From Acidobacteriota bacterium (lineage in GTDB: Bacteria; Acidobacteriota; Thermoanaerobaculia; Multivoradales; Multivoraceae), in the NCBI GenBank assembly GCA_029263415.1, contig JAJCXN010000026.1:186001-250000 (forward strand): 64,000 nucleotides of DNA, written 5' to 3'. Below are positions 1 through 64,000 of this stretch, in pieces. Position 1 is the first letter of the stretch, and the number at the start of each line of letters is the position of its first letter. Under the pieces are notes generated by a model, which ran no database searches, was not told the DNA's origin, and was given only the letters and a program-made list of their open reading frames with translations. The translations under genes were made by a program, and so were the position numbers.

Positions 1-39
1 AGATTTTCAAAGTACAGATATTCAAAGTAGAGAGAGGCC

Positions 40-945
40 ATGAACGAGATCAAACTAGGCGTTATCGGCGGAACCGGTCTCTATGAGATGCCGGCTCTCG
101 AGATCGTTGAAGACCGCGAGGTACAGACGCCCTTCGGGCAGCCCTCAGACAGCATCACTATTGGGCGGATGCACGGGATCGATGTTGCGTTTCTGCCGCG
201 GCACGGGCGTGGGCATCGCATTCTGCCCAATGAGCTGAACTTCAGAGCCAACATCTGGAGCCTCAAGAGCCTGGGCGTTGACACCATCGTTTCGGTGTCC
301 GCGGTCGGTTCTTTGAAGGAGGAGTACGTGCCAACGCATCTCCTAGTGCCGGACCAGTTCATTGACCGGACCCGCCACCGGGCCGACACGTTCTTTGGTG
401 ACGGATTGGCGGCTCACGTGGCGTTTGCGGACCCAATCTGCGGCTCGCTGGCCAAGCTGGTAGGAGACGCTGCTGAAATGGTGCACACGGAGCCGAGTCC
501 AGGAGGCGTTGCTGCTCAGGTTCATCGCGGCGGCACCTATGTGTGTATGGAAGGGCCTCAATTCTCCACGCGCGCCGAGTCCCTGCTCTATCGATCCTGG
601 GGTGCGGATGTCATTGGTATGACCAATCTGCAGGAGGCGAAACTCGCCAGAGAGGCTGAGATCTGTTACGCCACGCTGGCGCTGATCACCGACTACGACT
701 GCTGGCATGAAGGCGAAGAAGACGTTGACGGTGCAGCTGTTCTGGAGGTCTTGCGCCAGAACTCGAAGGTCGCCCAAGGCGTCTTGGCCGAGGCGATTTG
801 CCGAGTTGCCCAGGGCCGTCAGCGCGAGTGCGGTTGCGCAGATGCGCTGGCACTGGCGCTGGTGACACCGCGCGATCTCATTCCCGAAGAGACTTTTGAA
901 CGCCTTGAACCACTGATCGGAAAGTACTTTGACTCACCAACTTAG
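40..945 (+). CDS. mtnP: S-methyl-5'-thioadenosine phosphorylase
   Basis: A 301-residue cytosolic purine nucleoside phosphorylase of the MTAP family. It would cleave methylthioadenosine with phosphate to adenine and methylthioribose-1-phosphate, feeding methionine salvage. Visible motifs are GGTGLY near residue 10, the phosphate-site RHGRGH near residue 54, MEGPQFSTRAES near residue 170, NLQEAKLAREAE near residue 198 and TDYDCW near residue 219. The last three are typical of MTAP rather than plain inosine phosphorylase. The ATG has an AGAGAGG purine stretch just upstream. apt lies 1.8 kb downstream on the same strand and could reuse the adenine released. Only 39 bases of upstream sequence are in the window, so the promoter and any upstream operon partner cannot be judged. 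The exact substrate (methylthioadenosine versus methylthioinosine) is inferred from family resemblance. Confidence 0.9.
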   Translation: MNEIKLGVIGGTGLYEMPALEIVEDREVQTPFGQPSDSITIGRMHGIDVAFLPRHGRGHRILPNELNFRANIWSLKSLGVDTIVSVSAVGSLKEEYVPTHLLVPDQFIDRTRHRADTFFGDGLAAHVAFADPICGSLAKLVGDAAEMVHTEPSPGGVAAQVHRGGTYVCMEGPQFSTRAESLLYRSWGADVIGMTNLQEAKLAREAEICYATLALITDYDCWHEGEEDVDGAAVLEVLRQNSKVAQGVLAEAICRVAQGRQRECGCADALALALVTPRDLIPEETFERLEPLIGKYFDSPT

Positions 946-975
946 AATCGGCCTGGGCCACAACTGGCGATCCTC

Positions 976-1785
976 GTGAAGCGAATTCTCCTGTCAAACG
1001 ATGATGGCTACCGCGCAGAGGGCATTCGATCGATTGCTCGAGCCCTTTCCGAGTGGGCTGAGGTCAAGGTGGTCGCACCCGATCGTGAGCGTAGCGGTAG
1101 CGGCCACGCAATCACTCTCGATCGGCCGCTGCGGCTGCGGCCAATGGAGGAGTCGGTGAAAGCTGATCTTGCTGGCGAGTGGCACCTGGTCGATGGCACG
1201 CCCACCGACTGCGTCAACTTGGGATTGCATGTCCTCTTTGCGGGCGAGAAGCCTGATGCGGTGGTCTCCGGGATCAACCATGGCGTGAACCTCGGCAACG
1301 ATGTGACCTATTCAGGGACCGTCGGCGGTGCCCTGGAAGGCCAAACCTATGGCGTTCCGGGGTTCGCTCTGTCGCAGAGAACCGATGGGGCTTTTGATTT
1401 CTCGCGCACCGCCGAGCGTGCGAGCGAGTTCATCCGTAGAGCCTTGATGAATGATCAGTTCGGATGCAACAGCGCGGCTGGTAAGCCTCCTGGGCAGGGG
1501 ACTTCGGAGGTGCGAACGCCGCTATTGAATCTGAATTTTCCGATCGGTGAGCTGGGTGACTTCGAAGTGACCGTGTTGGGCACGAGATCCTATCGAGACT
1601 CCGTAGCATCGCGAAGCGACCCGCGAGGGCGCTCGTATTATTGGATCGCCGGTTCGCCGGACTGGGACGCAACCGAAGGCACCGACGTTGCCGCGGTTCG
1701 GGCTGGCCGTGTTTCAGTGACCCCATTGACGGGGGACTTGACTGAACGCGCTGCTCTTGCCGATTTGCGCTTGCTTCTGGCATAG
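976..1785 (+). CDS. surE: 5'/3'-nucleotidase SurE
   Basis: SurE, a metal-dependent nucleoside monophosphate phosphatase of 269 residues, slightly longer than the usual ~250. The N-terminal SNDDGY (residues 7-12) carries the paired metal-binding Asp9 and Asp10. Ser40 in RERSGSGHA and Asn101 in VSGINHG complete the family's metal and phosphate site, and YSGTVGGALEG follows. The GTG start 30 bases after mtnP places the DD motif at the normal distance from the N-terminus. It is followed by pcm; surE-pcm adjacency is a known conserved pairing in proteobacteria, linked to stationary-phase survival and repair. Confidence 0.94.
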   Translation: MKRILLSNDDGYRAEGIRSIARALSEWAEVKVVAPDRERSGSGHAITLDRPLRLRPMEESVKADLAGEWHLVDGTPTDCVNLGLHVLFAGEKPDAVVSGINHGVNLGNDVTYSGTVGGALEGQTYGVPGFALSQRTDGAFDFSRTAERASEFIRRALMNDQFGCNSAAGKPPGQGTSEVRTPLLNLNFPIGELGDFEVTVLGTRSYRDSVASRSDPRGRSYYWIAGSPDWDATEGTDVAAVRAGRVSVTPLTGDLTERAALADLRLLLA

Positions 1786-1812
1786 GCTCTTAGCTCAACT
1801 CCCGTCGGTGAC

Positions 1813-1854
1813 ACGTCTGAACAGAGCCGATTCAACAGACCCGTCTCAACAGAC
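1813..1854. repeat. 14-nt degenerate tandem repeat (3 units) downstream of surE
   Basis: Three consecutive 14-nt units: ACGTCTGAACAGAG (1813-1826), CCGATTCAACAGAC (1827-1840) and CCGTCTCAACAGAC (1841-1854). Units two and three differ at two positions. The array lies in the 147-base gap between surE and pcm, 27 bases after the surE stop. It resembles other ~15-nt arrays found near gene ends in this window. Confidence 0.6.
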
Positions 1855-1932
1855 GCGCCCAAAAAGACCTAAGGTCGGTCTCGAACGGCGCAATGGTGTC
1901 TGCTCCTTCCCTCCCTCGCGTTCCTCTTAACC

Positions 1933-2622
1933 GTGACGCTCATGTCCTCACTCAAAGCTGGCTCGTCCCAGGATTCATACCGCCATCCCCGCGAGCGCAT
2001 GGTGCGCGACTTGGAGGAGCGATATGGAATCGCATCGCCGTCTGTGCTCGCTGCCATGCGCAAGGTGCCGCGCCATCTCTTTGTTCAGCAGCACCTTGGT
2101 GCGCAGGCCTACAGTGACTTCGCCCTGCCGATCGGTGAGGAGCAGACCATCTCGCAGCCGTTCGTCGTGGCGCGCATGAGCGAGTACCTCGAGCTCGATC
2201 GCGATCATTCGGTGCTCGAGATCGGAACTGGGTCGGGTTATCAGACTGCGGTGTTAGCGGAGCTTGCGCGTGTCATCTACAGCATCGAACGAGTGCCTAG
2301 CCTCGCTCAAGATGCAATCAAGCGAGTGCAGGCGCTCGGTCACTCCAACGTCAAGATTCAGATCTTTGACGGTACCGTCGGTTGGAGCCAAGTTGCGCCC
2401 TTCGATCGGATCCTGGTCACTGCTGGAGCCCCCGGAGCACCGCCTAGACTGCTCGAACAACTCAAAGTTGGCGGCCGACTAGTAATTCCCGAGGGCGATC
2501 AGGATCGGCAGCGACTTGTCATTTACGACAAAGTGTCGAAGCGAAGAATTGAGCGGCAGGAGGGGGAAGCGGTTGCCTTTGTGCCGCTGATTGGCCGAGC
2601 CGGTTGGCAGCCACGATCCTAA
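1933..2622 (+). CDS. pcm: Protein-L-isoaspartate O-methyltransferase
   Basis: SAM-dependent repair enzyme that methylates isoaspartyl residues in aged proteins. Residues 62-84 (DFALPIGEEQTISQP...) match the substrate loop, and LEIGTGSGYQTA at about 95-106 is the SAM-binding motif I. The family is about 210 residues; the 229 residues here reflect a longer N-terminus. The GTG at 1933 is the first start; ATG at 1942 is an equally good choice three codons in, and neither has a strong ribosome site. It follows surE on the same strand. Its last two codons and stop sit inside a short tandem repeat (2615-2660), so the C-terminus may have been altered by repeat slippage. Confidence 0.93.
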   Translation: MTLMSSLKAGSSQDSYRHPRERMVRDLEERYGIASPSVLAAMRKVPRHLFVQQHLGAQAYSDFALPIGEEQTISQPFVVARMSEYLELDRDHSVLEIGTGSGYQTAVLAELARVIYSIERVPSLAQDAIKRVQALGHSNVKIQIFDGTVGWSQVAPFDRILVTAGAPGAPPRLLEQLKVGGRLVIPEGDQDRQRLVIYDKVSKRRIERQEGEAVAFVPLIGRAGWQPRS

Positions 2623-2660
2623 GGGTGTGATCCCTAAGGGCGCGGCTCTAGGGGCCTGTG
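2615..2660. repeat. ~15-nt tandem repeat spanning the pcm stop codon
   Basis: Units GATCCTAAGGGTGT (2615-2628), GATCCCTAAGGGCGCG (2629-2644) and a more diverged GCTCTAGGGGCCTGTG (2645-2660). The first unit contains the pcm stop TAA, and the second carries a further TAA in the same frame. It looks like a partial duplication of the gene's 3' end. Confidence 0.6.
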
Positions 2661-2719
2661 GCCGCCTCGAATGTTAAGCAACGAAAGCCCATTCTTGAAT
2701 GGTGAAGGAGCCTTGATTC

Positions 2720-3238
2720 ATGAGCCTTGACTTGAAAACTTTGATTCGCGAAGTACCAGACTTTCCCAAGCCTGGCATCAACTACTTCGACATCACCACG
2801 CTGCTCAAGCATCCGCAGGGACTGGCCGCGACCATAGACGGGTTGACCGAGCTGTTTGAGGGGCAAGAGGTCGATCAGGTGATCGGGATCGAGTCGCGAG
2901 GGTTCATCTTTGCCCCCAGTCTTGCTCTGCGACTCGGTGCTGGATTCATCCCCGTGCGCAAGCCGGGCAAACTTCCGGCTGAGGTCGTCAAGCAGGAGTA
3001 CGCGCTTGAGTACGGCACCGACGCCTTGGAACTTCATGCAGACGCGGTGAGTGCCGGATCCCGGGTGCTGATTGTTGATGATGTGATCGCCACCGGCGGC
3101 ACCGCAGAGGCGACGGGCAAGCTGGTGAAGCAATGTGGTGGTGTGGTGGTGGGTTTTGGTTTTGTGATCGAACTCACCTTTTTGGATGGCCGGGCCCGAC
3201 TTGCACCCATGAAAGTCAAGTCACTGTTGACCTACTAG
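2720..3238 (+). CDS. apt: Adenine phosphoribosyltransferase
   Basis: Converts adenine and PRPP to AMP in purine salvage. It has 172 residues, the normal length for Apt. The start region [19 protein letters not shown] is the family N-terminal signature. [17 protein letters not shown] at about 116-132 is the PRPP-binding loop, and the two Asp followed by TGGT are intact. A clear ribosome site AAGGAG (2705-2710) lies nine bases before the ATG. The enzyme would take up the adenine produced by the methylthioadenosine phosphorylase at the start of the window. It is cytosolic and no regulation is visible. Confidence 0.96.
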
Positions 3239-3418
3239 GGGCTGATCTGGCAAGCGTTCTTTTTGATGCCCGAGTTGGTGGCTCATCCTCATTCAGTTGC
3301 GTATGATTGCGCACTCGACTGGCGTTGTTTCTGCCGTCAGGGGTTAGATGGTCTCGCGAGTCTGTTCGCGGGCCACACCACACTTGGAGCGGTAGCCTCA
3401 TCGATCGATGCGACCAAA

Positions 3419-3495
3419 GCGGCTGTAGCTCAGCTGGATAGAGCACCAGATTCCTAATCTGGGGGTCGCAGGTTCGAGTCCTGCCAGCCGCACCA
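3419..3495 (+). tRNA. tRNA-Arg (anticodon CCU)
   Basis: A 77-nt cloverleaf with encoded CCA. The acceptor stem GCGGCTG pairs perfectly with CAGCCGC. The D arm is GCTC/GAGC, the anticodon stem CCAGA/TCTGG closes the loop TTCCTAA (anticodon CCT, reading AGG), and the T arm is GCAGG-TTCGAGT-CCTGC. All stems are fully paired. It sits alone between apt and a TPR membrane protein gene, in a 377-base intergenic region with no other recognisable feature. Confidence 0.97.
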
Positions 3496-3615
3496 ACTTT
3501 CCGATACCTCCCTTCGCGTTCACACACGCAAATTCCACGACTGACGTATCGAATATAGGGCCGAATGCGCCCGTGCCTGCGATGATCTCTTGTCGCTCGC
3601 ACCAAGGAGACAGCA

Positions 3616-4332
3616 ATGAGCGGACTTACCCGCCAAGACATGAAACGCGACGAGATCAGAGACCGACTGATCCGCGCAGTTGACTGGATCGCAACCAACG
3701 TCCAGAAGATTCTGATCGCCATTGGTGTGATCGTGCTTGTCCTAATTGCGACCTGGGCCGTGGGCCTGGTGATGGATGGTCGAGCAAATGCTGCTCAATC
3801 CAAGCTAGCCCTCGCGCTCGATGTCGCTTCAGCCCCCATTCTCGAAATCGGTGCGGAACCCGATTCCGAGACTGCTCCGTCCTTTGCGACCGAGGAAGCG
3901 AAACGGAGCAGGATGCGAGAACTGCTGGTAGCGGTTCCAGCACGCACCGACGCTGGTGAGGTCGCTTCTGTCTATCTCGGAGACCTGGCCGCAAAAGAGG
4001 GTAGAGCCGATGAAGCCCGAGAGCGTTGGCAGCGATTCGTGGACAATCATCGCAAGCACGCACTGGCAGCAGTCGTCGAATCCAGCCTGATCAGTCTCGA
4101 TCGCCAGGAGGGTCGGACCGATGAGTTGATCATTCGGCTGCGTGGACTCGAATCCAGTAGTTCAGCGACGTTGCCTCGCGATGTTCTGTTGTTCGAGCTG
4201 GGTGTGACGCTGGAGGAAGCGGGACAAGAAGAAGATGCCGCTTCCACGTTCAAGACTCTGACCGAGGAGTTCCCACAATCGCCATTTGCTGCACGAGCAA
4301 GAACCCGCCCGAGCTTTTCGACTGAGTCCTAA
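3616..4332 (+). CDS. Single-pass membrane protein with TPR-like repeats
   Basis: A 238-residue protein with a positively charged N-terminus, one strong membrane segment at about residues 31-52 (ILIAIGVIVLVLIATWAVGLVM) and a mainly alpha-helical exported part. The helices around 125-145 (ASVYLGDLAAKEGRADEARERWQRFV) and 188-225 (LLFELGVTLEEAGQEEDAASTFKTL) have the spacing of tetratricopeptide repeats. The layout (N-terminal anchor plus periplasmic TPRs) resembles YfgM-type proteins, which work with periplasmic chaperones, but this is only architectural similarity. A good AAGGAG lies nine bases before the ATG. The next gene is 20 bases downstream. Confidence 0.75.
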   Translation: MSGLTRQDMKRDEIRDRLIRAVDWIATNVQKILIAIGVIVLVLIATWAVGLVMDGRANAAQSKLALALDVASAPILEIGAEPDSETAPSFATEEAKRSRMRELLVAVPARTDAGEVASVYLGDLAAKEGRADEARERWQRFVDNHRKHALAAVVESSLISLDRQEGRTDELIIRLRGLESSSSATLPRDVLLFELGVTLEEAGQEEDAASTFKTLTEEFPQSPFAARARTRPSFSTES

Positions 4333-4352
4333 GAGTAGATAGGTTCCTACTG

Positions 4353-5630
4353 ATGATCAGCAGCCCGTTCGAGATTCTCGACACCAAACGCCAAGGGGGC
4401 CAGCTGACCGAGCAGGAAGTGCTCGCAGTGGTCGACGGCGCTGCTCGCGGCAGCTGGGACGATCCCCAGCTTGCAGCTCTCTTGATGGCCGTTGCCATTC
4501 GGGGTCTCGACGATCAAGAGACTGCTTGGTTGACCGAAGGCATGCTTGCTTCGGGGGATCAATGGAACCTGCGCGCCGATGTGCCGCAACTGATTGACAA
4601 GCACTCAACTGGCGGCGTTGGTGACAAAGTCTCGTTGATCTTCTCGCCGCTGTTGGCGGCCTGTGGATTGCCGGTTGCAATGCTCACTGGGCGCGCCCTG
4701 GGACACACCGGGGGCACTGCGGATAAGTTGGAGAGCATTCCAGGCGTGCGTCTTGAACTCGACCGCGAACAGAGCGTGCGCTTGTTGAATGAAATCGGAA
4801 TCGTAATGGGAGTTGCGACCGAGGAGATTGCTCCCGCCGATCGCAAGCTCTATGCACTGCGTGATCGAACCGGGACCGTGAGTTCGATTCCCTTGGTGGT
4901 CGGGAGCATTTTGTCGAAGAAGCTCGCGACCGGCGCTTCCGCCATCGTGTTTGACGTGAAGGTCGGTTCGGGCGCCTTCTTCCCCGAGTACAGCGACGCC
5001 GAACTTCTCTGTCGGAAACTGGTCGAAACCAGTCAGCGACTCGGTGTGGCGGCCTCGGGGCTGCTCACCGACATGAGCCAACCGTTGGGCCGGTGGGTCG
5101 GTCACAGCGCAGAAGTGCTCGAGACGTTCGAGTGCCTAGAAGGCCGCGGGAATCCCAGGTTAATGGAAGTGGTGTTCCGGCTTGCAGAGGAAGCGGCTGG
5201 CTTGGTTGGCAGCAAGATCAGTCGAACGGATCTCGAGAATGTGATTGCAAGCGGCGAGGCCCGTTCGCGGTTTGTGGCATGGGCGGTAGCGCAAGGTGCT
5301 TGTGACAGCTTCCTAGAAGAGCCGGATTTCGCCCTGGCTCCGGTCGAAGCGGTGATCGAAGCTGATCGGCACGGCTTGATGTCTCGGGTCAACACCAAGC
5401 GTATTGGCGAGCTGATGGCGACTGCTAGTCGCTCAAGCGCTGGTGTGATTGATCCGTCGGTTTCGCTGTTGTACAGCGTGGAGCTAGGCGACAAGGTTGA
5501 GCCTGGGCAGGAGATCGCTCGTTTGTATCTGCGTTCTGCTGACGCTGAGCGAGTGAGTGCCTTGAGCAAGTGCTTCGTCATTGATACTGACGGCCAGGCC
5601 CCGCCATTGGTCTACGAGACGGTCAGCTGA
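4353..5630 (+). CDS. deoA: Thymidine / pyrimidine-nucleoside phosphorylase
   Basis: A family-II nucleoside phosphorylase of 425 residues. It splits thymidine (and perhaps uridine) with phosphate into base and (deoxy)ribose-1-phosphate. The glycine-rich phosphate loop KHSTGGVGDK is at about 83-92, and the family signature TGRALGHTGGTADKLESIPG at about 112-131. A conserved SKKLATGASAIVFDVKVGSGAF follows near residue 185. Length and motifs match both DeoA and the Bacillus-type Pdp, and the sequence alone does not separate strict thymidine from broad pyrimidine specificity. It belongs with mtnP and apt as nucleoside salvage functions. Confidence 0.9.
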   Translation: MISSPFEILDTKRQGGQLTEQEVLAVVDGAARGSWDDPQLAALLMAVAIRGLDDQETAWLTEGMLASGDQWNLRADVPQLIDKHSTGGVGDKVSLIFSPLLAACGLPVAMLTGRALGHTGGTADKLESIPGVRLELDREQSVRLLNEIGIVMGVATEEIAPADRKLYALRDRTGTVSSIPLVVGSILSKKLATGASAIVFDVKVGSGAFFPEYSDAELLCRKLVETSQRLGVAASGLLTDMSQPLGRWVGHSAEVLETFECLEGRGNPRLMEVVFRLAEEAAGLVGSKISRTDLENVIASGEARSRFVAWAVAQGACDSFLEEPDFALAPVEAVIEADRHGLMSRVNTKRIGELMATASRSSAGVIDPSVSLLYSVELGDKVEPGQEIARLYLRSADAERVSALSKCFVIDTDGQAPPLVYETVS

Positions 5631-5653
5631 AGCGAGAACGGTCCAACCCCCCG

Positions 5654-6982
5654 TTGGCCTTGAACGCCGCTGTGGTCGCGGTGGGAACCGAGCTGCTGGG
5701 CGAGGATCGTCTAGACACCAACTCGTTGCGCATAGCGACCGTACTGCGCAGCTGCGGTGTGCCGCTGGTCTTCAAGTCGGTGGTCGGTGACGATGAGACG
5801 CGCTTGACCCGGGCTCTACAGCAGGCTTCAGAAGAGGCCGACTTGGTGATTGTGACAGGCGGATTGGGTCCCACTCAAGACGATCGTACCCGCAACGCCG
5901 CTCAGCGCCTCACCGGTGGAACGCTGGAACAGGATCAAGGAGTTCTCGACTGGATTCGCGCGATGTACGAGCGTCGCGGTGCCCAGATGCCTGCGACCAA
6001 CGCACGACAGGCCGAAGTGCTCGCAGGCAGCACGGTGCTTCAGAACGACCGCGGCACCGCACCAGGTCTGCGATTCGAGCACAATGGCGCAACCTTCTTT
6101 CTGTTGCCAGGAGTGCCAATGGAGGCCGACGGTCTGCTTGAGACAGCGTTGCGCCCCTGGCTGATCGCGCGCGGCCTGGAACCGCTGGCAGTGGAGACCG
6201 AACTTCGGGTGGCCTGTCTTCCGGAGTCGTTGGTTGAAGAGAAGTTGGCTTCTTTGTATGCAGCACACGGTGGCGATGGCGTGGCGATTCTCGCCAAGCC
6301 TGGAGAGGTGCTAATTCGACTTCGCGGCAGCGATGCCCAAGAGCGCTCGGACATGGTGAAAGCCGTTGAAGCAGCGCTCGGTGAGGCCGTGTTTACGGTC
6401 GTTGAAGGGGCCGGCCAGTCTGAATCGCTCGAACAAGTTGCAGTCAAGGCCCTCCGCGATCGACACGCGTCGCTGGCGACGGCCGAGTCGTGTACGGGTG
6501 GTCTTATTGGCAGTCGATTGACAACGGTAGCCGGGTCGAGTTCTGTCTACGCCGGCGGGGCCGTGGCCTATGCGAACCAGGTCAAGATCAACATTCTCGG
6601 AGTAGATGCGGCGTTGATCGAGCGCTACGGAGCCGTCTCAGGCCCCGTTGCTGAAGCAATGGCCGTTGGTGCCGCCCAGCGCTTTGCCACGCAATGGTCG
6701 ATCTCGGTCACTGGGGTCGCAGGTCCTGGAGGGGGATCCGAAGAGAAGCCGGTGGGCACTGTTTGGTTTGGCCTGGCCGGGCCTGGTGTGCTGCGGAGTC
6801 GGTGCCTCTTGTTTCCTGGGGATCGAGAGCGGGTCCGCTGGCAGGCTAGTCAGTATGCCCTAGACATGCTGCGTCGAGAGGTTCTGGAGTTAGATGCGCT
6901 TGAGGAGAGTCCGTGGATGACCGTTACGCGGCAACAGCCGCCTGAGCCTTCTGAGGAACGTCTGGGCGGCCTGAGCAGGTGA
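5654..6982 (+). CDS. cinA: CinA family protein, nicotinamide-nucleotide amidase
   Basis: A two-domain 442-residue protein. The N-terminal molybdopterin-binding-like (MoCF) domain shows VGTELLGEDRLDTNS at 10-24 and TGGLGPTQDD at 68-77. The C-terminal amidase domain has the AESCTGG motif at 277-283 with the expected catalytic serine, then VYAGGAVAYANQVKINILGV. The family deamidates NMN in the pyridine nucleotide cycle and the N-terminal domain has ADP-ribose pyrophosphatase activity in some members. The start is TTG at 5654; another TTG two codons later is possible. It ends seven bases before plsY, indicating co-transcription. Confidence 0.92.
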   Translation: MALNAAVVAVGTELLGEDRLDTNSLRIATVLRSCGVPLVFKSVVGDDETRLTRALQQASEEADLVIVTGGLGPTQDDRTRNAAQRLTGGTLEQDQGVLDWIRAMYERRGAQMPATNARQAEVLAGSTVLQNDRGTAPGLRFEHNGATFFLLPGVPMEADGLLETALRPWLIARGLEPLAVETELRVACLPESLVEEKLASLYAAHGGDGVAILAKPGEVLIRLRGSDAQERSDMVKAVEAALGEAVFTVVEGAGQSESLEQVAVKALRDRHASLATAESCTGGLIGSRLTTVAGSSSVYAGGAVAYANQVKINILGVDAALIERYGAVSGPVAEAMAVGAAQRFATQWSISVTGVAGPGGGSEEKPVGTVWFGLAGPGVLRSRCLLFPGDRERVRWQASQYALDMLRREVLELDALEESPWMTVTRQQPPEPSEERLGGLSR

Positions 6983-6989
6983 GCGGGTA

Positions 6990-7628
6990 GTGGGCAGCTC
7001 CGTGCCATCGATACTCAGCGTTCTGCTGGCGTACCTTCTGGGATCTCTCTCTTTCAGCTATCTGATTGTTCGAGCACTGAAGGGGATCGACATCCGGACG
7101 GTTGGCAGCGGCAATGCGGGCGCGACCAACGTGCTGCGCGTGGCTGGCAAGCTCCCGGCCTTGGCCGCCCTCCTGCTCGATGCTGGTAAGGGGCTGGCTG
7201 CCGTGCTTATCGCGCGGGCCCTGGAAGCTCCACCGATGGTCATCGCCTTGGTAGGACTTGGCGCTGTTCTGGGGCACATGTATCCAGTGTTCTTTGGATT
7301 CAGAGGTGGCAAGGGCGTAGCGACCGCAGCCGGGACCCTGGGCTCGCTCGCTCCACTAGCCACGGTCATCGCCGCAGGCTTATTCCTAATCGTGGTAGTG
7401 ACCACCCGATTCGTTTCCTTGGGTTCAATCGTGGTTGCTCTTGCCCACCCAATGTTAATGGTCCTGGTGTGGCGCCTGGGGATAGCCGAGCAAGCACCTG
7501 ATGGTTGGCTGGTGGTCGGGTCTGCTGCGATTGGCCTGCTCATCGCGGTGAAGCATCACGAGAATTTTGCGCGCTTGCTGGCTGGAACCGAGAAGAAGAT
7601 CGGGCAGCGGGCGCGCGGTGAGGAATAG
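6990..7628 (+). CDS. plsY: Glycerol-3-phosphate acyltransferase PlsY
   Basis: Integral membrane acyltransferase of 212 residues that acylates glycerol-3-phosphate from acyl-phosphate, the first step of phospholipid synthesis. The three cytosolic motifs are present: GSGNAGATNVLR at about 39-50, LDAGKG at about 63-68, and GHMYPVFFGFRGGKGVAT near residue 95. Several hydrophobic helices alternate with these loops, as in the family. The GTG start is seven bases after cinA. gpsA, which makes its substrate, is 73 bases downstream on the same strand, a common pairing. Confidence 0.95.
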   Translation: MGSSVPSILSVLLAYLLGSLSFSYLIVRALKGIDIRTVGSGNAGATNVLRVAGKLPALAALLLDAGKGLAAVLIARALEAPPMVIALVGLGAVLGHMYPVFFGFRGGKGVATAAGTLGSLAPLATVIAAGLFLIVVVTTRFVSLGSIVVALAHPMLMVLVWRLGIAEQAPDGWLVVGSAAIGLLIAVKHHENFARLLAGTEKKIGQRARGEE

Positions 7629-7701
7629 ATGACCTTCGATCAATGGACGGTGCTGGATGGCTCAGCGACTGGTGAGGTATGCATGATGTGCGGAGCAACC
7701 C

Positions 7702-8730
7702 ATGCCCCGAAGTAGCAAGGGCAGTTCGGTGGCGGTTCTGGGTGCAGGGTCCTGGGGCACGGCTTTGGCGGTGCATGCTGTGCGCCTTGGGGCGTCTGTG
7801 ACGTTGTGGGCGCGGTCGGGCGAACAGGTGGAGGCGATGCGTAGTTCGCGGCGCAACCTTTATCTAGGCCCTGACGTCGAGCTCCCCGCGGAACTCGCGT
7901 TCACTGCGTCGCTCGAAGATTTGGCGACCTGCGAGACGGTTGTTGTAGCGGTTCCATCGCAGGTCTTTCGCAGCGTCTTGCGCGCCTTCCTTGGGGTCTC
8001 GAAAGCCAAAGACGTGACCGTGGTTTCCGGCACCAAAGGGATCGAAACGGACACCCTTGCGCGCATGAGCCAGGTGACGTTCGAGGAGGGCGCTCGCATT
8101 GAGCGCGACTTGAACTTCGCCGTTCTAAGTGGCCCCAGTTTCTCCGATGAGTTGGTTGCGGGCGCTCCGACCGCAGCCGTGCTGGCCTCGACGGATGTGG
8201 ACGTCGCTGGACGCCTTCAGGCGTCTTGGACTGGCGCTAACCTACGGCTTTACGCATCGTCGGATGTAGTTGGCGTTGAGATCGGCGGAACCGCGAAGAA
8301 TGTCGTGGCGATCGCTGCTGGCGTTGTGCACGGTCTCGGGATGGGCCACAACACTCAAGCGGCGCTCATGACCAGGGGGCTGCACGAGATGACTCGCCTG
8401 GGTCTCTCGTGCGGCGGACGGCCAAGAACCTTTTCAGGGCTCGCCGGCATGGGCGATCTTGTGCTCACTTGTACTGGAGGGCAATCGCGCAACAGACGGA
8501 CCGGTGAGCTGCTCGCCGAGGGCCTCGAACTTAAGGAGATTGAAGGCAAGATCGGCATGGTGGCTGAGGGCGTGAAGAACGCTGTGGCTCTCACTCGACT
8601 GGCAAAGCAACGGCGGATCGAGATGCCGATCACCGAGATGATGAATCGCGTGCTGTACGAGGAGAAGCCCGCTCGAGAAGCGGTCGAAGAGTTGATGGAT
8701 CGCGACCTCAAAATGGAATCCGAGCTGTAG
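7702..8730 (+). CDS. gpsA: Glycerol-3-phosphate dehydrogenase (NAD(P)+)
   Basis: Reduces dihydroxyacetone phosphate to sn-glycerol-3-phosphate for phospholipid synthesis. It has 342 residues. The N-terminal dinucleotide fold has VLGAGSWGTALA (12-23). Other family landmarks are VVSGTKGIE near residue 110, LSGPSF near residue 138, the catalytic-lysine segment GGTAKNVVAIAAG near residue 195, and GLAGMGDLVLTCTGGQSRNR near residue 247. It directly supplies PlsY, encoded just upstream. The ATG at 7702 follows a weak CGGAG. It overlaps the end of a 28-codon micro-ORF (7629-7715) in another frame, described under findings. Confidence 0.96.
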   Translation: MPRSSKGSSVAVLGAGSWGTALAVHAVRLGASVTLWARSGEQVEAMRSSRRNLYLGPDVELPAELAFTASLEDLATCETVVVAVPSQVFRSVLRAFLGVSKAKDVTVVSGTKGIETDTLARMSQVTFEEGARIERDLNFAVLSGPSFSDELVAGAPTAAVLASTDVDVAGRLQASWTGANLRLYASSDVVGVEIGGTAKNVVAIAAGVVHGLGMGHNTQAALMTRGLHEMTRLGLSCGGRPRTFSGLAGMGDLVLTCTGGQSRNRRTGELLAEGLELKEIEGKIGMVAEGVKNAVALTRLAKQRRIEMPITEMMNRVLYEEKPAREAVEELMDRDLKMESEL

Positions 8731-8862
8731 CGGGTCCGCTAGACTCCCGCGCATTGCAGGCCCGATCTCAGCGGCCCTCAACTACTTGAATAGCCTGAGT
8801 GTCCTGGATCGCTCCAAGCGATCAGCCGCTCCTTGAACTCTACCGGGAACCTCTGAAGCCTC

Positions 8863-10404
8863 ATGACAGATCATCAAACAGTACTCGTGCTGGACTTCGG
8901 CGGTCAGTACACCCAATTGATTGCGCGCCGCGTTCGAGAGAGCGGGGTCTACTGCGAGATCCAGCCGTTCAGCGTGACGCTTGCTGAAATCCGAGCGAAG
9001 GGTCCTATTGGTCTCATCCTTTCGGGGGGACCACAGTCGGTCAACGATGAGGGCGCGCCGCAGATCGCGGCGGAGGTCCTCGAATGCGGCATTCCTATCC
9101 TTGGCATTTGCTATGGCATGCAGCTGGTGGCCAAGGTTCTCGACGGTCAAGTCGAAGCCTCGGGACACCGCGAGTATGGTCGAACCACGATCTCGGTCGA
9201 TCCTAAGAACCCTCTTTTTGCAGGGCTGGAAGCGGAGCAGACTGTTTGGATGAGCCACGGTGATTTGGTCGAGAGGGTGCCAGGCGGCGCCTCGGTCACG
9301 GGCTCCAGTCCGTCGGTTCCAGTGGTTGCATTTGGAGACGCCGATCGGGGCCTTCACTGCATTCAGTTTCACCCGGAAGTGACCCACACTCCGGGCGGCA
9401 CGACCATGCTTGGCAACTTCCTCAAAGGCATTTGCGGTGCACGCGGGGACTGGGCGATGGAGTCCTATTTGGAGGATGCGGTCGCCAAGATCCGGGAGAC
9501 CGTTGGCGAGGAGCGCGTGATCTGTGGCATTTCCGGCGGCGTTGACTCGTCGGTTGCGGCAAGCCTGGTCAGCCGCGCTGTCGGCGACCAACTCACAGCA
9601 GTCTTCGTGGACAACGGTGTCCTACGCAAGGGGGAGCGAGCACAGGTTGAAGCCAGTCTTCGTGACGGCCTCGGCATCAAACTGGTAGTGGTGGATGCCC
9701 GTGAGCGGTTTCTCTCAGAATTGGCAGGCGTGACGGATCCCGAGGTCAAACGCAAAACCATCGGTCGTGTCTTTATTGAAGTGTTCCAAGAAGAGGCTGC
9801 TCGCATTGAAGGAGCGCGCTTCTTGGTGCAAGGCACGCTCTACCCGGATGTAATCGAGTCGGTTTCGTCTGGGGGACCGTCAGCCACCATCAAGACGCAC
9901 CATAACGTTGGTGGACTACCCGAGAAACTCGGCTTCGAGCTGATCGAGCCGCTGCGTTTCTTGTTTAAAGACGAAGTTCGGCAGCTGGGTCGAGAGCTAG
10001 GCATTCCTGAGGAGCTGATTGGCCGTCACCCGTTTCCAGGGCCGGGTCTTGCAGTCCGCATTCTCGGGGAGGTCACGGAGGAGCGAGTAGCAACTCTCCA
10101 ACAAGCAGATGCGATCTTCATTGAGGAACTCCGCGGTGCCGGGTTGTATGACTCTGTGAGTCAGGCGCTGGCGGTCTTGCTACCGATCAAGACTGTGGGT
10201 GTCATGGGCGACTTCAGGACCTACGACCAGGTGCTCGCGTTGCGCTGCGTCGAGACCCAAGACTTCATGACTGCGGACTGGAGCCACTTGCCGCACGACC
10301 TGCTGGGCCGCGTTGCTTCTCGGGTCGTTAACGAGGTGAATGGGGTCAATCGAGTGGTGTACGACATCACCAGCAAACCGCCCGGCACGATCGAGTGGGA
10401 GTAA
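8863..10404 (+). CDS. guaA: GMP synthase (glutamine-hydrolysing)
   Basis: Converts XMP to GMP using glutamine and ATP. All parts of the 513-residue enzyme are present. The class I glutamine amidotransferase domain has nucleophile Cys83 in GICYGMQ and the His170/Glu172 pair in QFHPEVTH. The ATP pyrophosphatase domain has the SGGVDSS loop at 224-230. The C-terminal dimerisation domain ends in the classic KPPGTIEWE. No strong ribosome site is visible before the ATG. The 132 bases between gpsA and guaA show no purine riboswitch-like core. Confidence 0.98.
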   Translation: MTDHQTVLVLDFGGQYTQLIARRVRESGVYCEIQPFSVTLAEIRAKGPIGLILSGGPQSVNDEGAPQIAAEVLECGIPILGICYGMQLVAKVLDGQVEASGHREYGRTTISVDPKNPLFAGLEAEQTVWMSHGDLVERVPGGASVTGSSPSVPVVAFGDADRGLHCIQFHPEVTHTPGGTTMLGNFLKGICGARGDWAMESYLEDAVAKIRETVGEERVICGISGGVDSSVAASLVSRAVGDQLTAVFVDNGVLRKGERAQVEASLRDGLGIKLVVVDARERFLSELAGVTDPEVKRKTIGRVFIEVFQEEAARIEGARFLVQGTLYPDVIESVSSGGPSATIKTHHNVGGLPEKLGFELIEPLRFLFKDEVRQLGRELGIPEELIGRHPFPGPGLAVRILGEVTEERVATLQQADAIFIEELRGAGLYDSVSQALAVLLPIKTVGVMGDFRTYDQVLALRCVETQDFMTADWSHLPHDLLGRVASRVVNEVNGVNRVVYDITSKPPGTIEWE

Positions 10405-10505
10405 CATCAGAAGCTGAGCCCACTTTGATCTGAGTCGGCTCGGTCTTGATCTCAGTTTGTGAGTGCCGGTCGGTGTGTGGCGAGGAACGTGCCTTGGAGG
10501 GCGAG

Positions 10506-11675
10506 TCAGTCCAAGGGCGAGCCCGCCTTGTTGACCTCTCCAGACCTCGTTAGTGACGGTTCCGGCCGTTGGTTGGTCGAAGCAAAATCCAGTCGGAGCA
10601 TCTTGTCTGGCTTCTTGCGCAGCAGTGTGGCGAAGCGGCGTTCCAAGCGCAGTTGGATCTTGGCTGCAACTTCTGCGTCGGCCGGGATCCAGCCCCCTGC
10701 GAGCATGCCGTGGCCGCCGCACTTGCCATGCCTGCCGAGCATTCGCTGGATGATGCGGGCCGCGTTGGCTCGCGGATTAGTCGTGCGAATCGAGAGATAG
10801 ATACGGTCTTCGAAGTGGCCAGAGCACAAGGACCAGGTCTTGCCGTGCATGCGCAAGAGCAGGTCGGCGATCTCCGGCACGATGTCGGGTTGGGAAACTG
10901 GCCCAAGCGAACTGGTGACCAGCGTGTCAACGGTTTTGAGATGTTCCAGCGCCTCATGGAGAGTGCGGAAGTAATCCTCCGGAAGGCGAGGGTTCTGGAT
11001 CTTGCCCAACAGCCGCGTGTCTGCGAGCGATAGGAAGTAGTCGTAGATTTGGCGGTCAGGACCCGGAAACTCACGACTAAAGTCGAGCGTCTCTGAGCGG
11101 AGCGCGTAGACGATTGCCGTTGCCTCTTTGCGCGTGATTGGCAGCTCGGACGCGAGCAGGTATTCAGCTGCGATGGTGGCAGTGGCACCGTAGCCGTCTC
11201 GCAGGTCGTGGACCGCGACCTTGTTGGTCTGTGGTCTACGCGGGTGATGATCGAGCACGAGATCGGGCAGAAGAGAAGGCGGCAGTTGCGTGTTGCCAGT
11301 GCCGGGCTGGCAGTCAAGCATTGCCACGTGACGGTAGTTCTTGAGGTTGATGTGCCGCATGCGGCTGACCCGAAGGTTCAAGAGGCTCACCAGGGCCTGG
11401 TTCTCCGCGCGCCCGATCATGCCGCCGTAGGCCACAGTTGCTTGTTGATGGAACCGCTGGCGCAGGATCTTGGCGATGATCACTGCGGCCGTTAGGGCGT
11501 CCGGATCTGGGTTGTCGTGAGTGAGCACCAACCAGCGGCCACGTTTGCGGCGGCGGTCGAGCCATGCACCCAGGGTGGCGAGTCTCTCCAAGGTGGTGGA
11601 GGAGACGTCGGGGCGTTCCGGACGGTAGTTCGAGGCGTTTGAAGTGGTCACTGAAGAGACTCTATCGGAGCGCAA
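10506..11675 (-). CDS. DHH-family phosphoesterase (NrnA-like)
   Basis: A 389-residue DHH/DHHA1 phosphoesterase. LTHDNPDPDALTAA near residue 51 is the first metal motif, LDCQPG and LDHHP the second and third (the DHH signature), and CGGHGMLAGGWIP near residue 333 is the DHHA1 Gly-Gly-His motif. Family members degrade short oligonucleotides, pAp or cyclic-dinucleotide products; which substrate applies cannot be told here. The first available start is TTG at 11675; GTG at 11651 is an alternative. It is convergent with guaA (101 bases apart) and divergent from lgt (64 bases). Confidence 0.85.
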   Translation of the reverse strand: MRSDRVSSVTTSNASNYRPERPDVSSTTLERLATLGAWLDRRRKRGRWLVLTHDNPDPDALTAAVIIAKILRQRFHQQATVAYGGMIGRAENQALVSLLNLRVSRMRHINLKNYRHVAMLDCQPGTGNTQLPPSLLPDLVLDHHPRRPQTNKVAVHDLRDGYGATATIAAEYLLASELPITRKEATAIVYALRSETLDFSREFPGPDRQIYDYFLSLADTRLLGKIQNPRLPEDYFRTLHEALEHLKTVDTLVTSSLGPVSQPDIVPEIADLLLRMHGKTWSLCSGHFEDRIYLSIRTTNPRANAARIIQRMLGRHGKCGGHGMLAGGWIPADAEVAAKIQLRLERRFATLLRKKPDKMLRLDFASTNQRPEPSLTRSGEVNKAGSPLD

Positions 11676-11739
11676 GCGGCATTCATCTTACCGATGCGAG
11701 ACCGTGAAGGAATGATGGTCGCGCTGTTACGATCCGGGC

Positions 11740-12588
11740 ATGATCCCTGAACTGTTTCATCTCGGTCCGATACCCATCAGCCCATTTGGCATCTCGCTGG
11801 TGGCCGCGTTCTCGATCGCGTTTATGCAGCTTCGCTGGGGCATGCGACGCATTGGCGTGGGCACTGAAGATGACGCCAATTCGATTCTGTTGGCTGCGGC
11901 CTTTGGAGCGATTGTTGGTGGCAAGGGCTACTACGCGTTGCTCTACGGTGATTGGCGTTTGTTGTACTCCCGCGGCGGCATCGTCTACTACGGGTCGTTC
12001 TTGCTTGCGGCACTCTTTGTATACGTTCTGCTGCGTCGCCGTTCCCTGCCAGTGGCAGCCGTGGCTGACGCGGTGGGTCCATCGCTGGCTGCTGGCTACG
12101 CGGTCGGTCGGGTTGGCTGCCTGTTGGTCGGTGACGACTACGGAGTGCCCACCGATAAGCCCTGGGGCATCTCCTTTCCTCACGGTCCGATCCCGTCTCG
12201 CGCTGGTGATATGGAGCGCAATTTTGGGGTCGAGATCCCAGATGGTGTAGCGCATGACGCTCTACTCAGCGTGCATCCGACTCAAATCTACGAGACTTTG
12301 ATCGCACTCTGCATTCTCGTCATCGGCAGACGGTTGATCATTCGCCATCGCAGTGCTGGCGGAACGCCGTCGCTAGCTTGGAGGCCGGGCGCGATCGCCC
12401 TGCTGACCTTCGGTCTATTAGCGGTCGAGCGGTTCTTGGTCGAGTTCTTAAGAGCGAAAGATGATCGATTCTTCGCCGATACGCTGACCATGGCTCAGAT
12501 CATTAGCTTGGCAATCGTGGCATTCCTTTGCGGTTTGGCGTTGCGCCGTCGGTCGAGCGGCTCTACCGCCGACGCCTCCGGCCGGTAG
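11740..12588 (+). CDS. lgt: Prolipoprotein diacylglyceryl transferase
   Basis: Membrane enzyme that transfers diacylglycerol to the lipobox cysteine of prelipoproteins, of 282 residues with about seven hydrophobic segments. The Lgt signature appears as [13 protein letters not shown] at 123-135. HPTQIYE near residue 185, [15 protein letters not shown] near residue 228 and the final AQIISL segment follow. The usual HGG loop reads YYGS here, a variant I believe occurs in other Lgt homologues. The RND adaptor at 39645 in this window has a lipobox and would be a substrate. It ends nine bases before thiD. Confidence 0.93.
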
Positions 12589-12597
12589 GGCATCACG

Positions 12598-13422
12598 GTG
12601 GCACCCCCTCCTCGGCTACTGACCATCGCTGGCTCCGATAGCGGAGGCGGTGCAGGCATCCAGGCCGACCTCAAGACCTTTGCGGCTCTTGGCTGTTATG
12701 GCATGAGCGCGGTGACTGCGGTGACCGCGCAGAACACGGTCACTGTGTCATCGGCTTTGGTGCTTCCCGCCCAGTTGGTGGCCGATCAGATCGGTGCAGT
12801 GCTCAATGACCTCGGTGTTGACGCGATCAAGATCGGCATGCTCGGTTCAGCGGATATCGTGCGTGCGGTGGCCGAAGCCCTGCGCGAGCACCCGCCCATC
12901 CCGATGGTCTTAGATCCGGTGATGATTGCCAAGAGCGGGGACTCGCTATTAGCGGATGATGCAGTGACAGCAGTGCTCGAGGAACTGCTACCGCTGGCGA
13001 CGCTGGTTACGCCCAATCTCCCTGAGGCAGAGCGGTTGACCGGGTTGTCGGTGAGGGCACATGAGGGCCGGATCGCAGCGGCGCGGAGGCTGGTTGAACT
13101 CGGCGCTTCAGCCGTGCTGATCAAAGGCGGTCACGGCGGCGCAGAAGAGGCGAAGCCGGAGAATCCGATCGTTGATTGGCTTTTCGATGGTACGCGCCTT
13201 CATCGGTTTGAGAACCAACGCATCGTGACGAGCTCCGATCACGGCACCGGGTGCACATTGTCTTCCGCGATTGCGGCTGAACTCGGTTCAGGAGTGCCCT
13301 TGGTGAGATCTGTTGAGTTGGGCATTGAGTATCTGCGACGTGCGATTGCGACAGCTTTCCCGATCGGCCAAGGGCATGGTCCGGTGAATCACTCCGGGCG
13401 CTATCGATTCCAAGAACGCTAG
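12598..13422 (+). CDS. thiD: Hydroxymethylpyrimidine/phosphomethylpyrimidine kinase
   Basis: Ribokinase-fold enzyme that phosphorylates HMP and then HMP-P in thiamine biosynthesis. It has 274 residues, a normal length. The N-terminus [22 protein letters not shown] is the family hallmark, followed by [27 protein letters not shown] lies mid-protein, with the anion-hole [14 protein letters not shown] near residue 219. The GTG start at 12598 lies nine bases after lgt, so the two are probably co-transcribed although functionally unrelated. No TPP riboswitch is seen upstream. Confidence 0.94.
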
Positions 13423-13594
13423 CTGGCACAGCTGTATGCTGGCTTGACTCCCGGCCGCTGCTCGCCGTGCCGTCCCGATGAGCGGGAACAGCTGAGGCAC
13501 GCATTTGTGTTGTTGGGACTGAGTCCGCGCGTTCCGCTAGAACCTAAGATCGAGATCCACAAACCGGAATACAGGAAATCGAGAGAGCATCACA

Positions 13595-15295
13595 ATGCGT
13601 TCATTGCCACGATCCATTGCAGCGTCCCGACCTACTAGGTCATTTCGCACCAGAGTTCAAAGCCTCTTTACAATCGGCGCTGCGTTACTCGCGGGTGCTG
13701 GGTTGTGCGCGAGCGCTGCGCTGTCTCAGCCGGCGGGCGGCGATTCATCGTCAATCTTCGGCGAGACGGTCGATGTGAGGGTGGTCAACATCGAGGTGGT
13801 CGTCACGGACAAGACGGGGAAGCGGGTCAAGGGTCTGGGAGCCAGCGACTTTGAGCTGCTGCTGGACGATGAAGTTGTCCCTATCGACTACTTCTCCGAA
13901 ATCACTGACGGCCTGATCGAAGGGGCTGCCGAGGGTGAAACGGCTGCCCCTGGCCTTGAGGCTGGAGCGCCGGTAGCGACGTCGTACCTGGTCTTCATTG
14001 ACGAGTTTTTCTCGGTGACTCGCGATCGCGATCGCGTTCTGGATCGACTGATCGCCCAGATTGTAGGGATGGCCCCACAAGACCGCATGGCTGTGGTGAG
14101 CTACGACGGCAAGGGGCTCGAACGCATCAGTGGGTGGACCTCTGGGAGTGAGCTCGCTCGAGCGTTGGCGTCGGCGAAACGCCGTCCCAGCCAAGGCCTG
14201 CGACGTCTCATGGAGCAGCGTTCGTCGCTGCAACCCAATGAACTGCAGCAGTTTCAAATCGACAGTGCTCAGTTCGATAGCCAGCTCACACTCGAAGAAC
14301 GCTATCTCGTCGACCGCCTCGAGGATCAGCTGGAACGCGTGGTGAGGGCCGCGGTGTCGACGCTGAGAAGCTTCGCCGCACCGCCAGGGCGCAAGACCAT
14401 GTTGCTGCTGTCAGGAGGCTGGGCCTTTGATCCGCTGGAGTACTTGGTCGACGACGTGACCCGAGGGGTGTTCGACGGCCGTGCTGGTCGCTACGGCGAA
14501 CTCTACGATCCACTCCGCGATACCGCGAACCTGTTGGGCTACACGCTCTACCCGGTAGATGTACCTGGGTTTCAGACAACTTCCATCGGTGTCGACTCAG
14601 ATGTCGATTCGGTGGCTGACGCACGCAACGCTGGACGCGGGTTTTTTCGAGAGTCGGGACTGCATCGCAGTCTCGAGTACCTGGCCAACGAGACCGGCGG
14701 ACGAGCGCTGTTGAACTCGAACCGAGATCGCCTGCTTGAAGAGGTGGTTGCTGACACTCGGTCCTACTATTGGCTTGGCTTCTCGCCCGTTCGCAACGGC
14801 GACGATCAACGGCATGAGATCGAGGTGCGGGTGAAGCGGCCTGGGCTGAAGGTGCGAAGCCGCGGCGACTATTTCGACTTTTCGAGGGAGCGCGAGGTCA
14901 CGCTTGCGGTAGAGAGCGCTCTTTACTTTGGAGCGCCGCCAAGCGTGCAGCCGTTGGGGGTCAAACTCGGACGGGGCAGACGATCCGGTCTCAGAACCAT
15001 GTTAACTCCGCTCGACGTTCTTATTCCGGCGGATGCGGTCACCATTCTGCCGGGGCCTGGGGGCTTCGTCGGACAGCTGGAGCTACGCGTGGCGGTGCTG
15101 GATGAAGACGGCGCGACCACCGACACACCCGTGATCCCACTGAACCTGGAACTAGCAGAGCGTCCGCCCGCGGGAGCGTTGCTGAGCTACAGCACGCAAC
15201 TCAAGCTGAGGCGGAAGAAGCACACTTTGGTGGTGGCGATCTATGACATCGCCACCGGCGGCATCTTGTCGAGTTCGCTCGAGGTCTCGCCCTAA
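13595..15295 (+). CDS. Secreted VWFA-related domain protein (first of tandem pair)
   Basis: A 566-residue exported protein. A long basic N-terminus precedes a hydrophobic segment at about 23-44 that looks like a signal sequence (ASAALSQPAGG). An N-terminal beta-rich module follows (VDVRVVNIEVVVTDKTGKRVKGL.ASDFELLLD, 59-91), then a von Willebrand A-like fold from about residue 130 (YLVFIDEFFS, later KTMLLLSGGW) and the ending typical of the family (YYWLGFSP...HEIEVRVKRPGLKVRSRGDYF). This is the arrangement of the VWFA-related proteins abundant in Acidobacteriota. The metal-site motif DxSxS is degenerate (DEFFS, 136-140). Function unknown; surface or periplasmic adhesion or scaffolding is only a guess. 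Confidence 0.85.
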   Translation: MRSLPRSIAASRPTRSFRTRVQSLFTIGAALLAGAGLCASAALSQPAGGDSSSIFGETVDVRVVNIEVVVTDKTGKRVKGLGASDFELLLDDEVVPIDYFSEITDGLIEGAAEGETAAPGLEAGAPVATSYLVFIDEFFSVTRDRDRVLDRLIAQIVGMAPQDRMAVVSYDGKGLERISGWTSGSELARALASAKRRPSQGLRRLMEQRSSLQPNELQQFQIDSAQFDSQLTLEERYLVDRLEDQLERVVRAAVSTLRSFAAPPGRKTMLLLSGGWAFDPLEYLVDDVTRGVFDGRAGRYGELYDPLRDTANLLGYTLYPVDVPGFQTTSIGVDSDVDSVADARNAGRGFFRESGLHRSLEYLANETGGRALLNSNRDRLLEEVVADTRSYYWLGFSPVRNGDDQRHEIEVRVKRPGLKVRSRGDYFDFSREREVTLAVESALYFGAPPSVQPLGVKLGRGRRSGLRTMLTPLDVLIPADAVTILPGPGGFVGQLELRVAVLDEDGATTDTPVIPLNLELAERPPAGALLSYSTQLKLRRKKHTLVVAIYDIATGGILSSSLEVSP

Positions 15296-15442
15296 GGTTC
15301 AATTGGATGCGAGCTGATCCAAGGAGCGCTGTCAATGAGCGGTAGGGGAACCGAACCTCACACAAGGCGTTCGGGAGGTTAGGATGGGACAACTCAGTCG
15401 AGCGCTGCTTCGCGCTGTGACGAACCAAGAGCAACTGGACGA

Positions 15443-17272
15443 ATGCAACATCAATCGACACCAAAACTCCCTTCGCTTTGCGTTTGGCTAGCACTTTGTG
15501 TGGCTCTGACGTGCACGGCTTTGGCCCAGCCGAAGGGCGGGTCCGAGACCAGCAAGGGCAGTTCGACCCCAGCCGAGGTCACTGAACCATCTGCTTCGAG
15601 TGACGAACAGAGTCGCGCCGTCCGTCAGGCGGACTTTGAGTTTGATGACGCCATTAGTGTTCGAGTCAAGAGCGTGCAGGTGTACGTTCGAGACAAGAAG
15701 GGCAACCCGATCAAGGGGCTCAAGGCAGAGGATTTCGTGCTGCTCGAGAACGGCCGGCCGATGTCGTTGACCAACTTCTACGAGTTCGAGGCTGGTCGAC
15801 GTACCGATGAGGCCGATGTGCCAGAGATGACTCAGCTTGAGCGGATTCAGGCGAACCCAGATGAGGACCCGCGCTTCTTCAGCTCCGTGCCCGAAGATCG
15901 CCGGTTGTATCTGACGATCTACGTTGATCATCAGAACATTCGGCCGCAGAACCGTAATCGCGTGTTCCGTGATGTGCGCGCCTTTCTGCGCAAGCACATC
16001 GGACGAGAAGATCGCGTCCAGCTGGTCACCTATGCTCGATCTGTCAAGGTGGTTCGCGAGTGGACTGCGGACGCAAGCCTGATCTCCCAAGGTTTGTTCG
16101 AGGAGGAGCGTCACACAGGTGGTCGGACTTCTGTCGATTCGGACCGTCGCGACATCTTTGAGGCCATTCAAGACGCCCGGAGTCTGTCGGTGCTCAGTAG
16201 TCGGGCGAGGCTGTTCGCTGAGGAGCAGTACAACGACGCTCAGTTCACCCTAGACGGCCTGCGCTCTGTGATCGACAACGTGGCAGGAATCCCCGGTCGA
16301 AAGGCCTTGCTTTACGTCAGCGATGGTTTACCGATGATGGCTGGACAAGAGGTGTTCGAGGCGGTTCTGGAGAGAGCTGACGCTGGCGACCTCAATGGCA
16401 CCGGAGACACCTCAGGGCTACGCATGCAATCGTTTGAATACGACATCAGCGCCAGGCTACGTTCGGTGACGGCTGCGGCCAACGCGAACGGAGTGACGTT
16501 CTATACCCTGGACGCGGCGGGGCTGTTGGGACGCAGTTTGCGAGGCGCAGACATGCGGAGCACGGACCTATCCTCGTCGATCGAGAGCACCTGGTCCAAC
16601 AACATGCAGGGCCCGCTGATGTTCCTCGCGAGCGATACCGGTGGTGAGTTCGCGGTGAACACCAACAACTTCGCGCTCGCTCTGGAGAAGATGAACACCG
16701 ACTTTCGCGACTACTACTCTCTGGGCTATGCGCCGCCACATCCCGGCACTGGCAGGGAGTACCGGATCAAGGTGCAGGTCAAAGGCAAGCGCGGCAAAGG
16801 CATCGGAGTGATTCGCTACGCCAACTCCTATCGAGACAAGTCGCCGGACAAAGAGATGCAAGAAGCTACCTTGGCCGGCCTGCAATATGGCGTCGAGAAC
16901 AACAAGCTCGGCATTCGACTCAAAGAAAGCCAGCGTATTGCTCGTTCGGATGGAACTTTCATGGTGCACATCGATGTCCAGATTCCGCTCGGCAAGATCG
17001 CAATTATTCCGCGGACCGAAGATGTGCATATTGCCAAGCTGCAGCTTTGGGTTCAGGCCCGCGACGGGGAGGGCGACCTGTCCGAACCACAGCGTGAAGA
17101 GTTACCGCTGACCATTCCGAATGCGGATGTTGAGACCATTGGCGAAAAGCAATACTCGTACACCATGCGCTTGATCATGGGAGCAGGCGACCAGTGGGTG
17201 AGTATTGGTGTTCGTGACGCGCTTGGCGGGGACACGTCGGTTGTGACCCAGACTCTCAAGCTGGGCAGTTGA
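15443..17272 (+). CDS. Secreted VWFA-related domain protein (second of tandem pair)
   Basis: A 609-residue paralogue of the preceding gene with the same order of parts: signal peptide (residues 1-28, LALCVALTCTALA), a Ser/Thr-rich linker, the module ISVRVKSVQVYVRDKKGNPIKGL (71-93), the VWA-like domain (LYLTIYVDHQN near 155-166, RKALLYVSDGLP near 285) and YYSLGYAPPHPGTGREYRIKVQVK near residue 425. The MIDAS motif is more eroded (DHQNI, Asp162). The ATG lacks a clear ribosome site; a well-spaced GGGAGG belongs instead to a 35-codon overlapping frame starting at 15384, so translational coupling is possible. It ends overlapping the next start (TTGA). Confidence 0.85.
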   Translation: MQHQSTPKLPSLCVWLALCVALTCTALAQPKGGSETSKGSSTPAEVTEPSASSDEQSRAVRQADFEFDDAISVRVKSVQVYVRDKKGNPIKGLKAEDFVLLENGRPMSLTNFYEFEAGRRTDEADVPEMTQLERIQANPDEDPRFFSSVPEDRRLYLTIYVDHQNIRPQNRNRVFRDVRAFLRKHIGREDRVQLVTYARSVKVVREWTADASLISQGLFEEERHTGGRTSVDSDRRDIFEAIQDARSLSVLSSRARLFAEEQYNDAQFTLDGLRSVIDNVAGIPGRKALLYVSDGLPMMAGQEVFEAVLERADAGDLNGTGDTSGLRMQSFEYDISARLRSVTAAANANGVTFYTLDAAGLLGRSLRGADMRSTDLSSSIESTWSNNMQGPLMFLASDTGGEFAVNTNNFALALEKMNTDFRDYYSLGYAPPHPGTGREYRIKVQVKGKRGKGIGVIRYANSYRDKSPDKEMQEATLAGLQYGVENNKLGIRLKESQRIARSDGTFMVHIDVQIPLGKIAIIPRTEDVHIAKLQLWVQARDGEGDLSEPQREELPLTIPNADVETIGEKQYSYTMRLIMGAGDQWVSIGVRDALGGDTSVVTQTLKLGS

Positions 17273-17775
17273 GTCTTCTCCGCTCGTTGCTCCCCGGAGG
17301 ATCAAGTTCCGATGGGCCGTCGTGGGGCGAGATCGGAGCGAAGCTTGCTCAGGCCGTTCTGCAACTGCTGCGCGCAGAAGCGTCGAGTCTTGGTGCTGAC
17401 CTTCAGTTCGGTGCCAGCGTCTTGCGCAATGTGGCGCTATGGTTCGCCGTCGTTCTGTGTTTGTCGTTGTGCGCTGGGCTCACCCTGACCGCGGCGGCGG
17501 TAGTGGGATTGAGCGTGCTCGTTCCCCTGTGGGCCGCAGCCCTGATCGTTGGTGGCTTCCTAGTGGTCCTTGCGGTTGTAGCGATGTTCGCTTTACGCCG
17601 TTCGGCGGGTGCCCTTGAGTCGCCTGTCAAAACTGTTCGGCGGAGAATGGCCAATCACACCGAGTGGTGGCAGAACGAACTCGCGTCGGTGGCCCATCCA
17701 GATGGCGCGCGAGCAGCTGAAGGGACTGAAGAAGCCTGGGTTGATCCACTCGCTACGAAGGGGGCCGCGGAATGA
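17269..17775 (+). CDS. Phage-holin-3-like (DUF1469) membrane protein
   Basis: A 168-residue protein. An amphipathic N-terminal helix (AKLAQAVLQLLRAEASSLGADLQ) is followed by two adjacent strongly hydrophobic helices at about 54-80 and 84-108 and then a charged, soluble tail. This is the layout of the DUF1469/YqjE-type membrane proteins, which despite the 'holin' label are ordinary chromosomal envelope proteins. The TTG start overlaps the stop of the VWFA gene (TTGA), and its own stop overlaps the next ATG (ATGA), so it forms an operon with both. Function unknown. Confidence 0.7.
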   Translation: MSLLRSLLPGGSSSDGPSWGEIGAKLAQAVLQLLRAEASSLGADLQFGASVLRNVALWFAVVLCLSLCAGLTLTAAAVVGLSVLVPLWAAALIVGGFLVVLAVVAMFALRRSAGALESPVKTVRRRMANHTEWWQNELASVAHPDGARAAEGTEEAWVDPLATKGAAE

Positions 17776-17984
17776 AGTCGGTCAGTAGAGCAGTTGCTCG
17801 CCAAGAAGCCTCAGGTCGCGAGGTCGGCTACGCTCGTTTAGAGCTGGTGTCGGCGCTTGCAGCGATCAAGGACAAAGTTCGTCAGGTCACTGGACTCAAA
17901 CTCCGGCGCGCGTGGGTGGCCCCCGTGGTGGCGGGGGCTGCCGGACTGGCCCTTGCTCTTTTGATCCGAAGCAAGAGGCGGTAG
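17772..17984 (+). CDS. Small single-TM protein, YqjD/DUF3618-like
   Basis: A 70-residue protein with a charged N-terminal half (RQEASGREVGYARLELVSALAAIKDKVRQ) and one C-terminal membrane helix (APVVAGAAGLALALLI) ending in SKRR. It overlaps the preceding DUF1469-like gene by four bases (ATGA). The pair recalls enterobacterial yqjD-yqjE, where a C-tail-anchored protein and a two-TM protein are adjacent. Sequence similarity is too weak to be certain. It is the last gene of the VWFA operon and converges on the DUF4177-like gene. Confidence 0.6.
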   Translation: MKSVSRAVARQEASGREVGYARLELVSALAAIKDKVRQVTGLKLRRAWVAPVVAGAAGLALALLIRSKRR

Positions 17985-17996
17985 CAACATTGTCCT

Positions 17997-18179
17997 CTAC
18001 AGGCGTCGTTTGAACACCATCGCGATGTTATCGGTGGCGCCGCTCTTGAAGTTCACTGACGTCACCGATACCAACTCCCAACCGTCCTCGCCCAGCTCGT
18101 TCATCTCCTCGGATGCTCTCGGATCGAGGCGGTAGTTCTCGCTGCGGATATTGATGATCGTGTATTCCCACATCTTCAT
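17997..18179 (-). CDS. DUF4177-like small protein
   Basis: A 60-residue protein reading MWEYTIINIRS...NELGEDGWELVSV...VFKRRL. The WEY start, the GxDGWELVSV core and the final FKR are the pattern of the DUF4177 family, small alpha/beta proteins of unknown function. A strong ribosome site (GGGAGG) lies about eight bases before the ATG, supporting a real gene. It is divergent from the flavoprotein gene and convergent with the VWFA operon. Confidence 0.75.
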   Translation of the reverse strand: MKMWEYTIINIRSENYRLDPRASEEMNELGEDGWELVSVTSVNFKSGATDNIAMVFKRRL

Positions 18180-18302
18180 AGGTTCACCCTCCCGGTGTTA
18201 GTTCACTGTCCCGACTGAGAATTCCAGTTGTTCTCGGACACTCGGTGCCACCAACTCTACTGTGTCGAACAATCTAACCCTCAAACTGAAGTCACTTTAG
18301 CT

Positions 18303-19637
18303 ATGCCAAACCCAACCAGAGAAGCTCTTGCAGTCATAGCCGAAACGGCAATGACGCCACCACATACGCAGCCAACCAACGGCGGGTTTGGAAGTCCTGA
18401 GTATGACGTGATCGTCGTTGGTGGAGGCCCTGCGGGGTCCGCGGCTGCCTCGATTGCTGCGCGCGGAGGGGCCACAGTCTTGCTTCTCGAGCGCAATGTG
18501 GGTCCCACATTCAAGATCGGCGAGTCGCTGATGCCGGAGACTTATTGGACGTTGGCCAAGATGGGGGTCCTTGATCGAGTCAAGAAGGCCGGCTTTGTCG
18601 AGAAGCACAGCGTTCAATTTTTCTCCAAGAGCGGGAAAGGGTCTGCGCCGTTCTACTTCGACTCGATGAACGAACACGAGAGTGCCCAAACGTGGCAGGT
18701 TCATCGTGCAGACTTTGACGAGCTGTTGATGGACAACGCGAGTGAACAAGGGGCAGAGGTAGTTCGCGGCTGCTCGGTCCGCCAGGTGCTGTTTGATGGC
18801 GATCAAGCCTGCGGGGTCTCGGTCCGGACTAGCGAAGGCGAGACGGTTGAGCTTGGCGCCCTGGCCGTGGTTGACGCGACCGGCCAGGGGAATCTGATTC
18901 CCAGAGCGCAGAAGCTTGAGCGTCTGGATTACGGTCTCGCGCACGCTGCGGTCTTCACGCATTGGCAAGGCGCGTACCGCGAACGCGGCAGAGATGAGGG
19001 CGCGACCATCATTCTTCACACAGAAGACGGTGGCTCGTGGTTCTGGTACATCCCGTTAGCGAACGACGTGGTCAGCGTGGGTGTGGTGGGGGATCAGCAG
19101 GCGCTCATCACTGATAGCGATTTGATGCCTCATGAGATCTTCTTTGCCGAAGTGGAGAAGTGCGCCGAGATAAAGCGCCGTATTGCTGGTGCGGTTCAGT
19201 GCCGACCCCTTCAGGTACTCAAGGATTTCTCCTACAAGAATCTCCAGCACGCTGGGGACGGATGGGTCTTGGTTGGTGACGCCTACAGCTTTATCGATCC
19301 GGTCTATTCGTCCGGAGTGTTCTTGGCTCTGAAGTCAGGCGAGATGGCAGCCGAGGCGATTCTCGACGGCCTCGATTCAAACGACCTCAGCGCGTCGCAA
19401 CTCGGTCGATTCGAAGCCGAGTTGCAAAAGGGCATGGACGCGGTTCTGGGCCTTGTGCGCTCGTTCTACTCGCCAGATTTCAGCTTTGGTGGCTTCTTGA
19501 GGAACTACCCGCAGCACCAAGAGGCCGTGACCAAGATCCTGATCGGCGACGTGTTCGAAAGCGACTTCAGTGCGTTCTTTGATCATGTGGCCGAGTACCA
19601 GCAGGCAGGCGCCGATCTTGGCAGCGTCAGCGGATAG
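18303..19637 (+). CDS. FAD-dependent oxidoreductase with flavin-halogenase motifs
   Basis: A 444-residue flavoprotein when started at ATG 18303; the frame is open to TTG 18228, and ATG 18351 is also possible. The FAD Rossmann motif VVGGGPAGSAAA lies at 38-49, GESLMP at 73-78 and GDAYSFIDPVYSSGVFLA at 325-342. SWFWYIP (245-251) contains the WxWxIP motif used to recognise flavin-dependent halogenases. A lysine in EKHSVQF (Lys101) sits where halogenases carry the catalytic lysine. The WxWxIP motif is thought to limit monooxygenase activity in that family. No biosynthetic cluster or partner flavin reductase is adjacent; one reductase lies 41 kb away. Geranylgeranyl-reductase-like or other oxidoreductase roles remain possible. 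Confidence 0.75.
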   Translation: MPNPTREALAVIAETAMTPPHTQPTNGGFGSPEYDVIVVGGGPAGSAAASIAARGGATVLLLERNVGPTFKIGESLMPETYWTLAKMGVLDRVKKAGFVEKHSVQFFSKSGKGSAPFYFDSMNEHESAQTWQVHRADFDELLMDNASEQGAEVVRGCSVRQVLFDGDQACGVSVRTSEGETVELGALAVVDATGQGNLIPRAQKLERLDYGLAHAAVFTHWQGAYRERGRDEGATIILHTEDGGSWFWYIPLANDVVSVGVVGDQQALITDSDLMPHEIFFAEVEKCAEIKRRIAGAVQCRPLQVLKDFSYKNLQHAGDGWVLVGDAYSFIDPVYSSGVFLALKSGEMAAEAILDGLDSNDLSASQLGRFEAELQKGMDAVLGLVRSFYSPDFSFGGFLRNYPQHQEAVTKILIGDVFESDFSAFFDHVAEYQQAGADLGSVSG

Positions 19638-19762
19638 CGGCTCAGCCTGAACTGCTAGATTGCAGCCATCGTGAATTCGGCTTGCATCCGATAGGGCCCA
19701 GGCCTTGGCTGGCAAGCAACCAGATTCGGACCAAGAAACGACTCCTTGAAGGGAAGGTTGAT

Positions 19763-19999
19763 GTGCGTTGGTGGGTAGGTACTGGACTGATTGCGCTCTA
19801 TGTGCTCCGGCTTGACTTCTGGTGGTGGAACGCGACGGAACGAATTGCGGGATTGCCGTTGGGTTTGGCCTACCATCTCATCTTCTGCGGGGTGGTCGCG
19901 TTGTTCTTTGGGCTCGTGGTACGTCACGCCTGGCCGCGTGAACTCGACCGCGCCTCCGAGGATGTAAGTAGGGACGAGCCTGTGGAGACCGGTCGATGA
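19763..19999 (+). CDS. DUF3311-like small subunit of a sodium:solute symporter
   Basis: A 78-residue membrane protein from GTG 19763, with GGGAAGG about six to twelve bases upstream. Two hydrophobic helices (GLIALYVLRL.FWWWN and GLAYHLIFCGVVALFFGLVVRHAW) enclose the short loop. Small two-helix DUF3311 proteins are commonly encoded directly before SSS-family transporters. Here the stop overlaps the next ATG by four bases, so the context strongly supports that role. It probably acts as an accessory subunit in the inner membrane. Confidence 0.75.
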   Translation: MRWWVGTGLIALYVLRLDFWWWNATERIAGLPLGLAYHLIFCGVVALFFGLVVRHAWPRELDRASEDVSRDEPVETGR

Positions 20000-21444
20000 T
20001 CCTGGCAATCGTCTTTGCCTATCTCGGGCTGGTTCTATCTATCGGCTTCTTAAGCCAACGGCTCAATACCGGCACCGGTGAGAGCTTCTTCCTGGCGGAT
20101 CGAAGCATCGGTTCGTTTGTCATGTTGATGACCCTCTTTGGCACCCACATGACGTCCTTTGCGTTGCTCGGTGCGTCAGCTGAGTCCTACCGTGTTGGAA
20201 TTGGTGTGTTCTCGCTGATGGCCTCGTCTTCAGCACTGATGGTGCCCATCATCTTCTACTTCGTTGGCACGCGAGTTTGGGCGCTAGGTAAGCGCCACGG
20301 GTTTGTCACCCAGGTCGAGCTCATCAGGCGTCGTTTCGGTTCCGACGCGCTCGGACTAGTTCTATTTGTGGTGCTGGTGCTGCTGATGATCCCCTATTTG
20401 CTCATTGGCATCATGGGTGGTGGCATCACCTTGAACCAGATCTCATCGGGTGCCGTTGAACAGTGGGTCGGGGGACTGCTGATCGCCATGGTCGTCATTA
20501 GCTATGTGTCAATGGCGGGCCTGCGCGGCACCGCTTGGGTCAACACCTTTCAGACGACTCTGTTTATGGTGCTCGGCGGAGTGACCGCGGTTGTCATTGT
20601 CGGCAAGCTTGGCGGTTTGAGCGGAGCAATGGAGCGCATTGCAGAGGTTTCTCCCGAGCTCTTGGTTAGGGGCGACAACGTGCGCCCTCTTCAGCTACTG
20701 ACGTATACCTTGATCCCCGTTTCGGTGGGCATGTTCCCGCACATCTTCATGCATTGGCTTTCAGCGAAGAGTCTCGCGACCTTCAAGGCGCCGATCACCT
20801 TCTATCCACTCTGTATCGCTGCGGTGTGGGTGCCGAGTGTCTTGCTCGGGGTATTCGGGCATCTCGATTTTCCTGACCTGCAAGGACCCGCAACCAACTC
20901 GGTGCTGGTTCAGATGATCGCATTGCACGCGCCAGGGGTGTTGGGAGGCTTACTTGCAGCGGGCGTCTTCGCCGCGATTATGTCGTCGTTGGATTCGCAG
21001 TCGCTTTCGCTCGGGACCATGTTCACACGGGACGTTGTCGAACACTATGGTTGGGGAGGCAAGCTCACTGAGGCCACCAGAGTCCGGGTTGGACGGTTGT
21101 TTGTGGTGGGTATCGTAGCCACTACATTTGTGTTGTCGCTGATTACCACGCCCAGCATCTTTCGCATGGCTGTGTGGTCGTTCACTGGCTACTCGTCTCT
21201 CCTGCCGATTCTGCTGGCCGCAATTTTCTGGCGTCGCGCAACGGCGGCCGGAGCGTGGGCCGCGTTGCTCTCGGTAATTGCATTGTGGATCTACTTCTTC
21301 CAACGATCTTCAGAGGTGCCTGGCTACACGGTGGGAGGGACTGGCGTGCTGCCGGTCGCGGTAATGTTCGTAACCTCAGCAGTTCTGATGGTTGCGGTCT
21401 CGCTCGCTACACGCCCTCACCGGCGTGCGGAGCTTCTGGATTGA
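19996..21444 (+). CDS. Sodium:solute symporter family protein
   Basis: A 482-residue integral membrane protein with about 12-13 helices of the SSS (SLC5-like) family. Early features are FFLADRSIGSFVMLMTLFGTHMTSFALLGASAESYRVGI, where sodium symporters have their first discontinuous helix, and AGLRGTAWVNTFQ near residue 175. A sodium-site-like Ser/Asp segment AAIMSSLDSQSLSLGTMFTRDV lies near residue 325. The substrate cannot be read from sequence; pantothenate, sugar and acetate carriers share these features. It is translationally coupled to the small DUF3311-like gene upstream. Confidence 0.85.
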   Translation: MILAIVFAYLGLVLSIGFLSQRLNTGTGESFFLADRSIGSFVMLMTLFGTHMTSFALLGASAESYRVGIGVFSLMASSSALMVPIIFYFVGTRVWALGKRHGFVTQVELIRRRFGSDALGLVLFVVLVLLMIPYLLIGIMGGGITLNQISSGAVEQWVGGLLIAMVVISYVSMAGLRGTAWVNTFQTTLFMVLGGVTAVVIVGKLGGLSGAMERIAEVSPELLVRGDNVRPLQLLTYTLIPVSVGMFPHIFMHWLSAKSLATFKAPITFYPLCIAAVWVPSVLLGVFGHLDFPDLQGPATNSVLVQMIALHAPGVLGGLLAAGVFAAIMSSLDSQSLSLGTMFTRDVVEHYGWGGKLTEATRVRVGRLFVVGIVATTFVLSLITTPSIFRMAVWSFTGYSSLLPILLAAIFWRRATAAGAWAALLSVIALWIYFFQRSSEVPGYTVGGTGVLPVAVMFVTSAVLMVAVSLATRPHRRAELLD

Positions 21445-21494
21445 GCTTGATCGGCATTGTGCTGTCCGACCTCGAACGACGGGCTGGCTGACCG

Positions 21495-22847
21495 GTGGGC
21501 GAAGAGCGACTGAAGGTCGCCTACATTGCGGCCGGAGCTGGAGGAATGTACTGCGGGTCTTGCATTCGGGACAATTCCTTGGCACGCACTATGATGTCGT
21601 TGGGCCACGAAGTGTTGTTGCAGCCGATCTACACGCCGCTGCGAACAGATGAAGAGAGTGTCGCCGAACCGACCGTTCGGTACGGTGCAGTGAACCTCTA
21701 TCTGCAGCAGAAGAGTCAGGCCTTCGGTCGCTTGCCGAAGTTTCTCCGCAACTGGCTCGATCATCCAGCGCTGTTGCGTCGACTCACGGCCAATCCTGAT
21801 GCGACCGACGCGCGTTCGTTGGGCGAACTGACCGTTTCAATGCTACGTGGTGAGTCTGGCCAGCAGACGGCCGAACTTGAAGGGCTGGTCGCGTTTCTCA
21901 AGCACGAGTACAAGCCTGATGTCATCCAGCTGACCAACTCGATGTTGCTGGGCTTGGTTCGTCGGCTCAAGCAAGAACTTCCCGAGGTGCGGGTAGTGAC
22001 TGCACTTCAAGGTGAAGACATCTTCCTCAAGGAACTCGAAGAACCGTATCGAAGGCAGGTCGAGGAGGAGTTGCGGATGCGCGCTCAACACAGCGATCTG
22101 TTCGTCGCGACCAGTCACTTCTACGCAGATTCGATGTCGGACTTCCTTGACCTAGATCGTGAGAGGATCAAGGTCACTCGGCTCGGCATCAGCTTTGACG
22201 GATATCGAGAAGAGGTCGAAGTCAACGGAAACCAAGCTGCCGGGCATAGCAAGGATCGTTTCGATATCGGATTTCTCGCAAGGGTATGTCCGGAGAAGGG
22301 GCTCCACAACTTGGTTGATGCGTTTGTGTTGTTGGCTCAACGACGATCAGAACAGGTCGCCCTGCACGTGGCTGGCTACATTGGTGGTCGAGACCGACGG
22401 TACCTCGAGCAGCAGCAAGCCAAGTTAGCGGCAGCCGGATTGAGCGAATCCGTGCGGTTCTGGGGCGAGGTTGATCGCGACCAGAAGCTGGAGTTCTTGC
22501 ATGGGCTCGATGTGCTCTCGGTACCAACCGAGTACCACGAACCTAAGGGGCTTTCGGTGCTCGAGTCACTTGCGGCGGGGGTGCCAGTAGTCCAACCGAG
22601 TCACGGTTCGTTCCCAGAACTCTTGGAGAGAACTGGCGGTGGTTGGCTAGTTGAGCCCAACAATCCGCAAGCACTCGCAGATCAGTTGGAAGCGGTGATG
22701 GATGATGAGCAGGCGCGAGTAGAGAAGGCAAGGCTCGCATATGTGGGTGTGCGCCGCGAGTACGGCCAGGAGCTGATGGCCCGAGAGACGGTCGAGGCGT
22801 ATCGGCATGCGTTGTCCTTGCCGGCGACCAGAATCGAAGAGAATTGA
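21495..22847 (+). CDS. Family 4 glycosyltransferase (GT-B)
   Basis: A 450-residue retaining glycosyltransferase. The N-terminal half starts with YIAAGAGGMYCGSCIRDNSLARTMMSLGHEV, a cysteine-containing variant of the GT4 glycine loop. The C-terminal half has FLARVCPEKGLHNLVDAF and the EX7E-type donor motif in EYHEPKGLSVLESLAAGVPVVQP near residue 342. No membrane segment, so cytosolic or peripheral. The sugar donor and acceptor are unknown. It starts 51 bases after the symporter and overlaps the thioesterase by four bases. Confidence 0.85.
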   Translation: MGEERLKVAYIAAGAGGMYCGSCIRDNSLARTMMSLGHEVLLQPIYTPLRTDEESVAEPTVRYGAVNLYLQQKSQAFGRLPKFLRNWLDHPALLRRLTANPDATDARSLGELTVSMLRGESGQQTAELEGLVAFLKHEYKPDVIQLTNSMLLGLVRRLKQELPEVRVVTALQGEDIFLKELEEPYRRQVEEELRMRAQHSDLFVATSHFYADSMSDFLDLDRERIKVTRLGISFDGYREEVEVNGNQAAGHSKDRFDIGFLARVCPEKGLHNLVDAFVLLAQRRSEQVALHVAGYIGGRDRRYLEQQQAKLAAAGLSESVRFWGEVDRDQKLEFLHGLDVLSVPTEYHEPKGLSVLESLAAGVPVVQPSHGSFPELLERTGGGWLVEPNNPQALADQLEAVMDDEQARVEKARLAYVGVRREYGQELMARETVEAYRHALSLPATRIEEN

Positions 22848-23335
22848 TGAACACAGTTGACAAGACGGAACAGATCGAACAGATCGAGCAGATCGAACAG
22901 ATCGAACAAGGTGCCGATCAGATCTGCTTTAGGACCCAACGCCGGATCGAATTTTCGGACACTGATGTTGCCGGAATCGTGCACTTCTCACGGTTCTACG
23001 TCTTCATGGAGACCGCCGAGCACCAGTTCCTCAATTCGATAGGGACCAGTGTTCATGCTGAGCACGACGGCGAGATCCTGGGGTGGCCGCGCCTGATGGC
23101 GTCCTGCGAGTTCTCTCGACCAGTTCGCTTCGAGGACACCTTGGACATCGAACTGTCTATTGCGCGCCTGGGACGCAAGTCCGTGACCTACACGGCGATC
23201 TTCCGCCATCAGGGTGAGTTGGTGGCTAGAGGTCGGATCGCCTCAGTATGCTGCGTCATCGCCGCCGGTTGTCGCCCCCGGTCGGTGCCGATCCCTGCGG
23301 ATCTCGTTGAGCGACTGAAGAACGCATCAAGCTAG
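22844..23335 (+). CDS. Acyl-CoA thioesterase, YbgC/4HBT hotdog family
   Basis: A 163-residue hotdog thioesterase. RIEFSDTDVAGIVHFSRFYVFMETAEHQFL (34-63) is the 4HBT active-site pattern with the Asp after T and the catalytic-helix Glu. The N-terminus is unusual: residues 8-22 are a repeated Glu-Gln-Ile run encoded by a 9-bp tandem repeat. The start overlaps the glycosyltransferase stop (ATGA). Members hydrolyse short or aromatic acyl-CoAs, and some act with the Tol-Pal system; the substrate here is unknown. Confidence 0.8.
   Translation: MMNTVDKTEQIEQIEQIEQIEQGADQICFRTQRRIEFSDTDVAGIVHFSRFYVFMETAEHQFLNSIGTSVHAEHDGEILGWPRLMASCEFSRPVRFEDTLDIELSIARLGRKSVTYTAIFRHQGELVARGRIASVCCVIAAGCRPRSVPIPADLVERLKNASS
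22868..22908. repeat. 9-bp tandem repeat (4.5 units) encoding Glu-Gln-Ile
   Basis: Units GAACAGATC at 22868, 22877 and 22895, with GAGCAGATC at 22886, and a partial fifth at 22904-22908. The repeat lies in the 5' coding part of the thioesterase gene. Because the unit is three codons, changes in copy number would alter protein length but not frame. Confidence 0.85.
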
Positions 23336-23399
23336 GAAGGCCGCTCGCCCGTAGTGTTGGGAACTGCCGACCGCTGACCACTTCGAAAGGATGGAATCA

Positions 23400-24140
23400 A
23401 TGACTATGCCCGAGAGAGGAACTGTCCAGCTCACCGGCGTCGGTAAGGACTTTGAAGTCGGAGATCAGCGACTACGGGTACTCGACGCCGTTGATCTACA
23501 CGTGGGTGGTGGCGAGGCTGTGGTCATTACCGGACCGTCTGGCACTGGCAAGAGCACGCTGCTGCATCTCCTTGGCGCTCTCGAACGACCCACTCGCGGG
23601 AGAATCGAGGTCAACGGCAGGGATCTAGATCCGCTCGGGGACGCTGAACTTGCCGAGTTTCGCAACCGCGAAGTTGGTTTCGTCTTCCAAGATCACCATC
23701 TACTGCCTCAGTTCACGGTGCTGCAGAACGTCCTGTTGCCTTCACTTGCCGCCAAGAACATGGCCGGCACAGATGGTAGTGAGAGCGCTCAGGAGCGCGG
23801 TCGGCGGCTGTTGCAAGCGGTGGGCCTCGAAGAAAGACTCACTCATCGGCCAGCCCAGTTATCGGGCGGGGAGCGGCAACGAGCTGCGATCGCACGATCC
23901 ATGATCAATCGACCCTCTGTTCTCCTGTGTGATGAGCCAACCGGCAACCTCGATAGCGCGACCGCCGAGCGAGTCGCCGATCTGTTGTTTGAACTCCACG
24001 CAGCGAATCGGGGAGAGGGGACTTCCGACAGTGGCGGCACCACGCTCATCGCGGTAACGCATAGCCCGCAACTCGCTGAACGCTTCGCCAGGCGCTTAAC
24101 TGTCAACGCGAGCGGAGAACTTTCAGAGGCAGCTCAATGA
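23400..24140 (+). CDS. ABC transporter ATP-binding protein, LolD/MacB type
   Basis: A 246-residue ATPase. Walker A GPSGTGKS is at 45-52. [18 protein letters not shown] is the Q-loop pattern typical of LolD, MacB and Fts[16 protein letters not shown] is the signature, and [11 protein letters not shown] is Walker B. The frame has an earlier ATG at 23391 directly abutting an AAAGG site; ATG 23400, nine bases after it, is better spaced. It overlaps the permease by four bases (ATGA), so the two form one exporter that may extract lipoproteins or lipids from the inner membrane or export another substrate. Confidence 0.88.
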
Positions 24141-27100
24141 GCGAGATCCTGCTGACGCTGCGCTACTACTGGAGGACCAGTCTGGCGGTGGTGCTCGCCG
24201 CTGCCGCTACCACCGCGGTGCTGAGTGGTGCGTTGGTGGTTGGGGACTCGATGCGCGGCAGTCTTCGGGCGCTCGCTCTTGAGCGTCTAGGATCGATTGA
24301 CCACGCGCTGCTTTCGGAGTCGTTCTTTCGCGAGCAGCTCGGTTCAGACCTGGCGGCTGACGCCCGCTTCACGGAGCGGTTCTTAGAACCTGTGCCGATC
24401 GTTCTCCTGCGCGGTTCTGCCAACAGCCCCGATAGTCGTCGCCGCGCCGCTGGCGTTCAGATCCAAGGAATCAACAAGCAGTTCTCCAGTTTGTTCGAGA
24501 ACGACGTTTCGGTGGAGCGAGGTGAAGACCAGCGCTTCGCGTCGGTGGTGATCAACCAAGCGCTCGCGAGTGAACTCAGTGTGGAAGTCGGCAGCGACGT
24601 GGTTCTGTCGTTGGCGCGGCCCAGCGATGTGCCTCGAGAGTCTCTGATGGGCTCGACAGATGTCTCAGATGTTGTTCAAAGCTTGCGCACGACGGTCAGC
24701 GCGGTGTTGCCAGACGAGGGCATGGGGCGTTTTGGCCTGGATGCGTCGCAAGGAGTGGTGCTGAATGCTTTCGTTGATCTAGCGGTGTTGCAGAGCTCGC
24801 TGGATCAACCTGGTCGGGTCAATGGCTTGTTCGTGGCGGCTCGCGATCTGGTTACCGAGACAACCTCGAATCCAGATCCACAAGCGGTTTTCAGTGAAGT
24901 ATTGGACGAGGTCTTGTTGGTAGAAGACTTTGGCCTCGAGCTGAGTGTGGTCGAGACGCGAGGCCTCGACGACGCCGTAGCTGAAGCGGCCGAGGTGGTC
25001 GCGATCGAGAGCCGAGAGATCGTTCTGCGTCCGCACATTGAAGAGGCCCTGTTGGCTTGGGCCTCTGAGTCGGGTGTTGAGGCACTGCCGATCACCAGCT
25101 ACCTCGCTAACCGCACCTCAGTGGTCGGAAGCGACGGCGAGGCGTTGCCATACTCCACGATCACCGGTCTCAACCTAGGCCAACCTGCCTTCGGCGGGAT
25201 GCGATGGCTGATGGGAAGTAGCCACGCCTTGAAGGACGATGAGATCGTCATCAACTCGTGGGCGGCTAGTGATCTTGATGTGCAGGTGGGCGACGCGCTG
25301 AAGGTTGAATACTGGGAGGTCGGCGACCTTGAGCAGCTCTATCCGCGAGAAGTGACTCTGGAGCTGTCTGGCGTGGTTGCAATCGAAGGGCTTGCGGCCG
25401 ATGCGACGCTCACTCCGCCGTTTCCAGGGGTTCATGATGCTGATGACATGGCTGACTGGGAGCCAACGTTTCCGGTTGACCTTGGGCTGATCCGGGACCG
25501 GGACGAAGAGTACTGGGACCTTTACCGGGCAACGCCCAAACTGTTTGTCGCACCAGAACTCGCCCGTCGCTTGTGGTCAAGCCGGTTCGGCTCAACCAGC
25601 TCGATTCGATTCCGAGCAACCGGCACCGAAGGAGGTAGCGGTGGCGAGCTCGCAGCTCGACTGGCAGGCGAATTGCCTGGGTTGCTGGATCCTGCTCTCG
25701 CGGGGTTGGCGCCGCTCGCGGTCAAACGGGCCGCTCTTTCGGGCGCCAAGGGCGCCACCGATTTCGGTGGCCTCTTCGTTGGCTTCAGCATGTTTCTGAT
25801 CGTCTCTGCAGCCATGCTTACAGCCCTGTTCTTCAGGCTTGGAGTTGAGCGTAGAGCGCGCGAGGTTGGAGTTCGGCTGGGTGTCGGATTCGCACCCAAG
25901 AAGGTCCTCAAGACGTTTCTGCGCGAGGGCCTGCTTTTGGCTGGGCTTGGGGCGGGTCTTGGCATGGTACTCGCGGTTGTCTACGCGCGAGCGATGATCA
26001 TGAATCTCGCGTCGAGGTGGTCTGCGGCGTTAGGTCTCGAGTCGAACGGTGCGCAGTTCCTCGAACTGCACGTTGTGCCTGTGACCCTGCTTCTTGGAGG
26101 CCTCGCTTCGTTCCTGATCGTGGCGATAACGATCTGGCGGTCAGTGAAGCGCCTGGAAAAGCTCTCCGTCGTCTCGCTGCTGCGCGGTGAGGTGAGCGAT
26201 CACAGTGAGCGCGCGGTACTAGCTAAGCGCGCTCGATCAAAGCGTGTGCTGGTGATTGCCGCTCCCGTGACGGTGATGGCGTTGGTCGGCTCATTCTTCG
26301 TGGACGAGTCCCAGGCCGCGCCTTTGTTCTTTGTGGCGGGAGCGGCTTTCCTGGTCGCCGGACTGGCGCTCTTCGCCCGGCTGCTGCAGCGAGAACAGCC
26401 CCTGATCAGTACCAGCGGTGTGAGTGGACAATTGGGGATGGCGCGAGCCAACGCCACACTCTTTGCCGGGCGGAGCCTGCTTGCGACGGGGCTGGTGGCA
26501 GCTGCAGCCTTTGTCATCGTTGCGGTCGGCGCCTATGGCCATCGCTTTGGTGATCATGTGGAAGACAAGGCATCTGGTGCAGGCGGTTTCGTAGCGATGG
26601 CGCATTCCGACGTGCCGCTCTACCATGACCTTGGGTCAGACGACGGTCGCTTCGAGTTGGGTTTCTCGGGCGCCGATTCTGAACTGCTCAGCGGTCGAGA
26701 GATCTTTGCGTTGCGTGAGGTTCCTGGGGACGACGTGAGTTGTCTCAATCTCTATCAGCCCGAGAAACCTCGGCTACTCGGAGTTCCCAGCGCCCTAATA
26801 GAACGTGGCGGGTTCACCTTTCAGCAACTGGCCAAAGAAGGGAAGGGCCTTGCCAATCCCTGGGAACTGCTCCAACGCGACTACGGTCCTGATGTCGTTC
26901 CGGCAATCGGAGATTTCAACTCAGTGATGTGGATTCTCAAATCTGGGGTCGGCAAGGATGTTGAGTTGGAGAACGAGTACGGTAGGCCGATCAAGGTTCG
27001 GATCGTGGGCCTGCTGCGCAAGAGTCTGTTTCAGCGCGAGCTTCTGATCGCTGAAGATCAGCTGCTCGAGCACTTCCCGAGTCGGGATGGCTTTCAAAGT

Positions 27101-27616
27101 TTCTTGTTCGGCCCAGGTGGTGAAGGCGAGACCGACGGGTTGGTCGATGTGGTCGAGGGGCAACTCGGGCGACTCGGTTTCGATGCGGTGGGCTCGGCAG
27201 AGCAACTGCAGGCGTTTCAGGCTGTCGAGAACACTTATCTGGGTACCTTTCGCGCGCTGGGTGGCTTGGGATTGTTGCTCGGCACGCTAGGGTTGTCCGT
27301 GGTGTTGTTACGCAACGTCTTGGAGCGAACGGCCGAACTCGCGCTGCTGCGTGCGATTGGGTTCAAGCGCAGGTTCCTCGGCGGGCTCGTAGTCGCTGAG
27401 AACGCATTGCTGTTGGTCTGCGGTCTTGGCCTCGGAACGGCCGCTGCGCTCCTAGCGGTCGCTCCACACCTCACCAGCGGGGTCGCTGCTGTTCCTTGGA
27501 GCGCGCTTGCTTTGACCCTCGGTGTGGTGCTCGCAGTGGGGCTCCTGGCTTCGACGATGGCAGCGCGAGCGGCAATGAACGTTGTTGTGTTGACTGGCCT
27601 GAGGCGCGAGGGCTAG
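24137..27616 (+). CDS. Large FtsX-type ABC permease (two-module)
   Basis: A 1159-residue permease. An N-terminal helix (SLAVVLAAAATTAVLSGALVVGDSMRG) opens a long periplasmic domain. A first FtsX-type block of helices spans about 545-670 and continues with helices at 705-760. After a second N-terminal-like helix (SLLATGLVAAAAFVIVAVGAYGH, near 778) and a second periplasmic domain, a final FtsX block lies at about 1040-1155 (GTFRALGGLGLLLGTLGLSVVLLRNVLERTAELALLRAIGFKR). This is the duplicated MacB-PCD/FtsX layout in one chain, about twice the size of LolC/E, so one polypeptide could replace a permease dimer. It pairs with the ATPase just upstream. Substrate unknown. Confidence 0.85.
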   Translation: MSEILLTLRYYWRTSLAVVLAAAATTAVLSGALVVGDSMRGSLRALALERLGSIDHALLSESFFREQLGSDLAADARFTERFLEPVPIVLLRGSANSPDSRRRAAGVQIQGINKQFSSLFENDVSVERGEDQRFASVVINQALASELSVEVGSDVVLSLARPSDVPRESLMGSTDVSDVVQSLRTTVSAVLPDEGMGRFGLDASQGVVLNAFVDLAVLQSSLDQPGRVNGLFVAARDLVTETTSNPDPQAVFSEVLDEVLLVEDFGLELSVVETRGLDDAVAEAAEVVAIESREIVLRPHIEEALLAWASESGVEALPITSYLANRTSVVGSDGEALPYSTITGLNLGQPAFGGMRWLMGSSHALKDDEIVINSWAASDLDVQVGDALKVEYWEVGDLEQLYPREVTLELSGVVAIEGLAADATLTPPFPGVHDADDMADWEPTFPVDLGLIRDRDEEYWDLYRATPKLFVAPELARRLWSSRFGSTSSIRFRATGTEGGSGGELAARLAGELPGLLDPALAGLAPLAVKRAALSGAKGATDFGGLFVGFSMFLIVSAAMLTALFFRLGVERRAREVGVRLGVGFAPKKVLKTFLREGLLLAGLGAGLGMVLAVVYARAMIMNLASRWSAALGLESNGAQFLELHVVPVTLLLGGLASFLIVAITIWRSVKRLEKLSVVSLLRGEVSDHSERAVLAKRARSKRVLVIAAPVTVMALVGSFFVDESQAAPLFFVAGAAFLVAGLALFARLLQREQPLISTSGVSGQLGMARANATLFAGRSLLATGLVAAAAFVIVAVGAYGHRFGDHVEDKASGAGGFVAMAHSDVPLYHDLGSDDGRFELGFSGADSELLSGREIFALREVPGDDVSCLNLYQPEKPRLLGVPSALIERGGFTFQQLAKEGKGLANPWELLQRDYGPDVVPAIGDFNSVMWILKSGVGKDVELENEYGRPIKVRIVGLLRKSLFQRELLIAEDQLLEHFPSRDGFQSFLFGPGGEGETDGLVDVVEGQLGRLGFDAVGSAEQLQAFQAVENTYLGTFRALGGLGLLLGTLGLSVVLLRNVLERTAELALLRAIGFKRRFLGGLVVAENALLLVCGLGLGTAAALLAVAPHLTSGVAAVPWSALALTLGVVLAVGLLASTMAARAAMNVVVLTGLRREG

Positions 27617-27623
27617 CAGCCCG

Positions 27624-27682
27624 CTCGAGTGCTTGTGGACTCGGGTGCCTGTGCTCGAGTCCTTGTGACTCGGGTGCAAGAA
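27624..27682. repeat. 15-nt tandem repeat (4 units) after the ABC permease
   Basis: Units CTCGAGTGCTTGTGG (27624), ACTCGGGTGCCTGTG (27639), CTCGAGTCCTTGTG (27654) and ACTCGGGTGCAAGAA (27668). It starts eight bases after the permease stop. Alternate units pair as CGAGT...ACTCG, so each 30-nt double unit can fold into a small hairpin. There is no U-tract, so I do not call it a terminator. Confidence 0.7.
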
Positions 27683-27742
27683 GGTCATCCAGGGACATGA
27701 CGAAACGAGCACCACGGGCCCCACCCGGCAAGCTACCTGAAC

Positions 27743-28249
27743 TCAGCCTTGATGCTGGTCTGCGGCGAACTTCCAGGCCCCTGGGCTGTAGATCAAAGAG
27801 CCGGCGATAGTGGCTGTCTCTTCGGCTGAGACCTTCATGAATTTGGCGGTGGCATTGGCGAGGAGCCGCTCATCCCCATCTCGAATCTCCGCTGCCGCGA
27901 ACAGCAGGCGCCTGGCGTCGCGCTCGACCCAACCCGCGACCTCGAGCGGCACGCCGACCGGCACCTGATCCTTGTAGCGCACGGTGAGTTCGACCGTGTA
28001 GGTGAACCGCTGGCTGACAAGGACCGTCGCCCAGCCCATGGCCTCATCGAGCAGAGCGGCAACGATGCCGCCGTGCGTTCGCTGTTCGAACCCCGCGAAA
28101 TGCTCTGCAACCGTGCAAGTGGTCTGCACCCTGTCCCCGACGGCTTTGAAGCGTAGTGCCAATCCGTTGTCGTTATCGCGACCACAGACAAAGCAGGTGT
28201 GCGAGGGCGGGAGCGGAACCGGAACAGGCTTCGACTTGTGACTAGTCAT
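27743..28249 (-). CDS. PaaI-like hotdog thioesterase
   Basis: A 168-residue protein from ATG 28249; a longer frame reaches ATG 28282, but those 11 residues would run into the upstream repeat array. CFVCGRDNDNGLALRF near residue 19 and THGGIVAALLDEAMGWA near residue 58 are the hallmarks of PaaI-type acyl-CoA thioesterases (HGG plus Asp/Glu in the central helix). The cytosolic substrate is unknown. It lies downstream of the S9 peptidase on the same strand, separated by the 105-base tandem repeat at 28264-28368. Confidence 0.8.
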   Translation of the reverse strand: MTSHKSKPVPVPLPPSHTCFVCGRDNDNGLALRFKAVGDRVQTTCTVAEHFAGFEQRTHGGIVAALLDEAMGWATVLVSQRFTYTVELTVRYKDQVPVGVPLEVAGWVERDARRLLFAAAEIRDGDERLLANATAKFMKVSAEETATIAGSLIYSPGAWKFAADQHQG

Positions 28250-28263
28250 TACTTTACGCCACC

Positions 28264-28368
28264 TCGCAGAACCGCATCTCATTCAACCGAGGCTCGCTCA
28301 ACCCTACGTCACTCGCCGCTTGGTGGCGCAACCCCCAGTCACTCAACCCCACGTCAGTCAACCCCTCG
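28264..28368. repeat. 7 x 15-nt degenerate tandem repeat over the peptidase stop
   Basis: Exactly 105 bases of 15-nt periodicity. On the plus strand the units begin at 28264, 28279, 28294, 28309, 28324, 28339 and 28354, for example TCGCTCAACCCTACG, TCACTCAACCCCACG and TCAGTCAACCCCTCG. On the minus (coding) strand the first unit is the last four codons plus stop of the S9 peptidase (CGAGGGGTTGACTGA, R-G-V-D-stop). The next is CGTGGGGTTGAGTGA (R-G-V-E-stop); four of seven units end in TGA. The array fills the whole gap to the thioesterase gene. Confidence 0.85.
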
Positions 28369-31068
28369 GACTTCACGCTCGAACAGCTTGAAGATGCGGC
28401 GGTACTCGTCCAACCAGCTGCTGGGTTCGCGAAATCCGTGTGGCTCGATCGGGTAGATGGCGATCTCCCAATCCTCTTTGCCGAGCTCAATCAGCTTCTG
28501 CACTAGTCGAACACTGTCTTGAAAGAACACGTTGTTGTCGAGCATCCCGGTGGCGATCAAAAGCGGTTTGGTCAGCCCTTCGGCGAACTCGATCGGAGAG
28601 GACTTTTGGTAGGCCTCAGGATCTAGCTCCGGAGTGTTGAGGATGTTCGAAGTGTACCCATGGTTGTAGTGAGCCCAATCGGTGACTGGCCTGAGTGCCG
28701 CGCCTGCGGCGAATAGGTCAGGCTTGTTGAACAGTGACATGAACGCGAGGAAGCCGCCGTAGGAACCGCCATAGACCCCGATGCGATCTCGGTCGACTCC
28801 ATGGTTGGAGACCAAGTAGTCCACACCGTCTTCTAGGTCTTCGACCTCAGGCCAACCCATTTGGCGATAGATGGCGGTTCGCCAGTCGCGACCGTAGCCC
28901 TTGGACGCGCGGTAGTCCATGTCGAGGACCACGTAGCCGTGCTGGGTGAGCAGGGTGTGGAACATGAACTCGCGAAAGTAGCCTGACCAACCGAAGTGCG
29001 AATTCTGCAGGTAGCCAGCGCCGTGCACAAAGACCACCGCTGGGCGACCGCTGCCAGCTTGTGCATCAGCTGGTCCGATCGGTTCAGTCTGAGGCAAATA
29101 GAGACGCGAGTAGATGGAGCGGTCGTGGTAGCTCGATGGCACCTTTACGATCTGGGGCTCTACCCAGTCGTAGCGCCGAAACTCATCCGAGACGGTGTGA
29201 GTGAATTGGCGCGGGGCTCCACCTGGAGTCACTTCTTGGACAAAGAGTTCCGGAGGCACTGTGGTCGTCGAGTGTTGAATCAACAACTGTGCCGCGTTGG
29301 GAGAGAGCGTGTAGGAGTTCTGGCCCCCGAGATCTGTCATCTGCTGGATCTCACGTGAGGCAAGTTCGACTCGGTAGACCTCGGTTCGTCCCGGATGCAG
29401 CTCGCTGGAGGTGAAGTAGATGAAACTGCCGTCGGCTGACGCTTGAGGAGAATCGACGACGAAATCTCCGTGGGTCAGCTGCCTTGCAGCCTTGTCGCCC
29501 TTCTTGGCTGCAATGTAGAGATGCGAGTATCCGCTGGCCTCTGAGAGGAAGAAGATCTGGTTGCTACCTGGAAGGAGCCCGAGGTCGCGAAAACTCCAGT
29601 TGATCCAAGCAGGGTCGTGCTGATGGTGAATGACTCGCACCTTAGGCTCGGGCTTGGTGTCCTTAGGTTTTGAGACCTCGGGTTTGGCGGCGTCCTCAAG
29701 GAGCGCCGCGTCTTCAGATCGCGTGTCCGGTTGGCTGGTGTCCGCTAGGAGCTCAGACCAGTCAAGCTGGATGATCCAGCGATCCTTGTTGTCGTTGGAC
29801 CTTGCCTGAACCACTGCGAAGGTACCGTCGTCCGACCATTGAGGTTGGCTGAACTGGATATCTCTCGGTTTGGGTTTCGCAGGCTTTGAGCTTGTCTTTT
29901 TCGCCTGCGTTGCTGGTACTGCCTCAGTGGCCTCTTTAGAAGCCTCTTGACCGTCGTCTTTAGTTTTCCCTTCGGATACTGCTTCACCACTGTCGGCATC
30001 TTTGGGGTCCGCTGACTCCTTGCGGGCCTTCTCGCGCTCCTTAGCAGCCTTCCTGAGTTCAGCAAGCGGATCCTCGCGACGAGTCGGTAGCTCGTCGAGG
30101 TCCAGGACGAGCTGCTGACCGGAGACTCGATCGAGAACGACTAGGCGTTGGCCGGCCTGCGGCGACGTGCCCACCTTGGACCTGACATCGCGCACTTCGA
30201 TGTCAGCGCTGGAAGAGATATAGGTCGGCATCTTGGTGCCACTGCGATCGGGCGACTTGTTGGCGAGAGTGACCAACGCGAGTCGTCCGTTGGGGGAGGC
30301 GCTCATGCCTTGGATCTCGGTCTTTGCTCCCAGGTGCCACGGCTGGTCGGCTCTTTCACTACCTAGGGCGATCGCCTGGTCGCGCTCTGCGTGCAGCCGT
30401 TGGCGCTCGGCGTCTGCACTAACCCAGCCAACGAGTCGCTCCTCTTCGCGCGCGATGTAGTCGCGGCCGGCACGCTTCTTCGCTTCGGCCGCCTCCGGAT
30501 CGTCCGTGCTAGCGCCTGCAAAGAGTTGCTCTTCGAGGCCAGTGATCAAGTCGCGCGCGTAGATTGCGTTGCGTCCTCGCTGATAGCCAAGCCGCCCGTC
30601 TGCCAGAAAGAAAGGGCGACTTTCTCGGTCACTTGTCTTTGTCAATTGGCGCGCAACGCCAGTCTCTAGCGAGCGCACAAAGAGGTCGCCGTTGCGTTCG
30701 TAGGCGCGGTTCCGTTGGTCAGTATCCACCACGCTGCGAGCGGGATCGACGTCTCGGAGTTCAGCAGGGTCGAGCAGTCGCGCCCGCGATTCGTTGAGCG
30801 ACTGCTGATAGAGCTCATTGATGCGAGGGTCCACACCATCCACGGTTGCATGAGCTCTAAAGAAGAGTACAGACCGGGAATCCCAGTTCCAGTAGGGACG
30901 CTGGGGCTCTCGACCGAGCCACTCCTGGTGACTCATGATCCGTTCGAGGGTGACCTCCTGAGCAGCCTCTTGGCCCAAGATCGGTGAGGCGACGAGCAAG
31001 AGCAGTGATAGCAGGATCGTGATCCCGAGGGTTCGGCGTAGATTCGGTCGGATCGGCAGTCGGCGCAT
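28354..31068 (-). CDS. Secreted S9 family (prolyl oligopeptidase-like) peptidase
   Basis: A 904-residue exported serine peptidase. The signal peptide spans about residues 1-32 (LGITILLSLLLLVASPILG). A beta-propeller-like region follows, with repeated 'SPNGRLALVTL / SADGSFIYFTS / SPNAAQLLIQ' blades. It is interrupted at about 340-410 by a Lys/Glu/Ala-rich low-complexity insert. The C-terminal alpha/beta-hydrolase domain has nucleophile Ser769 in GVYGGSYGGF, Asp844 in GMLDNNV and His877 in EPHGF, a complete triad. The family cleaves oligopeptides after proline or other residues; periplasmic peptide scavenging is likely. The stop lies within a 15-nt tandem array. It is downstream of a secreted TPR protein on the same strand. 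Confidence 0.9.
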   Translation of the reverse strand: MRRLPIRPNLRRTLGITILLSLLLLVASPILGQEAAQEVTLERIMSHQEWLGREPQRPYWNWDSRSVLFFRAHATVDGVDPRINELYQQSLNESRARLLDPAELRDVDPARSVVDTDQRNRAYERNGDLFVRSLETGVARQLTKTSDRESRPFFLADGRLGYQRGRNAIYARDLITGLEEQLFAGASTDDPEAAEAKKRAGRDYIAREEERLVGWVSADAERQRLHAERDQAIALGSERADQPWHLGAKTEIQGMSASPNGRLALVTLANKSPDRSGTKMPTYISSSADIEVRDVRSKVGTSPQAGQRLVVLDRVSGQQLVLDLDELPTRREDPLAELRKAAKEREKARKESADPKDADSGEAVSEGKTKDDGQEASKEATEAVPATQAKKTSSKPAKPKPRDIQFSQPQWSDDGTFAVVQARSNDNKDRWIIQLDWSELLADTSQPDTRSEDAALLEDAAKPEVSKPKDTKPEPKVRVIHHQHDPAWINWSFRDLGLLPGSNQIFFLSEASGYSHLYIAAKKGDKAARQLTHGDFVVDSPQASADGSFIYFTSSELHPGRTEVYRVELASREIQQMTDLGGQNSYTLSPNAAQLLIQHSTTTVPPELFVQEVTPGGAPRQFTHTVSDEFRRYDWVEPQIVKVPSSYHDRSIYSRLYLPQTEPIGPADAQAGSGRPAVVFVHGAGYLQNSHFGWSGYFREFMFHTLLTQHGYVVLDMDYRASKGYGRDWRTAIYRQMGWPEVEDLEDGVDYLVSNHGVDRDRIGVYGGSYGGFLAFMSLFNKPDLFAAGAALRPVTDWAHYNHGYTSNILNTPELDPEAYQKSSPIEFAEGLTKPLLIATGMLDNNVFFQDSVRLVQKLIELGKEDWEIAIYPIEPHGFREPSSWLDEYRRIFKLFEREVRGVD

Positions 31069-31277
31069 GGTTCAGGAATTCTCTTTTGCCTCCGCTCGCG
31101 GAGGGTTCAATGGAGTAGAGGGGAGTTGTCAGCTCGACGTGGCTACGACGTTAAGAGCGGTGCCCCAGTGTTGTGGTGACGGGCGTCGGTTCGGTCAGGA
31201 CGACGTGAGGTGGGGAATGCCTGCGGTCGGGAGTGCTGACTGGGACGGTCAAGGTGGCCTTGCCGCAGGGCCCAGTG

Positions 31278-32291
31278 CTACTGCAAGTAGGAGAGCATCT
31301 CTTTCGCAAGCGCCGCATCCGGGTCCTCCGGAGCGATCGCAATGAACTTTTCGAGGTGTTCCTTGGCCTTGTCGTTGACTTGTTCGGCGACAAAGATCAT
31401 TCCGAGAATGTAGTTGGCCTTGGCATGATTGGCGTCGAGGCCAAGCACTTCCTCGAGCAGCGGCTTAGCGGCAGCCGAGTCGCCCTGGTTGTAGAGATCG
31501 GCTGCCTCATTGAACAAGTTGGCGCTGGCCTTGGACGGATCTGCGGTTTGCATGGCAGACAGGACTTCCTTGGCCTTCTTCTTCTCACCAAGCTCGCTGT
31601 AGGACTTGTACAGGACCTGATTCATTGAGTCGACGTCGGTTTCGGCGGCCACCGCCAGTTGAGCATGCTTGAGCGCGTTGTTCCAAGACTCAGTCTGCAG
31701 GTACACCCGCGCTAGCGCTGCATTGGCGTTGTGTAGGTCTGGCTTCTTCTCGAGAGCGTCCTTGAAGTTCTGTTCCGCCGTATCGAGGTCGCCGGCGTTC
31801 ATCGCTGCCACACCGCGATTGAACATTGCACCTGCACCGCCGCCGCCCTTCTCGGCGCCTTCGCTAGCGTCCCCAGGGGCGGGCACCGCGGCCTGAGCAG
31901 TGCGAATCATCCAGTCCCTGCGCGTTCGCTGGCGAGCACTGACGCGAACCCCGTTCAACGTGACGGGCTGATAACCGGCCTTGGTGACAGTCAGGGTGTA
32001 GCGCTTTGTCGCGTTGGCGATGAAGAGTCGATACTTACCCTTGTCGTCACTAGTCTCAGATTGCTCGAAATCGGGAGTTTCGGGATCGGTGATGGTAATT
32101 GTGGCCCCAGGTACCGGATTCTCATTCTCGTCCGTGACCGCGCCGAACATGGTGCCCGGCATCTGAGCGAGAGAGGGCAGTGCGATTAGGATCAGCAAGG
32201 TGGCGAGCAGGCTGGCGATCGCAAGACTGCGCCGATCGGTCGGGGGCAGGCTCGTTTCGATGGTCATGCCGGAGGGGGCTTTGAAGGTCAT
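31278..32291 (-). CDS. Exported TPR protein with carboxypeptidase-regulatory-like domain
   Basis: A 337-residue protein from ATG 32291, chosen because AGGAG sits six bases upstream; the open frame extends to 32501 but overlaps the divergent CCA gene. Residues 20-43 are a signal-like segment (LAIASLLATLLILIALPSLAQ). Residues 46-125 form a carboxypeptidase regulatory-like beta sandwich (GAVTDENENPVPGATITITD...TKAGYQPVTLNGV). Tetratricopeptide repeats fill about 160-330 (AMFNRGVAAMNAGDLDTAEQNFKDALEKKPD and following). It is probably periplasmic or outer-membrane associated and protein binding. The peptidase gene follows on the same strand after 209 bases with no other feature I can identify. Confidence 0.8.
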   Translation of the reverse strand: MTFKAPSGMTIETSLPPTDRRSLAIASLLATLLILIALPSLAQMPGTMFGAVTDENENPVPGATITITDPETPDFEQSETSDDKGKYRLFIANATKRYTLTVTKAGYQPVTLNGVRVSARQRTRRDWMIRTAQAAVPAPGDASEGAEKGGGGAGAMFNRGVAAMNAGDLDTAEQNFKDALEKKPDLHNANAALARVYLQTESWNNALKHAQLAVAAETDVDSMNQVLYKSYSELGEKKKAKEVLSAMQTADPSKASANLFNEAADLYNQGDSAAAKPLLEEVLGLDANHAKANYILGMIFVAEQVNDKAKEHLEKFIAIAPEDPDAALAKEMLSYLQ

Positions 32292-32445
32292 GCGGAGCTC
32301 CTGAGAATCCGTGAAGGCGGTCTGATCGTTGAGATGGTTGACCCTGGCGGCGTTGCGCTCTGGGCCCACGGCCCAACAAAGTATCAAAGCCGAGCAGAGT
32401 GAGAGAATATTTCGCCGGGCGAAGTGCGCCTCGTATGATGAAGGG

Positions 32446-33840
32446 ATGGAACTCGCGTTCAGGACAACCGCTCCAGAGACCTTCAATGAAGTGCTTGACA
32501 TCGCTCGGCTGCTGCGGTCCGCAGGTGGTAGGGCGCACCTGGTCGGGGGTTGTGTTCGGGACGCTCTGATTGGCCGGCCGACAAATGACTTCGATCTAGA
32601 GGTCTTTGGCCTAGATCCAGGCGCCCTGCGGCGTGTGCTCGAGCAGCGCTATCAGTTGGACTTGGTGGGTATGGCGTTCGGGGTACTGAAGCTGCGTGGC
32701 CATCCGATCGACGTGGCGTTACCGCGTCGGGAATCCAAGCGCGGATTGGGCCATCGCGGCTTTGAGATCGCGTCTGTACCCGATCTGACCGAGCACGAGG
32801 CCGCAGCTCGCCGTGATTTCACCATCAACGCGATCGCCTTCGATCCCCTCGAAGAGCGCTGGATTGACCCGTTTAACGGGATAAGTGACCTCGAACAGGG
32901 CCTACTGCGGCATACCACCGAGCACTTCACAGAGGATCCGCTGCGAGTCCTGCGTGGCGCTCAGTTGGTTGCCCGCTTCTCGCTGGATGTTGACGCTAGG
33001 ACTGTTGCGGTCTGTCGGAGCATGGAGATGGAAGGGCTTGCGGTTGATCGCATTGACGGGGAGTGGCGGAAGCTTCTTCTGCAAGGACAACGGCCAGGAT
33101 TGGGACTGGAGTTTCTAAGGTCGGCTCAGTGGCTGCGCTACTTTCCCGAGATCGAGGCTCTTATCGGCTGCGAGCAAGATCCGGAATGGCACCCAGAGGG
33201 CGACGTGTTTCAACACACGATGGAAGTCCTGGATGCATTCGCGGATCAGCGAACCGATGATCGCTGGGAGAACCTAGTGGTTGGTTTCGGGTGCCTGTGC
33301 CATGACCTTGGAAAGCCGTCAACGACCGTATTCGTTGACGGCCGCTGGCGCTCTCCTTGCCACGAACCGGAGGGTGCTGGTCCCACGCGGGACCTTCTTG
33401 CCAGGATCTCGCGCGAAACTCGCTTAGTCGACGCAGTGATTCCTTTGGTCGAGCATCACCTAAAGCCTAGACAGCTATTCGACGCGAAGGTTAGTGACGC
33501 TGCGGTAAGGCGGTTGGCGCGGAAGGTACGGATTGATCGCTTGGTACGTGTAGCCCAGGCTGACTGGGACGGGCGACCGCCGAAGCCCAGAGGCGCTGAT
33601 CCGGCCTGCGAATGGCTGCTTGAGCGCGCCTCGTGCTTGGAACTCGAGGCGAAAGCGCCGCAGCCGCTGATGCAGGGTCGACACCTGCTGGAGGAGGGGT
33701 TGGCTCCGGGACCCTACTTCGGCCGAGTATTGGCCGGGTGCTTCGAACGCCAACTCGACGGGGAATTCGACTCGGTAGAGACCGGTCGTGAGGTCCTGCG
33801 AGGGCTGATTCAGGCTCATTTGCGATCTGAGGCCAACTAG
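32446..33840 (+). CDS. cca: CCA-adding tRNA nucleotidyltransferase with HD domain
   Basis: A class II polymerase-beta-like nucleotidyltransferase of 464 residues from ATG 32446. HLVGGCVRDALIGRPTNDFDLEVFG (about 28-52) has the G-G-x-VRD and metal-binding D-x-D. RRDFTINAIAFD and the EDPLRVLRGAQLVARF block are the neck and body motifs. The C-terminal part has an HD phosphohydrolase signature (HTMEVLDAF... CHDLGK) as in the multifunctional enzyme. It would add or repair the CCA end of tRNAs, although the one tRNA gene here already encodes CCA. A poly(A) polymerase or A-adding role cannot be excluded. The longer frame from 32329 lacks a ribosome site. Confidence 0.88.
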   Translation: MELAFRTTAPETFNEVLDIARLLRSAGGRAHLVGGCVRDALIGRPTNDFDLEVFGLDPGALRRVLEQRYQLDLVGMAFGVLKLRGHPIDVALPRRESKRGLGHRGFEIASVPDLTEHEAAARRDFTINAIAFDPLEERWIDPFNGISDLEQGLLRHTTEHFTEDPLRVLRGAQLVARFSLDVDARTVAVCRSMEMEGLAVDRIDGEWRKLLLQGQRPGLGLEFLRSAQWLRYFPEIEALIGCEQDPEWHPEGDVFQHTMEVLDAFADQRTDDRWENLVVGFGCLCHDLGKPSTTVFVDGRWRSPCHEPEGAGPTRDLLARISRETRLVDAVIPLVEHHLKPRQLFDAKVSDAAVRRLARKVRIDRLVRVAQADWDGRPPKPRGADPACEWLLERASCLELEAKAPQPLMQGRHLLEEGLAPGPYFGRVLAGCFERQLDGEFDSVETGREVLRGLIQAHLRSEAN

Positions 33841-34050
33841 AGAAGAGTGGAGGCTGGGAACCTTGAGGGCTCGAGCAGTCGTTAGAATCCTTGTGCCGGC
33901 CGTGAGCGGGTGTTTCGGCGCCAGCAGCCAGCGTGATTTTGGAAGAAACACTACTCTGGTTGCCCTCGTCGGACTTGTACCGAGGAGTGGTGGCCTGGAA
34001 TCCGCTTCCGCGGCTCGATGTTTCTTAGGCCGCTGTTCGGAATCCGCACC

Positions 34051-34078
34051 TTGACTGACATTCCCCTTATGGATAATT
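34051..34078 (+). promoter_or_regulatory. Candidate sigma-70-type promoter upstream of the ECF sigma gene
   Basis: TTGACT (34051-34056) matches five of six -35 positions, and GATAAT (34072-34077) matches five of six -10 positions with a short 15-base spacer. The site lies about 25 bases upstream of the sigma factor start. Sequence resemblance only. Confidence 0.35.
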
Positions 34079-34102
34079 GGCATGAGGCCAAAGTGAAGTG
34101 AC

Positions 34103-34810
34103 TTGTTGAAACGTAAACCAACACCAGCTCCGTTCACGCAAAGTGCCGAGGTGTCTGCGCCCAATCGTCGGGCAGCGGACGTCGAGCGTCAAGAGCGATC
34201 GCGCAGTGAAGATCAGGAGTTGGTCGATGCTGCACAAACTGGCGACCAGGCCAGCTTTGAGCGCTTGGTCGTCAAGTACGAGGCGTCCTTGCGGCGTGTG
34301 GTGTTCGGCTTGGTCCGGGACCATGGCCTTGCAGAAGATATTGCCCAAGACGCCTTCTTGAGGGCCTACCGCAAACTCAAGCGTCTTCAGGACGGTCGGG
34401 CGTTTCAGGGTTGGCTGTTCACCATCGGTCTGAATGAGGCGCGCGATGAGCTGCGCAGACGTTCGCGCCGCCCTGCGGTACCCGAAGAGGTGCTCGAAGC
34501 GGTCCCGGATGAAACAGTTGCGCCCTCCGATCACTCTTCAATGGTCAGCGAGAAGGGACAGTTCCTACAAGCTGTACTGACCGACCTACCGAAGAAGATG
34601 TTAGAACCACTCCTACTCAAGCACGTTCAAGACTTCACCTACAGTGAGATCGCGGAGATGCTACAGATTCCCATGGGTACCGTCCAGATTCGCATTCATC
34701 GCGCTCGAATCAAGCTGCGCCAACGGCTTGCTGAGTTGGGGCTTGACTCAGCGGAGAGTGCCTCAGCGCTCGCGTCACCGAAAGCGCGCACTGTCGGAGG
34801 GCGAACCTGA
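34103..34810 (+). CDS. ECF-type RNA polymerase sigma factor
   Basis: A 235-residue sigma-70 family factor with only regions 2 and 4. Region 2 at about 47-112 includes FGLVRDHGLAEDIAQDAFLRAYRKL (2.2) and AFQGWLFTIGLNEARDELRRR (2.3-2.4). Region 4 at about 155-215 has the helix-turn-helix FTYSEIAEMLQIPMGTVQIRIHRARIKLRQRL. A disordered basic N-terminus precedes them. The frame begins with TTG TTG at 34103, and a GTG around 34151 is an alternative. It overlaps the anti-sigma gene by one base (TGATG). The pairing means activity is probably held by the membrane anti-sigma and released by an envelope signal. Confidence 0.9.
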   Translation: MLKRKPTPAPFTQSAEVSAPNRRAADVERQERSRSEDQELVDAAQTGDQASFERLVVKYEASLRRVVFGLVRDHGLAEDIAQDAFLRAYRKLKRLQDGRAFQGWLFTIGLNEARDELRRRSRRPAVPEEVLEAVPDETVAPSDHSSMVSEKGQFLQAVLTDLPKKMLEPLLLKHVQDFTYSEIAEMLQIPMGTVQIRIHRARIKLRQRLAELGLDSAESASALASPKARTVGGRT

Positions 34811-35490
34811 TGAACGCTCATTGGCGCGACCGCGATCAACCCCGCAGTAGGCGGTGCCAAAGTGTGCAGTCGGAACTTTCGGCATATGTTGATGGTGAAC
34901 TTGAAGGGGCGACCCATGTGCGTGCACGCTGCCGCGTCGAAGAGCATGTGAAGCGCTGCGAGTCTTGCGCTGCCGTATTGGAACGCTGGGCCCTTGATTC
35001 CTTAATGCTAGCTGTGCCCAAGAGTGACGTTCCAGCCGCTCCTTGGTTTCAGCAGCAGTTCTCGAAGCGTCTTGCTGAGACTCAGGCGGTCACGCTGGGT
35101 GCAAGACTTTCGCGGATGCGACTGACGCTGGCGCCCTTGGGACCTGTGTCCGAGTCCGCACGCTGGTTCGTCGTGCGGTCGCTGCCGGTCGCGGTGGTGG
35201 CTCTGGGCCTCATGCTCGGCGTTGGCCTACGCGTGCAGCTGGAGTCCAACAAACCGACACCTGCTCTAGCAAGCGGTTTCTCCGAGTTCGAGACAATCGC
35301 TTTGGCTGCTAGTGGAGTCCGGCAACGTCCTAGTGCTTCGGCAGATGGCTTCCGCTTTGACGATGTGTTGAGGCCAGGAACCGGCTCCCTCGCCTTGGCG
35401 TCCTCAGGTCTTGCGACACCAGCGTCGTTTACCATCGGGACCACTCAGGGCCCCGTTGTTACATTGATCCCTTCGGAGAAAGACCGATGA
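34810..35490 (+). CDS. Membrane anti-sigma factor with zinc-finger motif
   Basis: A 226-residue protein. Its N-terminal cytosolic part has HVKRCESC (His46, Cys50, Cys53), the HxxxCxxC zinc motif of anti-sigma factors, with the preceding LSAYVDGELEG helix. One membrane helix lies at about 123-144 (RSLPVAVVALGLMLGVGL), followed by a periplasmic tail with no recognised domain. It is translationally coupled to the sigma gene upstream and to the periplasmic sensor downstream (ATGA). It would bind and silence the ECF factor. Confidence 0.85.
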   Translation: MNAHWRDRDQPRSRRCQSVQSELSAYVDGELEGATHVRARCRVEEHVKRCESCAAVLERWALDSLMLAVPKSDVPAAPWFQQQFSKRLAETQAVTLGARLSRMRLTLAPLGPVSESARWFVVRSLPVAVVALGLMLGVGLRVQLESNKPTPALASGFSEFETIALAASGVRQRPSASADGFRFDDVLRPGTGSLALASSGLATPASFTIGTTQGPVVTLIPSEKDR

Positions 35491-35975
35491 AGCGCGGCTG
35501 GCTTGGTTGGGCACTTGCTGGCTTGCTGCTCGCGAGCGTGCTCGTTGGCTTAGTCGCCGAGAGTCCTCGGTCCGCTGCGGCTGACCCTCCTGCTCAGCAA
35601 GCCGAAGTGAAGCATGATCATGATTTGCCGCACTTCGAATGTGAAGATCGTACGGGTGTGCCCTACGAGATTACGGCAGAGAAGCGTCAGCAGCACGTCG
35701 CCTGGATGCAAAGAGAGCTCGACCTGTCGGATGATCAAGGGAAGCGGATGATTTCCGTGTTTGATGACGCTGCCTTTCGGGCCGACGAGTTCTGGCGGCA
35801 AACCCGAGATGAATACTGCAGCCTGCGCGATCGATTGTTCGCAGATGCGCGCGCGGTGATGACCGAGGACCAGATCGAGTTGCTTGGCGAGAAGATCCGC
35901 GACCGGAACGAATCGCTGAACGACGAACCCAACCCTCAGAGCGAGCCCGAAGGTCCGACGGAGCATCGCAGGTGA
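35487..35975 (+). CDS. Periplasmic sensor-like protein (CpxP/CnrX-type)
   Basis: A 162-residue exported or anchored protein. A hydrophobic N-terminal segment (7-26) precedes a His/Asp-rich stretch HDHDLPHFECED (about 44-55), which could bind metal. A long helical hairpin follows (LDLSDDQGKRMISVFDDAAFRADEFWRQ... MTEDQIELLGEKIRDR) with the repeated L(S/T)xxQ pattern seen in CpxP, Spy and heavy-metal sensors. The position after sigma and anti-sigma recalls cnrYXH. Metal sensing is inference; a chaperone role is also possible. Confidence 0.7.
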   Translation: MKRGWLGWALAGLLLASVLVGLVAESPRSAAADPPAQQAEVKHDHDLPHFECEDRTGVPYEITAEKRQQHVAWMQRELDLSDDQGKRMISVFDDAAFRADEFWRQTRDEYCSLRDRLFADARAVMTEDQIELLGEKIRDRNESLNDEPNPQSEPEGPTEHRR

Positions 35976-36467
35976 GCAGCGCGCCGACCCCCGCCGAGTA
36001 TGCCCGAACTCCAAAGATCCGAACTCTTGAGACGCAAACTCCTGAGACGCGGGCGAGGAGATCAGGCTTGTCTGCGAGTGAGCGTCAAACAAACAGTTGC
36101 ACGCCACGTCTATTCTCGCTGGACCTTTGCGGGCGTGGCGGGTGAGTGTTGAACCATCTGTTTGGGGTGAGCTGGCGGAACGTGAGGGCGCCGTCGAGGC
36201 CGGTGTAGCCGGCGCTTGCGCTGCCGGGAGCAAGCGCATGGGCAGCTTTACATTCCTGACAAAGGACTTGCCTTGGCTTGATGATCCCAACGGCCAACTC
36301 GCCGTATCTTCACTGTCGAGCAACGGAAACCAAATGTTCGGCTCCAAGAGCGCGAGGGAGTCGCTAGCCGACGGGCAGTGCCTAGATTCCCAAGGCGCTC
36401 CGTTGATTGCATGCACCGGAAATTGGTCTCGTTGCAAGACGATGAATATTGGAGAGGAACTAGAATC
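35976..36467. other. 492-base gap before the RND operon
   Basis: No gene that I can support. The first part holds the 15-nt repeat at 36004-36049. A plus-strand frame at 36097-36471 is open and ends overlapping the RND start (ATGA), but it has no recognisable domain or ribosome site. A promoter for the RND genes must lie here or upstream of the sigma gene; I see no convincing -35/-10 pair. GGAGAGG at 36451-36457 is the ribosome site of the RND permease. Confidence 0.5.
36004..36049. repeat. 15-nt degenerate tandem repeat (3 units)
   Basis: Units CCGAACTCCAAAGAT (36004-36018), CCGAACTCTTGAGACG (36019-36034) and CAAACTCCTGAGACG (36035-36049). It lies 28 bases after the stop of the periplasmic sensor gene. 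Confidence 0.65.
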
Positions 36468-39400
36468 ATGAAAGGAACAGACGACGCCCAGCAGCCTCCG
36501 GCCACAAACGCCTTGATCCGCTTCTCGGTAAATCGCCGGGTCACCATGGCGATGTGTGTTCTTGGCCTGCTTGTGCTTGGTTGGCTGTCGCTCACGCGTC
36601 TGCCGCTTGAGTTCATGCCCGAATTCGCGAGCGCCAACGTGTCAGTGAGCGTGCCGTACCCGTCGTCGTCACCGGCCGAGACCGAGCGGCTAATCGTCCA
36701 GCCCCTAGAAGACATGCTTGGAACGTTGAACGGCCTTGAGCAGCTGCGCTCTACGGCGGGTGCTGGCTCGGCCAACATCAATCTGTCCTTTGTCGAAGGC
36801 ACAGATATGGACCTCGCGGTGGTGGATGTGCGAGACCGAATCGACCGTGCTCGCGACCGTCTACCAGACGATGTTGAGCGCGTTGACATTCGCCGGTTCC
36901 AGAGCAGCGATATTCCGATCCTGCGCAGCAGCTTGACGTCTCAGTCTGCACGTGACGATCTCTACGAGTTCGTTGAAGAGATCATGCAGCCTCGCCTCGA
37001 GCGTCTCGAGGGAGTGGCTCAGGTCAACGTGCGAGGCATTCGGACCCGGGAACTACAGATTAACTTGTTGCCGACACGGCTTGAGGCTGCTCGGCTGGAT
37101 CAGCGGCAGCTAGCTAGTGCCCTGAGAGACAACAACATCAACGTGTCTGCGGGCTATCTGGAGGAGGGAAGCCAGCGTTTCTTAGTGCGGACCTTGGGTG
37201 AGTTCGAGAGCTTGGATCAAATCCGCAACCTTCCGATTCGGGCAGACGGACTCAAGCTCGGTGACGTTGCTGAGGTTAGCTACGATTTCCCCAAGCAGAG
37301 CCAGTACAACTTCCTCAATGGTAGCGAGTCTGTCTCGATCTCGATCAACAAGACTTCGACCGCAAACCTCTTGAAGGTGGTCGAATCGGTGAAGCAGGAG
37401 TACTTGGCGTTGGCGGCGATGCCTGAGATCGCCGAACTCTCGATTCGGCACTTTCACGATGCCTCGGTCGATGTGACAGAAGGCTTGACCGAACTCAGTC
37501 GTGCGGGTCTGTTGGGCGGCGGACTGGCAGTGGTTTTCGTGTTTCTCTTTATCCGTAAGTTCCGCACAACGCTTTTGGTGGCGATCGCGGTGCCGTTATC
37601 GTTGGTCACGACTTTTGTGATCATCTTTCTGGCGCGTCAGGCAGACCTGACCAACATGACGCTGAACGTGATGAGTCTGATGGGGCTCATGCTCGCGATC
37701 GGCATGTTGCTGGATAACTCGATCGTGGTCATCGAGTCGATCTACCGACACCGACAGGACCTCGGTAAACCCGCTCGGCAAGCTGCGCTCGAAGGCGCGA
37801 GCGAAGTCGCGATGCCGATCATTGCGTCGACTGCTACAACCATGTGCGTCTTTCTTCCGTTGGTGCTGTCTGGCGGTGGTGGCCAGATGAGGTTTATGGG
37901 TCAGATCGGTATTACGGTCTGCATTGTCATGCTCGCGTCCTTGTTGGTGTCACTGACGGTGGTGCCATTAGTGGCGTCTATTCTCTTGACCTCGGAGACC
38001 AGAACCAAACCCAAATTTCTGATGGCCATGATTGAAGCCTATGGTTGGGTTGTGCGACTCACTCTGCGTCATCGGCCCGTGTTCTTTGCTGCGATCGTTC
38101 TCTTGCTGTGGGGTTCCTGGAATCTCTACAACGGGATTGAGAGAACATTCGAACCGCCAGCAGAGGGACGCCAGATAACTTTGTTCGTGGATGCTCCCGG
38201 GCGTGTTTCATCAGCCGAGCGCGAAGCAGTCTACGACGAGGTCTATGGTCTCTTGGACGAGCGACGAGACGAGTGGGACATTGCAGATATTGCACACGAC
38301 TACCGGACCGACGGTGGCCGCTCACGTCGCGGTGGCAATCGCTTCGAGCTCTACTTGACCCCGGAAGAAGAGGCCAAGTCTCCCGTGAGCGACGTGCGCG
38401 ATGCCATCCGCAAAGCGCTTCCGGTACGAGCAGGCATCAATTTCAAGATCGCTCAGGCAACGGGCCATGGTCCGGGACGTGGGTCATCGGGTATCAACGT
38501 CGAGTTGGTCGGCGACAACCTAGATACTTTGGAGTTGCTCAGTACGGGCGTGGTCGAACAGCTTTCCGCAGTGCCGTTTCTGCGCGACGTTGATACCTCG
38601 CTCGAAAGTGGCGCCGACGAGATTGTCGTGACGCCCAATCGAGAACGATCGCTCCAAGCTGGACTCTCGTCGCAAGGACTAGCACAGAGCATTTCGAGCG
38701 CACTGTCGAGCCGCAATCTGAGCTATTTCAAGAGCCAAGATCGCGAGATCGGGATTGTCATGCAATACCGGGAAGAGGACCGAGAGTCCCTGCGTCAGTT
38801 GCGAAACATGCCGGTGTTCGCTACTGAGTCCGCGCTTCCCATCGCGGCTTTCGCAGACTTTGAAGTCCAGGCAGGTGCCAAGACGATTGAACGGGAGAAT
38901 CGCCAGGCCAAGATCGAGTTCACTGCCAACACGGTCGGTGATGTGCCATCTTTTATGGCCATGGGCATGATGACTCGGACCCTGGGTGGCGTCGGTTTGC
39001 CCGAGGGCTACGAATGGCGTTTTGGTCGTAGCTTTCGCGACGGCATGCAAGACGACGCGAGCATGAACATCGCGCTGATCATGGCCGTGGTACTCATCTT
39101 CATGATTATGTCGGCGTTGTTCGAGAACGTCATGCAGCCGCTCACCATCTTGCTGGCCATACCGTTCGCCTTCACTGGAGTTGGCGTAATCATGAAGCTG
39201 GCCGGGCAGCCGCGCTCGACCACGGCGACCATGGGCCTCTTGATCCTTGCCGGGATCGTGGTGAACAACGCCATCGTCCTGGTTGATCACATCAACCGCC
39301 TTCGTCGAGAAGGTCTGTCTCGGGAAGAGGCGGTGGTATTAGGCGGTCAGCATCGACTCCGACCGATCCTACTTACGGCTATGACGACCATCCTTGGGCT

Positions 39401-39602
39401 CTCGCCAATGGTCGCTCCGTTCTTCTTGCCGGAGGTTTTCGGCCGACCTGAAGGGCGCGCTGCCTACTGGGCCCCCATCGGGTTGGTACTGGTCGGCGGT
39501 TTGGCAGCTTCCACGATTCTCACCCTGTTGGTTATTCCAACGTTCTACACCCTGATTGACGATCTGTCGCGAATAGCCCGTCGGGTCGCTCGCGCCGTCT
39601 AA
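36468..39602 (+). CDS. RND efflux permease (first)
   Basis: A 1044-residue inner-membrane RND transporter from ATG 36468, chosen for GGAGAGG ten bases upstream; the open frame extends to 36378. The topology is standard: TM1 (MAMCVLGLLVLGWLSLTRLPLEFMPEF), a large periplasmic loop, TM2-6 from about residue 345, and the repeat in the second half. The TM4 proton-relay region reads AIGMLLDNSIVVIESI, with a single Asp (DN instead of AcrB's DD), as in many hydrophobe/amphiphile RND pumps. It is followed by an adaptor and a second RND permease, so the product may work as a hetero-oligomer like MdtB/MdtC. No outer-membrane channel gene is present. Confidence 0.9.
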   Translation: MKGTDDAQQPPATNALIRFSVNRRVTMAMCVLGLLVLGWLSLTRLPLEFMPEFASANVSVSVPYPSSSPAETERLIVQPLEDMLGTLNGLEQLRSTAGAGSANINLSFVEGTDMDLAVVDVRDRIDRARDRLPDDVERVDIRRFQSSDIPILRSSLTSQSARDDLYEFVEEIMQPRLERLEGVAQVNVRGIRTRELQINLLPTRLEAARLDQRQLASALRDNNINVSAGYLEEGSQRFLVRTLGEFESLDQIRNLPIRADGLKLGDVAEVSYDFPKQSQYNFLNGSESVSISINKTSTANLLKVVESVKQEYLALAAMPEIAELSIRHFHDASVDVTEGLTELSRAGLLGGGLAVVFVFLFIRKFRTTLLVAIAVPLSLVTTFVIIFLARQADLTNMTLNVMSLMGLMLAIGMLLDNSIVVIESIYRHRQDLGKPARQAALEGASEVAMPIIASTATTMCVFLPLVLSGGGGQMRFMGQIGITVCIVMLASLLVSLTVVPLVASILLTSETRTKPKFLMAMIEAYGWVVRLTLRHRPVFFAAIVLLLWGSWNLYNGIERTFEPPAEGRQITLFVDAPGRVSSAEREAVYDEVYGLLDERRDEWDIADIAHDYRTDGGRSRRGGNRFELYLTPEEEAKSPVSDVRDAIRKALPVRAGINFKIAQATGHGPGRGSSGINVELVGDNLDTLELLSTGVVEQLSAVPFLRDVDTSLESGADEIVVTPNRERSLQAGLSSQGLAQSISSALSSRNLSYFKSQDREIGIVMQYREEDRESLRQLRNMPVFATESALPIAAFADFEVQAGAKTIERENRQAKIEFTANTVGDVPSFMAMGMMTRTLGGVGLPEGYEWRFGRSFRDGMQDDASMNIALIMAVVLIFMIMSALFENVMQPLTILLAIPFAFTGVGVIMKLAGQPRSTTATMGLLILAGIVVNNAIVLVDHINRLRREGLSREEAVVLGGQHRLRPILLTAMTTILGLSPMVAPFFLPEVFGRPEGRAAYWAPIGLVLVGGLAASTILTLLVIPTFYTLIDDLSRIARRVARAV

Positions 39603-39609
39603 GTCCAGT

Positions 39610-39628
39610 GCATCCGACCTTCGGGTGC
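39610..39628 (+). other. Hairpin between the RND permease and adaptor genes
   Basis: GCATCCGA and TCGGGTGC pair over eight positions (one G-U) around a CCT loop, seven bases after the permease stop. A weak T-run (TTTT) follows ten bases later. It could tune expression of the adaptor relative to the permease, or be a leaky terminator. Confidence 0.4.
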
Positions 39629-39644
39629 AATCGAGGTTTTCTCC

Positions 39645-41279
39645 ATGTTTGTTTCTGATGGAGGCGGGTCGATCTACGGCCAGCCATCACGCCGGAGCTC
39701 CGGCGCAGCGTTCGCCGTGTGTCTATTCCTATTGGTACCGACCTTCCTAGTCGCTGGTTGTGGAGGCGATGACACCGAATCCACTGAACAGGCCGGTGGA
39801 GGTCGCGGAGGTTCAGCGGGCGGTCGAGGCGGCTCATCTGGTGGCGGACGAGGCGGCGGCATGGGAGGCTTCGGTGGAGGGGATCCAGCTCAGGCCACTG
39901 CGATTCCAGTGCGGGTTACCCAGGTCGAACGGCGTCGCATCTCTGATTTTCTGCAGACCACCGGGGCACTTGAGGCTGAGAACGAGGTCGACATCGTCGC
40001 TCGGACCGCTGGGCCGATCACCGAATTGCTGACCGAGGAGGGGCGCTACGTCGCCAGTGGAGACGTTCTAGCGCGGATTGATGATCGGGAGTTGAGTGCG
40101 GATCTGGAACTGGCACGGGTCACGTTGAACGAGACCAAGGCCGCCTTCGACCGGGCCCAGCGAAACTTCTCAGAAGAGATCATCAGCGCTGAGGCCTTCG
40201 AAGTCACCAAGGCCCGCTACGAGAGTGCGAAGGCGCAAGTGCATAGTCGCGAAATCCAACTGAGCTACACCGAGATTCGCGCGCCTTTCGCAGGCCGGGT
40301 GATCGAGCGTGTAATCAAGCAGGGTGAGTTCGTCTCCAACGGAACTCGCATGTTCCGCATTTCTGATTTCGAGCCGCTACTGTGTCCGGTGTTTCTCCCG
40401 GAGAAGGACCTGGTCAAGGTCAGTCGGAAGCAATCGGCATTGGTGTCCGTGGAGGCCTTTGCGGGCGAGACGTTCAAGGCGTCTGTGCTGCGCATCAATC
40501 CGGTGATCGATCAGACCAATGGCACCTTCAAAGTCACGCTTCAGGTGAGCGGCCAGAACAAGTTGCGGCCCGGCATGTTCGGCTCGGTCTTCTTGGAGGT
40601 CGATGCTCATGAGGACGCTCTGGTGGTTCCCAAACGCGCGCTGGTTCTTGAGGGCGTGGGTGACACCGTTTATGTCATCGATGGGGGGATCGCAGCTCGG
40701 CGTGAGGTCACCCTTGGATTCGAAGAGGCCGCGCATGTTGAGGTCCTCTCAGGCTTAAGCGGCGATGAACAAGTCATTGTGCTGGGGCAGGATTCGCTGA
40801 CCGACGGTACGCCGGTCTACGTGCTCGAACAGGAGTCGACTGGACCGGAAGGATCGACGGTTACGCGGGTCGAGCAGCCGGCACCGTCTTCACCGTCCAT
40901 GCCGCCCGGCGCTCGCGGTGGAAGACCGGGTCCTGGACAACCAAGCGCTGAAGAAGGGCGGGGGGACCCAGGCACGCCAGCTACCACGCCAGCAGCTAAC
41001 TCAGAGGCAGCGCCCGCCGAGGGAACAGGAGGCCGGGGTGGTCAAGCGCCCGAGGCCGGCAACCGCGGTGGCGGCCCTCGTGGACGAGGAGGCCCTACGC
41101 CCGACCTCAGCGATCCCGAGGTCGTGAAACGGATACGAGAGCGGATGAAATCGTTCGGCCTGAGCGACGAGCAAATTGATCAACGGATTGAGCAGATGAA
41201 GAATGGAGAACGACCGCCGCGCCCGGATGGTGGACGCCCTTCGGGAGGCGCCGGCACTAGCGGGGCACGATTCGAGTGA
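39645..41279 (+). CDS. RND efflux adaptor (periplasmic lipoprotein, MFP family)
   Basis: A 544-residue membrane fusion protein. A lipoprotein signal (AFAVCLFLLVPTFLVAGC) places the lipobox Cys at about residue 39, followed by a Gly/Arg-rich linker (GGGRGGSAGGRGG...). The body has the barrel-sandwich halves (DIVARTAGPITELLTEEGRYVASGDVLARID, and later YTEIRAPFAGRVIERVIKQGEFVSNGTRMF), an alpha hairpin between them, and the beta-barrel and membrane-proximal domains. An extra ~140-residue tail is rich in Pro, Gly and Arg and ends in a charged helix (RIRERMKSFGLSDEQIDQRIEQM). Typical adaptors are about 370-420 residues, so the tail is unusual. Its stop overlaps the next GTG. Confidence 0.9.
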   Translation: MFVSDGGGSIYGQPSRRSSGAAFAVCLFLLVPTFLVAGCGGDDTESTEQAGGGRGGSAGGRGGSSGGGRGGGMGGFGGGDPAQATAIPVRVTQVERRRISDFLQTTGALEAENEVDIVARTAGPITELLTEEGRYVASGDVLARIDDRELSADLELARVTLNETKAAFDRAQRNFSEEIISAEAFEVTKARYESAKAQVHSREIQLSYTEIRAPFAGRVIERVIKQGEFVSNGTRMFRISDFEPLLCPVFLPEKDLVKVSRKQSALVSVEAFAGETFKASVLRINPVIDQTNGTFKVTLQVSGQNKLRPGMFGSVFLEVDAHEDALVVPKRALVLEGVGDTVYVIDGGIAARREVTLGFEEAAHVEVLSGLSGDEQVIVLGQDSLTDGTPVYVLEQESTGPEGSTVTRVEQPAPSSPSMPPGARGGRPGPGQPSAEEGRGDPGTPATTPAANSEAAPAEGTGGRGGQAPEAGNRGGGPRGRGGPTPDLSDPEVVKRIRERMKSFGLSDEQIDQRIEQMKNGERPPRPDGGRPSGGAGTSGARFE

Positions 41280-44200
41280 GCCTCGTCCATTTCTCAACGC
41301 GAAGACCGGTATCGGTGTTCATCTTCGCGGTCGCAGCAGTGGTGTTCGGTTGGGTGGCGTTTGATCGACTCGCGGTCGACCTGCTGCCGGACATCACCTA
41401 CCCGTCGGTCACCGTCCGTACCGAGCTCGAGGGCGCAGCGCCGACCGAGATCGAGAACCTGCTGACCAAGCCGATCGAGAACGCGGTCGGGGTGGTCAAC
41501 AGCGTTGTGCGGGTGGTCTCCTCATCTCGCGCAGACATTAGCGAGGTTACCCTGGAGTTCGCCTGGGGCACCAACATGGACTTCGCGTCCTTGGATGTGC
41601 GAGAGCGGCTGGATGTAGTGCGACTGCCTCTGGACGCCGAGCAGCCGATCTTGCTGCGCTACGATCCATCGCTTGACCCAGTCATGCGTATCGGCTTGGT
41701 TGGAGCGGATGATCTCATTCGGCTACGGCTGATCGCTGAAGAAGAGGTCAAGCGATCGCTCGAGCGTGTTGAGGGCGTGGCAGCTGCGGTGGTGAGCGGT
41801 GGCCTCGAAGAAGAGATTCAAATCGAGATCGACGAGCGCAGGCTGGTTGCTCTCGGGCTGAGCATCAACACGGTGCTGCAACGCCTCGCTCAGGAAAACA
41901 TCAACATCACCGGCGGCCGCCTGCTGGACGGTGAGACGGAGTACCTCGTTCGGACCATCAACGAGGTGTTGCGCCCTGAGGACCTTCGCAATATCGTCAT
42001 CAGTAGCTCGCAAGGTGCGGTGACGCGGCTCTCTGAAGTGGCACGGGTGTTCAAGGGATCCAAGGAGCGAGAGATCATCACTCGCATCAACGGTCTCGAG
42101 TCGGTCGAGATAGCTGTGTACAAGGAAGGCGGTACCAATACCGTTGGTGTTGTCGACGCAGTCAACGAGCGTCTGGAAGGGCTGTCTGAGCGTCTGGAGA
42201 GGCTCGATAGCGGACTTGAGTTGTTGCCCATGAGCGATCAGGCTCGCTATATTCGCGAGTCGGTGCGGGCGGTCCTGAGCACCGCAATGATGGGCGGCTT
42301 GCTCGCAGTCTTCATTCTCTATGTGTTCCTGCGAAGCGTTCGCAACACTCTCATCATCGGCGTCTCTATTCCGATCTCGGTGATGGCTACGTTCTTCCTG
42401 ATGTACGCCGCCGATATCTCGTTGAACATTATGTCCCTCGGCGGCCTCACTCTCGGGATCGGCCTGTTGGTTGACAACTCGATTGTTGTTCTTGAGGCGA
42501 TCCAGAGGCGCTTGGACCAGGGAATGGGACTGAGCGAAGCGGCGCGCGCGGGCGCCTCCGAGGTCTCGCGGGCGGTGGCTGCTAGTACCTTGACGACCAT
42601 CTGCGTCTTTGTGCCGATCGTCTTCGTTGAGGGCATTGCCGGGCAGTTGTTTGGCGATCAGGCCTTGACCGTGACCTTTTCGCTGTTGGTCTCATTGGTG
42701 GTCGCGCTCACTGTGATCCCAATGCTCGCTTCGCGTGACTTTGGAGCCTGGGTCGCAAAGGAAGACGGCGGTCGGGTCGAGGAGACCCTGGCAGGTCGCA
42801 GCTTGATCGGACTCGTAGCCTTCATCATTCGCCTCCCGGTCGTGCTGTTTCGCCAGGTCGGACGCCTCCTGTCGGGGTTGGTGAGTCCAGTGCTGGGGCT
42901 CTTCGATACGGGCCTTGGCGCAGTCAACTCTCTGTATGGCAGGGTTCTGCGTCGAGTGCTCAAGCAGCCACTGCTGCTGCTCGCAGTGACTCTGATTGCC
43001 CTGGTTTTGACCGGCGGGCTGGCCAGGAATCTTGGTACCGAGTTGGTTCCCGAACTGTCGCAGGGTGAGTTCTTTGTTGATGCTGAACTTGAGCCGGGAG
43101 TGAGGCTCGAGGTGACCGATCGCCGCTTGAAGTCGATCGAACGGACCGCCGCAGGACTGGTTGGTGTTGACATGGTCTACTCGATTGTCGGGGCGTCGAA
43201 CGAGCAGGGCGGCGCCGCTGGTGAGCGGCGAGAGAACATCGGCCAGATCAGTGTCGACCTCGAACCAGGACTAGGCCGCCCTGAGGAAGAGCGAGTGATG
43301 GGGGAGCTGCGCGACGAGATCGATCGGATCAACGAGGGGTTCGGACATCAGAGCGCAGAACCTGCGAACCTCGATCGGGCGCAAGGGCAGCTCAAGTATC
43401 GTTTTGGTCGGCCCTCGTACTTTTCGTTTAGAACCCCGGTCGAGGTGGAAATTCGTGGCTACAACCTCGAGCTGCTGACACGCCTTTCTGAGGAGGCTGC
43501 ACGCCGGATGGGGGAGATCCCCGGCTTGGTCGACATTCGCTCGTCCGCAGACGGGGGCAACCCGGAACTCCAAATCTTCTTTGATCGAGAACGCTTGACG
43601 ACCCTCGGATTGACCATCGGCGGGCTGGGAGCATTGCTTCGCTCGAAGATTCAGGGCGATATTGCGACCGATATTCAGCGCCAGGACAGGACGATCGACA
43701 TTCGTCTGCGGGCTGACGAAGAGTTTCGCAACAGCGTGAAGGATCTAGAGAACCTGAACGTTGGGAGCGGGCGCATTTCGGTACCGTTGAATTCGGTGGC
43801 TGATGTAGTTATCGCGAACGGGCCAGCCGAGATTCGCCGCTCCGACGGAAGCCGAGTCGCCACTCTCACCGCGAACGTTGTGGATGCTGACCTCGGTACG
43901 GTAGCGACTGCGATTGAGCAAGCGCTCGGCGGCATGCAGTTTCCACCTGGTTTCGACTGGTCTCTGCGCGGCCAGCAGCAAGAGATGGAAACCTCATTCA
44001 GTAGCTTGCAACTGGCAATGGGACTTGCCATCTTCATGGTGTATCTGGTGATGGCCTCTCAGTTCGAGTCGTTACTGCATCCGCTGGTAATTCTGTTCAG
44101 CGTGCCGTTCTCGGTGATCGGCGCCATCCTCATCCTGGCGTTGACCAGCACTCCGATCAGTATCGTGGTGTTGATCGGTGGTGTCTTGCTCGCCGGCATC

Positions 44201-44491
44201 GTAGTTAACAACGCGATCATCCTGGTGGACTACACCAACCAGCTCCGCCGCGACAAAGGGATGGCGAAGATTGAGGCCCTTGTTCAAGCCGGTACCACAA
44301 GGCTGCGACCAATCCTCATGACCACGGCGACCACTGTGCTGGGGTTGTGGCCGATGGCGATGGGGTTTGGCGAGGGTAGCGAGCTGCGTGCTCCGATGGC
44401 CTTGACTGTGATTGGCGGGCTACTCACCTCCACCGCACTGACTCTGTTGCTAATCCCGGCCGTGTACTCGCTACTTGACCGAAGTGATTGA
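41276..44491 (+). CDS. RND efflux permease (second)
   Basis: A 1071-residue RND transporter whose GTG start overlaps the adaptor stop (GTGA). TM1 is VSVFIFAVAAVVFGWVAFDRL, then DLLPDITYPSVTVRTELEGAAPTEIENL. The TM4 region reads TLGIGLLVDNSIVVLEAI with one Asp. An extra stretch between TM6 and the second half (near 495-560, EDGGRVEETLAGR...VLFRQVGRLLSGLV) contains an added amphipathic segment. It differs clearly from the first permease, so the two are not a recent duplication. Together with the adaptor it should form a tripartite pump with an outer-membrane protein encoded elsewhere. Confidence 0.9.
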   Translation: MSLVHFSTRRPVSVFIFAVAAVVFGWVAFDRLAVDLLPDITYPSVTVRTELEGAAPTEIENLLTKPIENAVGVVNSVVRVVSSSRADISEVTLEFAWGTNMDFASLDVRERLDVVRLPLDAEQPILLRYDPSLDPVMRIGLVGADDLIRLRLIAEEEVKRSLERVEGVAAAVVSGGLEEEIQIEIDERRLVALGLSINTVLQRLAQENINITGGRLLDGETEYLVRTINEVLRPEDLRNIVISSSQGAVTRLSEVARVFKGSKEREIITRINGLESVEIAVYKEGGTNTVGVVDAVNERLEGLSERLERLDSGLELLPMSDQARYIRESVRAVLSTAMMGGLLAVFILYVFLRSVRNTLIIGVSIPISVMATFFLMYAADISLNIMSLGGLTLGIGLLVDNSIVVLEAIQRRLDQGMGLSEAARAGASEVSRAVAASTLTTICVFVPIVFVEGIAGQLFGDQALTVTFSLLVSLVVALTVIPMLASRDFGAWVAKEDGGRVEETLAGRSLIGLVAFIIRLPVVLFRQVGRLLSGLVSPVLGLFDTGLGAVNSLYGRVLRRVLKQPLLLLAVTLIALVLTGGLARNLGTELVPELSQGEFFVDAELEPGVRLEVTDRRLKSIERTAAGLVGVDMVYSIVGASNEQGGAAGERRENIGQISVDLEPGLGRPEEERVMGELRDEIDRINEGFGHQSAEPANLDRAQGQLKYRFGRPSYFSFRTPVEVEIRGYNLELLTRLSEEAARRMGEIPGLVDIRSSADGGNPELQIFFDRERLTTLGLTIGGLGALLRSKIQGDIATDIQRQDRTIDIRLRADEEFRNSVKDLENLNVGSGRISVPLNSVADVVIANGPAEIRRSDGSRVATLTANVVDADLGTVATAIEQALGGMQFPPGFDWSLRGQQQEMETSFSSLQLAMGLAIFMVYLVMASQFESLLHPLVILFSVPFSVIGAILILALTSTPISIVVLIGGVLLAGIVVNNAIILVDYTNQLRRDKGMAKIEALVQAGTTRLRPILMTTATTVLGLWPMAMGFGEGSELRAPMALTVIGGLLTSTALTLLLIPAVYSLLDRSD

Positions 44492-44557
44492 TCCTTCAGC
44501 CACTTAGCAGCTTTCCCGCCGGCGAGGGTTGGGTTAGTATGGCTGATCGACCCGCGC

Positions 44558-44581
44558 CACGATCACGAATGATAGATCGTG
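44558..44581. promoter_or_regulatory. Perfect 7-bp inverted repeat upstream of the coiled-coil gene
   Basis: CACGATC (44558-44564) and GATCGTG (44575-44581) are exact reverse complements separated by ten bases, a spacing suited to a dimeric DNA-binding protein. The site lies 37 bases before the ATG at 44618. The binding protein is unknown. Confidence 0.4.
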
Positions 44582-44617
44582 TCTATCCCGCGCCACCGTG
44601 AAGAAGTAAGGGCTTCC

Positions 44618-46426
44618 ATGGCCACTGACGTTGACGACACAACTGAGCCCACAGACGCGAGCAGCCGAGAGATTCGGTATCGCGACTTGCTGCTCCAAGC
44701 TGGCGACGAGATCCGCGAACTACGGGCGCGCCTGTCGGAATTGGAAGACGCTGCCGACACCTCGGGCACCGGTGCCAATAATGCCCTTGAAGGGGTGCTT
44801 GAGGACTCGCGGTCGCAGCTCAGCGAGGCGCAGTCTCGTATCCTCCAGCTCGAAGACAAGTGTTCGGATCTCGAAGACACCATCGCGAGGCAGCCGAGCG
44901 GTGCGGGTTCAGTGCAATCGAGTGAGGACTTCGAAGAGCTTGAGGGTCTCGAGAGCACCATTCGGCTGCAACGAGAGACCATCGTCGAACTCAGACAACG
45001 AGCTAGTTCAGCCACGCCCGAGGCGGACGCGGACGCTCACGAAGAGGCGCTCGCGAAATTGCGCGAGGAACTCAAGGAATCCGAGGCGATCCGAGAGCGT
45101 CAGAGCAAGACACTGAATACCTTCGACACGGTTCGGCTTGCGCTCGAATCGGACCTAGAAGAGTTCAAAGCGCAGCGTCAAGCAGACCGCACCGAAATCG
45201 AGACGGGCAAGCGCCAGATCGAAACCGCGGCAGAAGAGTTCGAAGAGGTGGAGTTGAGACTCGACCAGGCCAGATCCGAGATCAGCGAACTCGAAAGCGC
45301 GTTGAGCGAACGCGCCTCCAACCAGGCTACTCTGGAGAAGGAAGCAGAGGGACTTCGTGACCAGGCAGGCCTCGTCGACGAGTTCAAGGATCGACTCAAC
45401 GATGCAGAGGAAGGGCTTCGGACCAAGGCGCTCAACAGCGAACGCATGGAACTCAAGATCGAGGGCCTCCAAGCGCAGCTAGAAGAACTCAGGAGTCGTG
45501 CCACCCGGATGGAGAAGGAGCGCGACATCGCTGACCACGCCTTGGACGAGCTAAAGGGCAAGATCGAAGCGATCAGTCAGTTGGAAAGCGATGCCGCGGC
45601 CGCTCAATCGTTGCTGAGTGAGAATGAGAAAACTCAAGCGGAACTGGAAGGGAACCTCCAGTCTGCGGTCAAGCGAGTCGAGGAATTGGCGGCTGAGGCG
45701 GCGAAGGTCAAGGGCGACATGGATGAAGTCGTGGAACGTGAGAGTCTGGCGCAGCAAGCGCTGTCAGAGAGCGAGTCGGTCGCAGAGACTCTTCGTGCGG
45801 AAGCTGGAACGTCGAAGGCGCGGGCTGCGGAGTTGGAGGCACAGATCACTGAACTGCAAGAGCGCACGTCGAGCGCAGACCGAGACCTCGAAGAGCGTGA
45901 AGACCAGTGGAACAAGGAACGCACCGAGTTGCAAGCGAAGGTCGCCGGCGCAGAGGAAAGTGGTGTGCAGGCTGATCAGCAGCGAGTGGAACTTGAAGCC
46001 CGGCAAGAGGAGATCAAGAAGACTAGCGAAGAGCTTGCCGACCAACTGAGTGCTCGAGATGAGGCCTGTGGCCAGCTCGAAGAGCTAGTCAGGCTCGCCG
46101 AAAAGGAGCGACTCGGCGTGGTGGCTGAACTAGAGGCCAAAGAGGCCGCCTGCGCCGATCTCGAACAGCGTTTGGAAGCTACCCAGGCAGCGCTCAACGA
46201 TGCCGAGAAAGTTGCGCTACCCCGCGACCCTCCTGCCGGCGGAGGTGCGCCTTTAACGGCGAAAGCGGAGTCGAGTCGAGGAGCAACCAACGGAAGTGGC
46301 GCCGTTGGCTCGAATGGTGCGGCTGCAGCTCGCGAAGAGCGACCGCGGTCGGTGCCGACGGACGCGGCTCGCGAGGGCGATGCTCTGCTCGAAGACCTAC
46401 GGCTCGATCTGACCGAAGAGGCCTAG
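44618..46426 (+). CDS. Large coiled-coil protein of unknown function
   Basis: A 602-residue protein from ATG 44618, with TAAGGG five bases upstream; the frame opens earlier at 44579. From about residue 20 to 540 it is almost continuous heptad-pattern sequence rich in Glu, Ala, Leu, Arg and Gln (for example SEISELESALSERASNQATLEKEAEGLRDQ). A low-complexity Gly/Ala/Pro hinge follows, and an acidic C-terminal helix (LLEDLRLDLTEEA). There is no signal peptide or membrane helix, so it is cytosolic. Composition resembles filament-like or SMC-arm proteins, but there are no ATPase motifs. It stands alone between the RND operon and convergent lpd. I cannot assign a function. Confidence 0.75.
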   Translation: MATDVDDTTEPTDASSREIRYRDLLLQAGDEIRELRARLSELEDAADTSGTGANNALEGVLEDSRSQLSEAQSRILQLEDKCSDLEDTIARQPSGAGSVQSSEDFEELEGLESTIRLQRETIVELRQRASSATPEADADAHEEALAKLREELKESEAIRERQSKTLNTFDTVRLALESDLEEFKAQRQADRTEIETGKRQIETAAEEFEEVELRLDQARSEISELESALSERASNQATLEKEAEGLRDQAGLVDEFKDRLNDAEEGLRTKALNSERMELKIEGLQAQLEELRSRATRMEKERDIADHALDELKGKIEAISQLESDAAAAQSLLSENEKTQAELEGNLQSAVKRVEELAAEAAKVKGDMDEVVERESLAQQALSESESVAETLRAEAGTSKARAAELEAQITELQERTSSADRDLEEREDQWNKERTELQAKVAGAEESGVQADQQRVELEARQEEIKKTSEELADQLSARDEACGQLEELVRLAEKERLGVVAELEAKEAACADLEQRLEATQAALNDAEKVALPRDPPAGGGAPLTAKAESSRGATNGSGAVGSNGAAAAREERPRSVPTDAAREGDALLEDLRLDLTEEA

Positions 46427-46459
46427 CGCCGCTAGGAGTGGCTAGGGCCGCTAGAAGTG
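46421..46459. repeat. ~10-nt repeat around CTAG spanning two convergent stop codons
   Basis: Units GCCTAGCGCC, GCTAGGAGTG (46431), GCTAGGGCC (46441) and GCTAGAAGTG (46450). The 13-mer GCCGCTAGGAGTG (46428-46440) recurs as GCCGCTAGAAGTG (46447-46459). The first CTAG holds the stop of the coiled-coil gene, and the last holds the stop of lpd on the other strand. Confidence 0.6.
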
Positions 46460-47827
46460 CAGTGCTCGTCCGTCGACGGCGAGCGCGGCCTCTTTGACTG
46501 CTTCGGCTAGTGTCGGGTGCGAGTGCGATGTGCGTGCAAGGTCCTCTGCGGTAGCGCCGAATTCCATTGCCGCGACCGCCTCTGCGATGAGATCGCCGGC
46601 GTGGGCGCCGAGAATGTGCACGCCTAGAATTCGATCGGTGGTCTTGTCAGCAAGGATTTTGACGTAGCCCTCTACGCTGTTGATCGCTCGAGCGCGACCA
46701 TTGCCGCGGAAGGGGAACTTGCCCACGTTGTAGGCAATGCCAGCCTCGTCCAACTGTTCTTGAGTGCTGCCTACACTCGCGATTTCAGGGTTGGTGTAGA
46801 CCACTCCGGGGATAGCGCCGTAGTTGACATGGCCGTAGCCGGTAACGATCCTCTCGACGCACGCCACCCCCTCTTCTTCGGCCTTATGGGCGAGCTGGGG
46901 TCCCCCGATGACGTCACCGATGGCGAACACCCCGGTCGCTGCCGTACCGTAGTTCTCATCGACGATAATGAAGCCGCGCTTGTCGATTTGTACGCCCAGC
47001 TCTTCGAGTCCGAGGTCCTTCGATACCGGCACCCTGCCGACCGCAAGCAATACGGCGTCGCAGGTGATCGGATCATGCCCTTCGGATTCGACGACGCAGC
47101 CGCGACCCTTCTTGCGTGCTGCGGTGACTCTCCGACCAAGCTGGAAGTCGAGGCCTTGCTTCTTGAAGATCTTTTGCGCCGCCAAAGCAGTCTCCTGATC
47201 CATCCCAGGAAGAATGCGGTCGAGGTACTCCAAAACTGTTACCTTCGAGCCGAGTCTGCTCCAGACGGAACCCATCTCGAGCCCGATGAAGCCTGCACCA
47301 ATCACCACCAAGTGTTTGGGGACTGTCTTGAACTCAAGTGCTTCAGTCGAAGTGACGATGTTCTTGCCGTCGATCTCGACACCTGGTAGATCAGCAGAGC
47401 GCGTCCCGGTGGCGACGATAATGTGTTTGGCGGTGAGTGTCTCGCCGCTATCGAGGACAACGGTTCCCTTGCTGCCGAGTCTCCCGCGTGTATTGAACCC
47501 GGTGATTTTGTTCTTCTTGAGCAGAGCAGCGATTCCGCCAGTGAGCGCTTTGACCACGCCCTCTTTTCGCTTCATCATGGTGGCTAGGTCGAGCGAGACT
47601 GGGCCAACCGTGACACCGTGTGCCTTGAGGTGCTTGCTCGCGGCCTCGAACTTCTCGCTGGACTCAAGCAGTGCCTTGCTGGGGATGCAGCCCACTCGCA
47701 AACAGGTGCCTCCAAAGACAGGGTTCTCGTCCACACAGGCGACGGAAAGGCCAAGTTGAGCACCACGGATGGCTGCCACGTAGCCGCCAGGGCCGCCACC
47801 AAGCACGACTAGATCGAACTGACTCAT
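46451..47827 (-). CDS. lpd: Dihydrolipoyl dehydrogenase (E3)
   Basis: A 458-residue flavoprotein disulfide reductase that reoxidises the lipoyl groups of the 2-oxoglutarate dehydrogenase complex with NAD+. It has the FAD motif VVLGGGPGGYVAA (7-19), the redox-active disulfide GGTCLRVGCIP (Cys42, Cys47), a central NAD-binding VVIGAGFIGLEMGSVW, and the C-terminal HSHPTLAEAVKEAAL with the catalytic His-Glu pair. It is the third gene of sucA-sucB-lpd, 17 bases after sucB. It may also serve other 2-oxoacid complexes or glycine cleavage, since only one E3 is visible here. Confidence 0.96.
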   Translation of the reverse strand: MSQFDLVVLGGGPGGYVAAIRGAQLGLSVACVDENPVFGGTCLRVGCIPSKALLESSEKFEAASKHLKAHGVTVGPVSLDLATMMKRKEGVVKALTGGIAALLKKNKITGFNTRGRLGSKGTVVLDSGETLTAKHIIVATGTRSADLPGVEIDGKNIVTSTEALEFKTVPKHLVVIGAGFIGLEMGSVWSRLGSKVTVLEYLDRILPGMDQETALAAQKIFKKQGLDFQLGRRVTAARKKGRGCVVESEGHDPITCDAVLLAVGRVPVSKDLGLEELGVQIDKRGFIIVDENYGTAATGVFAIGDVIGGPQLAHKAEEEGVACVERIVTGYGHVNYGAIPGVVYTNPEIASVGSTQEQLDEAGIAYNVGKFPFRGNGRARAINSVEGYVKILADKTTDRILGVHILGAHAGDLIAEAVAAMEFGATAEDLARTSHSHPTLAEAVKEAALAVDGRALHF

Positions 47828-47844
47828 AGCTGGTAATTCCTGTC

Positions 47845-49056
47845 CTATGCTTCGAGCAAGATCCGGGTGGGATCTTCAATGGTCTCTTTGATCCGCTTCA
47901 AGAAGCTCACTGCTTCCTTACCGTCGACCATACGGTGGTCGTAGGTCAGCGCGACGTACATCATGGGTCGGATGACGACTTCGCCATCGAGCGCGATCGG
48001 TCGTTGCTGAATTGAGTGCAACCCAAGGACTCCGCTCTGCGGCGGATTGATAATCGGCGTCGAGAGAAGCGAGCCGAAGACACCACCGTTGCTGATGGTG
48101 AAGGTCCCACCTTCGAGATCCGACATCTGAATCTTCCCTGCGCGCCCGCGCTGGCCGAAATCAGCGATGGTGGCTTCGATTTCGGCGAAGCTCAGACGTT
48201 CCGCGTTGCGGACGTTCGGCACCATGAGTCCGCGATCGGTGCTCACCGCGACACCAACGTCGAAGTAGTTATTGAAGACGATGTCGTCGCCATCGATCTG
48301 GGCGTTGACCTTGGGAAACTGCCGCAGCGCATCAATGGATGCTTTGACGAAGAACGACATGAAACCGAGCTTCACCCCGTGACGGGCCAAGAACCCCTCC
48401 TTGTACTGCTTGCGCAGTTCGAGCACCGCGCTCATGTCGATCTCGTTGAAGGTGGTCAGGAGGGCCGCGCCCTGCTGAGCGGAGACCAGTCGTTCGGCAA
48501 TGCGCTTGCGAATGGGGGTCATCTTGACCCGCTCTTGCTCGCGTGAGCTGGCCGCGGCGCCGGCTGCCAGATGACGTTGCACGTCTTCTTTTAGCAAGCG
48601 ACCGCCAGGGCCGGTAGCGGCCACGGCGGTCGCATCGAGCGAGTTCTGCTGAACCAGGCGTTGAGCGGCAGGCATCACGTGGCCTGGCGCGCCTGGCGGA
48701 GCAGCGGGTGGTGGCGTAGCTTGTACGTCAGAGGCCGCCTTACTTGGTGGCACCGCAACTTCTTCCTTGGACGCGGCGCTAGCAGCCTGGTCTGAGGACA
48801 AGGCTGCAGGTGCCGCAGCGGTGTCGTCCATCTTGCCAATGACATCTCCGATGGCAGCTGTCTCACCGGCCGCAACTGAGATCTCTGTCAGCACACCTGC
48901 CACCGGTGCGGGTAGCTCGAGCGTGACTTTGTCGGTCTCGAGTTCTGCTACAGGCTCGTCGGCCTGGACGTAGTCACCGACCTTTTTGAACCACTGGCTG
49001 ATCAGCGCTTCGGTGATGGATTCACCGACGGTGGGGATCTTCAATTCGACGGACAT
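47845..49056 (-). CDS. sucB: 2-oxoglutarate dehydrogenase E2 (dihydrolipoyl succinyltransferase)
   Basis: A 403-residue acyltransferase core of the complex. The lipoyl domain (1-78) has the modified Lys43 in [11 protein letters not shown]. An Ala/Pro/Ser-rich hinge follows. The peripheral subunit-binding domain (about 125-165) has [15 protein letters not shown] and [15 protein letters not shown]. The catalytic domain ends with [12 protein letters not shown] (His374, Asp378). [14 protein letters not shown] at the N-terminus is typical for succinyl rather than acetyl transferases. A strong GGAGGAGAG ribosome site precedes the ATG. It lies between sucA and lpd. Confidence 0.95.
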
Positions 49057-49128
49057 GGTGTTCTCTCCTCCAGCTCGTTGACCACATCAGAAGGCGATCA
49101 GGAACCGGTTGGGATGAAAGTTAGGCGA

Positions 49129-51921
49129 TTAGCTCTCGAGGCCTTCGAACGCTAGCTCTAGCAGAGCTGCCTGCTCGGCCTTGTGCACCCTCGCCGAGCC
49201 TGTGGCCGGGCTGGCGGATTCGGGGCGATAGACGCCGCGTAGTGGGAAGCGGCCGATCAAGCGCTCGGCAAAGTTGAGCCGGAGATAGGGCCAAGCGCCC
49301 ATGTTACGCGGTTCCTCTTGTACCCAAACCAGTTCGGTGTCATCTCGAAAGGGCTTGAGAACCGCGGTCAGCTCCTCTCTTCGCAGCGGGTACAGTTGTT
49401 CGAGGCGGACAATTGCCACGTCTTCAAGCTGCTTCTCGATCCGTTTTGCTTCTAACTCGTAGTAGATCTTGCCGGTGCATAGCAGGATTCGTTCGACGCT
49501 TTTCGCCTTGCGACTGCGAACTCCGTAACGAGGATCTGGAAGAACACGGTGAAAGCCGCCAGTTGCGAGATCCTCGACCGGCGACACGACGCTTGGATTG
49601 CGCAACAAGCTCTTGGGTGACATCACGATCAACGGTTTGCGGATCGGGCGATGGACTTGGCGGCGCAGTAAGTGGAAGTACTGCGCCGGGGTGGAGGGGT
49701 AGGTAACCTGGATATTGTCGTTCGCGCTGAGAGTCAGCCAGCGTTCGAGGCGAGCCGAAGAGTGCTCGGGACCTTGGCCCTCGAAGCCGTGTGGGAGCAG
49801 GAGAACGATTCCCGACAGCCGATTCCACTTGTCTTCGCCACTGGTGATGAACTGGTCGATCACGACTTGAGCGGCGTTCGAGAAATCCCCGAACTGAGCT
49901 TCCCAAATGACGAGTCCGTCTGGACAGTCGAGGGAGTAGCCGTACTCAAAACCCAAGACCGCGATCTCGGACAGACAACTGTTGTGCAAGGAGACCCGGC
50001 GACCATCCGTCACGAGCGATCGCAGGCTCACGAATCGATCGTTGTTGCGGTGATCATGTAGGACAGCGTGGCGGTGGCTAAAGGTGCCGCGTTCGACGTC
50101 CTGGCCGGTGAATCGTAGCCGCGCCCCGTCTTCGAGCAACGAACCGAACGCGACTGCTTCAGCAGCCGACCAGTCGAGCGGTCGCTTGCCGCGAGCCATT
50201 TCTTTGCGTCCATCAACAAATCGTTGCAACTTCGGATGTGGCTCAAATGAGTCGGGAAGATCACTCAGGGTGTTGAGCGTCGCGGCAATCCGCTTCTTGG
50301 GCAGGGCGGTGTCAACGTCGGGAACGGATGAGTCGGCACCGCCCGAATAGTCCGACCATAGGCCGTCGTAGGCTTGTGGTTCGTTCTTCTTCTTGGAAGC
50401 GCGGGCCGATTTGAGGGCAGCTTCGAGAGCCTCTTGATGTTCCGCCAGCAGGGTGGCCGCCTCGTCTTCGGTCACCTCCCCTAGTCGCAGCAAATGCTCC
50501 AGGTAGTGATCGCGTACCGAGCTGCGTTGGCGGATCGCCTGGTAGGTCATGGGCTGGGTGAACGCTGGCTCGTCGCCTTCGTTGTGTCCGCGACGCCGAT
50601 AGCAGTACATGTCGATAACTACATCCCGTTTGAAGCGGGCGCGAAACTCAAGCGCCACTTCGACCACCTGAGCAACAGCTTCGGGGTCCTCGCCGTTGAC
50701 GTGGAAGATGGGTGCTTGCACCATCTTTGCGACATCGGTGGCGTAGCGGCTCGAACGTGCTTGCTGTGGAGCAGTGGTGAAGCCGATCTGATTGTTGACC
50801 ACCACGTGCATGGTGCCGCCGACCGTGTAGGCAGGCAGCTCACTGAGGTTCAATGTCTCCTGGACAACGCCTTCACCAGCGAAAGCGGCGTCACCGTGGA
50901 TCAAGAGCGCCATACCCTGCGTGCGTTCGATGTCACCAGCACGATCTTGTTTGGCGCGAGTGCGACCAAGAACCACAGGGTCAATGAACTCAAGATGGCT
51001 GGGGTTGAATGAGAGCGATAGATGCACCGACTTGCCGTTCTCAGCTTGCCAATCGCTGGAGTGGCCAAGGTGATACTTCACATCGCCGGAGCCACTGCGT
51101 TCACCGTGATCGTCGTCCTCGAACTCTCGAAAGATCGCCTGCGGGCTCTTACCCATGATGTTTGCCAGTACGTTGAGCCGGCCACGGTGGGCCATGCCCA
51201 GAACGATCTCCGACACACCCTGAGTTGCGACCTTCTCAATGGCAAGGTCAAGAAGCGGGATCAAACTCTCCGAGCCTTCGAGTGAGAAACTCTTAGCTCC
51301 GAGGTACTTCTTCTGGATGAACTCCTCAAACAGCGAGGCCGCAGTCAAGCGACGCAGGATTCTGAGCTGATCGTCGCGGTCGAGGCGTTTCCTATTGCCG
51401 CTGACTTCGAGCCGCCAGAAGAACCAGTCCCTTAAGTGGAGGTCAGTCAGATGCATCAGCTCAATGCCAATCGATCCGCAGTAGGTGTCGCGTAGACGGT
51501 CGTGGAGTTGCTGAGGCGTGGTCTCGTCGGGCCCCGGAATGTTCACCGCAAAGATGCTGAGGTCACGTTCCTCTTCGGAGATGCCAAACGCCGACAGCTC
51601 GAGTTCCGGACTAAACTCGGGCTCTTCCAGCGGATTGATGTTGGCCGCCCGATGACCACGAACTCTGAAGGTCCGAACCATCTCGTCGACCTTGTGCTGC
51701 AGGTGTGCACGCGAGTTGGGACCGCCGCTGCTCGACAGCGAGCCAAACAGTGGGGCAGGCGGGAAGCTGGGTTCGGTCTGGGCTCGCTGACCGTCGATCT
51801 CAAGCTCGTCAAAGTAGCGTCGCCAGTCCTCCGGCACTGACTCAGGGTCCCGATCGTAGTCTTGCAGGAGTTGCTCGGCAAAACTGAGGCTGTGGCTACT
51901 GAATGGCGTTTCGGAGGTCAT
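49129..51921 (-). CDS. sucA: 2-oxoglutarate dehydrogenase E1
   Basis: A 930-residue thiamine-diphosphate enzyme that decarboxylates 2-oxoglutarate in the TCA cycle. The N-terminal FAEQLLQDYDRDPESVPEDWRRYF is the E2-binding tail. Core motifs include VLGMAHRGRLNVLANIMGKSP, DVKYHLGHSS, the TPP/Mg site IHGDAAFAGEGVVQETLNLS with VVVNNQIGFTT, and GYSLDCPDGLVIWEAQFGDF and SSARLERWL in the C-terminal half. Length matches the family (about 930). It is the first gene of the operon, divergent from the MATE gene with 189 bases between them. Confidence 0.97.
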   Translation of the reverse strand: MTSETPFSSHSLSFAEQLLQDYDRDPESVPEDWRRYFDELEIDGQRAQTEPSFPPAPLFGSLSSSGGPNSRAHLQHKVDEMVRTFRVRGHRAANINPLEEPEFSPELELSAFGISEEERDLSIFAVNIPGPDETTPQQLHDRLRDTYCGSIGIELMHLTDLHLRDWFFWRLEVSGNRKRLDRDDQLRILRRLTAASLFEEFIQKKYLGAKSFSLEGSESLIPLLDLAIEKVATQGVSEIVLGMAHRGRLNVLANIMGKSPQAIFREFEDDDHGERSGSGDVKYHLGHSSDWQAENGKSVHLSLSFNPSHLEFIDPVVLGRTRAKQDRAGDIERTQGMALLIHGDAAFAGEGVVQETLNLSELPAYTVGGTMHVVVNNQIGFTTAPQQARSSRYATDVAKMVQAPIFHVNGEDPEAVAQVVEVALEFRARFKRDVVIDMYCYRRRGHNEGDEPAFTQPMTYQAIRQRSSVRDHYLEHLLRLGEVTEDEAATLLAEHQEALEAALKSARASKKKNEPQAYDGLWSDYSGGADSSVPDVDTALPKKRIAATLNTLSDLPDSFEPHPKLQRFVDGRKEMARGKRPLDWSAAEAVAFGSLLEDGARLRFTGQDVERGTFSHRHAVLHDHRNNDRFVSLRSLVTDGRRVSLHNSCLSEIAVLGFEYGYSLDCPDGLVIWEAQFGDFSNAAQVVIDQFITSGEDKWNRLSGIVLLLPHGFEGQGPEHSSARLERWLTLSANDNIQVTYPSTPAQYFHLLRRQVHRPIRKPLIVMSPKSLLRNPSVVSPVEDLATGGFHRVLPDPRYGVRSRKAKSVERILLCTGKIYYELEAKRIEKQLEDVAIVRLEQLYPLRREELTAVLKPFRDDTELVWVQEEPRNMGAWPYLRLNFAERLIGRFPLRGVYRPESASPATGSARVHKAEQAALLELAFEGLES

Positions 51922-52110
51922 AAGCTCTGGACGACGAGAAGTGAAGAAAGCGTGAAGATTCTCTAGGCGGACCCTACCCCTTCAGTAGCGGGCGATCAAT
52001 GGCGGTGGCGACCTTTGCGGGCAGCGTAACTAAGCCCCCGATCGATCTTTAGGTGAAGGGCATTTGTGCGATCGACTTGATGGTTAGGACACGAGACTGA
52101 GAGCAACGAG

Positions 52111-53463
52111 TTGGAGCTGAGAAATGAACTAGGGCAACTCGCGCGCCTGGCCGCGCCGGTGGTCATTGTGCAGTGCGGGATCATGCTGCTAGGTGTGGTT
52201 GATTCGATGATGCTTGGGCGTGTGTCAAAGGAAGCCCTCGCTGCCGCTGGGCTCGGCAGTGCCTTGAGCTATGCGGTCTTCGGTGGCCTAGCTGGGATGC
52301 TGTACGCGCTGGATCCTCTGGTGGCTCAGGACTTCGGCGCGGGCAACTTCGAGCGGGTAGGGCGTCACCTACAGCGAGGTTTGGTTCTTGCTTTCGTACT
52401 CTCGCTGTTGGGCGCTGGTCTTCTTCCGCTCCTGGCCTGGAACCTAGACCTGTTCCGACAGAGCCAGGAGTTCATGCCGCTCGCGCAGGACTACCTGATC
52501 GCATTGATCCCAGGTGTATTGCCTCTCTTGTGGTTCACGGCCCTACGGCAAACGCTTCAAGCAATGAGCTTAGTGCGACCTGCAGTGATTGCGATCGTTG
52601 CTTGCAACCTGTTCAACGCGGTGGCGAACTACGCGTTGGTCTTTGGGCACTTCGGTCTTCCACGAATGGAGGTGGTGGGGTCAGCGTTGGCGACCTCGGC
52701 GTCACGGTGGGTCATGTTGATCGCCTTGTTGATGGCCTCTCACAGGCGCTTTCGCGGTCTCAATGTTTCGCTCGCGGGGCTCAAGGAGGCGACTCGCTTT
52801 CGCGCCCATCTCGAGCTGTTGCGTTTGGGCGGCCCGATCGCAGTCCATCACTCGCTGGAAATCTGGGTCTTCGGCGCAGTTGGCCTGATGATGGGCAGTC
52901 TCGGAGCCTTGGAATTCGCGGGGCACCAGATAGCGCTTCTTCTAGCATCGCTCTCGTTCATGATCCCCTTGGGGATCGGAGGTGCAGCCGCCACCCGGGT
53001 GGGCAATGCACTCGGACGTGGCGACAAGGCGGCGGCAGCCGATTCAGCGAAGATGGCGCTCGTCCTCGGTGGCCTGGTGATGGCGCTCTCAGCACTGCTC
53101 TTTGCTTGCTTTCCTCGGCTGCTCGCACGGGCGTTTACGCCAGATGCTGAAGTCATAACGATGGCGGCACTCCTTCTGCCGATTGCAGCTGTTTTCCAAC
53201 TCGCCGACGGCTTGCAGGCGGTGAGTGCCGGGGTACTGCGCGGCATGGCAGATACCGCACGTCCAGCTTTGTACGCCCTGCTCGGTTTCTGGGCGCTGGG
53301 CCTACCAACGGGCTGGTTTCTTGCCTTTCGTCTCGACTTGGGACCCACCGGACTGTGGTGGGGCCTGAGCGCTGGACTGATCGTCGTCGCAATCCTTCTT
53401 GGACGGCGCATCCTTGCGCAGTTCAAGCGGCCCATTGAGCAGCTGCAGCTCGAGGTGCGCTAG
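52111..53463 (+). CDS. MATE family efflux transporter
   Basis: A 450-residue protein with about 12 membrane helices in two similar halves. The N-terminal LARLAAPVVIVQCGIMLLGVVDSMMLGRVSKEALAAAGLGSAL has the MATE pattern (P near the first helix, VDxxMLG). The second half has a matching SLEIWVFGAVGLMMGSLGALEFAGHQIALLL. The family exports cationic drugs or metabolites by Na+ or H+ antiport; the substrate is unknown. The only in-frame start fitting the N-terminus is TTG 52111. A 513-base non-coding stretch follows. Confidence 0.9.
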   Translation: MELRNELGQLARLAAPVVIVQCGIMLLGVVDSMMLGRVSKEALAAAGLGSALSYAVFGGLAGMLYALDPLVAQDFGAGNFERVGRHLQRGLVLAFVLSLLGAGLLPLLAWNLDLFRQSQEFMPLAQDYLIALIPGVLPLLWFTALRQTLQAMSLVRPAVIAIVACNLFNAVANYALVFGHFGLPRMEVVGSALATSASRWVMLIALLMASHRRFRGLNVSLAGLKEATRFRAHLELLRLGGPIAVHHSLEIWVFGAVGLMMGSLGALEFAGHQIALLLASLSFMIPLGIGGAAATRVGNALGRGDKAAAADSAKMALVLGGLVMALSALLFACFPRLLARAFTPDAEVITMAALLLPIAAVFQLADGLQAVSAGVLRGMADTARPALYALLGFWALGLPTGWFLAFRLDLGPTGLWWGLSAGLIVVAILLGRRILAQFKRPIEQLQLEVR

Positions 53464-53715
53464 CTGGATTGGCTTGGTGATCTCGTGGCTTACACGCCGG
53501 AAGCGCCGCCTCGAACCGCCCGAGCGCTGAATGAGGCCTGAGTGAGGGGAAGTTCCTTCTGGCAAACAGCCGGTTGCCGGGCCGCCTATTCGAGCGACCT
53601 CGCTCCGCACCTCCGACTTCCTCCCTTCAGGTCCACAGCCTTTTGGTCACTTAAAGCGAGCTAGCCACCAGAGTTCAAGCTCTGCGAGGACCGAACCGAA
53701 GCCCCTGGCCATTGC

Positions 53716-53738
53716 CGCTGAGGCTCGTCGCCTCAGCG
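53716..53738 (+). other. 8-bp hairpin followed by a pyrimidine tract, possible MATE terminator
   Basis: CGCTGAGG (53716-53723) and CCTCAGCG (53731-53738) pair perfectly around a 7-base loop. A C/T-rich tract follows, but it is not a U-run, and the site is about 250 bases after the MATE stop, so termination here is only possible. Confidence 0.35.
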
Positions 53739-53740
53739 CT

Positions 53741-53776
53741 CTGTCTCCTGTCTCCTGCCTCCTGCTCTCTCGTCTC
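53741..53776. repeat. 7-nt tandem repeat (5 units)
   Basis: Units CTGTCTC (53741), CTGTCTC (53748), CTGCCTC (53755), CTGCTCT (53762) and CTCGTCTC (53769). A pyrimidine-only-like strand within the argG upstream region. Confidence 0.7.
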
Positions 53777-53820
53777 CTCGCGACGCGGCTACCGGCCGCT
53801 TGGAGCGAGCATCAACGCTA

Positions 53821-53856
53821 GGGTTTGGGCCTGTGGCAACCCACAGGCCCAAACCC
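53821..53856. other. Perfect 16-bp hairpin upstream of argG
   Basis: GGGTTTGGGCCTGTGG (53821-53836) is followed by loop CAAC and its exact reverse complement CCACAGGCCCAAACCC (53841-53856). Flanking CAAC and GTTG could extend it past a small bulge. There is no T-run on either side, so it is not a normal intrinsic terminator. It ends 120 bases before argG. Confidence 0.85.
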
Positions 53857-53910
53857 GTTGCTTGAAGCGCGAACATCTTCGATAATCCCACCCCCCGAGT
53901 AGGGGCCCAT

Positions 53911-53959
53911 GTTTACAACGACAAGCGAGATCACCGAAGTATTGGTGCTTCTTGTAAAC
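53911..53959 (+). other. Inverted repeat in the argG leader
   Basis: GTTTACAA (53911-53918) and TTGTAAAC (53952-53959) are exact complements that enclose a smaller CACC/GGTG pair. Together they form a possible stem-loop ending 17 bases before the argG ATG and close to its ribosome site, a position suited to translational control. Confidence 0.5.
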
Positions 53960-53976
53960 GACAGCAAAGGCGAGCG

Positions 53977-55212
53977 ATGAGCGATAGCAATCAGATGAGC
54001 GCACACAAAAAGGCGGTTCTTGCTTACAGCGGCGGATTGGACACCTCAGTGATCCTGCAGGTGCTCAAGGAGCAGGGCTACGAGGTTGTAGCGTTCATCG
54101 CGAACGTTGGGCAGGATGAAGACTTCGAGAAGCAGGCTGAGCGTGCTCGGATCATTGGTGCTGCCGAGGTGTTCGTCGAGGACCTGTGTCGTGAGTTCGT
54201 TGACGACTTCATCTTCCCGGCAATCGCGGGCAACGCGGTTTACGAGAACCGCTACTTGTTGGGCACCGCGCTTGCTCGTCCGGTGATCGCCCGCAGGCAG
54301 GTGGAGATTGCAGAGCGCGTTGGGGCCACCGCGGTGGCGCATGGTGCTACTGGCAAGGGCAATGATCAGGTACGCTTCGAGCTCGGCTATGCCGGACTCG
54401 GCCCCCATCTCGAGGTGATCGCGCCTTGGAAGGACCCGGAGTTTCTGGCTCGTTTCGCTGGTCGAACGGATCTACTCAACTATGCCGAAGAGCACGGTAT
54501 TCCAATCGAAGCGAGTAGTGAGAAGTCCTACAGCATGGACGAGAACCTGATGCACAAGAGCTATGAGTCGGGCATGCTTGAGGACCCATCGCTCGCCCCC
54601 AAACCTGAAATGTTCGACCTCACCAGGTCGGCAATGGATGCTCCTGATACGCCAGCCCGGCTTGAGATCGAGTTTGTTGATGCGCGGCCAGTCAGGGTCA
54701 AGGATCTGGACAGCGGCGAGGAAGAAACAGACTCGCTTGCCTTGTTCGCCATGGTCAACCGGATCGCGGGTGAGCATGGTGTCGGCCGGATCGACATGGT
54801 TGAGAATCGGTACGTGGGAATCAAGTCACGTGGGGTCTATGAGACTCCTGGCGGCACCTTGCTGCATTTTGCGCTCCGCGATCTCGAGGGCATCACCATG
54901 GATCGTGAGGTGCTGGCGCTGCGTGACACGTTGGCGCCCAAATTCACTCAGTTGATTTACAACGGCTACTGGTTTTCACCCGAGATGGACTTCATCCGAG
55001 CTGCGTTTGACCAGGCCGAGAAGATGGTCACCGGCACCGTCAAAGTGCAGCTGTTCAAGGGGGGACTACAGGCCCTCGGCCGGAAGTCTCCGGTGTCGCT
55101 CTACAACGAGGCCTTGTCCTCAATGGATATTGCTGGAGGATACGAACAAGCGGATGCAGCTGGGTTCATCCGTATCGCGTCGCTCCGCTTACGGGGCGGC
55201 CGCCATGGCTAG
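53977..55212 (+). CDS. argG: Argininosuccinate synthase
   Basis: Joins citrulline and aspartate with ATP in arginine biosynthesis. It has 411 residues, normal length. The ATP loop [12 protein letters not shown] is at 16-27. [17 protein letters not shown] near residue 128, [20 protein letters not shown] near residue 171 and [13 protein letters not shown] near residue 285 are the family signatures. AAAGGCGAGCG lies just before ATG 53977; ATG 53995 is an alternative. No argH or other arg genes are adjacent. The upstream region is long and structured, and a bidirectional terminator follows. Confidence 0.97.
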
Positions 55213-55312
55213 CAACTGACTGTCGGTGAGGCGAAGCGTTGGCGCCGGACCGCGTGGATAGGCTCCAAGCAGAGGGCAAGGGCGATGGGGGGAGTTGGAC
55301 TACAAACGCAGA

Positions 55313-55350
55313 AAAGGCCGCTTGCCCCTGAGTGGGACGAAGCGGCCTTT
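55313..55350. terminator. Bidirectional intrinsic terminator between argG and the redoxin gene
   Basis: AAAGGCCGCTT (55313-55323) pairs perfectly with AAGCGGCCTTT (55340-55350), with a small inner CCC/GGG stem in the loop. A T-rich run (TTTCTTT) follows on the plus strand, and CTTTTC follows on the minus strand. It sits between convergent genes, as expected for a shared terminator. Confidence 0.85.
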
Positions 55351-55395
55351 CTTTGGTTGGGCTTAGACCCAACCGGGCCCCGACTGCGAGAGGCG

Positions 55396-56067
55396 CTAGT
55401 AGATCCTAGCTGCCTCTAACACCAGCTTGCCAGGGATCCGGACCCGGTAGTCCGGGTTCACGTACTGAAACTTGACCTTGCCTTCTTCATCGAGGACAAA
55501 GACGGCGGGTACCGGCAGCAGATGGTGGTCACTGCCCGAGGCCTTCTCCAGATCGATGCCGTATCCTTTGTACTTACTGATGGTGTCAGCAGGTACTTGG
55601 AATGCGATACCAAAGCCTTTGGAGGCCTCCATGTTGGCGTCGGAGATGATCTGGTAACCGATCTCGTGTTTGCTCACCGTTGGCTGTAGGTGCTCCGGGT
55701 TATCCGGGGACAGGGCAATGATTTGGTAGCCGAGGGAGACAATCTCCTCTTCGACTTCGCGCAACTCACCGAGTTGCGTATTGCAGTACGGTCACCATCC
55801 GCCTCGGTAGAAGATCAAGACGCTCTTCTTGCCGAGGACAATGTCGTGGAGGTTGGTCGCGGTGCCGTTTAAGGTGACGACGCTTGCGTTCGGTGCTTGA
55901 CTGCCGATCAGCGCAGGCTGGATCTTCTCGGCAGAGTCCGGCGTATCAGTGCCGGCTGCAAACGCTGCAGGGGCGGCCAGCCCGGTTACGAGAATTGCGA
56001 GACCAAGGAGTCCGGTGCGCAACGCGTTAAGCGGTGCTAGAAGGGATCCGTGGAGCGAGTTGTTCAC
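55396..56067 (-). CDS. Peroxiredoxin-like protein with in-frame UGA: candidate selenoprotein
   Basis: Read through one UGA (55794-55792), the frame gives a 223-residue exported AhpC/TSA-like protein. GTG 56067 with GGAG about eight bases upstream starts a signal peptide (LLGLAILVTGLAAPAAFA, to about 37). VLIFYRGGW-U-PYCNTQLGEL then follows: the UGA is residue 92, where relatives have the peroxidatic cysteine of GGWCPYC, and Cys95 completes a UxxC pair. Downstream sequence continues as the family does (LGYQIIALSPDNPEHL, ISDANMEASKGFGIAF, PVPAVFVLDEEGKVKFQYVNPDY). Both halves are intact and in the same frame, so a simple pseudogene is unlikely. A SECIS-like hairpin follows the UGA. It would reduce peroxides or disulfides in the periplasm. 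Confidence 0.85.
55760..55778 (-). promoter_or_regulatory. Bacterial SECIS-like stem-loop
   Basis: On the coding strand CGCAACTC and GAGTTGCG pair perfectly over eight bases around the loop GGT. The stem starts 13 bases after the UGA, so the loop starts 21 bases after it. The loop is short and begins with G-G-U. Known bacterial SECIS elements lie in coding sequence just after the UGA, with a G near the start of the apical loop about 16-37 bases away, and this fits. Confidence 0.8.
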
Positions 56068-56368
56068 GTGTGTGATCTCCGAATCAAATTGAGCGAGCAG
56101 GTGACTGGCTGATAGGCAGCGCAGTTCTGCTAACAGTTTAACGCACGGTCTCTGCTGTCGAGTTGCTGCCAGGTTCCCCATTGTCAGTTCAATACTGCCA
56201 GGTTCACCATGGCCCGATTTGAGACTACCGATGCTCGACCTACGAAGCCTGAGTGAAATCGGATCTGTTGGCAGCGTCGTGCCGGATCACGGAAACGCGC
56301 GATCGGGGACGCAAGTGTGTGCAGGATGGGCGCCCCTCGCGAATCAAAATGAGCATAGGATTCCACGT

Positions 56369-56737
56369 ATGAACGTACAGACAACCAGTGAAGGTGACGT
56401 CTCAGTCATCGATCTTCAAGGTAAGTTGGTCGCGGGTGTAGGAGATATCCTTCTTCGCGAGGCAGTGAACGAGCTCCTAGCTGCAGGCGAGAAGAAGATA
56501 CTTCTCGATCTGTCAGAGGTCACCCACATCGATAGCTCAGGCGTTGGTGAGCTGGTTGCTAGTAAGCGTATAGCCGCTCGCTTTGGTGCTGTCGTCAAGG
56601 CGACGCGCGCCTCGCAAAGTGTTGAACGGGTGCTACGCATCGCGCAGATCTTGCCGTTGTTCAACCTGCACGAGAATCGCGAGTCTGCGGTAGAAGCTCT
56701 CAAGAATGAGCAACTGCCCGAGGAGTCAGCTGACTAG
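56369..56737 (+). CDS. STAS-domain anti-sigma factor antagonist
   Basis: A 122-residue single STAS domain, SpoIIAA/RsbV-like. The phosphorylation loop reads VTHIDSSGVGELV (near residue 52), with the conserved D-S-S-G. The ATG at 56369 has AGGA about nine bases upstream. The open frame runs back to 56219 but those residues look non-coding. Such proteins bind a kinase/anti-sigma partner in partner-switching regulation; no kinase or phosphatase gene is nearby. It is cytosolic. Confidence 0.88.
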   Translation: MNVQTTSEGDVSVIDLQGKLVAGVGDILLREAVNELLAAGEKKILLDLSEVTHIDSSGVGELVASKRIAARFGAVVKATRASQSVERVLRIAQILPLFNLHENRESAVEALKNEQLPEESAD

Positions 56738-56770
56738 ACAGATGAGCGCAAGCGCCGTGCGCTCAGTTCC

Positions 56771-56800
56771 GTTGACGACATCTGCTCTGACGATATCTGG
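56771..56800. repeat. 15-nt direct repeat (2 units) between the STAS and crotonase genes
   Basis: GTTGACGACATCTGC (56771-56785) and TCTGACGATATCTGG (56786-56800) share 10 of 15 positions. They end 15 bases before the ATG of the next gene. Confidence 0.5.
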
Positions 56801-56814
56801 GAGACCACGAGTCC

Positions 56815-57639
56815 ATGACAAGCCCTGATCCAGTCGCCCCGAGTTCCGTCCTGCGCAGCCGAGTGCAAGACGGCGTTCTGAGATTGACTCTTTGTCGTCC
56901 AGAACGCCGCAATGCGCTATCGAGCGCCGCCATGCGTGAGCTTTTGTCAGCGATCGAAGAAGCGGACGCCGACGAAACGATTGGTTGCGTGGTGCTCGAC
57001 GCACAAGGCCCAGTGTTCTCCGCGGGTCACGACCTCAAAGAGCTGATCGCGCTGCGCGGCACCGCAGCCGGCGATAGCGAGATTGCAGCTAACTGTAGCG
57101 AGGTGTTTGAGCTGTGCGCGCAGCTGATGACCGCCATTGTCCGGTCAGGCACACCGACCATCGCAGCTGTCCACGGGCTTGCGACTGCGGCCGGCTGTCA
57201 GTTGGTGGCGAGCTGTGATCTCGCCGTAGCTGCCGATAACGCTGCCTTCGCAACACCGGGCGTCGACATCGGTCTGTTTTGCTCGACGCCGTCGGTGGCG
57301 CTGAGTCGCAACGTGTCGCGCAAGGCAGCAATGGAGATGCTGTTGTTGGGTAGTCGCGTGCCAGCTGATCGAGCTCTTGAACTGGGCTTGGTCAACCGAG
57401 TGGTGCCCACTGAGCAGGTCGACGATGTCGTGCTCGAGATGGCAACCACTATCGCCAGTAAGCCGCGCTCGACGGTGGCCAAAGGCAAAGCTGATTTCTA
57501 TCGACAGCTGGAATCGGGTCTCGAAGCGGCATACGTCGACATGGCGCGCGCCATGGCCGAGGGACTGCTGAGTGAGGATGCCGACGAGGGGATCGGGGCA
57601 TTTGTCGAGAAACGGAAGCCTCAGTGGAATGCCAGGTGA
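56815..57639 (+). CDS. Crotonase (enoyl-CoA hydratase/isomerase) homologue, ECHDC3-like
   Basis: A 274-residue crotonase-fold protein. RPERRNALS (28-36) and FSAGHDLKEL (68-77) are the CoA and oxyanion-hole motifs. The later AFATPGVDIGLFCSTPSVALSRNVSRK pattern matches ECHDC3-type members. The two glutamates that do hydration in classic crotonase are replaced by Gln129 (AAGCQLVASCD) and Gly149 (ATPGVDIG), so ordinary hydratase activity is doubtful. The PBP gene overlaps its end. Its true reaction is unknown. Confidence 0.85.
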   Translation: MTSPDPVAPSSVLRSRVQDGVLRLTLCRPERRNALSSAAMRELLSAIEEADADETIGCVVLDAQGPVFSAGHDLKELIALRGTAAGDSEIAANCSEVFELCAQLMTAIVRSGTPTIAAVHGLATAAGCQLVASCDLAVAADNAAFATPGVDIGLFCSTPSVALSRNVSRKAAMEMLLLGSRVPADRALELGLVNRVVPTEQVDDVVLEMATTIASKPRSTVAKGKADFYRQLESGLEAAYVDMARAMAEGLLSEDADEGIGAFVEKRKPQWNAR

Positions 57640-59971
57640 GTCGGCGGCTCAGCTGACGAGTCGACGGTCCAAGTGGATTCTGATGGCGCTTCTCATCGGT
57701 CGGGCTGTTAGCTCTAGGGCACAGCCTGCACTAATCCTGAGTGCAGGGCTCCTGTTGACGTCGCTCGCTTCGTTTGCCAACCCGCTCGATCACGAACTCG
57801 GTCGCGCAGAAGTGCGGGTCTTCACTGCTCCTTTCTCACTCGCCGACGCCGTTGCCTCAGGTCAAACCGTTGAGGGAACTGCGCTGGTCGGGCGGTTGGA
57901 ACAACTTGGCTACCGCCGCGTCCGAGGCCGTAGGCCAAGCGTTGAGGGTGAGTTCTTCTGGGGGAACGAGAGATTCTGGATCTTTCGAAGGGGTCACTTT
58001 CGCACGGCGCGTTGGCAGCCGGCATTGCTGCTCGAGGTCATGGTCGGCTCGAGCGGTCGACTGATTGCGGTCAAGGATGAACGGGGGCGGCAGGTGGCCG
58101 CTGCTCGAGCCGAGTTGGAACCTCTGTTGATCGCGGAGACTCTCAGGCCGGGTCGAGCAGCGCGGCTTCCGGTGGTCTTTGAGCAGTTGCCGGAGGTTGT
58201 CTGGCGCACTGTGGTCGCTTCGGAGGATGCTCGATTCTTCGATCACGGCGGAGTGGATTCACGCTCGTTAGCCCGCGCTGTTCTGGCCAACGCCAGGAAA
58301 CGCGGGGTGGCTCAGGGTGGAAGCACGATCACCCAACAGCTGATCAAGCATCGTGAGCTCACCCCTCGTCGCACGGTCGGCCGCAAGATCTCGGAAGCTC
58401 TGAGAGCACTCGCACTTGAGACCGAGGTGGACAAGAGCGACATCCTCGAGAACTACCTCAACTCGGTCTACTACGGCCATATCGAGGGGGTCGAAATCTA
58501 TGGGCTGGGCGCTGCTGCGCGTGCGTACTTCTCCAAGCAGGCCTCTGAGTTGACGCTCGCGGAATCAGCGTTGCTCGCAGGCCTGATCCAGTCGCCCAAC
58601 CGGTTGTCGCCGGTGCGCAACCCACAGAGTGCGCTCAAGCGTCGACACTATGTTCTCGATCGACTCAGAGAGCTCGGTTGGGCGGAGCCAGCCGACTTGG
58701 AGGCGATTCGGGCAAGGACAACAGTGCGTCTTCGGATCTCCAAGCCCACCGCGATGGCGAGCGCTCATCTGTTGGCTGCAATCCGCTTTGAAGGAGGTGA
58801 CCTGGTCGAGCGCAAACTAGAACGAGGCCGAGGCCTGGTGGTGGAGACTCATCTCGATCCGTGGCTGCAACAGATCGCTGCGGAGCAGCTTCAACGTGCT
58901 CCGAGCCGAGCCAAGAATCGGAACCTCGAAGGCGCCTTCGTTGCTGGCAATGTTCGAAGTGGTGAAATCGTTGCCTACGTCGGGTCGACGCAAACGAGTC
59001 GGCAAGGAGAGCTGGATCGGGCGCGTCGAGCGTTGCGTCAACCCGGATCCACCGTCAAACCGCTGGTTGTGCTCGAAGCACTCGAGCGTTGTGGGCGCAA
59101 CGATCCGTTGACGCTCGCGACGTTGGTCGCTGACGAGCCACTGACAATCGAACTCGCGAGCGGACCATGGAGTCCTCGCAACTCGGACCTCAGGTCTCGT
59201 GGTGTTGTGGATGTTCGCCGCACATTGATGGAGTCCCTAAACCAGCCGACCGTTCGGTTAGCCCGACACTGCGGGTTTCAAGCGACTGCCGATCGTTTCG
59301 CAGAACTAGGCCTAGCCAGCAGCGACCCTGAGCAGCCCGCGTTTGTGCTGGGGGCAGTGGAGGTCTCGCCGCGCCAACTGTTGAGTGTTTACGCGCGCCT
59401 GGCAGGCGTCAAGCGGCCAAAGGATCCGCGCGCCCTCATTGCGAAGGTTCTTGCTCCTGACGGTGCGGTCGAGTTTGACAGTCGCGATCGTCGCTCACGG
59501 CTTCGGCGTGTGCCTTCGACCAGTCTGCGGTTCTTGATTCGCGATGCTCTTGAGGGTGCCGCCAGCTCCGCCGGGATCGGGGTCAACGGTGCATGGGGCA
59601 AGACCGGGACGTCATCCGATCGTCGTGACGCGTGGTTCGCTGGCGGATTCGGTGATTTCGTGGCAGTGGTGTGGCTCGGTACGGACGACGGACACAACGG
59701 CGCGCTCACCGGCGCGCTGAGCGGTGCTCGCAACGCAGCCCCGATCTTTGGTGCCTGGATGGATGCCGCTAGCGCTCAGGCTGGAGCCGCGAGCACGGGC
59801 ACAGATCGAGAGGCCCAGCGCGGATTGGTGCGTCGCACGATCGACGCTGAAACCGGTTTGGTGCTCAAGCAGCCTCGTGCAGGATCGCGCCAGGAGTGGT
59901 TCGTCAAAGGAAGTGTGCCACCCAAGCGAAGATGGTGGCGTCCAGGGGCAACCGCGCCGGTGATTCAGTAG
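57629..59971 (+). CDS. Class A penicillin-binding protein (PBP1-type)
   Basis: A bifunctional peptidoglycan synthase of about 780 residues from ATG 57629, overlapping the crotonase end by 11 bases; ATG 57683 is another possibility. One hydrophobic anchor (ALILSAGLLLTSLASFA) is near the N-terminus, then a UB2H-like region. The GT51 glycosyltransferase domain has VASEDARFFDHGGVD, GGSTITQQLIKH and NYLNSVYYG. The transpeptidase domain has the serine motif PGSTVKP, then SLN, and GKTGTSSD. All catalytic motifs are intact, so both activities are expected in the periplasm. Confidence 0.92.
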   Translation: MPGESAAQLTSRRSKWILMALLIGRAVSSRAQPALILSAGLLLTSLASFANPLDHELGRAEVRVFTAPFSLADAVASGQTVEGTALVGRLEQLGYRRVRGRRPSVEGEFFWGNERFWIFRRGHFRTARWQPALLLEVMVGSSGRLIAVKDERGRQVAAARAELEPLLIAETLRPGRAARLPVVFEQLPEVVWRTVVASEDARFFDHGGVDSRSLARAVLANARKRGVAQGGSTITQQLIKHRELTPRRTVGRKISEALRALALETEVDKSDILENYLNSVYYGHIEGVEIYGLGAAARAYFSKQASELTLAESALLAGLIQSPNRLSPVRNPQSALKRRHYVLDRLRELGWAEPADLEAIRARTTVRLRISKPTAMASAHLLAAIRFEGGDLVERKLERGRGLVVETHLDPWLQQIAAEQLQRAPSRAKNRNLEGAFVAGNVRSGEIVAYVGSTQTSRQGELDRARRALRQPGSTVKPLVVLEALERCGRNDPLTLATLVADEPLTIELASGPWSPRNSDLRSRGVVDVRRTLMESLNQPTVRLARHCGFQATADRFAELGLASSDPEQPAFVLGAVEVSPRQLLSVYARLAGVKRPKDPRALIAKVLAPDGAVEFDSRDRRSRLRRVPSTSLRFLIRDALEGAASSAGIGVNGAWGKTGTSSDRRDAWFAGGFGDFVAVVWLGTDDGHNGALTGALSGARNAAPIFGAWMDAASAQAGAASTGTDREAQRGLVRRTIDAETGLVLKQPRAGSRQEWFVKGSVPPKRRWWRPGATAPVIQ

Positions 59972-60023
59972 AACGGAGTGGTTTTTGGTGCAGCACTCGC
60001 AGTTAGGGACCGCTGGCCCGCTC

Positions 60024-60099
60024 TTCTTCTGGGCCCCACGGGTCTGGCCCCACGGGTTCTGGAGCTAAGGGTTCTGGACCTAAGGGATCTGGGCCTTAC
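60024..60099. repeat. 15-nt tandem repeat (5 units) starting at the flavin reductase stop
   Basis: Plus-strand units: TTCTTCTGGGCCCCAC (60024), GGGTCTGGCCCCAC (60040), GGGTTCTGGAGCTAA (60054), GGGTTCTGGACCTAA (60069) and GGGATCTGGGCCTTAC (60084). On the minus strand the first unit starts with the TAA stop of the flavin reductase gene. Each unit places a GGG tract about 15 bases apart on the plus strand. Confidence 0.8.
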
Positions 60100-60602
60100 G
60101 GCTGCTCAGTCTCCGGGCTGGCGGACTGTGCGAGCCGCTCGTACTGACCGCCGAAGAACAACAACGGTCGTGCCTCGGGCAAGAGGAGCTCGCCATGCTC
60201 GACCCGGCCCACGAAGATGGTGTGATCGCCGCCGTCGAACTCTGCGTGCTTGGTGCACTCAAAGTATCCGAGGCAACCATCGAGTAAGGGTAGCCCCATC
60301 TGCCCAACTCGACAGCCGATCTTGCCGAGATCATGAGTCGGATCATCGCTGCGTGCAAAGTGGTTGGACAGGTGCTCTTGATCCTCCGTTAGCAGATTGA
60401 CTGCGAACCGTTCACTAGCAAGGAGCTGCTCGTGACAGCGCGATTCTCGTCCTACGCAAACCAGCAGTAGGAGGGGATCCAGGGAGACTGACGAGATCGC
60501 ATTGGCGGTCATGCCGTGCACTAGTCCATCGACTTCGGTGGTGATAACGGTGACACCGGTTGCGAAACGACCGATAAGGTCGCGAAACTGTCGAGGATCC
60601 AT
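60096..60602 (-). CDS. Flavin reductase-like domain protein
   Basis: A 168-residue FMN-binding flavin reductase family protein from ATG 60602; the frame extends to TTG 60644. It starts FRDLIGRFATGVTVITTEVDG, then GMTANAISSVSLDPLLLLVCVGRESRCHEQL and ERFAVNLLTEDQEHLSNHFA, the usual flavin-binding order. Later CLGYFECTKHAEFDGGDHTIFVGRVEHGE is the family's dimer and FMN-site region. Such proteins supply reduced flavin to two-component monooxygenases or act on their own substrates. It might supply the halogenase-like flavoprotein, but the distance (about 41 kb) makes this speculative. Its stop lies at the edge of a tandem repeat. Confidence 0.85.
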   Translation of the reverse strand: MDPRQFRDLIGRFATGVTVITTEVDGLVHGMTANAISSVSLDPLLLLVCVGRESRCHEQLLASERFAVNLLTEDQEHLSNHFARSDDPTHDLGKIGCRVGQMGLPLLDGCLGYFECTKHAEFDGGDHTIFVGRVEHGELLLPEARPLLFFGGQYERLAQSASPETEQP

Positions 60603-60706
60603 ATATGGGTGTTCGCTGCGAGTTAGTGCCCAAATTGAAGGCAATTGAAGAAGAGATCAAGACCGACTTTAGGTGTGGACCTTAACCGAATCGGGAGCAG
60701 CGTGTG

Positions 60707-61387
60707 ATGGGAATCGGTAGACACGAAACTGTACATGACCTACACCTTGATGATGTACGTCGGGCGTGGCGCGCCCAGGGGTTGGGAGCTGTCGAGCGCG
60801 TCGATGACTCGTTACAGCAGGTGCGGAAACAAGCATCCGTTGCCATGATCCTGCGCCAGCGTAGCGGGTTGGAAGTCCTGCTGATCGAGCGAGCTGCCCG
60901 ATCGGGTGATCCGTGGTCGGGACAAGTAGCGATGCCAGGCGGGCGGCGTGACGCCACAGATGAAGACCTGGTCACCACCGCTATCCGTGAGACGTCTGAG
61001 GAGGTGGGGGTAGTGATCGATCGCTCCCAGCGATTCGGCGGGCTCAGCCCAATGCAGGGTCATCGGCGGATTGCAACAATGGAGATTTCTGCTGAACTCT
61101 TTGCTGCTGAACCCGAAACAGAGGTGGGAGAGGTTCAGCAGTCCGAGGTGGCCGGTTCGTTCTGGGTTCGACTGGATCACTTGGTCGAGGCCGCCAACGC
61201 AGTGCACTACATCTTTGGCGACGGTGATTCGAGCTTTCCGGGAATACTGCTTCCAGACGGTCGCAACGTGCTCTGGGGTCTCACACACCGGTTCATCGAC
61301 CGCATGCTCGACCCACTTGGCCATGCGCTAGCAAGGCCTGATCCAGTAAGCCCCACACTGAGATCTGAGCGAACACCATCGCCATAG
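60707..61387 (+). CDS. NUDIX hydrolase, CoA pyrophosphatase-like
   Basis: A 226-residue hydrolase from ATG 60707 with GGGAG nine bases upstream; a GTG immediately before is also in frame. The NUDIX box is GGRRDATDEDLVTTAIRETSEEVGV (about 79-103), with the REx2EE core. The preceding PWSGQVAMPGGRRD is the extra motif of CoA pyrophosphatases (NudL/PCD1 type). It would hydrolyse CoA or related dinucleotides in the cytosol. The C-terminal Pro/Ser-rich tail has no domain. Confidence 0.87.
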   Translation: MGIGRHETVHDLHLDDVRRAWRAQGLGAVERVDDSLQQVRKQASVAMILRQRSGLEVLLIERAARSGDPWSGQVAMPGGRRDATDEDLVTTAIRETSEEVGVVIDRSQRFGGLSPMQGHRRIATMEISAELFAAEPETEVGEVQQSEVAGSFWVRLDHLVEAANAVHYIFGDGDSSFPGILLPDGRNVLWGLTHRFIDRMLDPLGHALARPDPVSPTLRSERTPSP

Positions 61388-61458
61388 CCGCGGTCGGTCC
61401 GTTCGGTGGTGCCCACTAAGGGCCGGGCGCGAACGTTCTGGCCCCCGAAGGTAGCGCT

Positions 61459-62481
61459 CTAGTCCGCGAGCACCGCCGATATCGCTTGGCACATCTGAGC
61501 GCAGGTGGCTTTTCCGCCCAAGTCGGGTGTGAGATGTTGTGCCCCAGTTAGGGTCGTCCCGATGGCATTGCCGATGCGATCAGCAACAGTGTGTTCATCG
61601 AAGTGTCGTAGCAGAGCAAGACCAGCAGACAACACCGGCAGCGGGTTGGCATGGTCCAAGCTCGCTTGCTTGTCGCCGTGAATTGCCTCGAAGACTCGCG
61701 AGTCATCACCGATGTTGATGGCATGGGCATTGGAGATTCCGCCAGCCAGACCGCTGCCAAGGCTCGACAAGATGTCTCCGTAGAGGTTGCCCGTGAGCAC
61801 GACGTCGAATCGGTAGGGATCAAGAACAAGTTGCATGCACGCGGCGTCGACGATCCGGTCCTCATGCTCGATCTTAGGGAATTCGGCCGCAACGGCGCTG
61901 ACGGTTTCTCGAAACAGGCCGTCCGACCGCTTCATGATGTTGGCCTTGTGGATGAAGGTCACCTTCTGGCGATTGTGCTTGGCGGCCATGTTAAAGGTGT
62001 AGCGCGCAATGCGCTCGCAAGCAGCTTGGGTGACCACCTTGATGCTCTGCACGACGCCCGGGACTACCTCGTGCTCGATGCCTTTGTAGATGTCTTCAGT
62101 GTTCTCACGGACCAGCAGCAAATCCAGGTCCGGGTAACGCGTTGGCAGCCCTGGTTGAGAGCGGATCGGTCTGACTCCGGCGTAGAGGTCAAGCACCTGC
62201 CGCAAAGCCACATTGGGGCTGATGGCGGTGTTGCCGATGCTGTGCCACTGCGCGCCACGGGTGTCGCCCACAATCTTGGTCTTCAAAGCGATACCGTGCT
62301 TGCTGACTTGCGCGGCTGCCTTCTCCAAGTAGTCCTCGGGCGTCTCCGCTCCACAGACAGATACGTCAACACGATGAAAATCAAAGCGCGCACCGGCCGC
62401 GTCCAGTAGCCCCAAGACGGGGTCAATCGCGTGCGCTCCAGCGCCGCCGCCAACGATCAGGGCCACCGAGCGGGTTTCCAC
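61459..62481 (-). CDS. Isocitrate dehydrogenase family protein, degenerate paralogue
   Basis: A 340-residue beta-decarboxylating dehydrogenase. It keeps the substrate serine/asparagine/arginine (Ser88, Asn90, Arg94 in SPNVALRQVLDLYAGVRP), Tyr132 in RENTEDIYKGIEH and Lys179 in IHKANIMK. However, the N-terminal GDGIGPEV is replaced by GGGAGAHA, the third metal aspartate is Ser240 (GDILSS), and the HGTAPDIAG nucleotide motif reads HGDKQASLD. It starts with GTG overlapping the upstream gene's stop by one base. It may be a regulatory partner of that gene or have another substrate. Confidence 0.8.
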   Translation of the reverse strand: METRSVALIVGGGAGAHAIDPVLGLLDAAGARFDFHRVDVSVCGAETPEDYLEKAAAQVSKHGIALKTKIVGDTRGAQWHSIGNTAISPNVALRQVLDLYAGVRPIRSQPGLPTRYPDLDLLLVRENTEDIYKGIEHEVVPGVVQSIKVVTQAACERIARYTFNMAAKHNRQKVTFIHKANIMKRSDGLFRETVSAVAAEFPKIEHEDRIVDAACMQLVLDPYRFDVVLTGNLYGDILSSLGSGLAGGISNAHAINIGDDSRVFEAIHGDKQASLDHANPLPVLSAGLALLRHFDEHTVADRIGNAIGTTLTGAQHLTPDLGGKATCAQMCQAISAVLAD

Positions 62482-63506
62482 TAGTTCGCCTCCATGTTCA
62501 AGTCGATGAGCCGAAGCAGTTCGTCGGTGAGTTCTTTGGTACTGGCGGTGCCGCCCAGGTCTCGAGTTAAGACCTTGGTTTCCAGTAAGAGCTGTTTCAC
62601 CGCGCTGCGAACAGCAGTGGCTGCAGTGGCCTCACCAATGTGGCGCAGCATGAGCTCCGCAGACAGGATGATGGCGATGGGGTTGGCAACCCCCATACCA
62701 GCGATGTCTGGTGCGGTACCGTGCACTGCTTCGAAAACCGCGTGACCATTGCCGACGTTAGCGCCCGGGACCAGCCCCAATCCGCCGACCAAGCCCGCGC
62801 ACAGATCAGACATGACGTCACCATCTAGGTTGCCCATCACCAGCATGTCGAACCGTGTCGGATCGCGCACCAGTTCCATCGCTAAGGTGTCGAGCTGCAT
62901 GGTCTCCACCTCCAAGAAGGGGTAGTCCTCGGCGACATCCGCTGCGCATTCGAGAAACAGGCCGTCGCTCAGCGGTGTCACAGACGACTTGTGAACGATG
63001 GTCAACTTTTTGCGACCGTTGTTGCGGGCGTGTTCGAAGGAGAAGCGCATGATGCGTTCAGATGCCTCCTTGGTGACGATCTTGAGCGCCTCGATCACGC
63101 CCGGCACGACTTCGTGTTCGCGGCCTGTGTAGAGGCCTTCGGTGTTCTCTCGAATGACCACAAGATCGACTGCCTCGTAGCGGGTGACTGCGGGACCGGG
63201 CAGTGTTTCGACCGGGCGCACACAGGCATAAAGGTCCATTTCCTGTCGCAGCGTGACGTTGACCGATCGCCAACCTTTGCCAACTGGCGTTTGCAGCGGA
63301 CCCTTGATGGCAATTCGATTACGCCTGAGGGAGTCGAGCGCGGCGTTGGGTAGGGGAGTTAGTCCGGCTGCGACCGCGGTGCTGCCAGCGAGCACCGGTT
63401 CCCAGTCAATGGTGCCGTTGGTGACGTGATCGACGATCCGCACCATGGCGGCCGTGACCTCAGGGCCGATCCCGTCGCCGGTAAAAAGAGTGACTGCGTA
63501 TCTCAT
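62481..63506 (-). CDS. NAD-dependent isocitrate dehydrogenase
   Basis: A 341-residue enzyme of the isocitrate/isopropylmalate dehydrogenase family with all catalytic parts. It has TGDGIGPEV at 9-17, SVNVTLRQEMDLYACVRP (Ser81, Asn83, Arg87), RENTEGLYTGREHEV (Tyr126), Lys173, metal aspartates Asp206, Asp230 and Asp234 (GDVMSD), and VHGTAPDIAG at 261-270, which favours NAD use. It oxidises isocitrate to 2-oxoglutarate, the substrate of the SucAB complex encoded in this window. It is coupled to the degenerate paralogue immediately downstream. Homoisocitrate or isopropylmalate activity is less likely but possible. Confidence 0.88.
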   Translation of the reverse strand: MRYAVTLFTGDGIGPEVTAAMVRIVDHVTNGTIDWEPVLAGSTAVAAGLTPLPNAALDSLRRNRIAIKGPLQTPVGKGWRSVNVTLRQEMDLYACVRPVETLPGPAVTRYEAVDLVVIRENTEGLYTGREHEVVPGVIEALKIVTKEASERIMRFSFEHARNNGRKKLTIVHKSSVTPLSDGLFLECAADVAEDYPFLEVETMQLDTLAMELVRDPTRFDMLVMGNLDGDVMSDLCAGLVGGLGLVPGANVGNGHAVFEAVHGTAPDIAGMGVANPIAIILSAELMLRHIGEATAATAVRSAVKQLLLETKVLTRDLGGTASTKELTDELLRLIDLNMEAN

Positions 63507-63548
63507 CGAGTTAGGAGTACCTAGGGAAAGAGTAGTGCGATTGAGGTT

Positions 63549-64000
63549 CTAGGGGCCAGCGCCGGGAGCGTCTGCACTCATCTGGACCGCGATTAGATGG
63601 GGACCATGTTCTTGGCAGGCGCGCTCGAGCGCAACGCCGAACTCAGGAGCGGTATGCACACGCGTGCTAGATAGACCGTAGCCCTTGGCCAGCGAAACCC
63701 AGTCGATGGGTGGGCCGTCGAGCTGGGTAAGGCCAAGGCTCTGAGCGCCAGGGTCTTCGACACCACTGCGCGTCAGTTCGACCTGAAGGATTCGGTATAG
63801 GTCGTTGACGAACACGATCACCACCACGTTGGCGTTCTCGCGCGCCAAGGACCACAGGCCTTGATTCGTGTAGAGCCCGCTGCCGTCGCCTTCGAGCACC
63901 ACGACCTTACGATCCGGGCAAGCGATTGAAGCGCCGAGGCCGCTGGGGATGCCCCAGCCAATAGCGCCGCCGGTAAGGTTGAGATAGCTGTGAGATCGAG
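63549..64000 (-). CDS. Thiamine pyrophosphate enzyme, acetolactate synthase-like (partial)
   Basis: C-terminal part of a gene that continues past the right edge of the window. The visible ~150 residues begin SHSYLNLTGGAIGWGIPSGLGASIACPDRKVVVLEGDGSGLYTNQGLWSLAREN. This is the TPP-binding C domain of acetolactate synthase and benzoylformate decarboxylase-type enzymes. The GDG...ND metal motif is intact, and the later YRILQVELTR matches the acetolactate synthase-like subgroup. Which 2-oxoacid it uses cannot be told from this fragment. The neighbouring isocitrate dehydrogenase genes are on the same strand 42 bases downstream. Confidence 0.85.
   Translation of the reverse strand, partial: RSHSYLNLTGGAIGWGIPSGLGASIACPDRKVVVLEGDGSGLYTNQGLWSLARENANVVVIVFVNDLYRILQVELTRSGVEDPGAQSLGLTQLDGPPIDWVSLAKGYGLSSTRVHTAPEFGVALERACQEHGPHLIAVQMSADAPGAGP

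Follow-up and report, generated by a model that had tools for sequence, protein, structure and literature searches.

An in-frame UGA in a peroxiredoxin-like gene of an Acidobacteriota bacterium very probably encodes selenocysteine

Does a UGA in the middle of a peroxiredoxin-like (Prx-like) gene end the protein, or is it read as selenocysteine (Sec)? In the window, the whole 64,000-nucleotide stretch of DNA analysed here, a minus-strand frame opens with GTG at 56067–56065 and runs for 223 codons with one in-frame UGA, before closing with TAG at 55396 (Table 1). Genetic code table 11 yields two separate ORFs at 55396–56067, and it is plausible that standard annotation would cut the gene into two truncated genes. 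A first-pass annotation of this DNA had joined the two same-frame segments across the single UGA (55794–55792) at the motif GGW-U-PYC, and had proposed a selenoprotein with a UxxC site and a bacterial SECIS element. The join was confirmed, and the proposal is supported by the Sec machinery, conservation and covariation described below. We conclude with high confidence that the product is a thiol-redox selenoprotein of the Prx-like type, probably exported, in which UGA would be read as Sec92 via SelB and a SECIS hairpin.

Table 1. Coordinates of features at the Prx-like locus, and further genes with an in-frame TGA in the same genome (contig in brackets).
Feature	Position	Strand	Basis or remark
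Prx-like (AhpC/TSA) gene, probable selenoprotein	55396..56067	minus	223 residues, GTG start, TAG stop
In-frame UGA (codon 92), putative selenocysteine 92	55792..55794	minus	translation and comparative reading of the codon
Cys95 codon, UxxC partner of Sec92	55783..55785	minus	read from sequence and translation
Putative bacterial SECIS hairpin, 8 bp, loop GGU (55770–55768)	55760..55778	minus	hairpin scoring, covariation, published model constraints
GGAG, ribosome-binding-site-like, 9 nt before GTG	56077..56080	minus	putative, by eye from sequence
Signal-peptide-like N-terminus, hydrophobic stretch ending AAFA-A	55957..56067	minus	putative, by eye from translation
Strong hairpin then UUUUCU, terminator-like, 3' of stop	55312..55351	minus	z −6.54, 0/200 shuffles
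Redoxin-type TGA genes L180 (C48), L181 (C36), L182 (C15), L183 (C39), L184 (C46), L185 (C51), L186 (C29)			one in-frame TGA each
Rdx/SelW-like gene L187 (C37), CGAU			in-frame TGA, hairpin score ≥6
Formate-dehydrogenase-like gene L188 (C56)			in-frame TGA, below family cut-off, hairpin score ≥6
AhpD/CMD-type genes L190, L191, L192 (CxxU)			in-frame TGA, hairpin score ≥6 each

Read through the UGA, the product matched the Pfam family AhpC-TSA (PF00578, 3.2e-26) with UPYC as its UxxC site, U taking the first position of what would be a CxxC. Of the 124 loci compared in this study 43 were listed for alignment, and 42 of these (the overlong L032 was left out) were aligned together with the Prx-like gene of the window; the Cys95 column was invariant in the 43 rows. 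A structure model built from these 43 sequences had a mean pLDDT of 89.7, with low confidence confined to about 40 N-terminal residues, where the signal-peptide-like stretch lies. The predicted structure is a peroxiredoxin fold (against 3hjp, Z 21.9 and rmsd 2.0 over 155 residues), with a best Foldseek hit of E 8.4e-13. Downstream, the terminator-like hairpin sits between the Prx-like gene and a convergent argG. Pattern scans for promoters and terminators gave no result, so that this hairpin too was missed by them.

The first-pass annotation held that its proposal would fall if the Sec machinery were absent, and selA, selB, selC and selD were all found in the genome (6.89 Mb, 99.2% complete). 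In a genome profile search selA (457.7 bits) and selB (329 bits) scored above their curated cut-offs, as did selD, whose two stretches within a single 833-residue frame totalled 249.2 bits. The tRNA-Sec model reached 71.1 bits against a gathering score of 47, but also passed that score on a tRNA-Ser of the same genome (49.3 bits), hence this point rests on the 71.1 bits together with the ARAGORN call of a tRNA-SeC with anticodon TCA (UCA in RNA). In a control set of 14 known genomes, matches above the cut-off were detected for selB (n = 2), selA (n = 1), selD (n = 2) and tRNA-Sec (n = 5), and weaker matches for selB, selD and tRNA-Sec in all 14. SelB itself was without discriminating value, as it scored above the cut-off in 91 of 98 relatives, among them one with the Cys version of the gene (G084). 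The position of selD within an 833-residue open frame (G000:C23:163515-164576) suggests a fusion such as Ndh-SelD, a type mentioned in PMC2398784.

Comparison with Cys homologues, as the first-pass annotation had proposed, paired the in-frame UGA with Cys: across the 124 loci the codon was TGA in 36 and Cys in 88 (54 TGC, 34 TGT). A search of 98 relatives at E 1e-20 or better returned 30 matches in 29 genomes, 28 with TGA and two with Cys. Within the gene's own family the TGA version was present in 23 of 24 genomes, the window's genome included, although 21 of these 23 belong to one genus and are therefore not independent. UGA at the same codon was also seen in more distant lineages outside the family. 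Phylum-wide, with at most seven candidates scored per genome, 39 of 396 genomes gave 41 matches at 1e-25; 25 of these matches had one TGA inside, and in all 23 that were fetched it fell at the same codon. Among named relatives in the genome collection the main match carried Cys in 80 of 80, a figure which overstates Cys because the query had Cys for Sec and one pattern used was WCPYCNTQ, with the nearest records possibly missing. The searches of 98 and 396 genomes read through stops and are without the same form of Cys bias; their query also had C for U.

Sequence 3' of the UGA still behaved like coding sequence, varying most at third codon positions in six of the seven pairs compared, the exception (L136–L139) varying most at first positions. 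In a 122-row tree (34 Sec and 88 Cys, two identical proteins of the 124 loci being left out), Sec and Cys versions were interleaved, with nine Sec/Cys changes on the drawn tree and at least two required by well-supported branches; large parts of the backbone were unresolved and the bootstrap was unsettled. One same-phylum Cys row (L142) fell with Acidobacteriota in this tree, no more than a hint as to taxon. Adjoining a Cys Prx-like gene, a Planctomycetaceae contig (L044:3292-3717) held a further redoxin-like match whose TGA stands at the corresponding place (T-U-PVC).

Beyond the codon, the sequence confirmed the hairpin geometry first noted: 13 bases separate the UGA from a perfect 8-bp stem (CGCAACTC-GGU-GAGUUGCG, 55778–55760), and the GGU loop begins 21 bases after the UGA. 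The SECIS model quoted in PMC13188914 has an apical loop of 3–9 nt, an upper stem of 4–16 bp, a G within the first two loop nucleotides, a spacing of 16–37 nt and a minimum free energy of at most −7.5 kcal/mol. Each of these limits accommodates the hairpin (3 nt, 8 bp, GGU, 21 nt and −13 kcal/mol for a 51-nt stretch). We scored hairpins by a subset of that model (loop 3–8 nt, G within the first two loop nucleotides, 16–28 nt from codon to G) with a threshold of 6. The window contains 311 TGAs preceded by 20 or more open codons and followed by 40 or more, seven of which have a hairpin scoring ≥6; that of the Prx-like gene was the highest at 8, the others reaching at most 7, which points beyond chance. 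Two of the six others (21650+ and 22316+) likewise carry Cys at the third residue after the TGA, and their read-through products matched no Pfam family. Of 208 codon positions tested along the gene, four reached 6, all at codons 90–93 and all from the same hairpin.

Because the peptide QLGQL favours a palindrome, synonymous recoding of the same peptide was used as the null (2000 recodings per sequence, with codon usage from five window ORFs for all rows). The sequence of the Prx-like gene alone gave p = 0.027, making the single-sequence SECIS case modest and the comparative evidence the strong part. The plain fold of the 51-nt stretch was unremarkable alone (z −0.69, 44 of 200 shuffles folding as well), and an Rfam search of 55200–56200 up to E 10 returned three matches, all below the gathering score and none a SECIS.

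For the comparison, UGA sequences identical to another over the 48-nt stretch compared (15 of 36) were counted once. A score of ≥6 was reached by 20 of the 21 distinct UGA sequences vs 3 of 88 Cys sequences (Mann–Whitney p 7e-12, merely indicative as the rows are related). Mean scores were 6.93 for UGA sequences vs a null of 3.87, and 2.69 for Cys sequences vs a null of 2.82. Recoding p values below 0.05 were obtained for 3 of 88 Cys sequences and for only 14 of 21 UGA sequences, as QLGQL itself favours the stem; of 16 Cys rows listed as encoding a similar peptide ([QH]Lx[QEK]L) none reached 6, the highest being 5.5 (L039). At codons other than the UGA, the threshold was reached by 292 of 4680 positions across the 36 UGA genes, a set that includes near-copies. 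The stem also covaries: across 18 aligned UGA sequences (the 21 without L129–L131, whose stem is shifted), five of the eight pairs change on both sides and three are invariant, the covariation score being 0.301 vs a shuffled mean of 0.150 (0/500 shuffles as high) and slid controls of 0.031–0.131. Pairing cells made up 88.2% vs 79.4% after shuffling, with the outermost pair unpaired in 13 of the 18 rows and paired in five. The three sequences set apart form a divergent HWUPYC group (L129, L130, L131) from another family of the order, with the stem shifted by 2 nt and the loop UGGAU.

If the UGA instead marked a genuine stop, or arose through a sequencing error, the 3' ORF would be a decaying pseudogene, and two separate ORFs are what table 11 gives. 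Such a frame would not be expected to stay conserved across independent assemblies, however, nor to show third-position bias 3' of the UGA in six of seven pairs; the UGA is shared by 23 of 24 genomes of the family, occurs in other lineages as well and is linked to a covarying hairpin, all of which makes this reading very improbable. A variant code, in which UGA would mean Trp or another residue throughout the organism, we regard as having next to no probability. No point in its favour was found, and it is at odds with the 88 loci lacking TGA, all of which have Cys and none Trp, with the UCA-anticodon tRNA-Sec, with the link of the hairpin to UGA versions, and with the one of seven neighbouring genes looked at that ends in TGA (enoyl-CoA hydratase-like, 56815–57639). 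Taken together, the machinery, the recurrence of UGA, the Sec/Cys codons, the UGA-linked hairpin and its covariation indicate that the gene is very probably a real selenoprotein, and the Sec decoding half of our explanation is strongly supported on these genomic grounds. SelB, bound to the hairpin at nt 14–32 after the UGA, would supply the ribosome with Sec-tRNA(UCA) for decoding the UGA as Sec92, as comparative sequence evidence suggests.

The catalytic roles first assigned, with U replacing the peroxidatic Cys and Cys95 resolving, were not supported as stated. In alignments with structurally solved peroxiredoxins of the Bcp type, Ser (2cx3) or Thr (2ywn/4g2e) stands in the column of Sec, and Cys95 aligns with their Cys, which in Bcp is the peroxidatic residue. 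The classical peroxiredoxin motif PxxxTxxC has Thr/Ser three residues before the peroxidatic Cys, and here Sec occupies that Thr/Ser column. Given Sec on Ser/Thr and Cys95 on the Bcp Cys, peroxidatic and resolving roles do not follow from homology, although chemically U may be peroxidatic and C95 resolving. By alignment to ResA (4nmu), where both CxxC cysteines match Sec92 and Cys95, Sec is at the thioredoxin-type first position.

This alignment favours a reading in which Sec decoding is real and the protein is a ResA/DsbE-like thiol:disulfide oxidoreductase, not a peroxidase, to which we give slightly less than an even chance. NCBIfam ResA and DsbE models also match, below cut-off, and PMC13188914 names PF00578 UxxC selenoproteins Prx-like thiol:disulfide oxidoreductases. 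Against it, peroxiredoxins make up most of the nearest solved structures (3hjp, Z 21.9), though a shared fold does not show function, and the first ResA-type chain (4nmu_D) came fifth in Foldseek, by a small gap (E 1.6e-11 vs 8.4e-13). ResA was absent among the 50 rows of the structure comparison topped by 3hjp, which is meaningless by itself. We consider it unlikely that the gene represents a distinct exported subfamily of Sec/Cys dual-nucleophile peroxiredoxins, in a lineage with many Trx-fold selenoproteins, where Sec would replace the peroxiredoxin Thr/Ser, the classical Cys would be kept (UxxC) and either residue could react with peroxide. In our main reading, that of a Prx-like thiol-redox selenoprotein, the Sec92 selenolate, lying just before helix 93–111, would most likely attack a peroxide or disulfide; the selenenylsulfide that it then forms with Cys95 would be reduced by a partner of thioredoxin type.

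The gene neighbourhood named no partner: across the window and 11 of 14 fetched regions (L148, L158 and L159 were left out), no cluster but the Prx-like gene itself was shared by three or more of the 12 stretches, a count in which some genes were missed or split because the ORF caller cuts at UGA. In viral contigs, 10 stretches matched a pattern and none was a relative.

Searches of five families in the window's genome detected no fewer than 12 other redox genes that carry an in-frame TGA (Table 1; L189 was left out). AhpC-TSA gave 25 matches, seven of them further genes with one TGA, and AhpD/CMD-type proteins four matches, three with TGA; none of the 13 thioredoxin (PF00085) matches had one. 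Among the redoxin-type genes L186 is glutathione-peroxidase-like, L185 is AhpC-TSA_2 with GUIFC, and L180 is fused to a DsbD_N-type domain. The TGA contexts, including WUPPC, WUPYC, WUGC, GUIFC, CGAU, CPFU and CHYU, are presumably redox positions, judged by eye and unaligned. Hairpins scored ≥6 in 9 of the 12 genes, including four of the seven redoxin-type genes, with those on C48 (3.0), C46 (5.5) and C51 (4.0) below. Eight of the 12, read through, were assigned by Pfam to GSHPx (n = 1, 4.2e-37), AhpC-TSA_2 (n = 1), AhpC-TSA (n = 5, one being the DsbD_N-type fusion and three with weak TPR matches) and Rdx (n = 1). Together with the Prx-like gene this makes 13 candidates, a lower bound for the genome, and at least these 13 would be expected to be cut at UGA by standard annotation. 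The number is well below the 57 and 63 of the largest selenoproteomes (PMC9312934, PMC13188914).

The locus adds a clear clade-wide Sec/Cys case with SECIS covariation, and corrects the alignment position of Sec to the Bcp Ser/Thr column. The interleaving of Sec and Cys versions in the tree could make the family usable for studies of Sec/Cys exchange.

Prx-like selenoproteins with UxxC (PF00578) have been described since 2005, and our gene adds another member of this described kind. PMC1088965 reported 22 selenoprotein sequences from the Sargasso Sea as a Prx-like family (UXXC in 21, UXC in one), PMC2398784 lists 225 selenoproteins of Prx-like 1 (pfam00578, UxxC), PMC5029168 counts the same family, and PMC9312934 and PMC13188914 also cover this kind. 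Prx-like 1 or Prx-like thiol:disulfide oxidoreductase selenoproteins likewise combine AhpC-TSA with UxxC and commonly have Cys homologues (PMC1088965, PMC2398784, PMC13188914); the likeness of Prx-like 1 to the gene here (GGWUPYCNTQLG, probably exported) is drawn from family and motif descriptions. A text search of the literature, with figures outside it, found no match to the gene's motif strings, from which we make no claim that it is unpublished. The best NCBIfam match was the SelL-related NF040769, at 49.7 bits far below its curated cut-off of 120, which places the gene outside that family. The SelL motif is UxxU, whereas the gene here has UxxC. PrxU (NF040737), a selenocysteine peroxiredoxin, shares the AhpC-TSA family and matched weakly (22.3 bits vs a cut-off of 270). 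Sec-containing Prx carries Sec at the second position (TXXU, PMC1088965), unlike the first-position Sec of the UXXC Prx-like family and of our gene. With peroxiredoxin Q/Bcp (2cx3, 2ywn/4g2e, 3hjp) the gene product shares its predicted fold, but those proteins have Ser or Thr where the putative Sec stands here.
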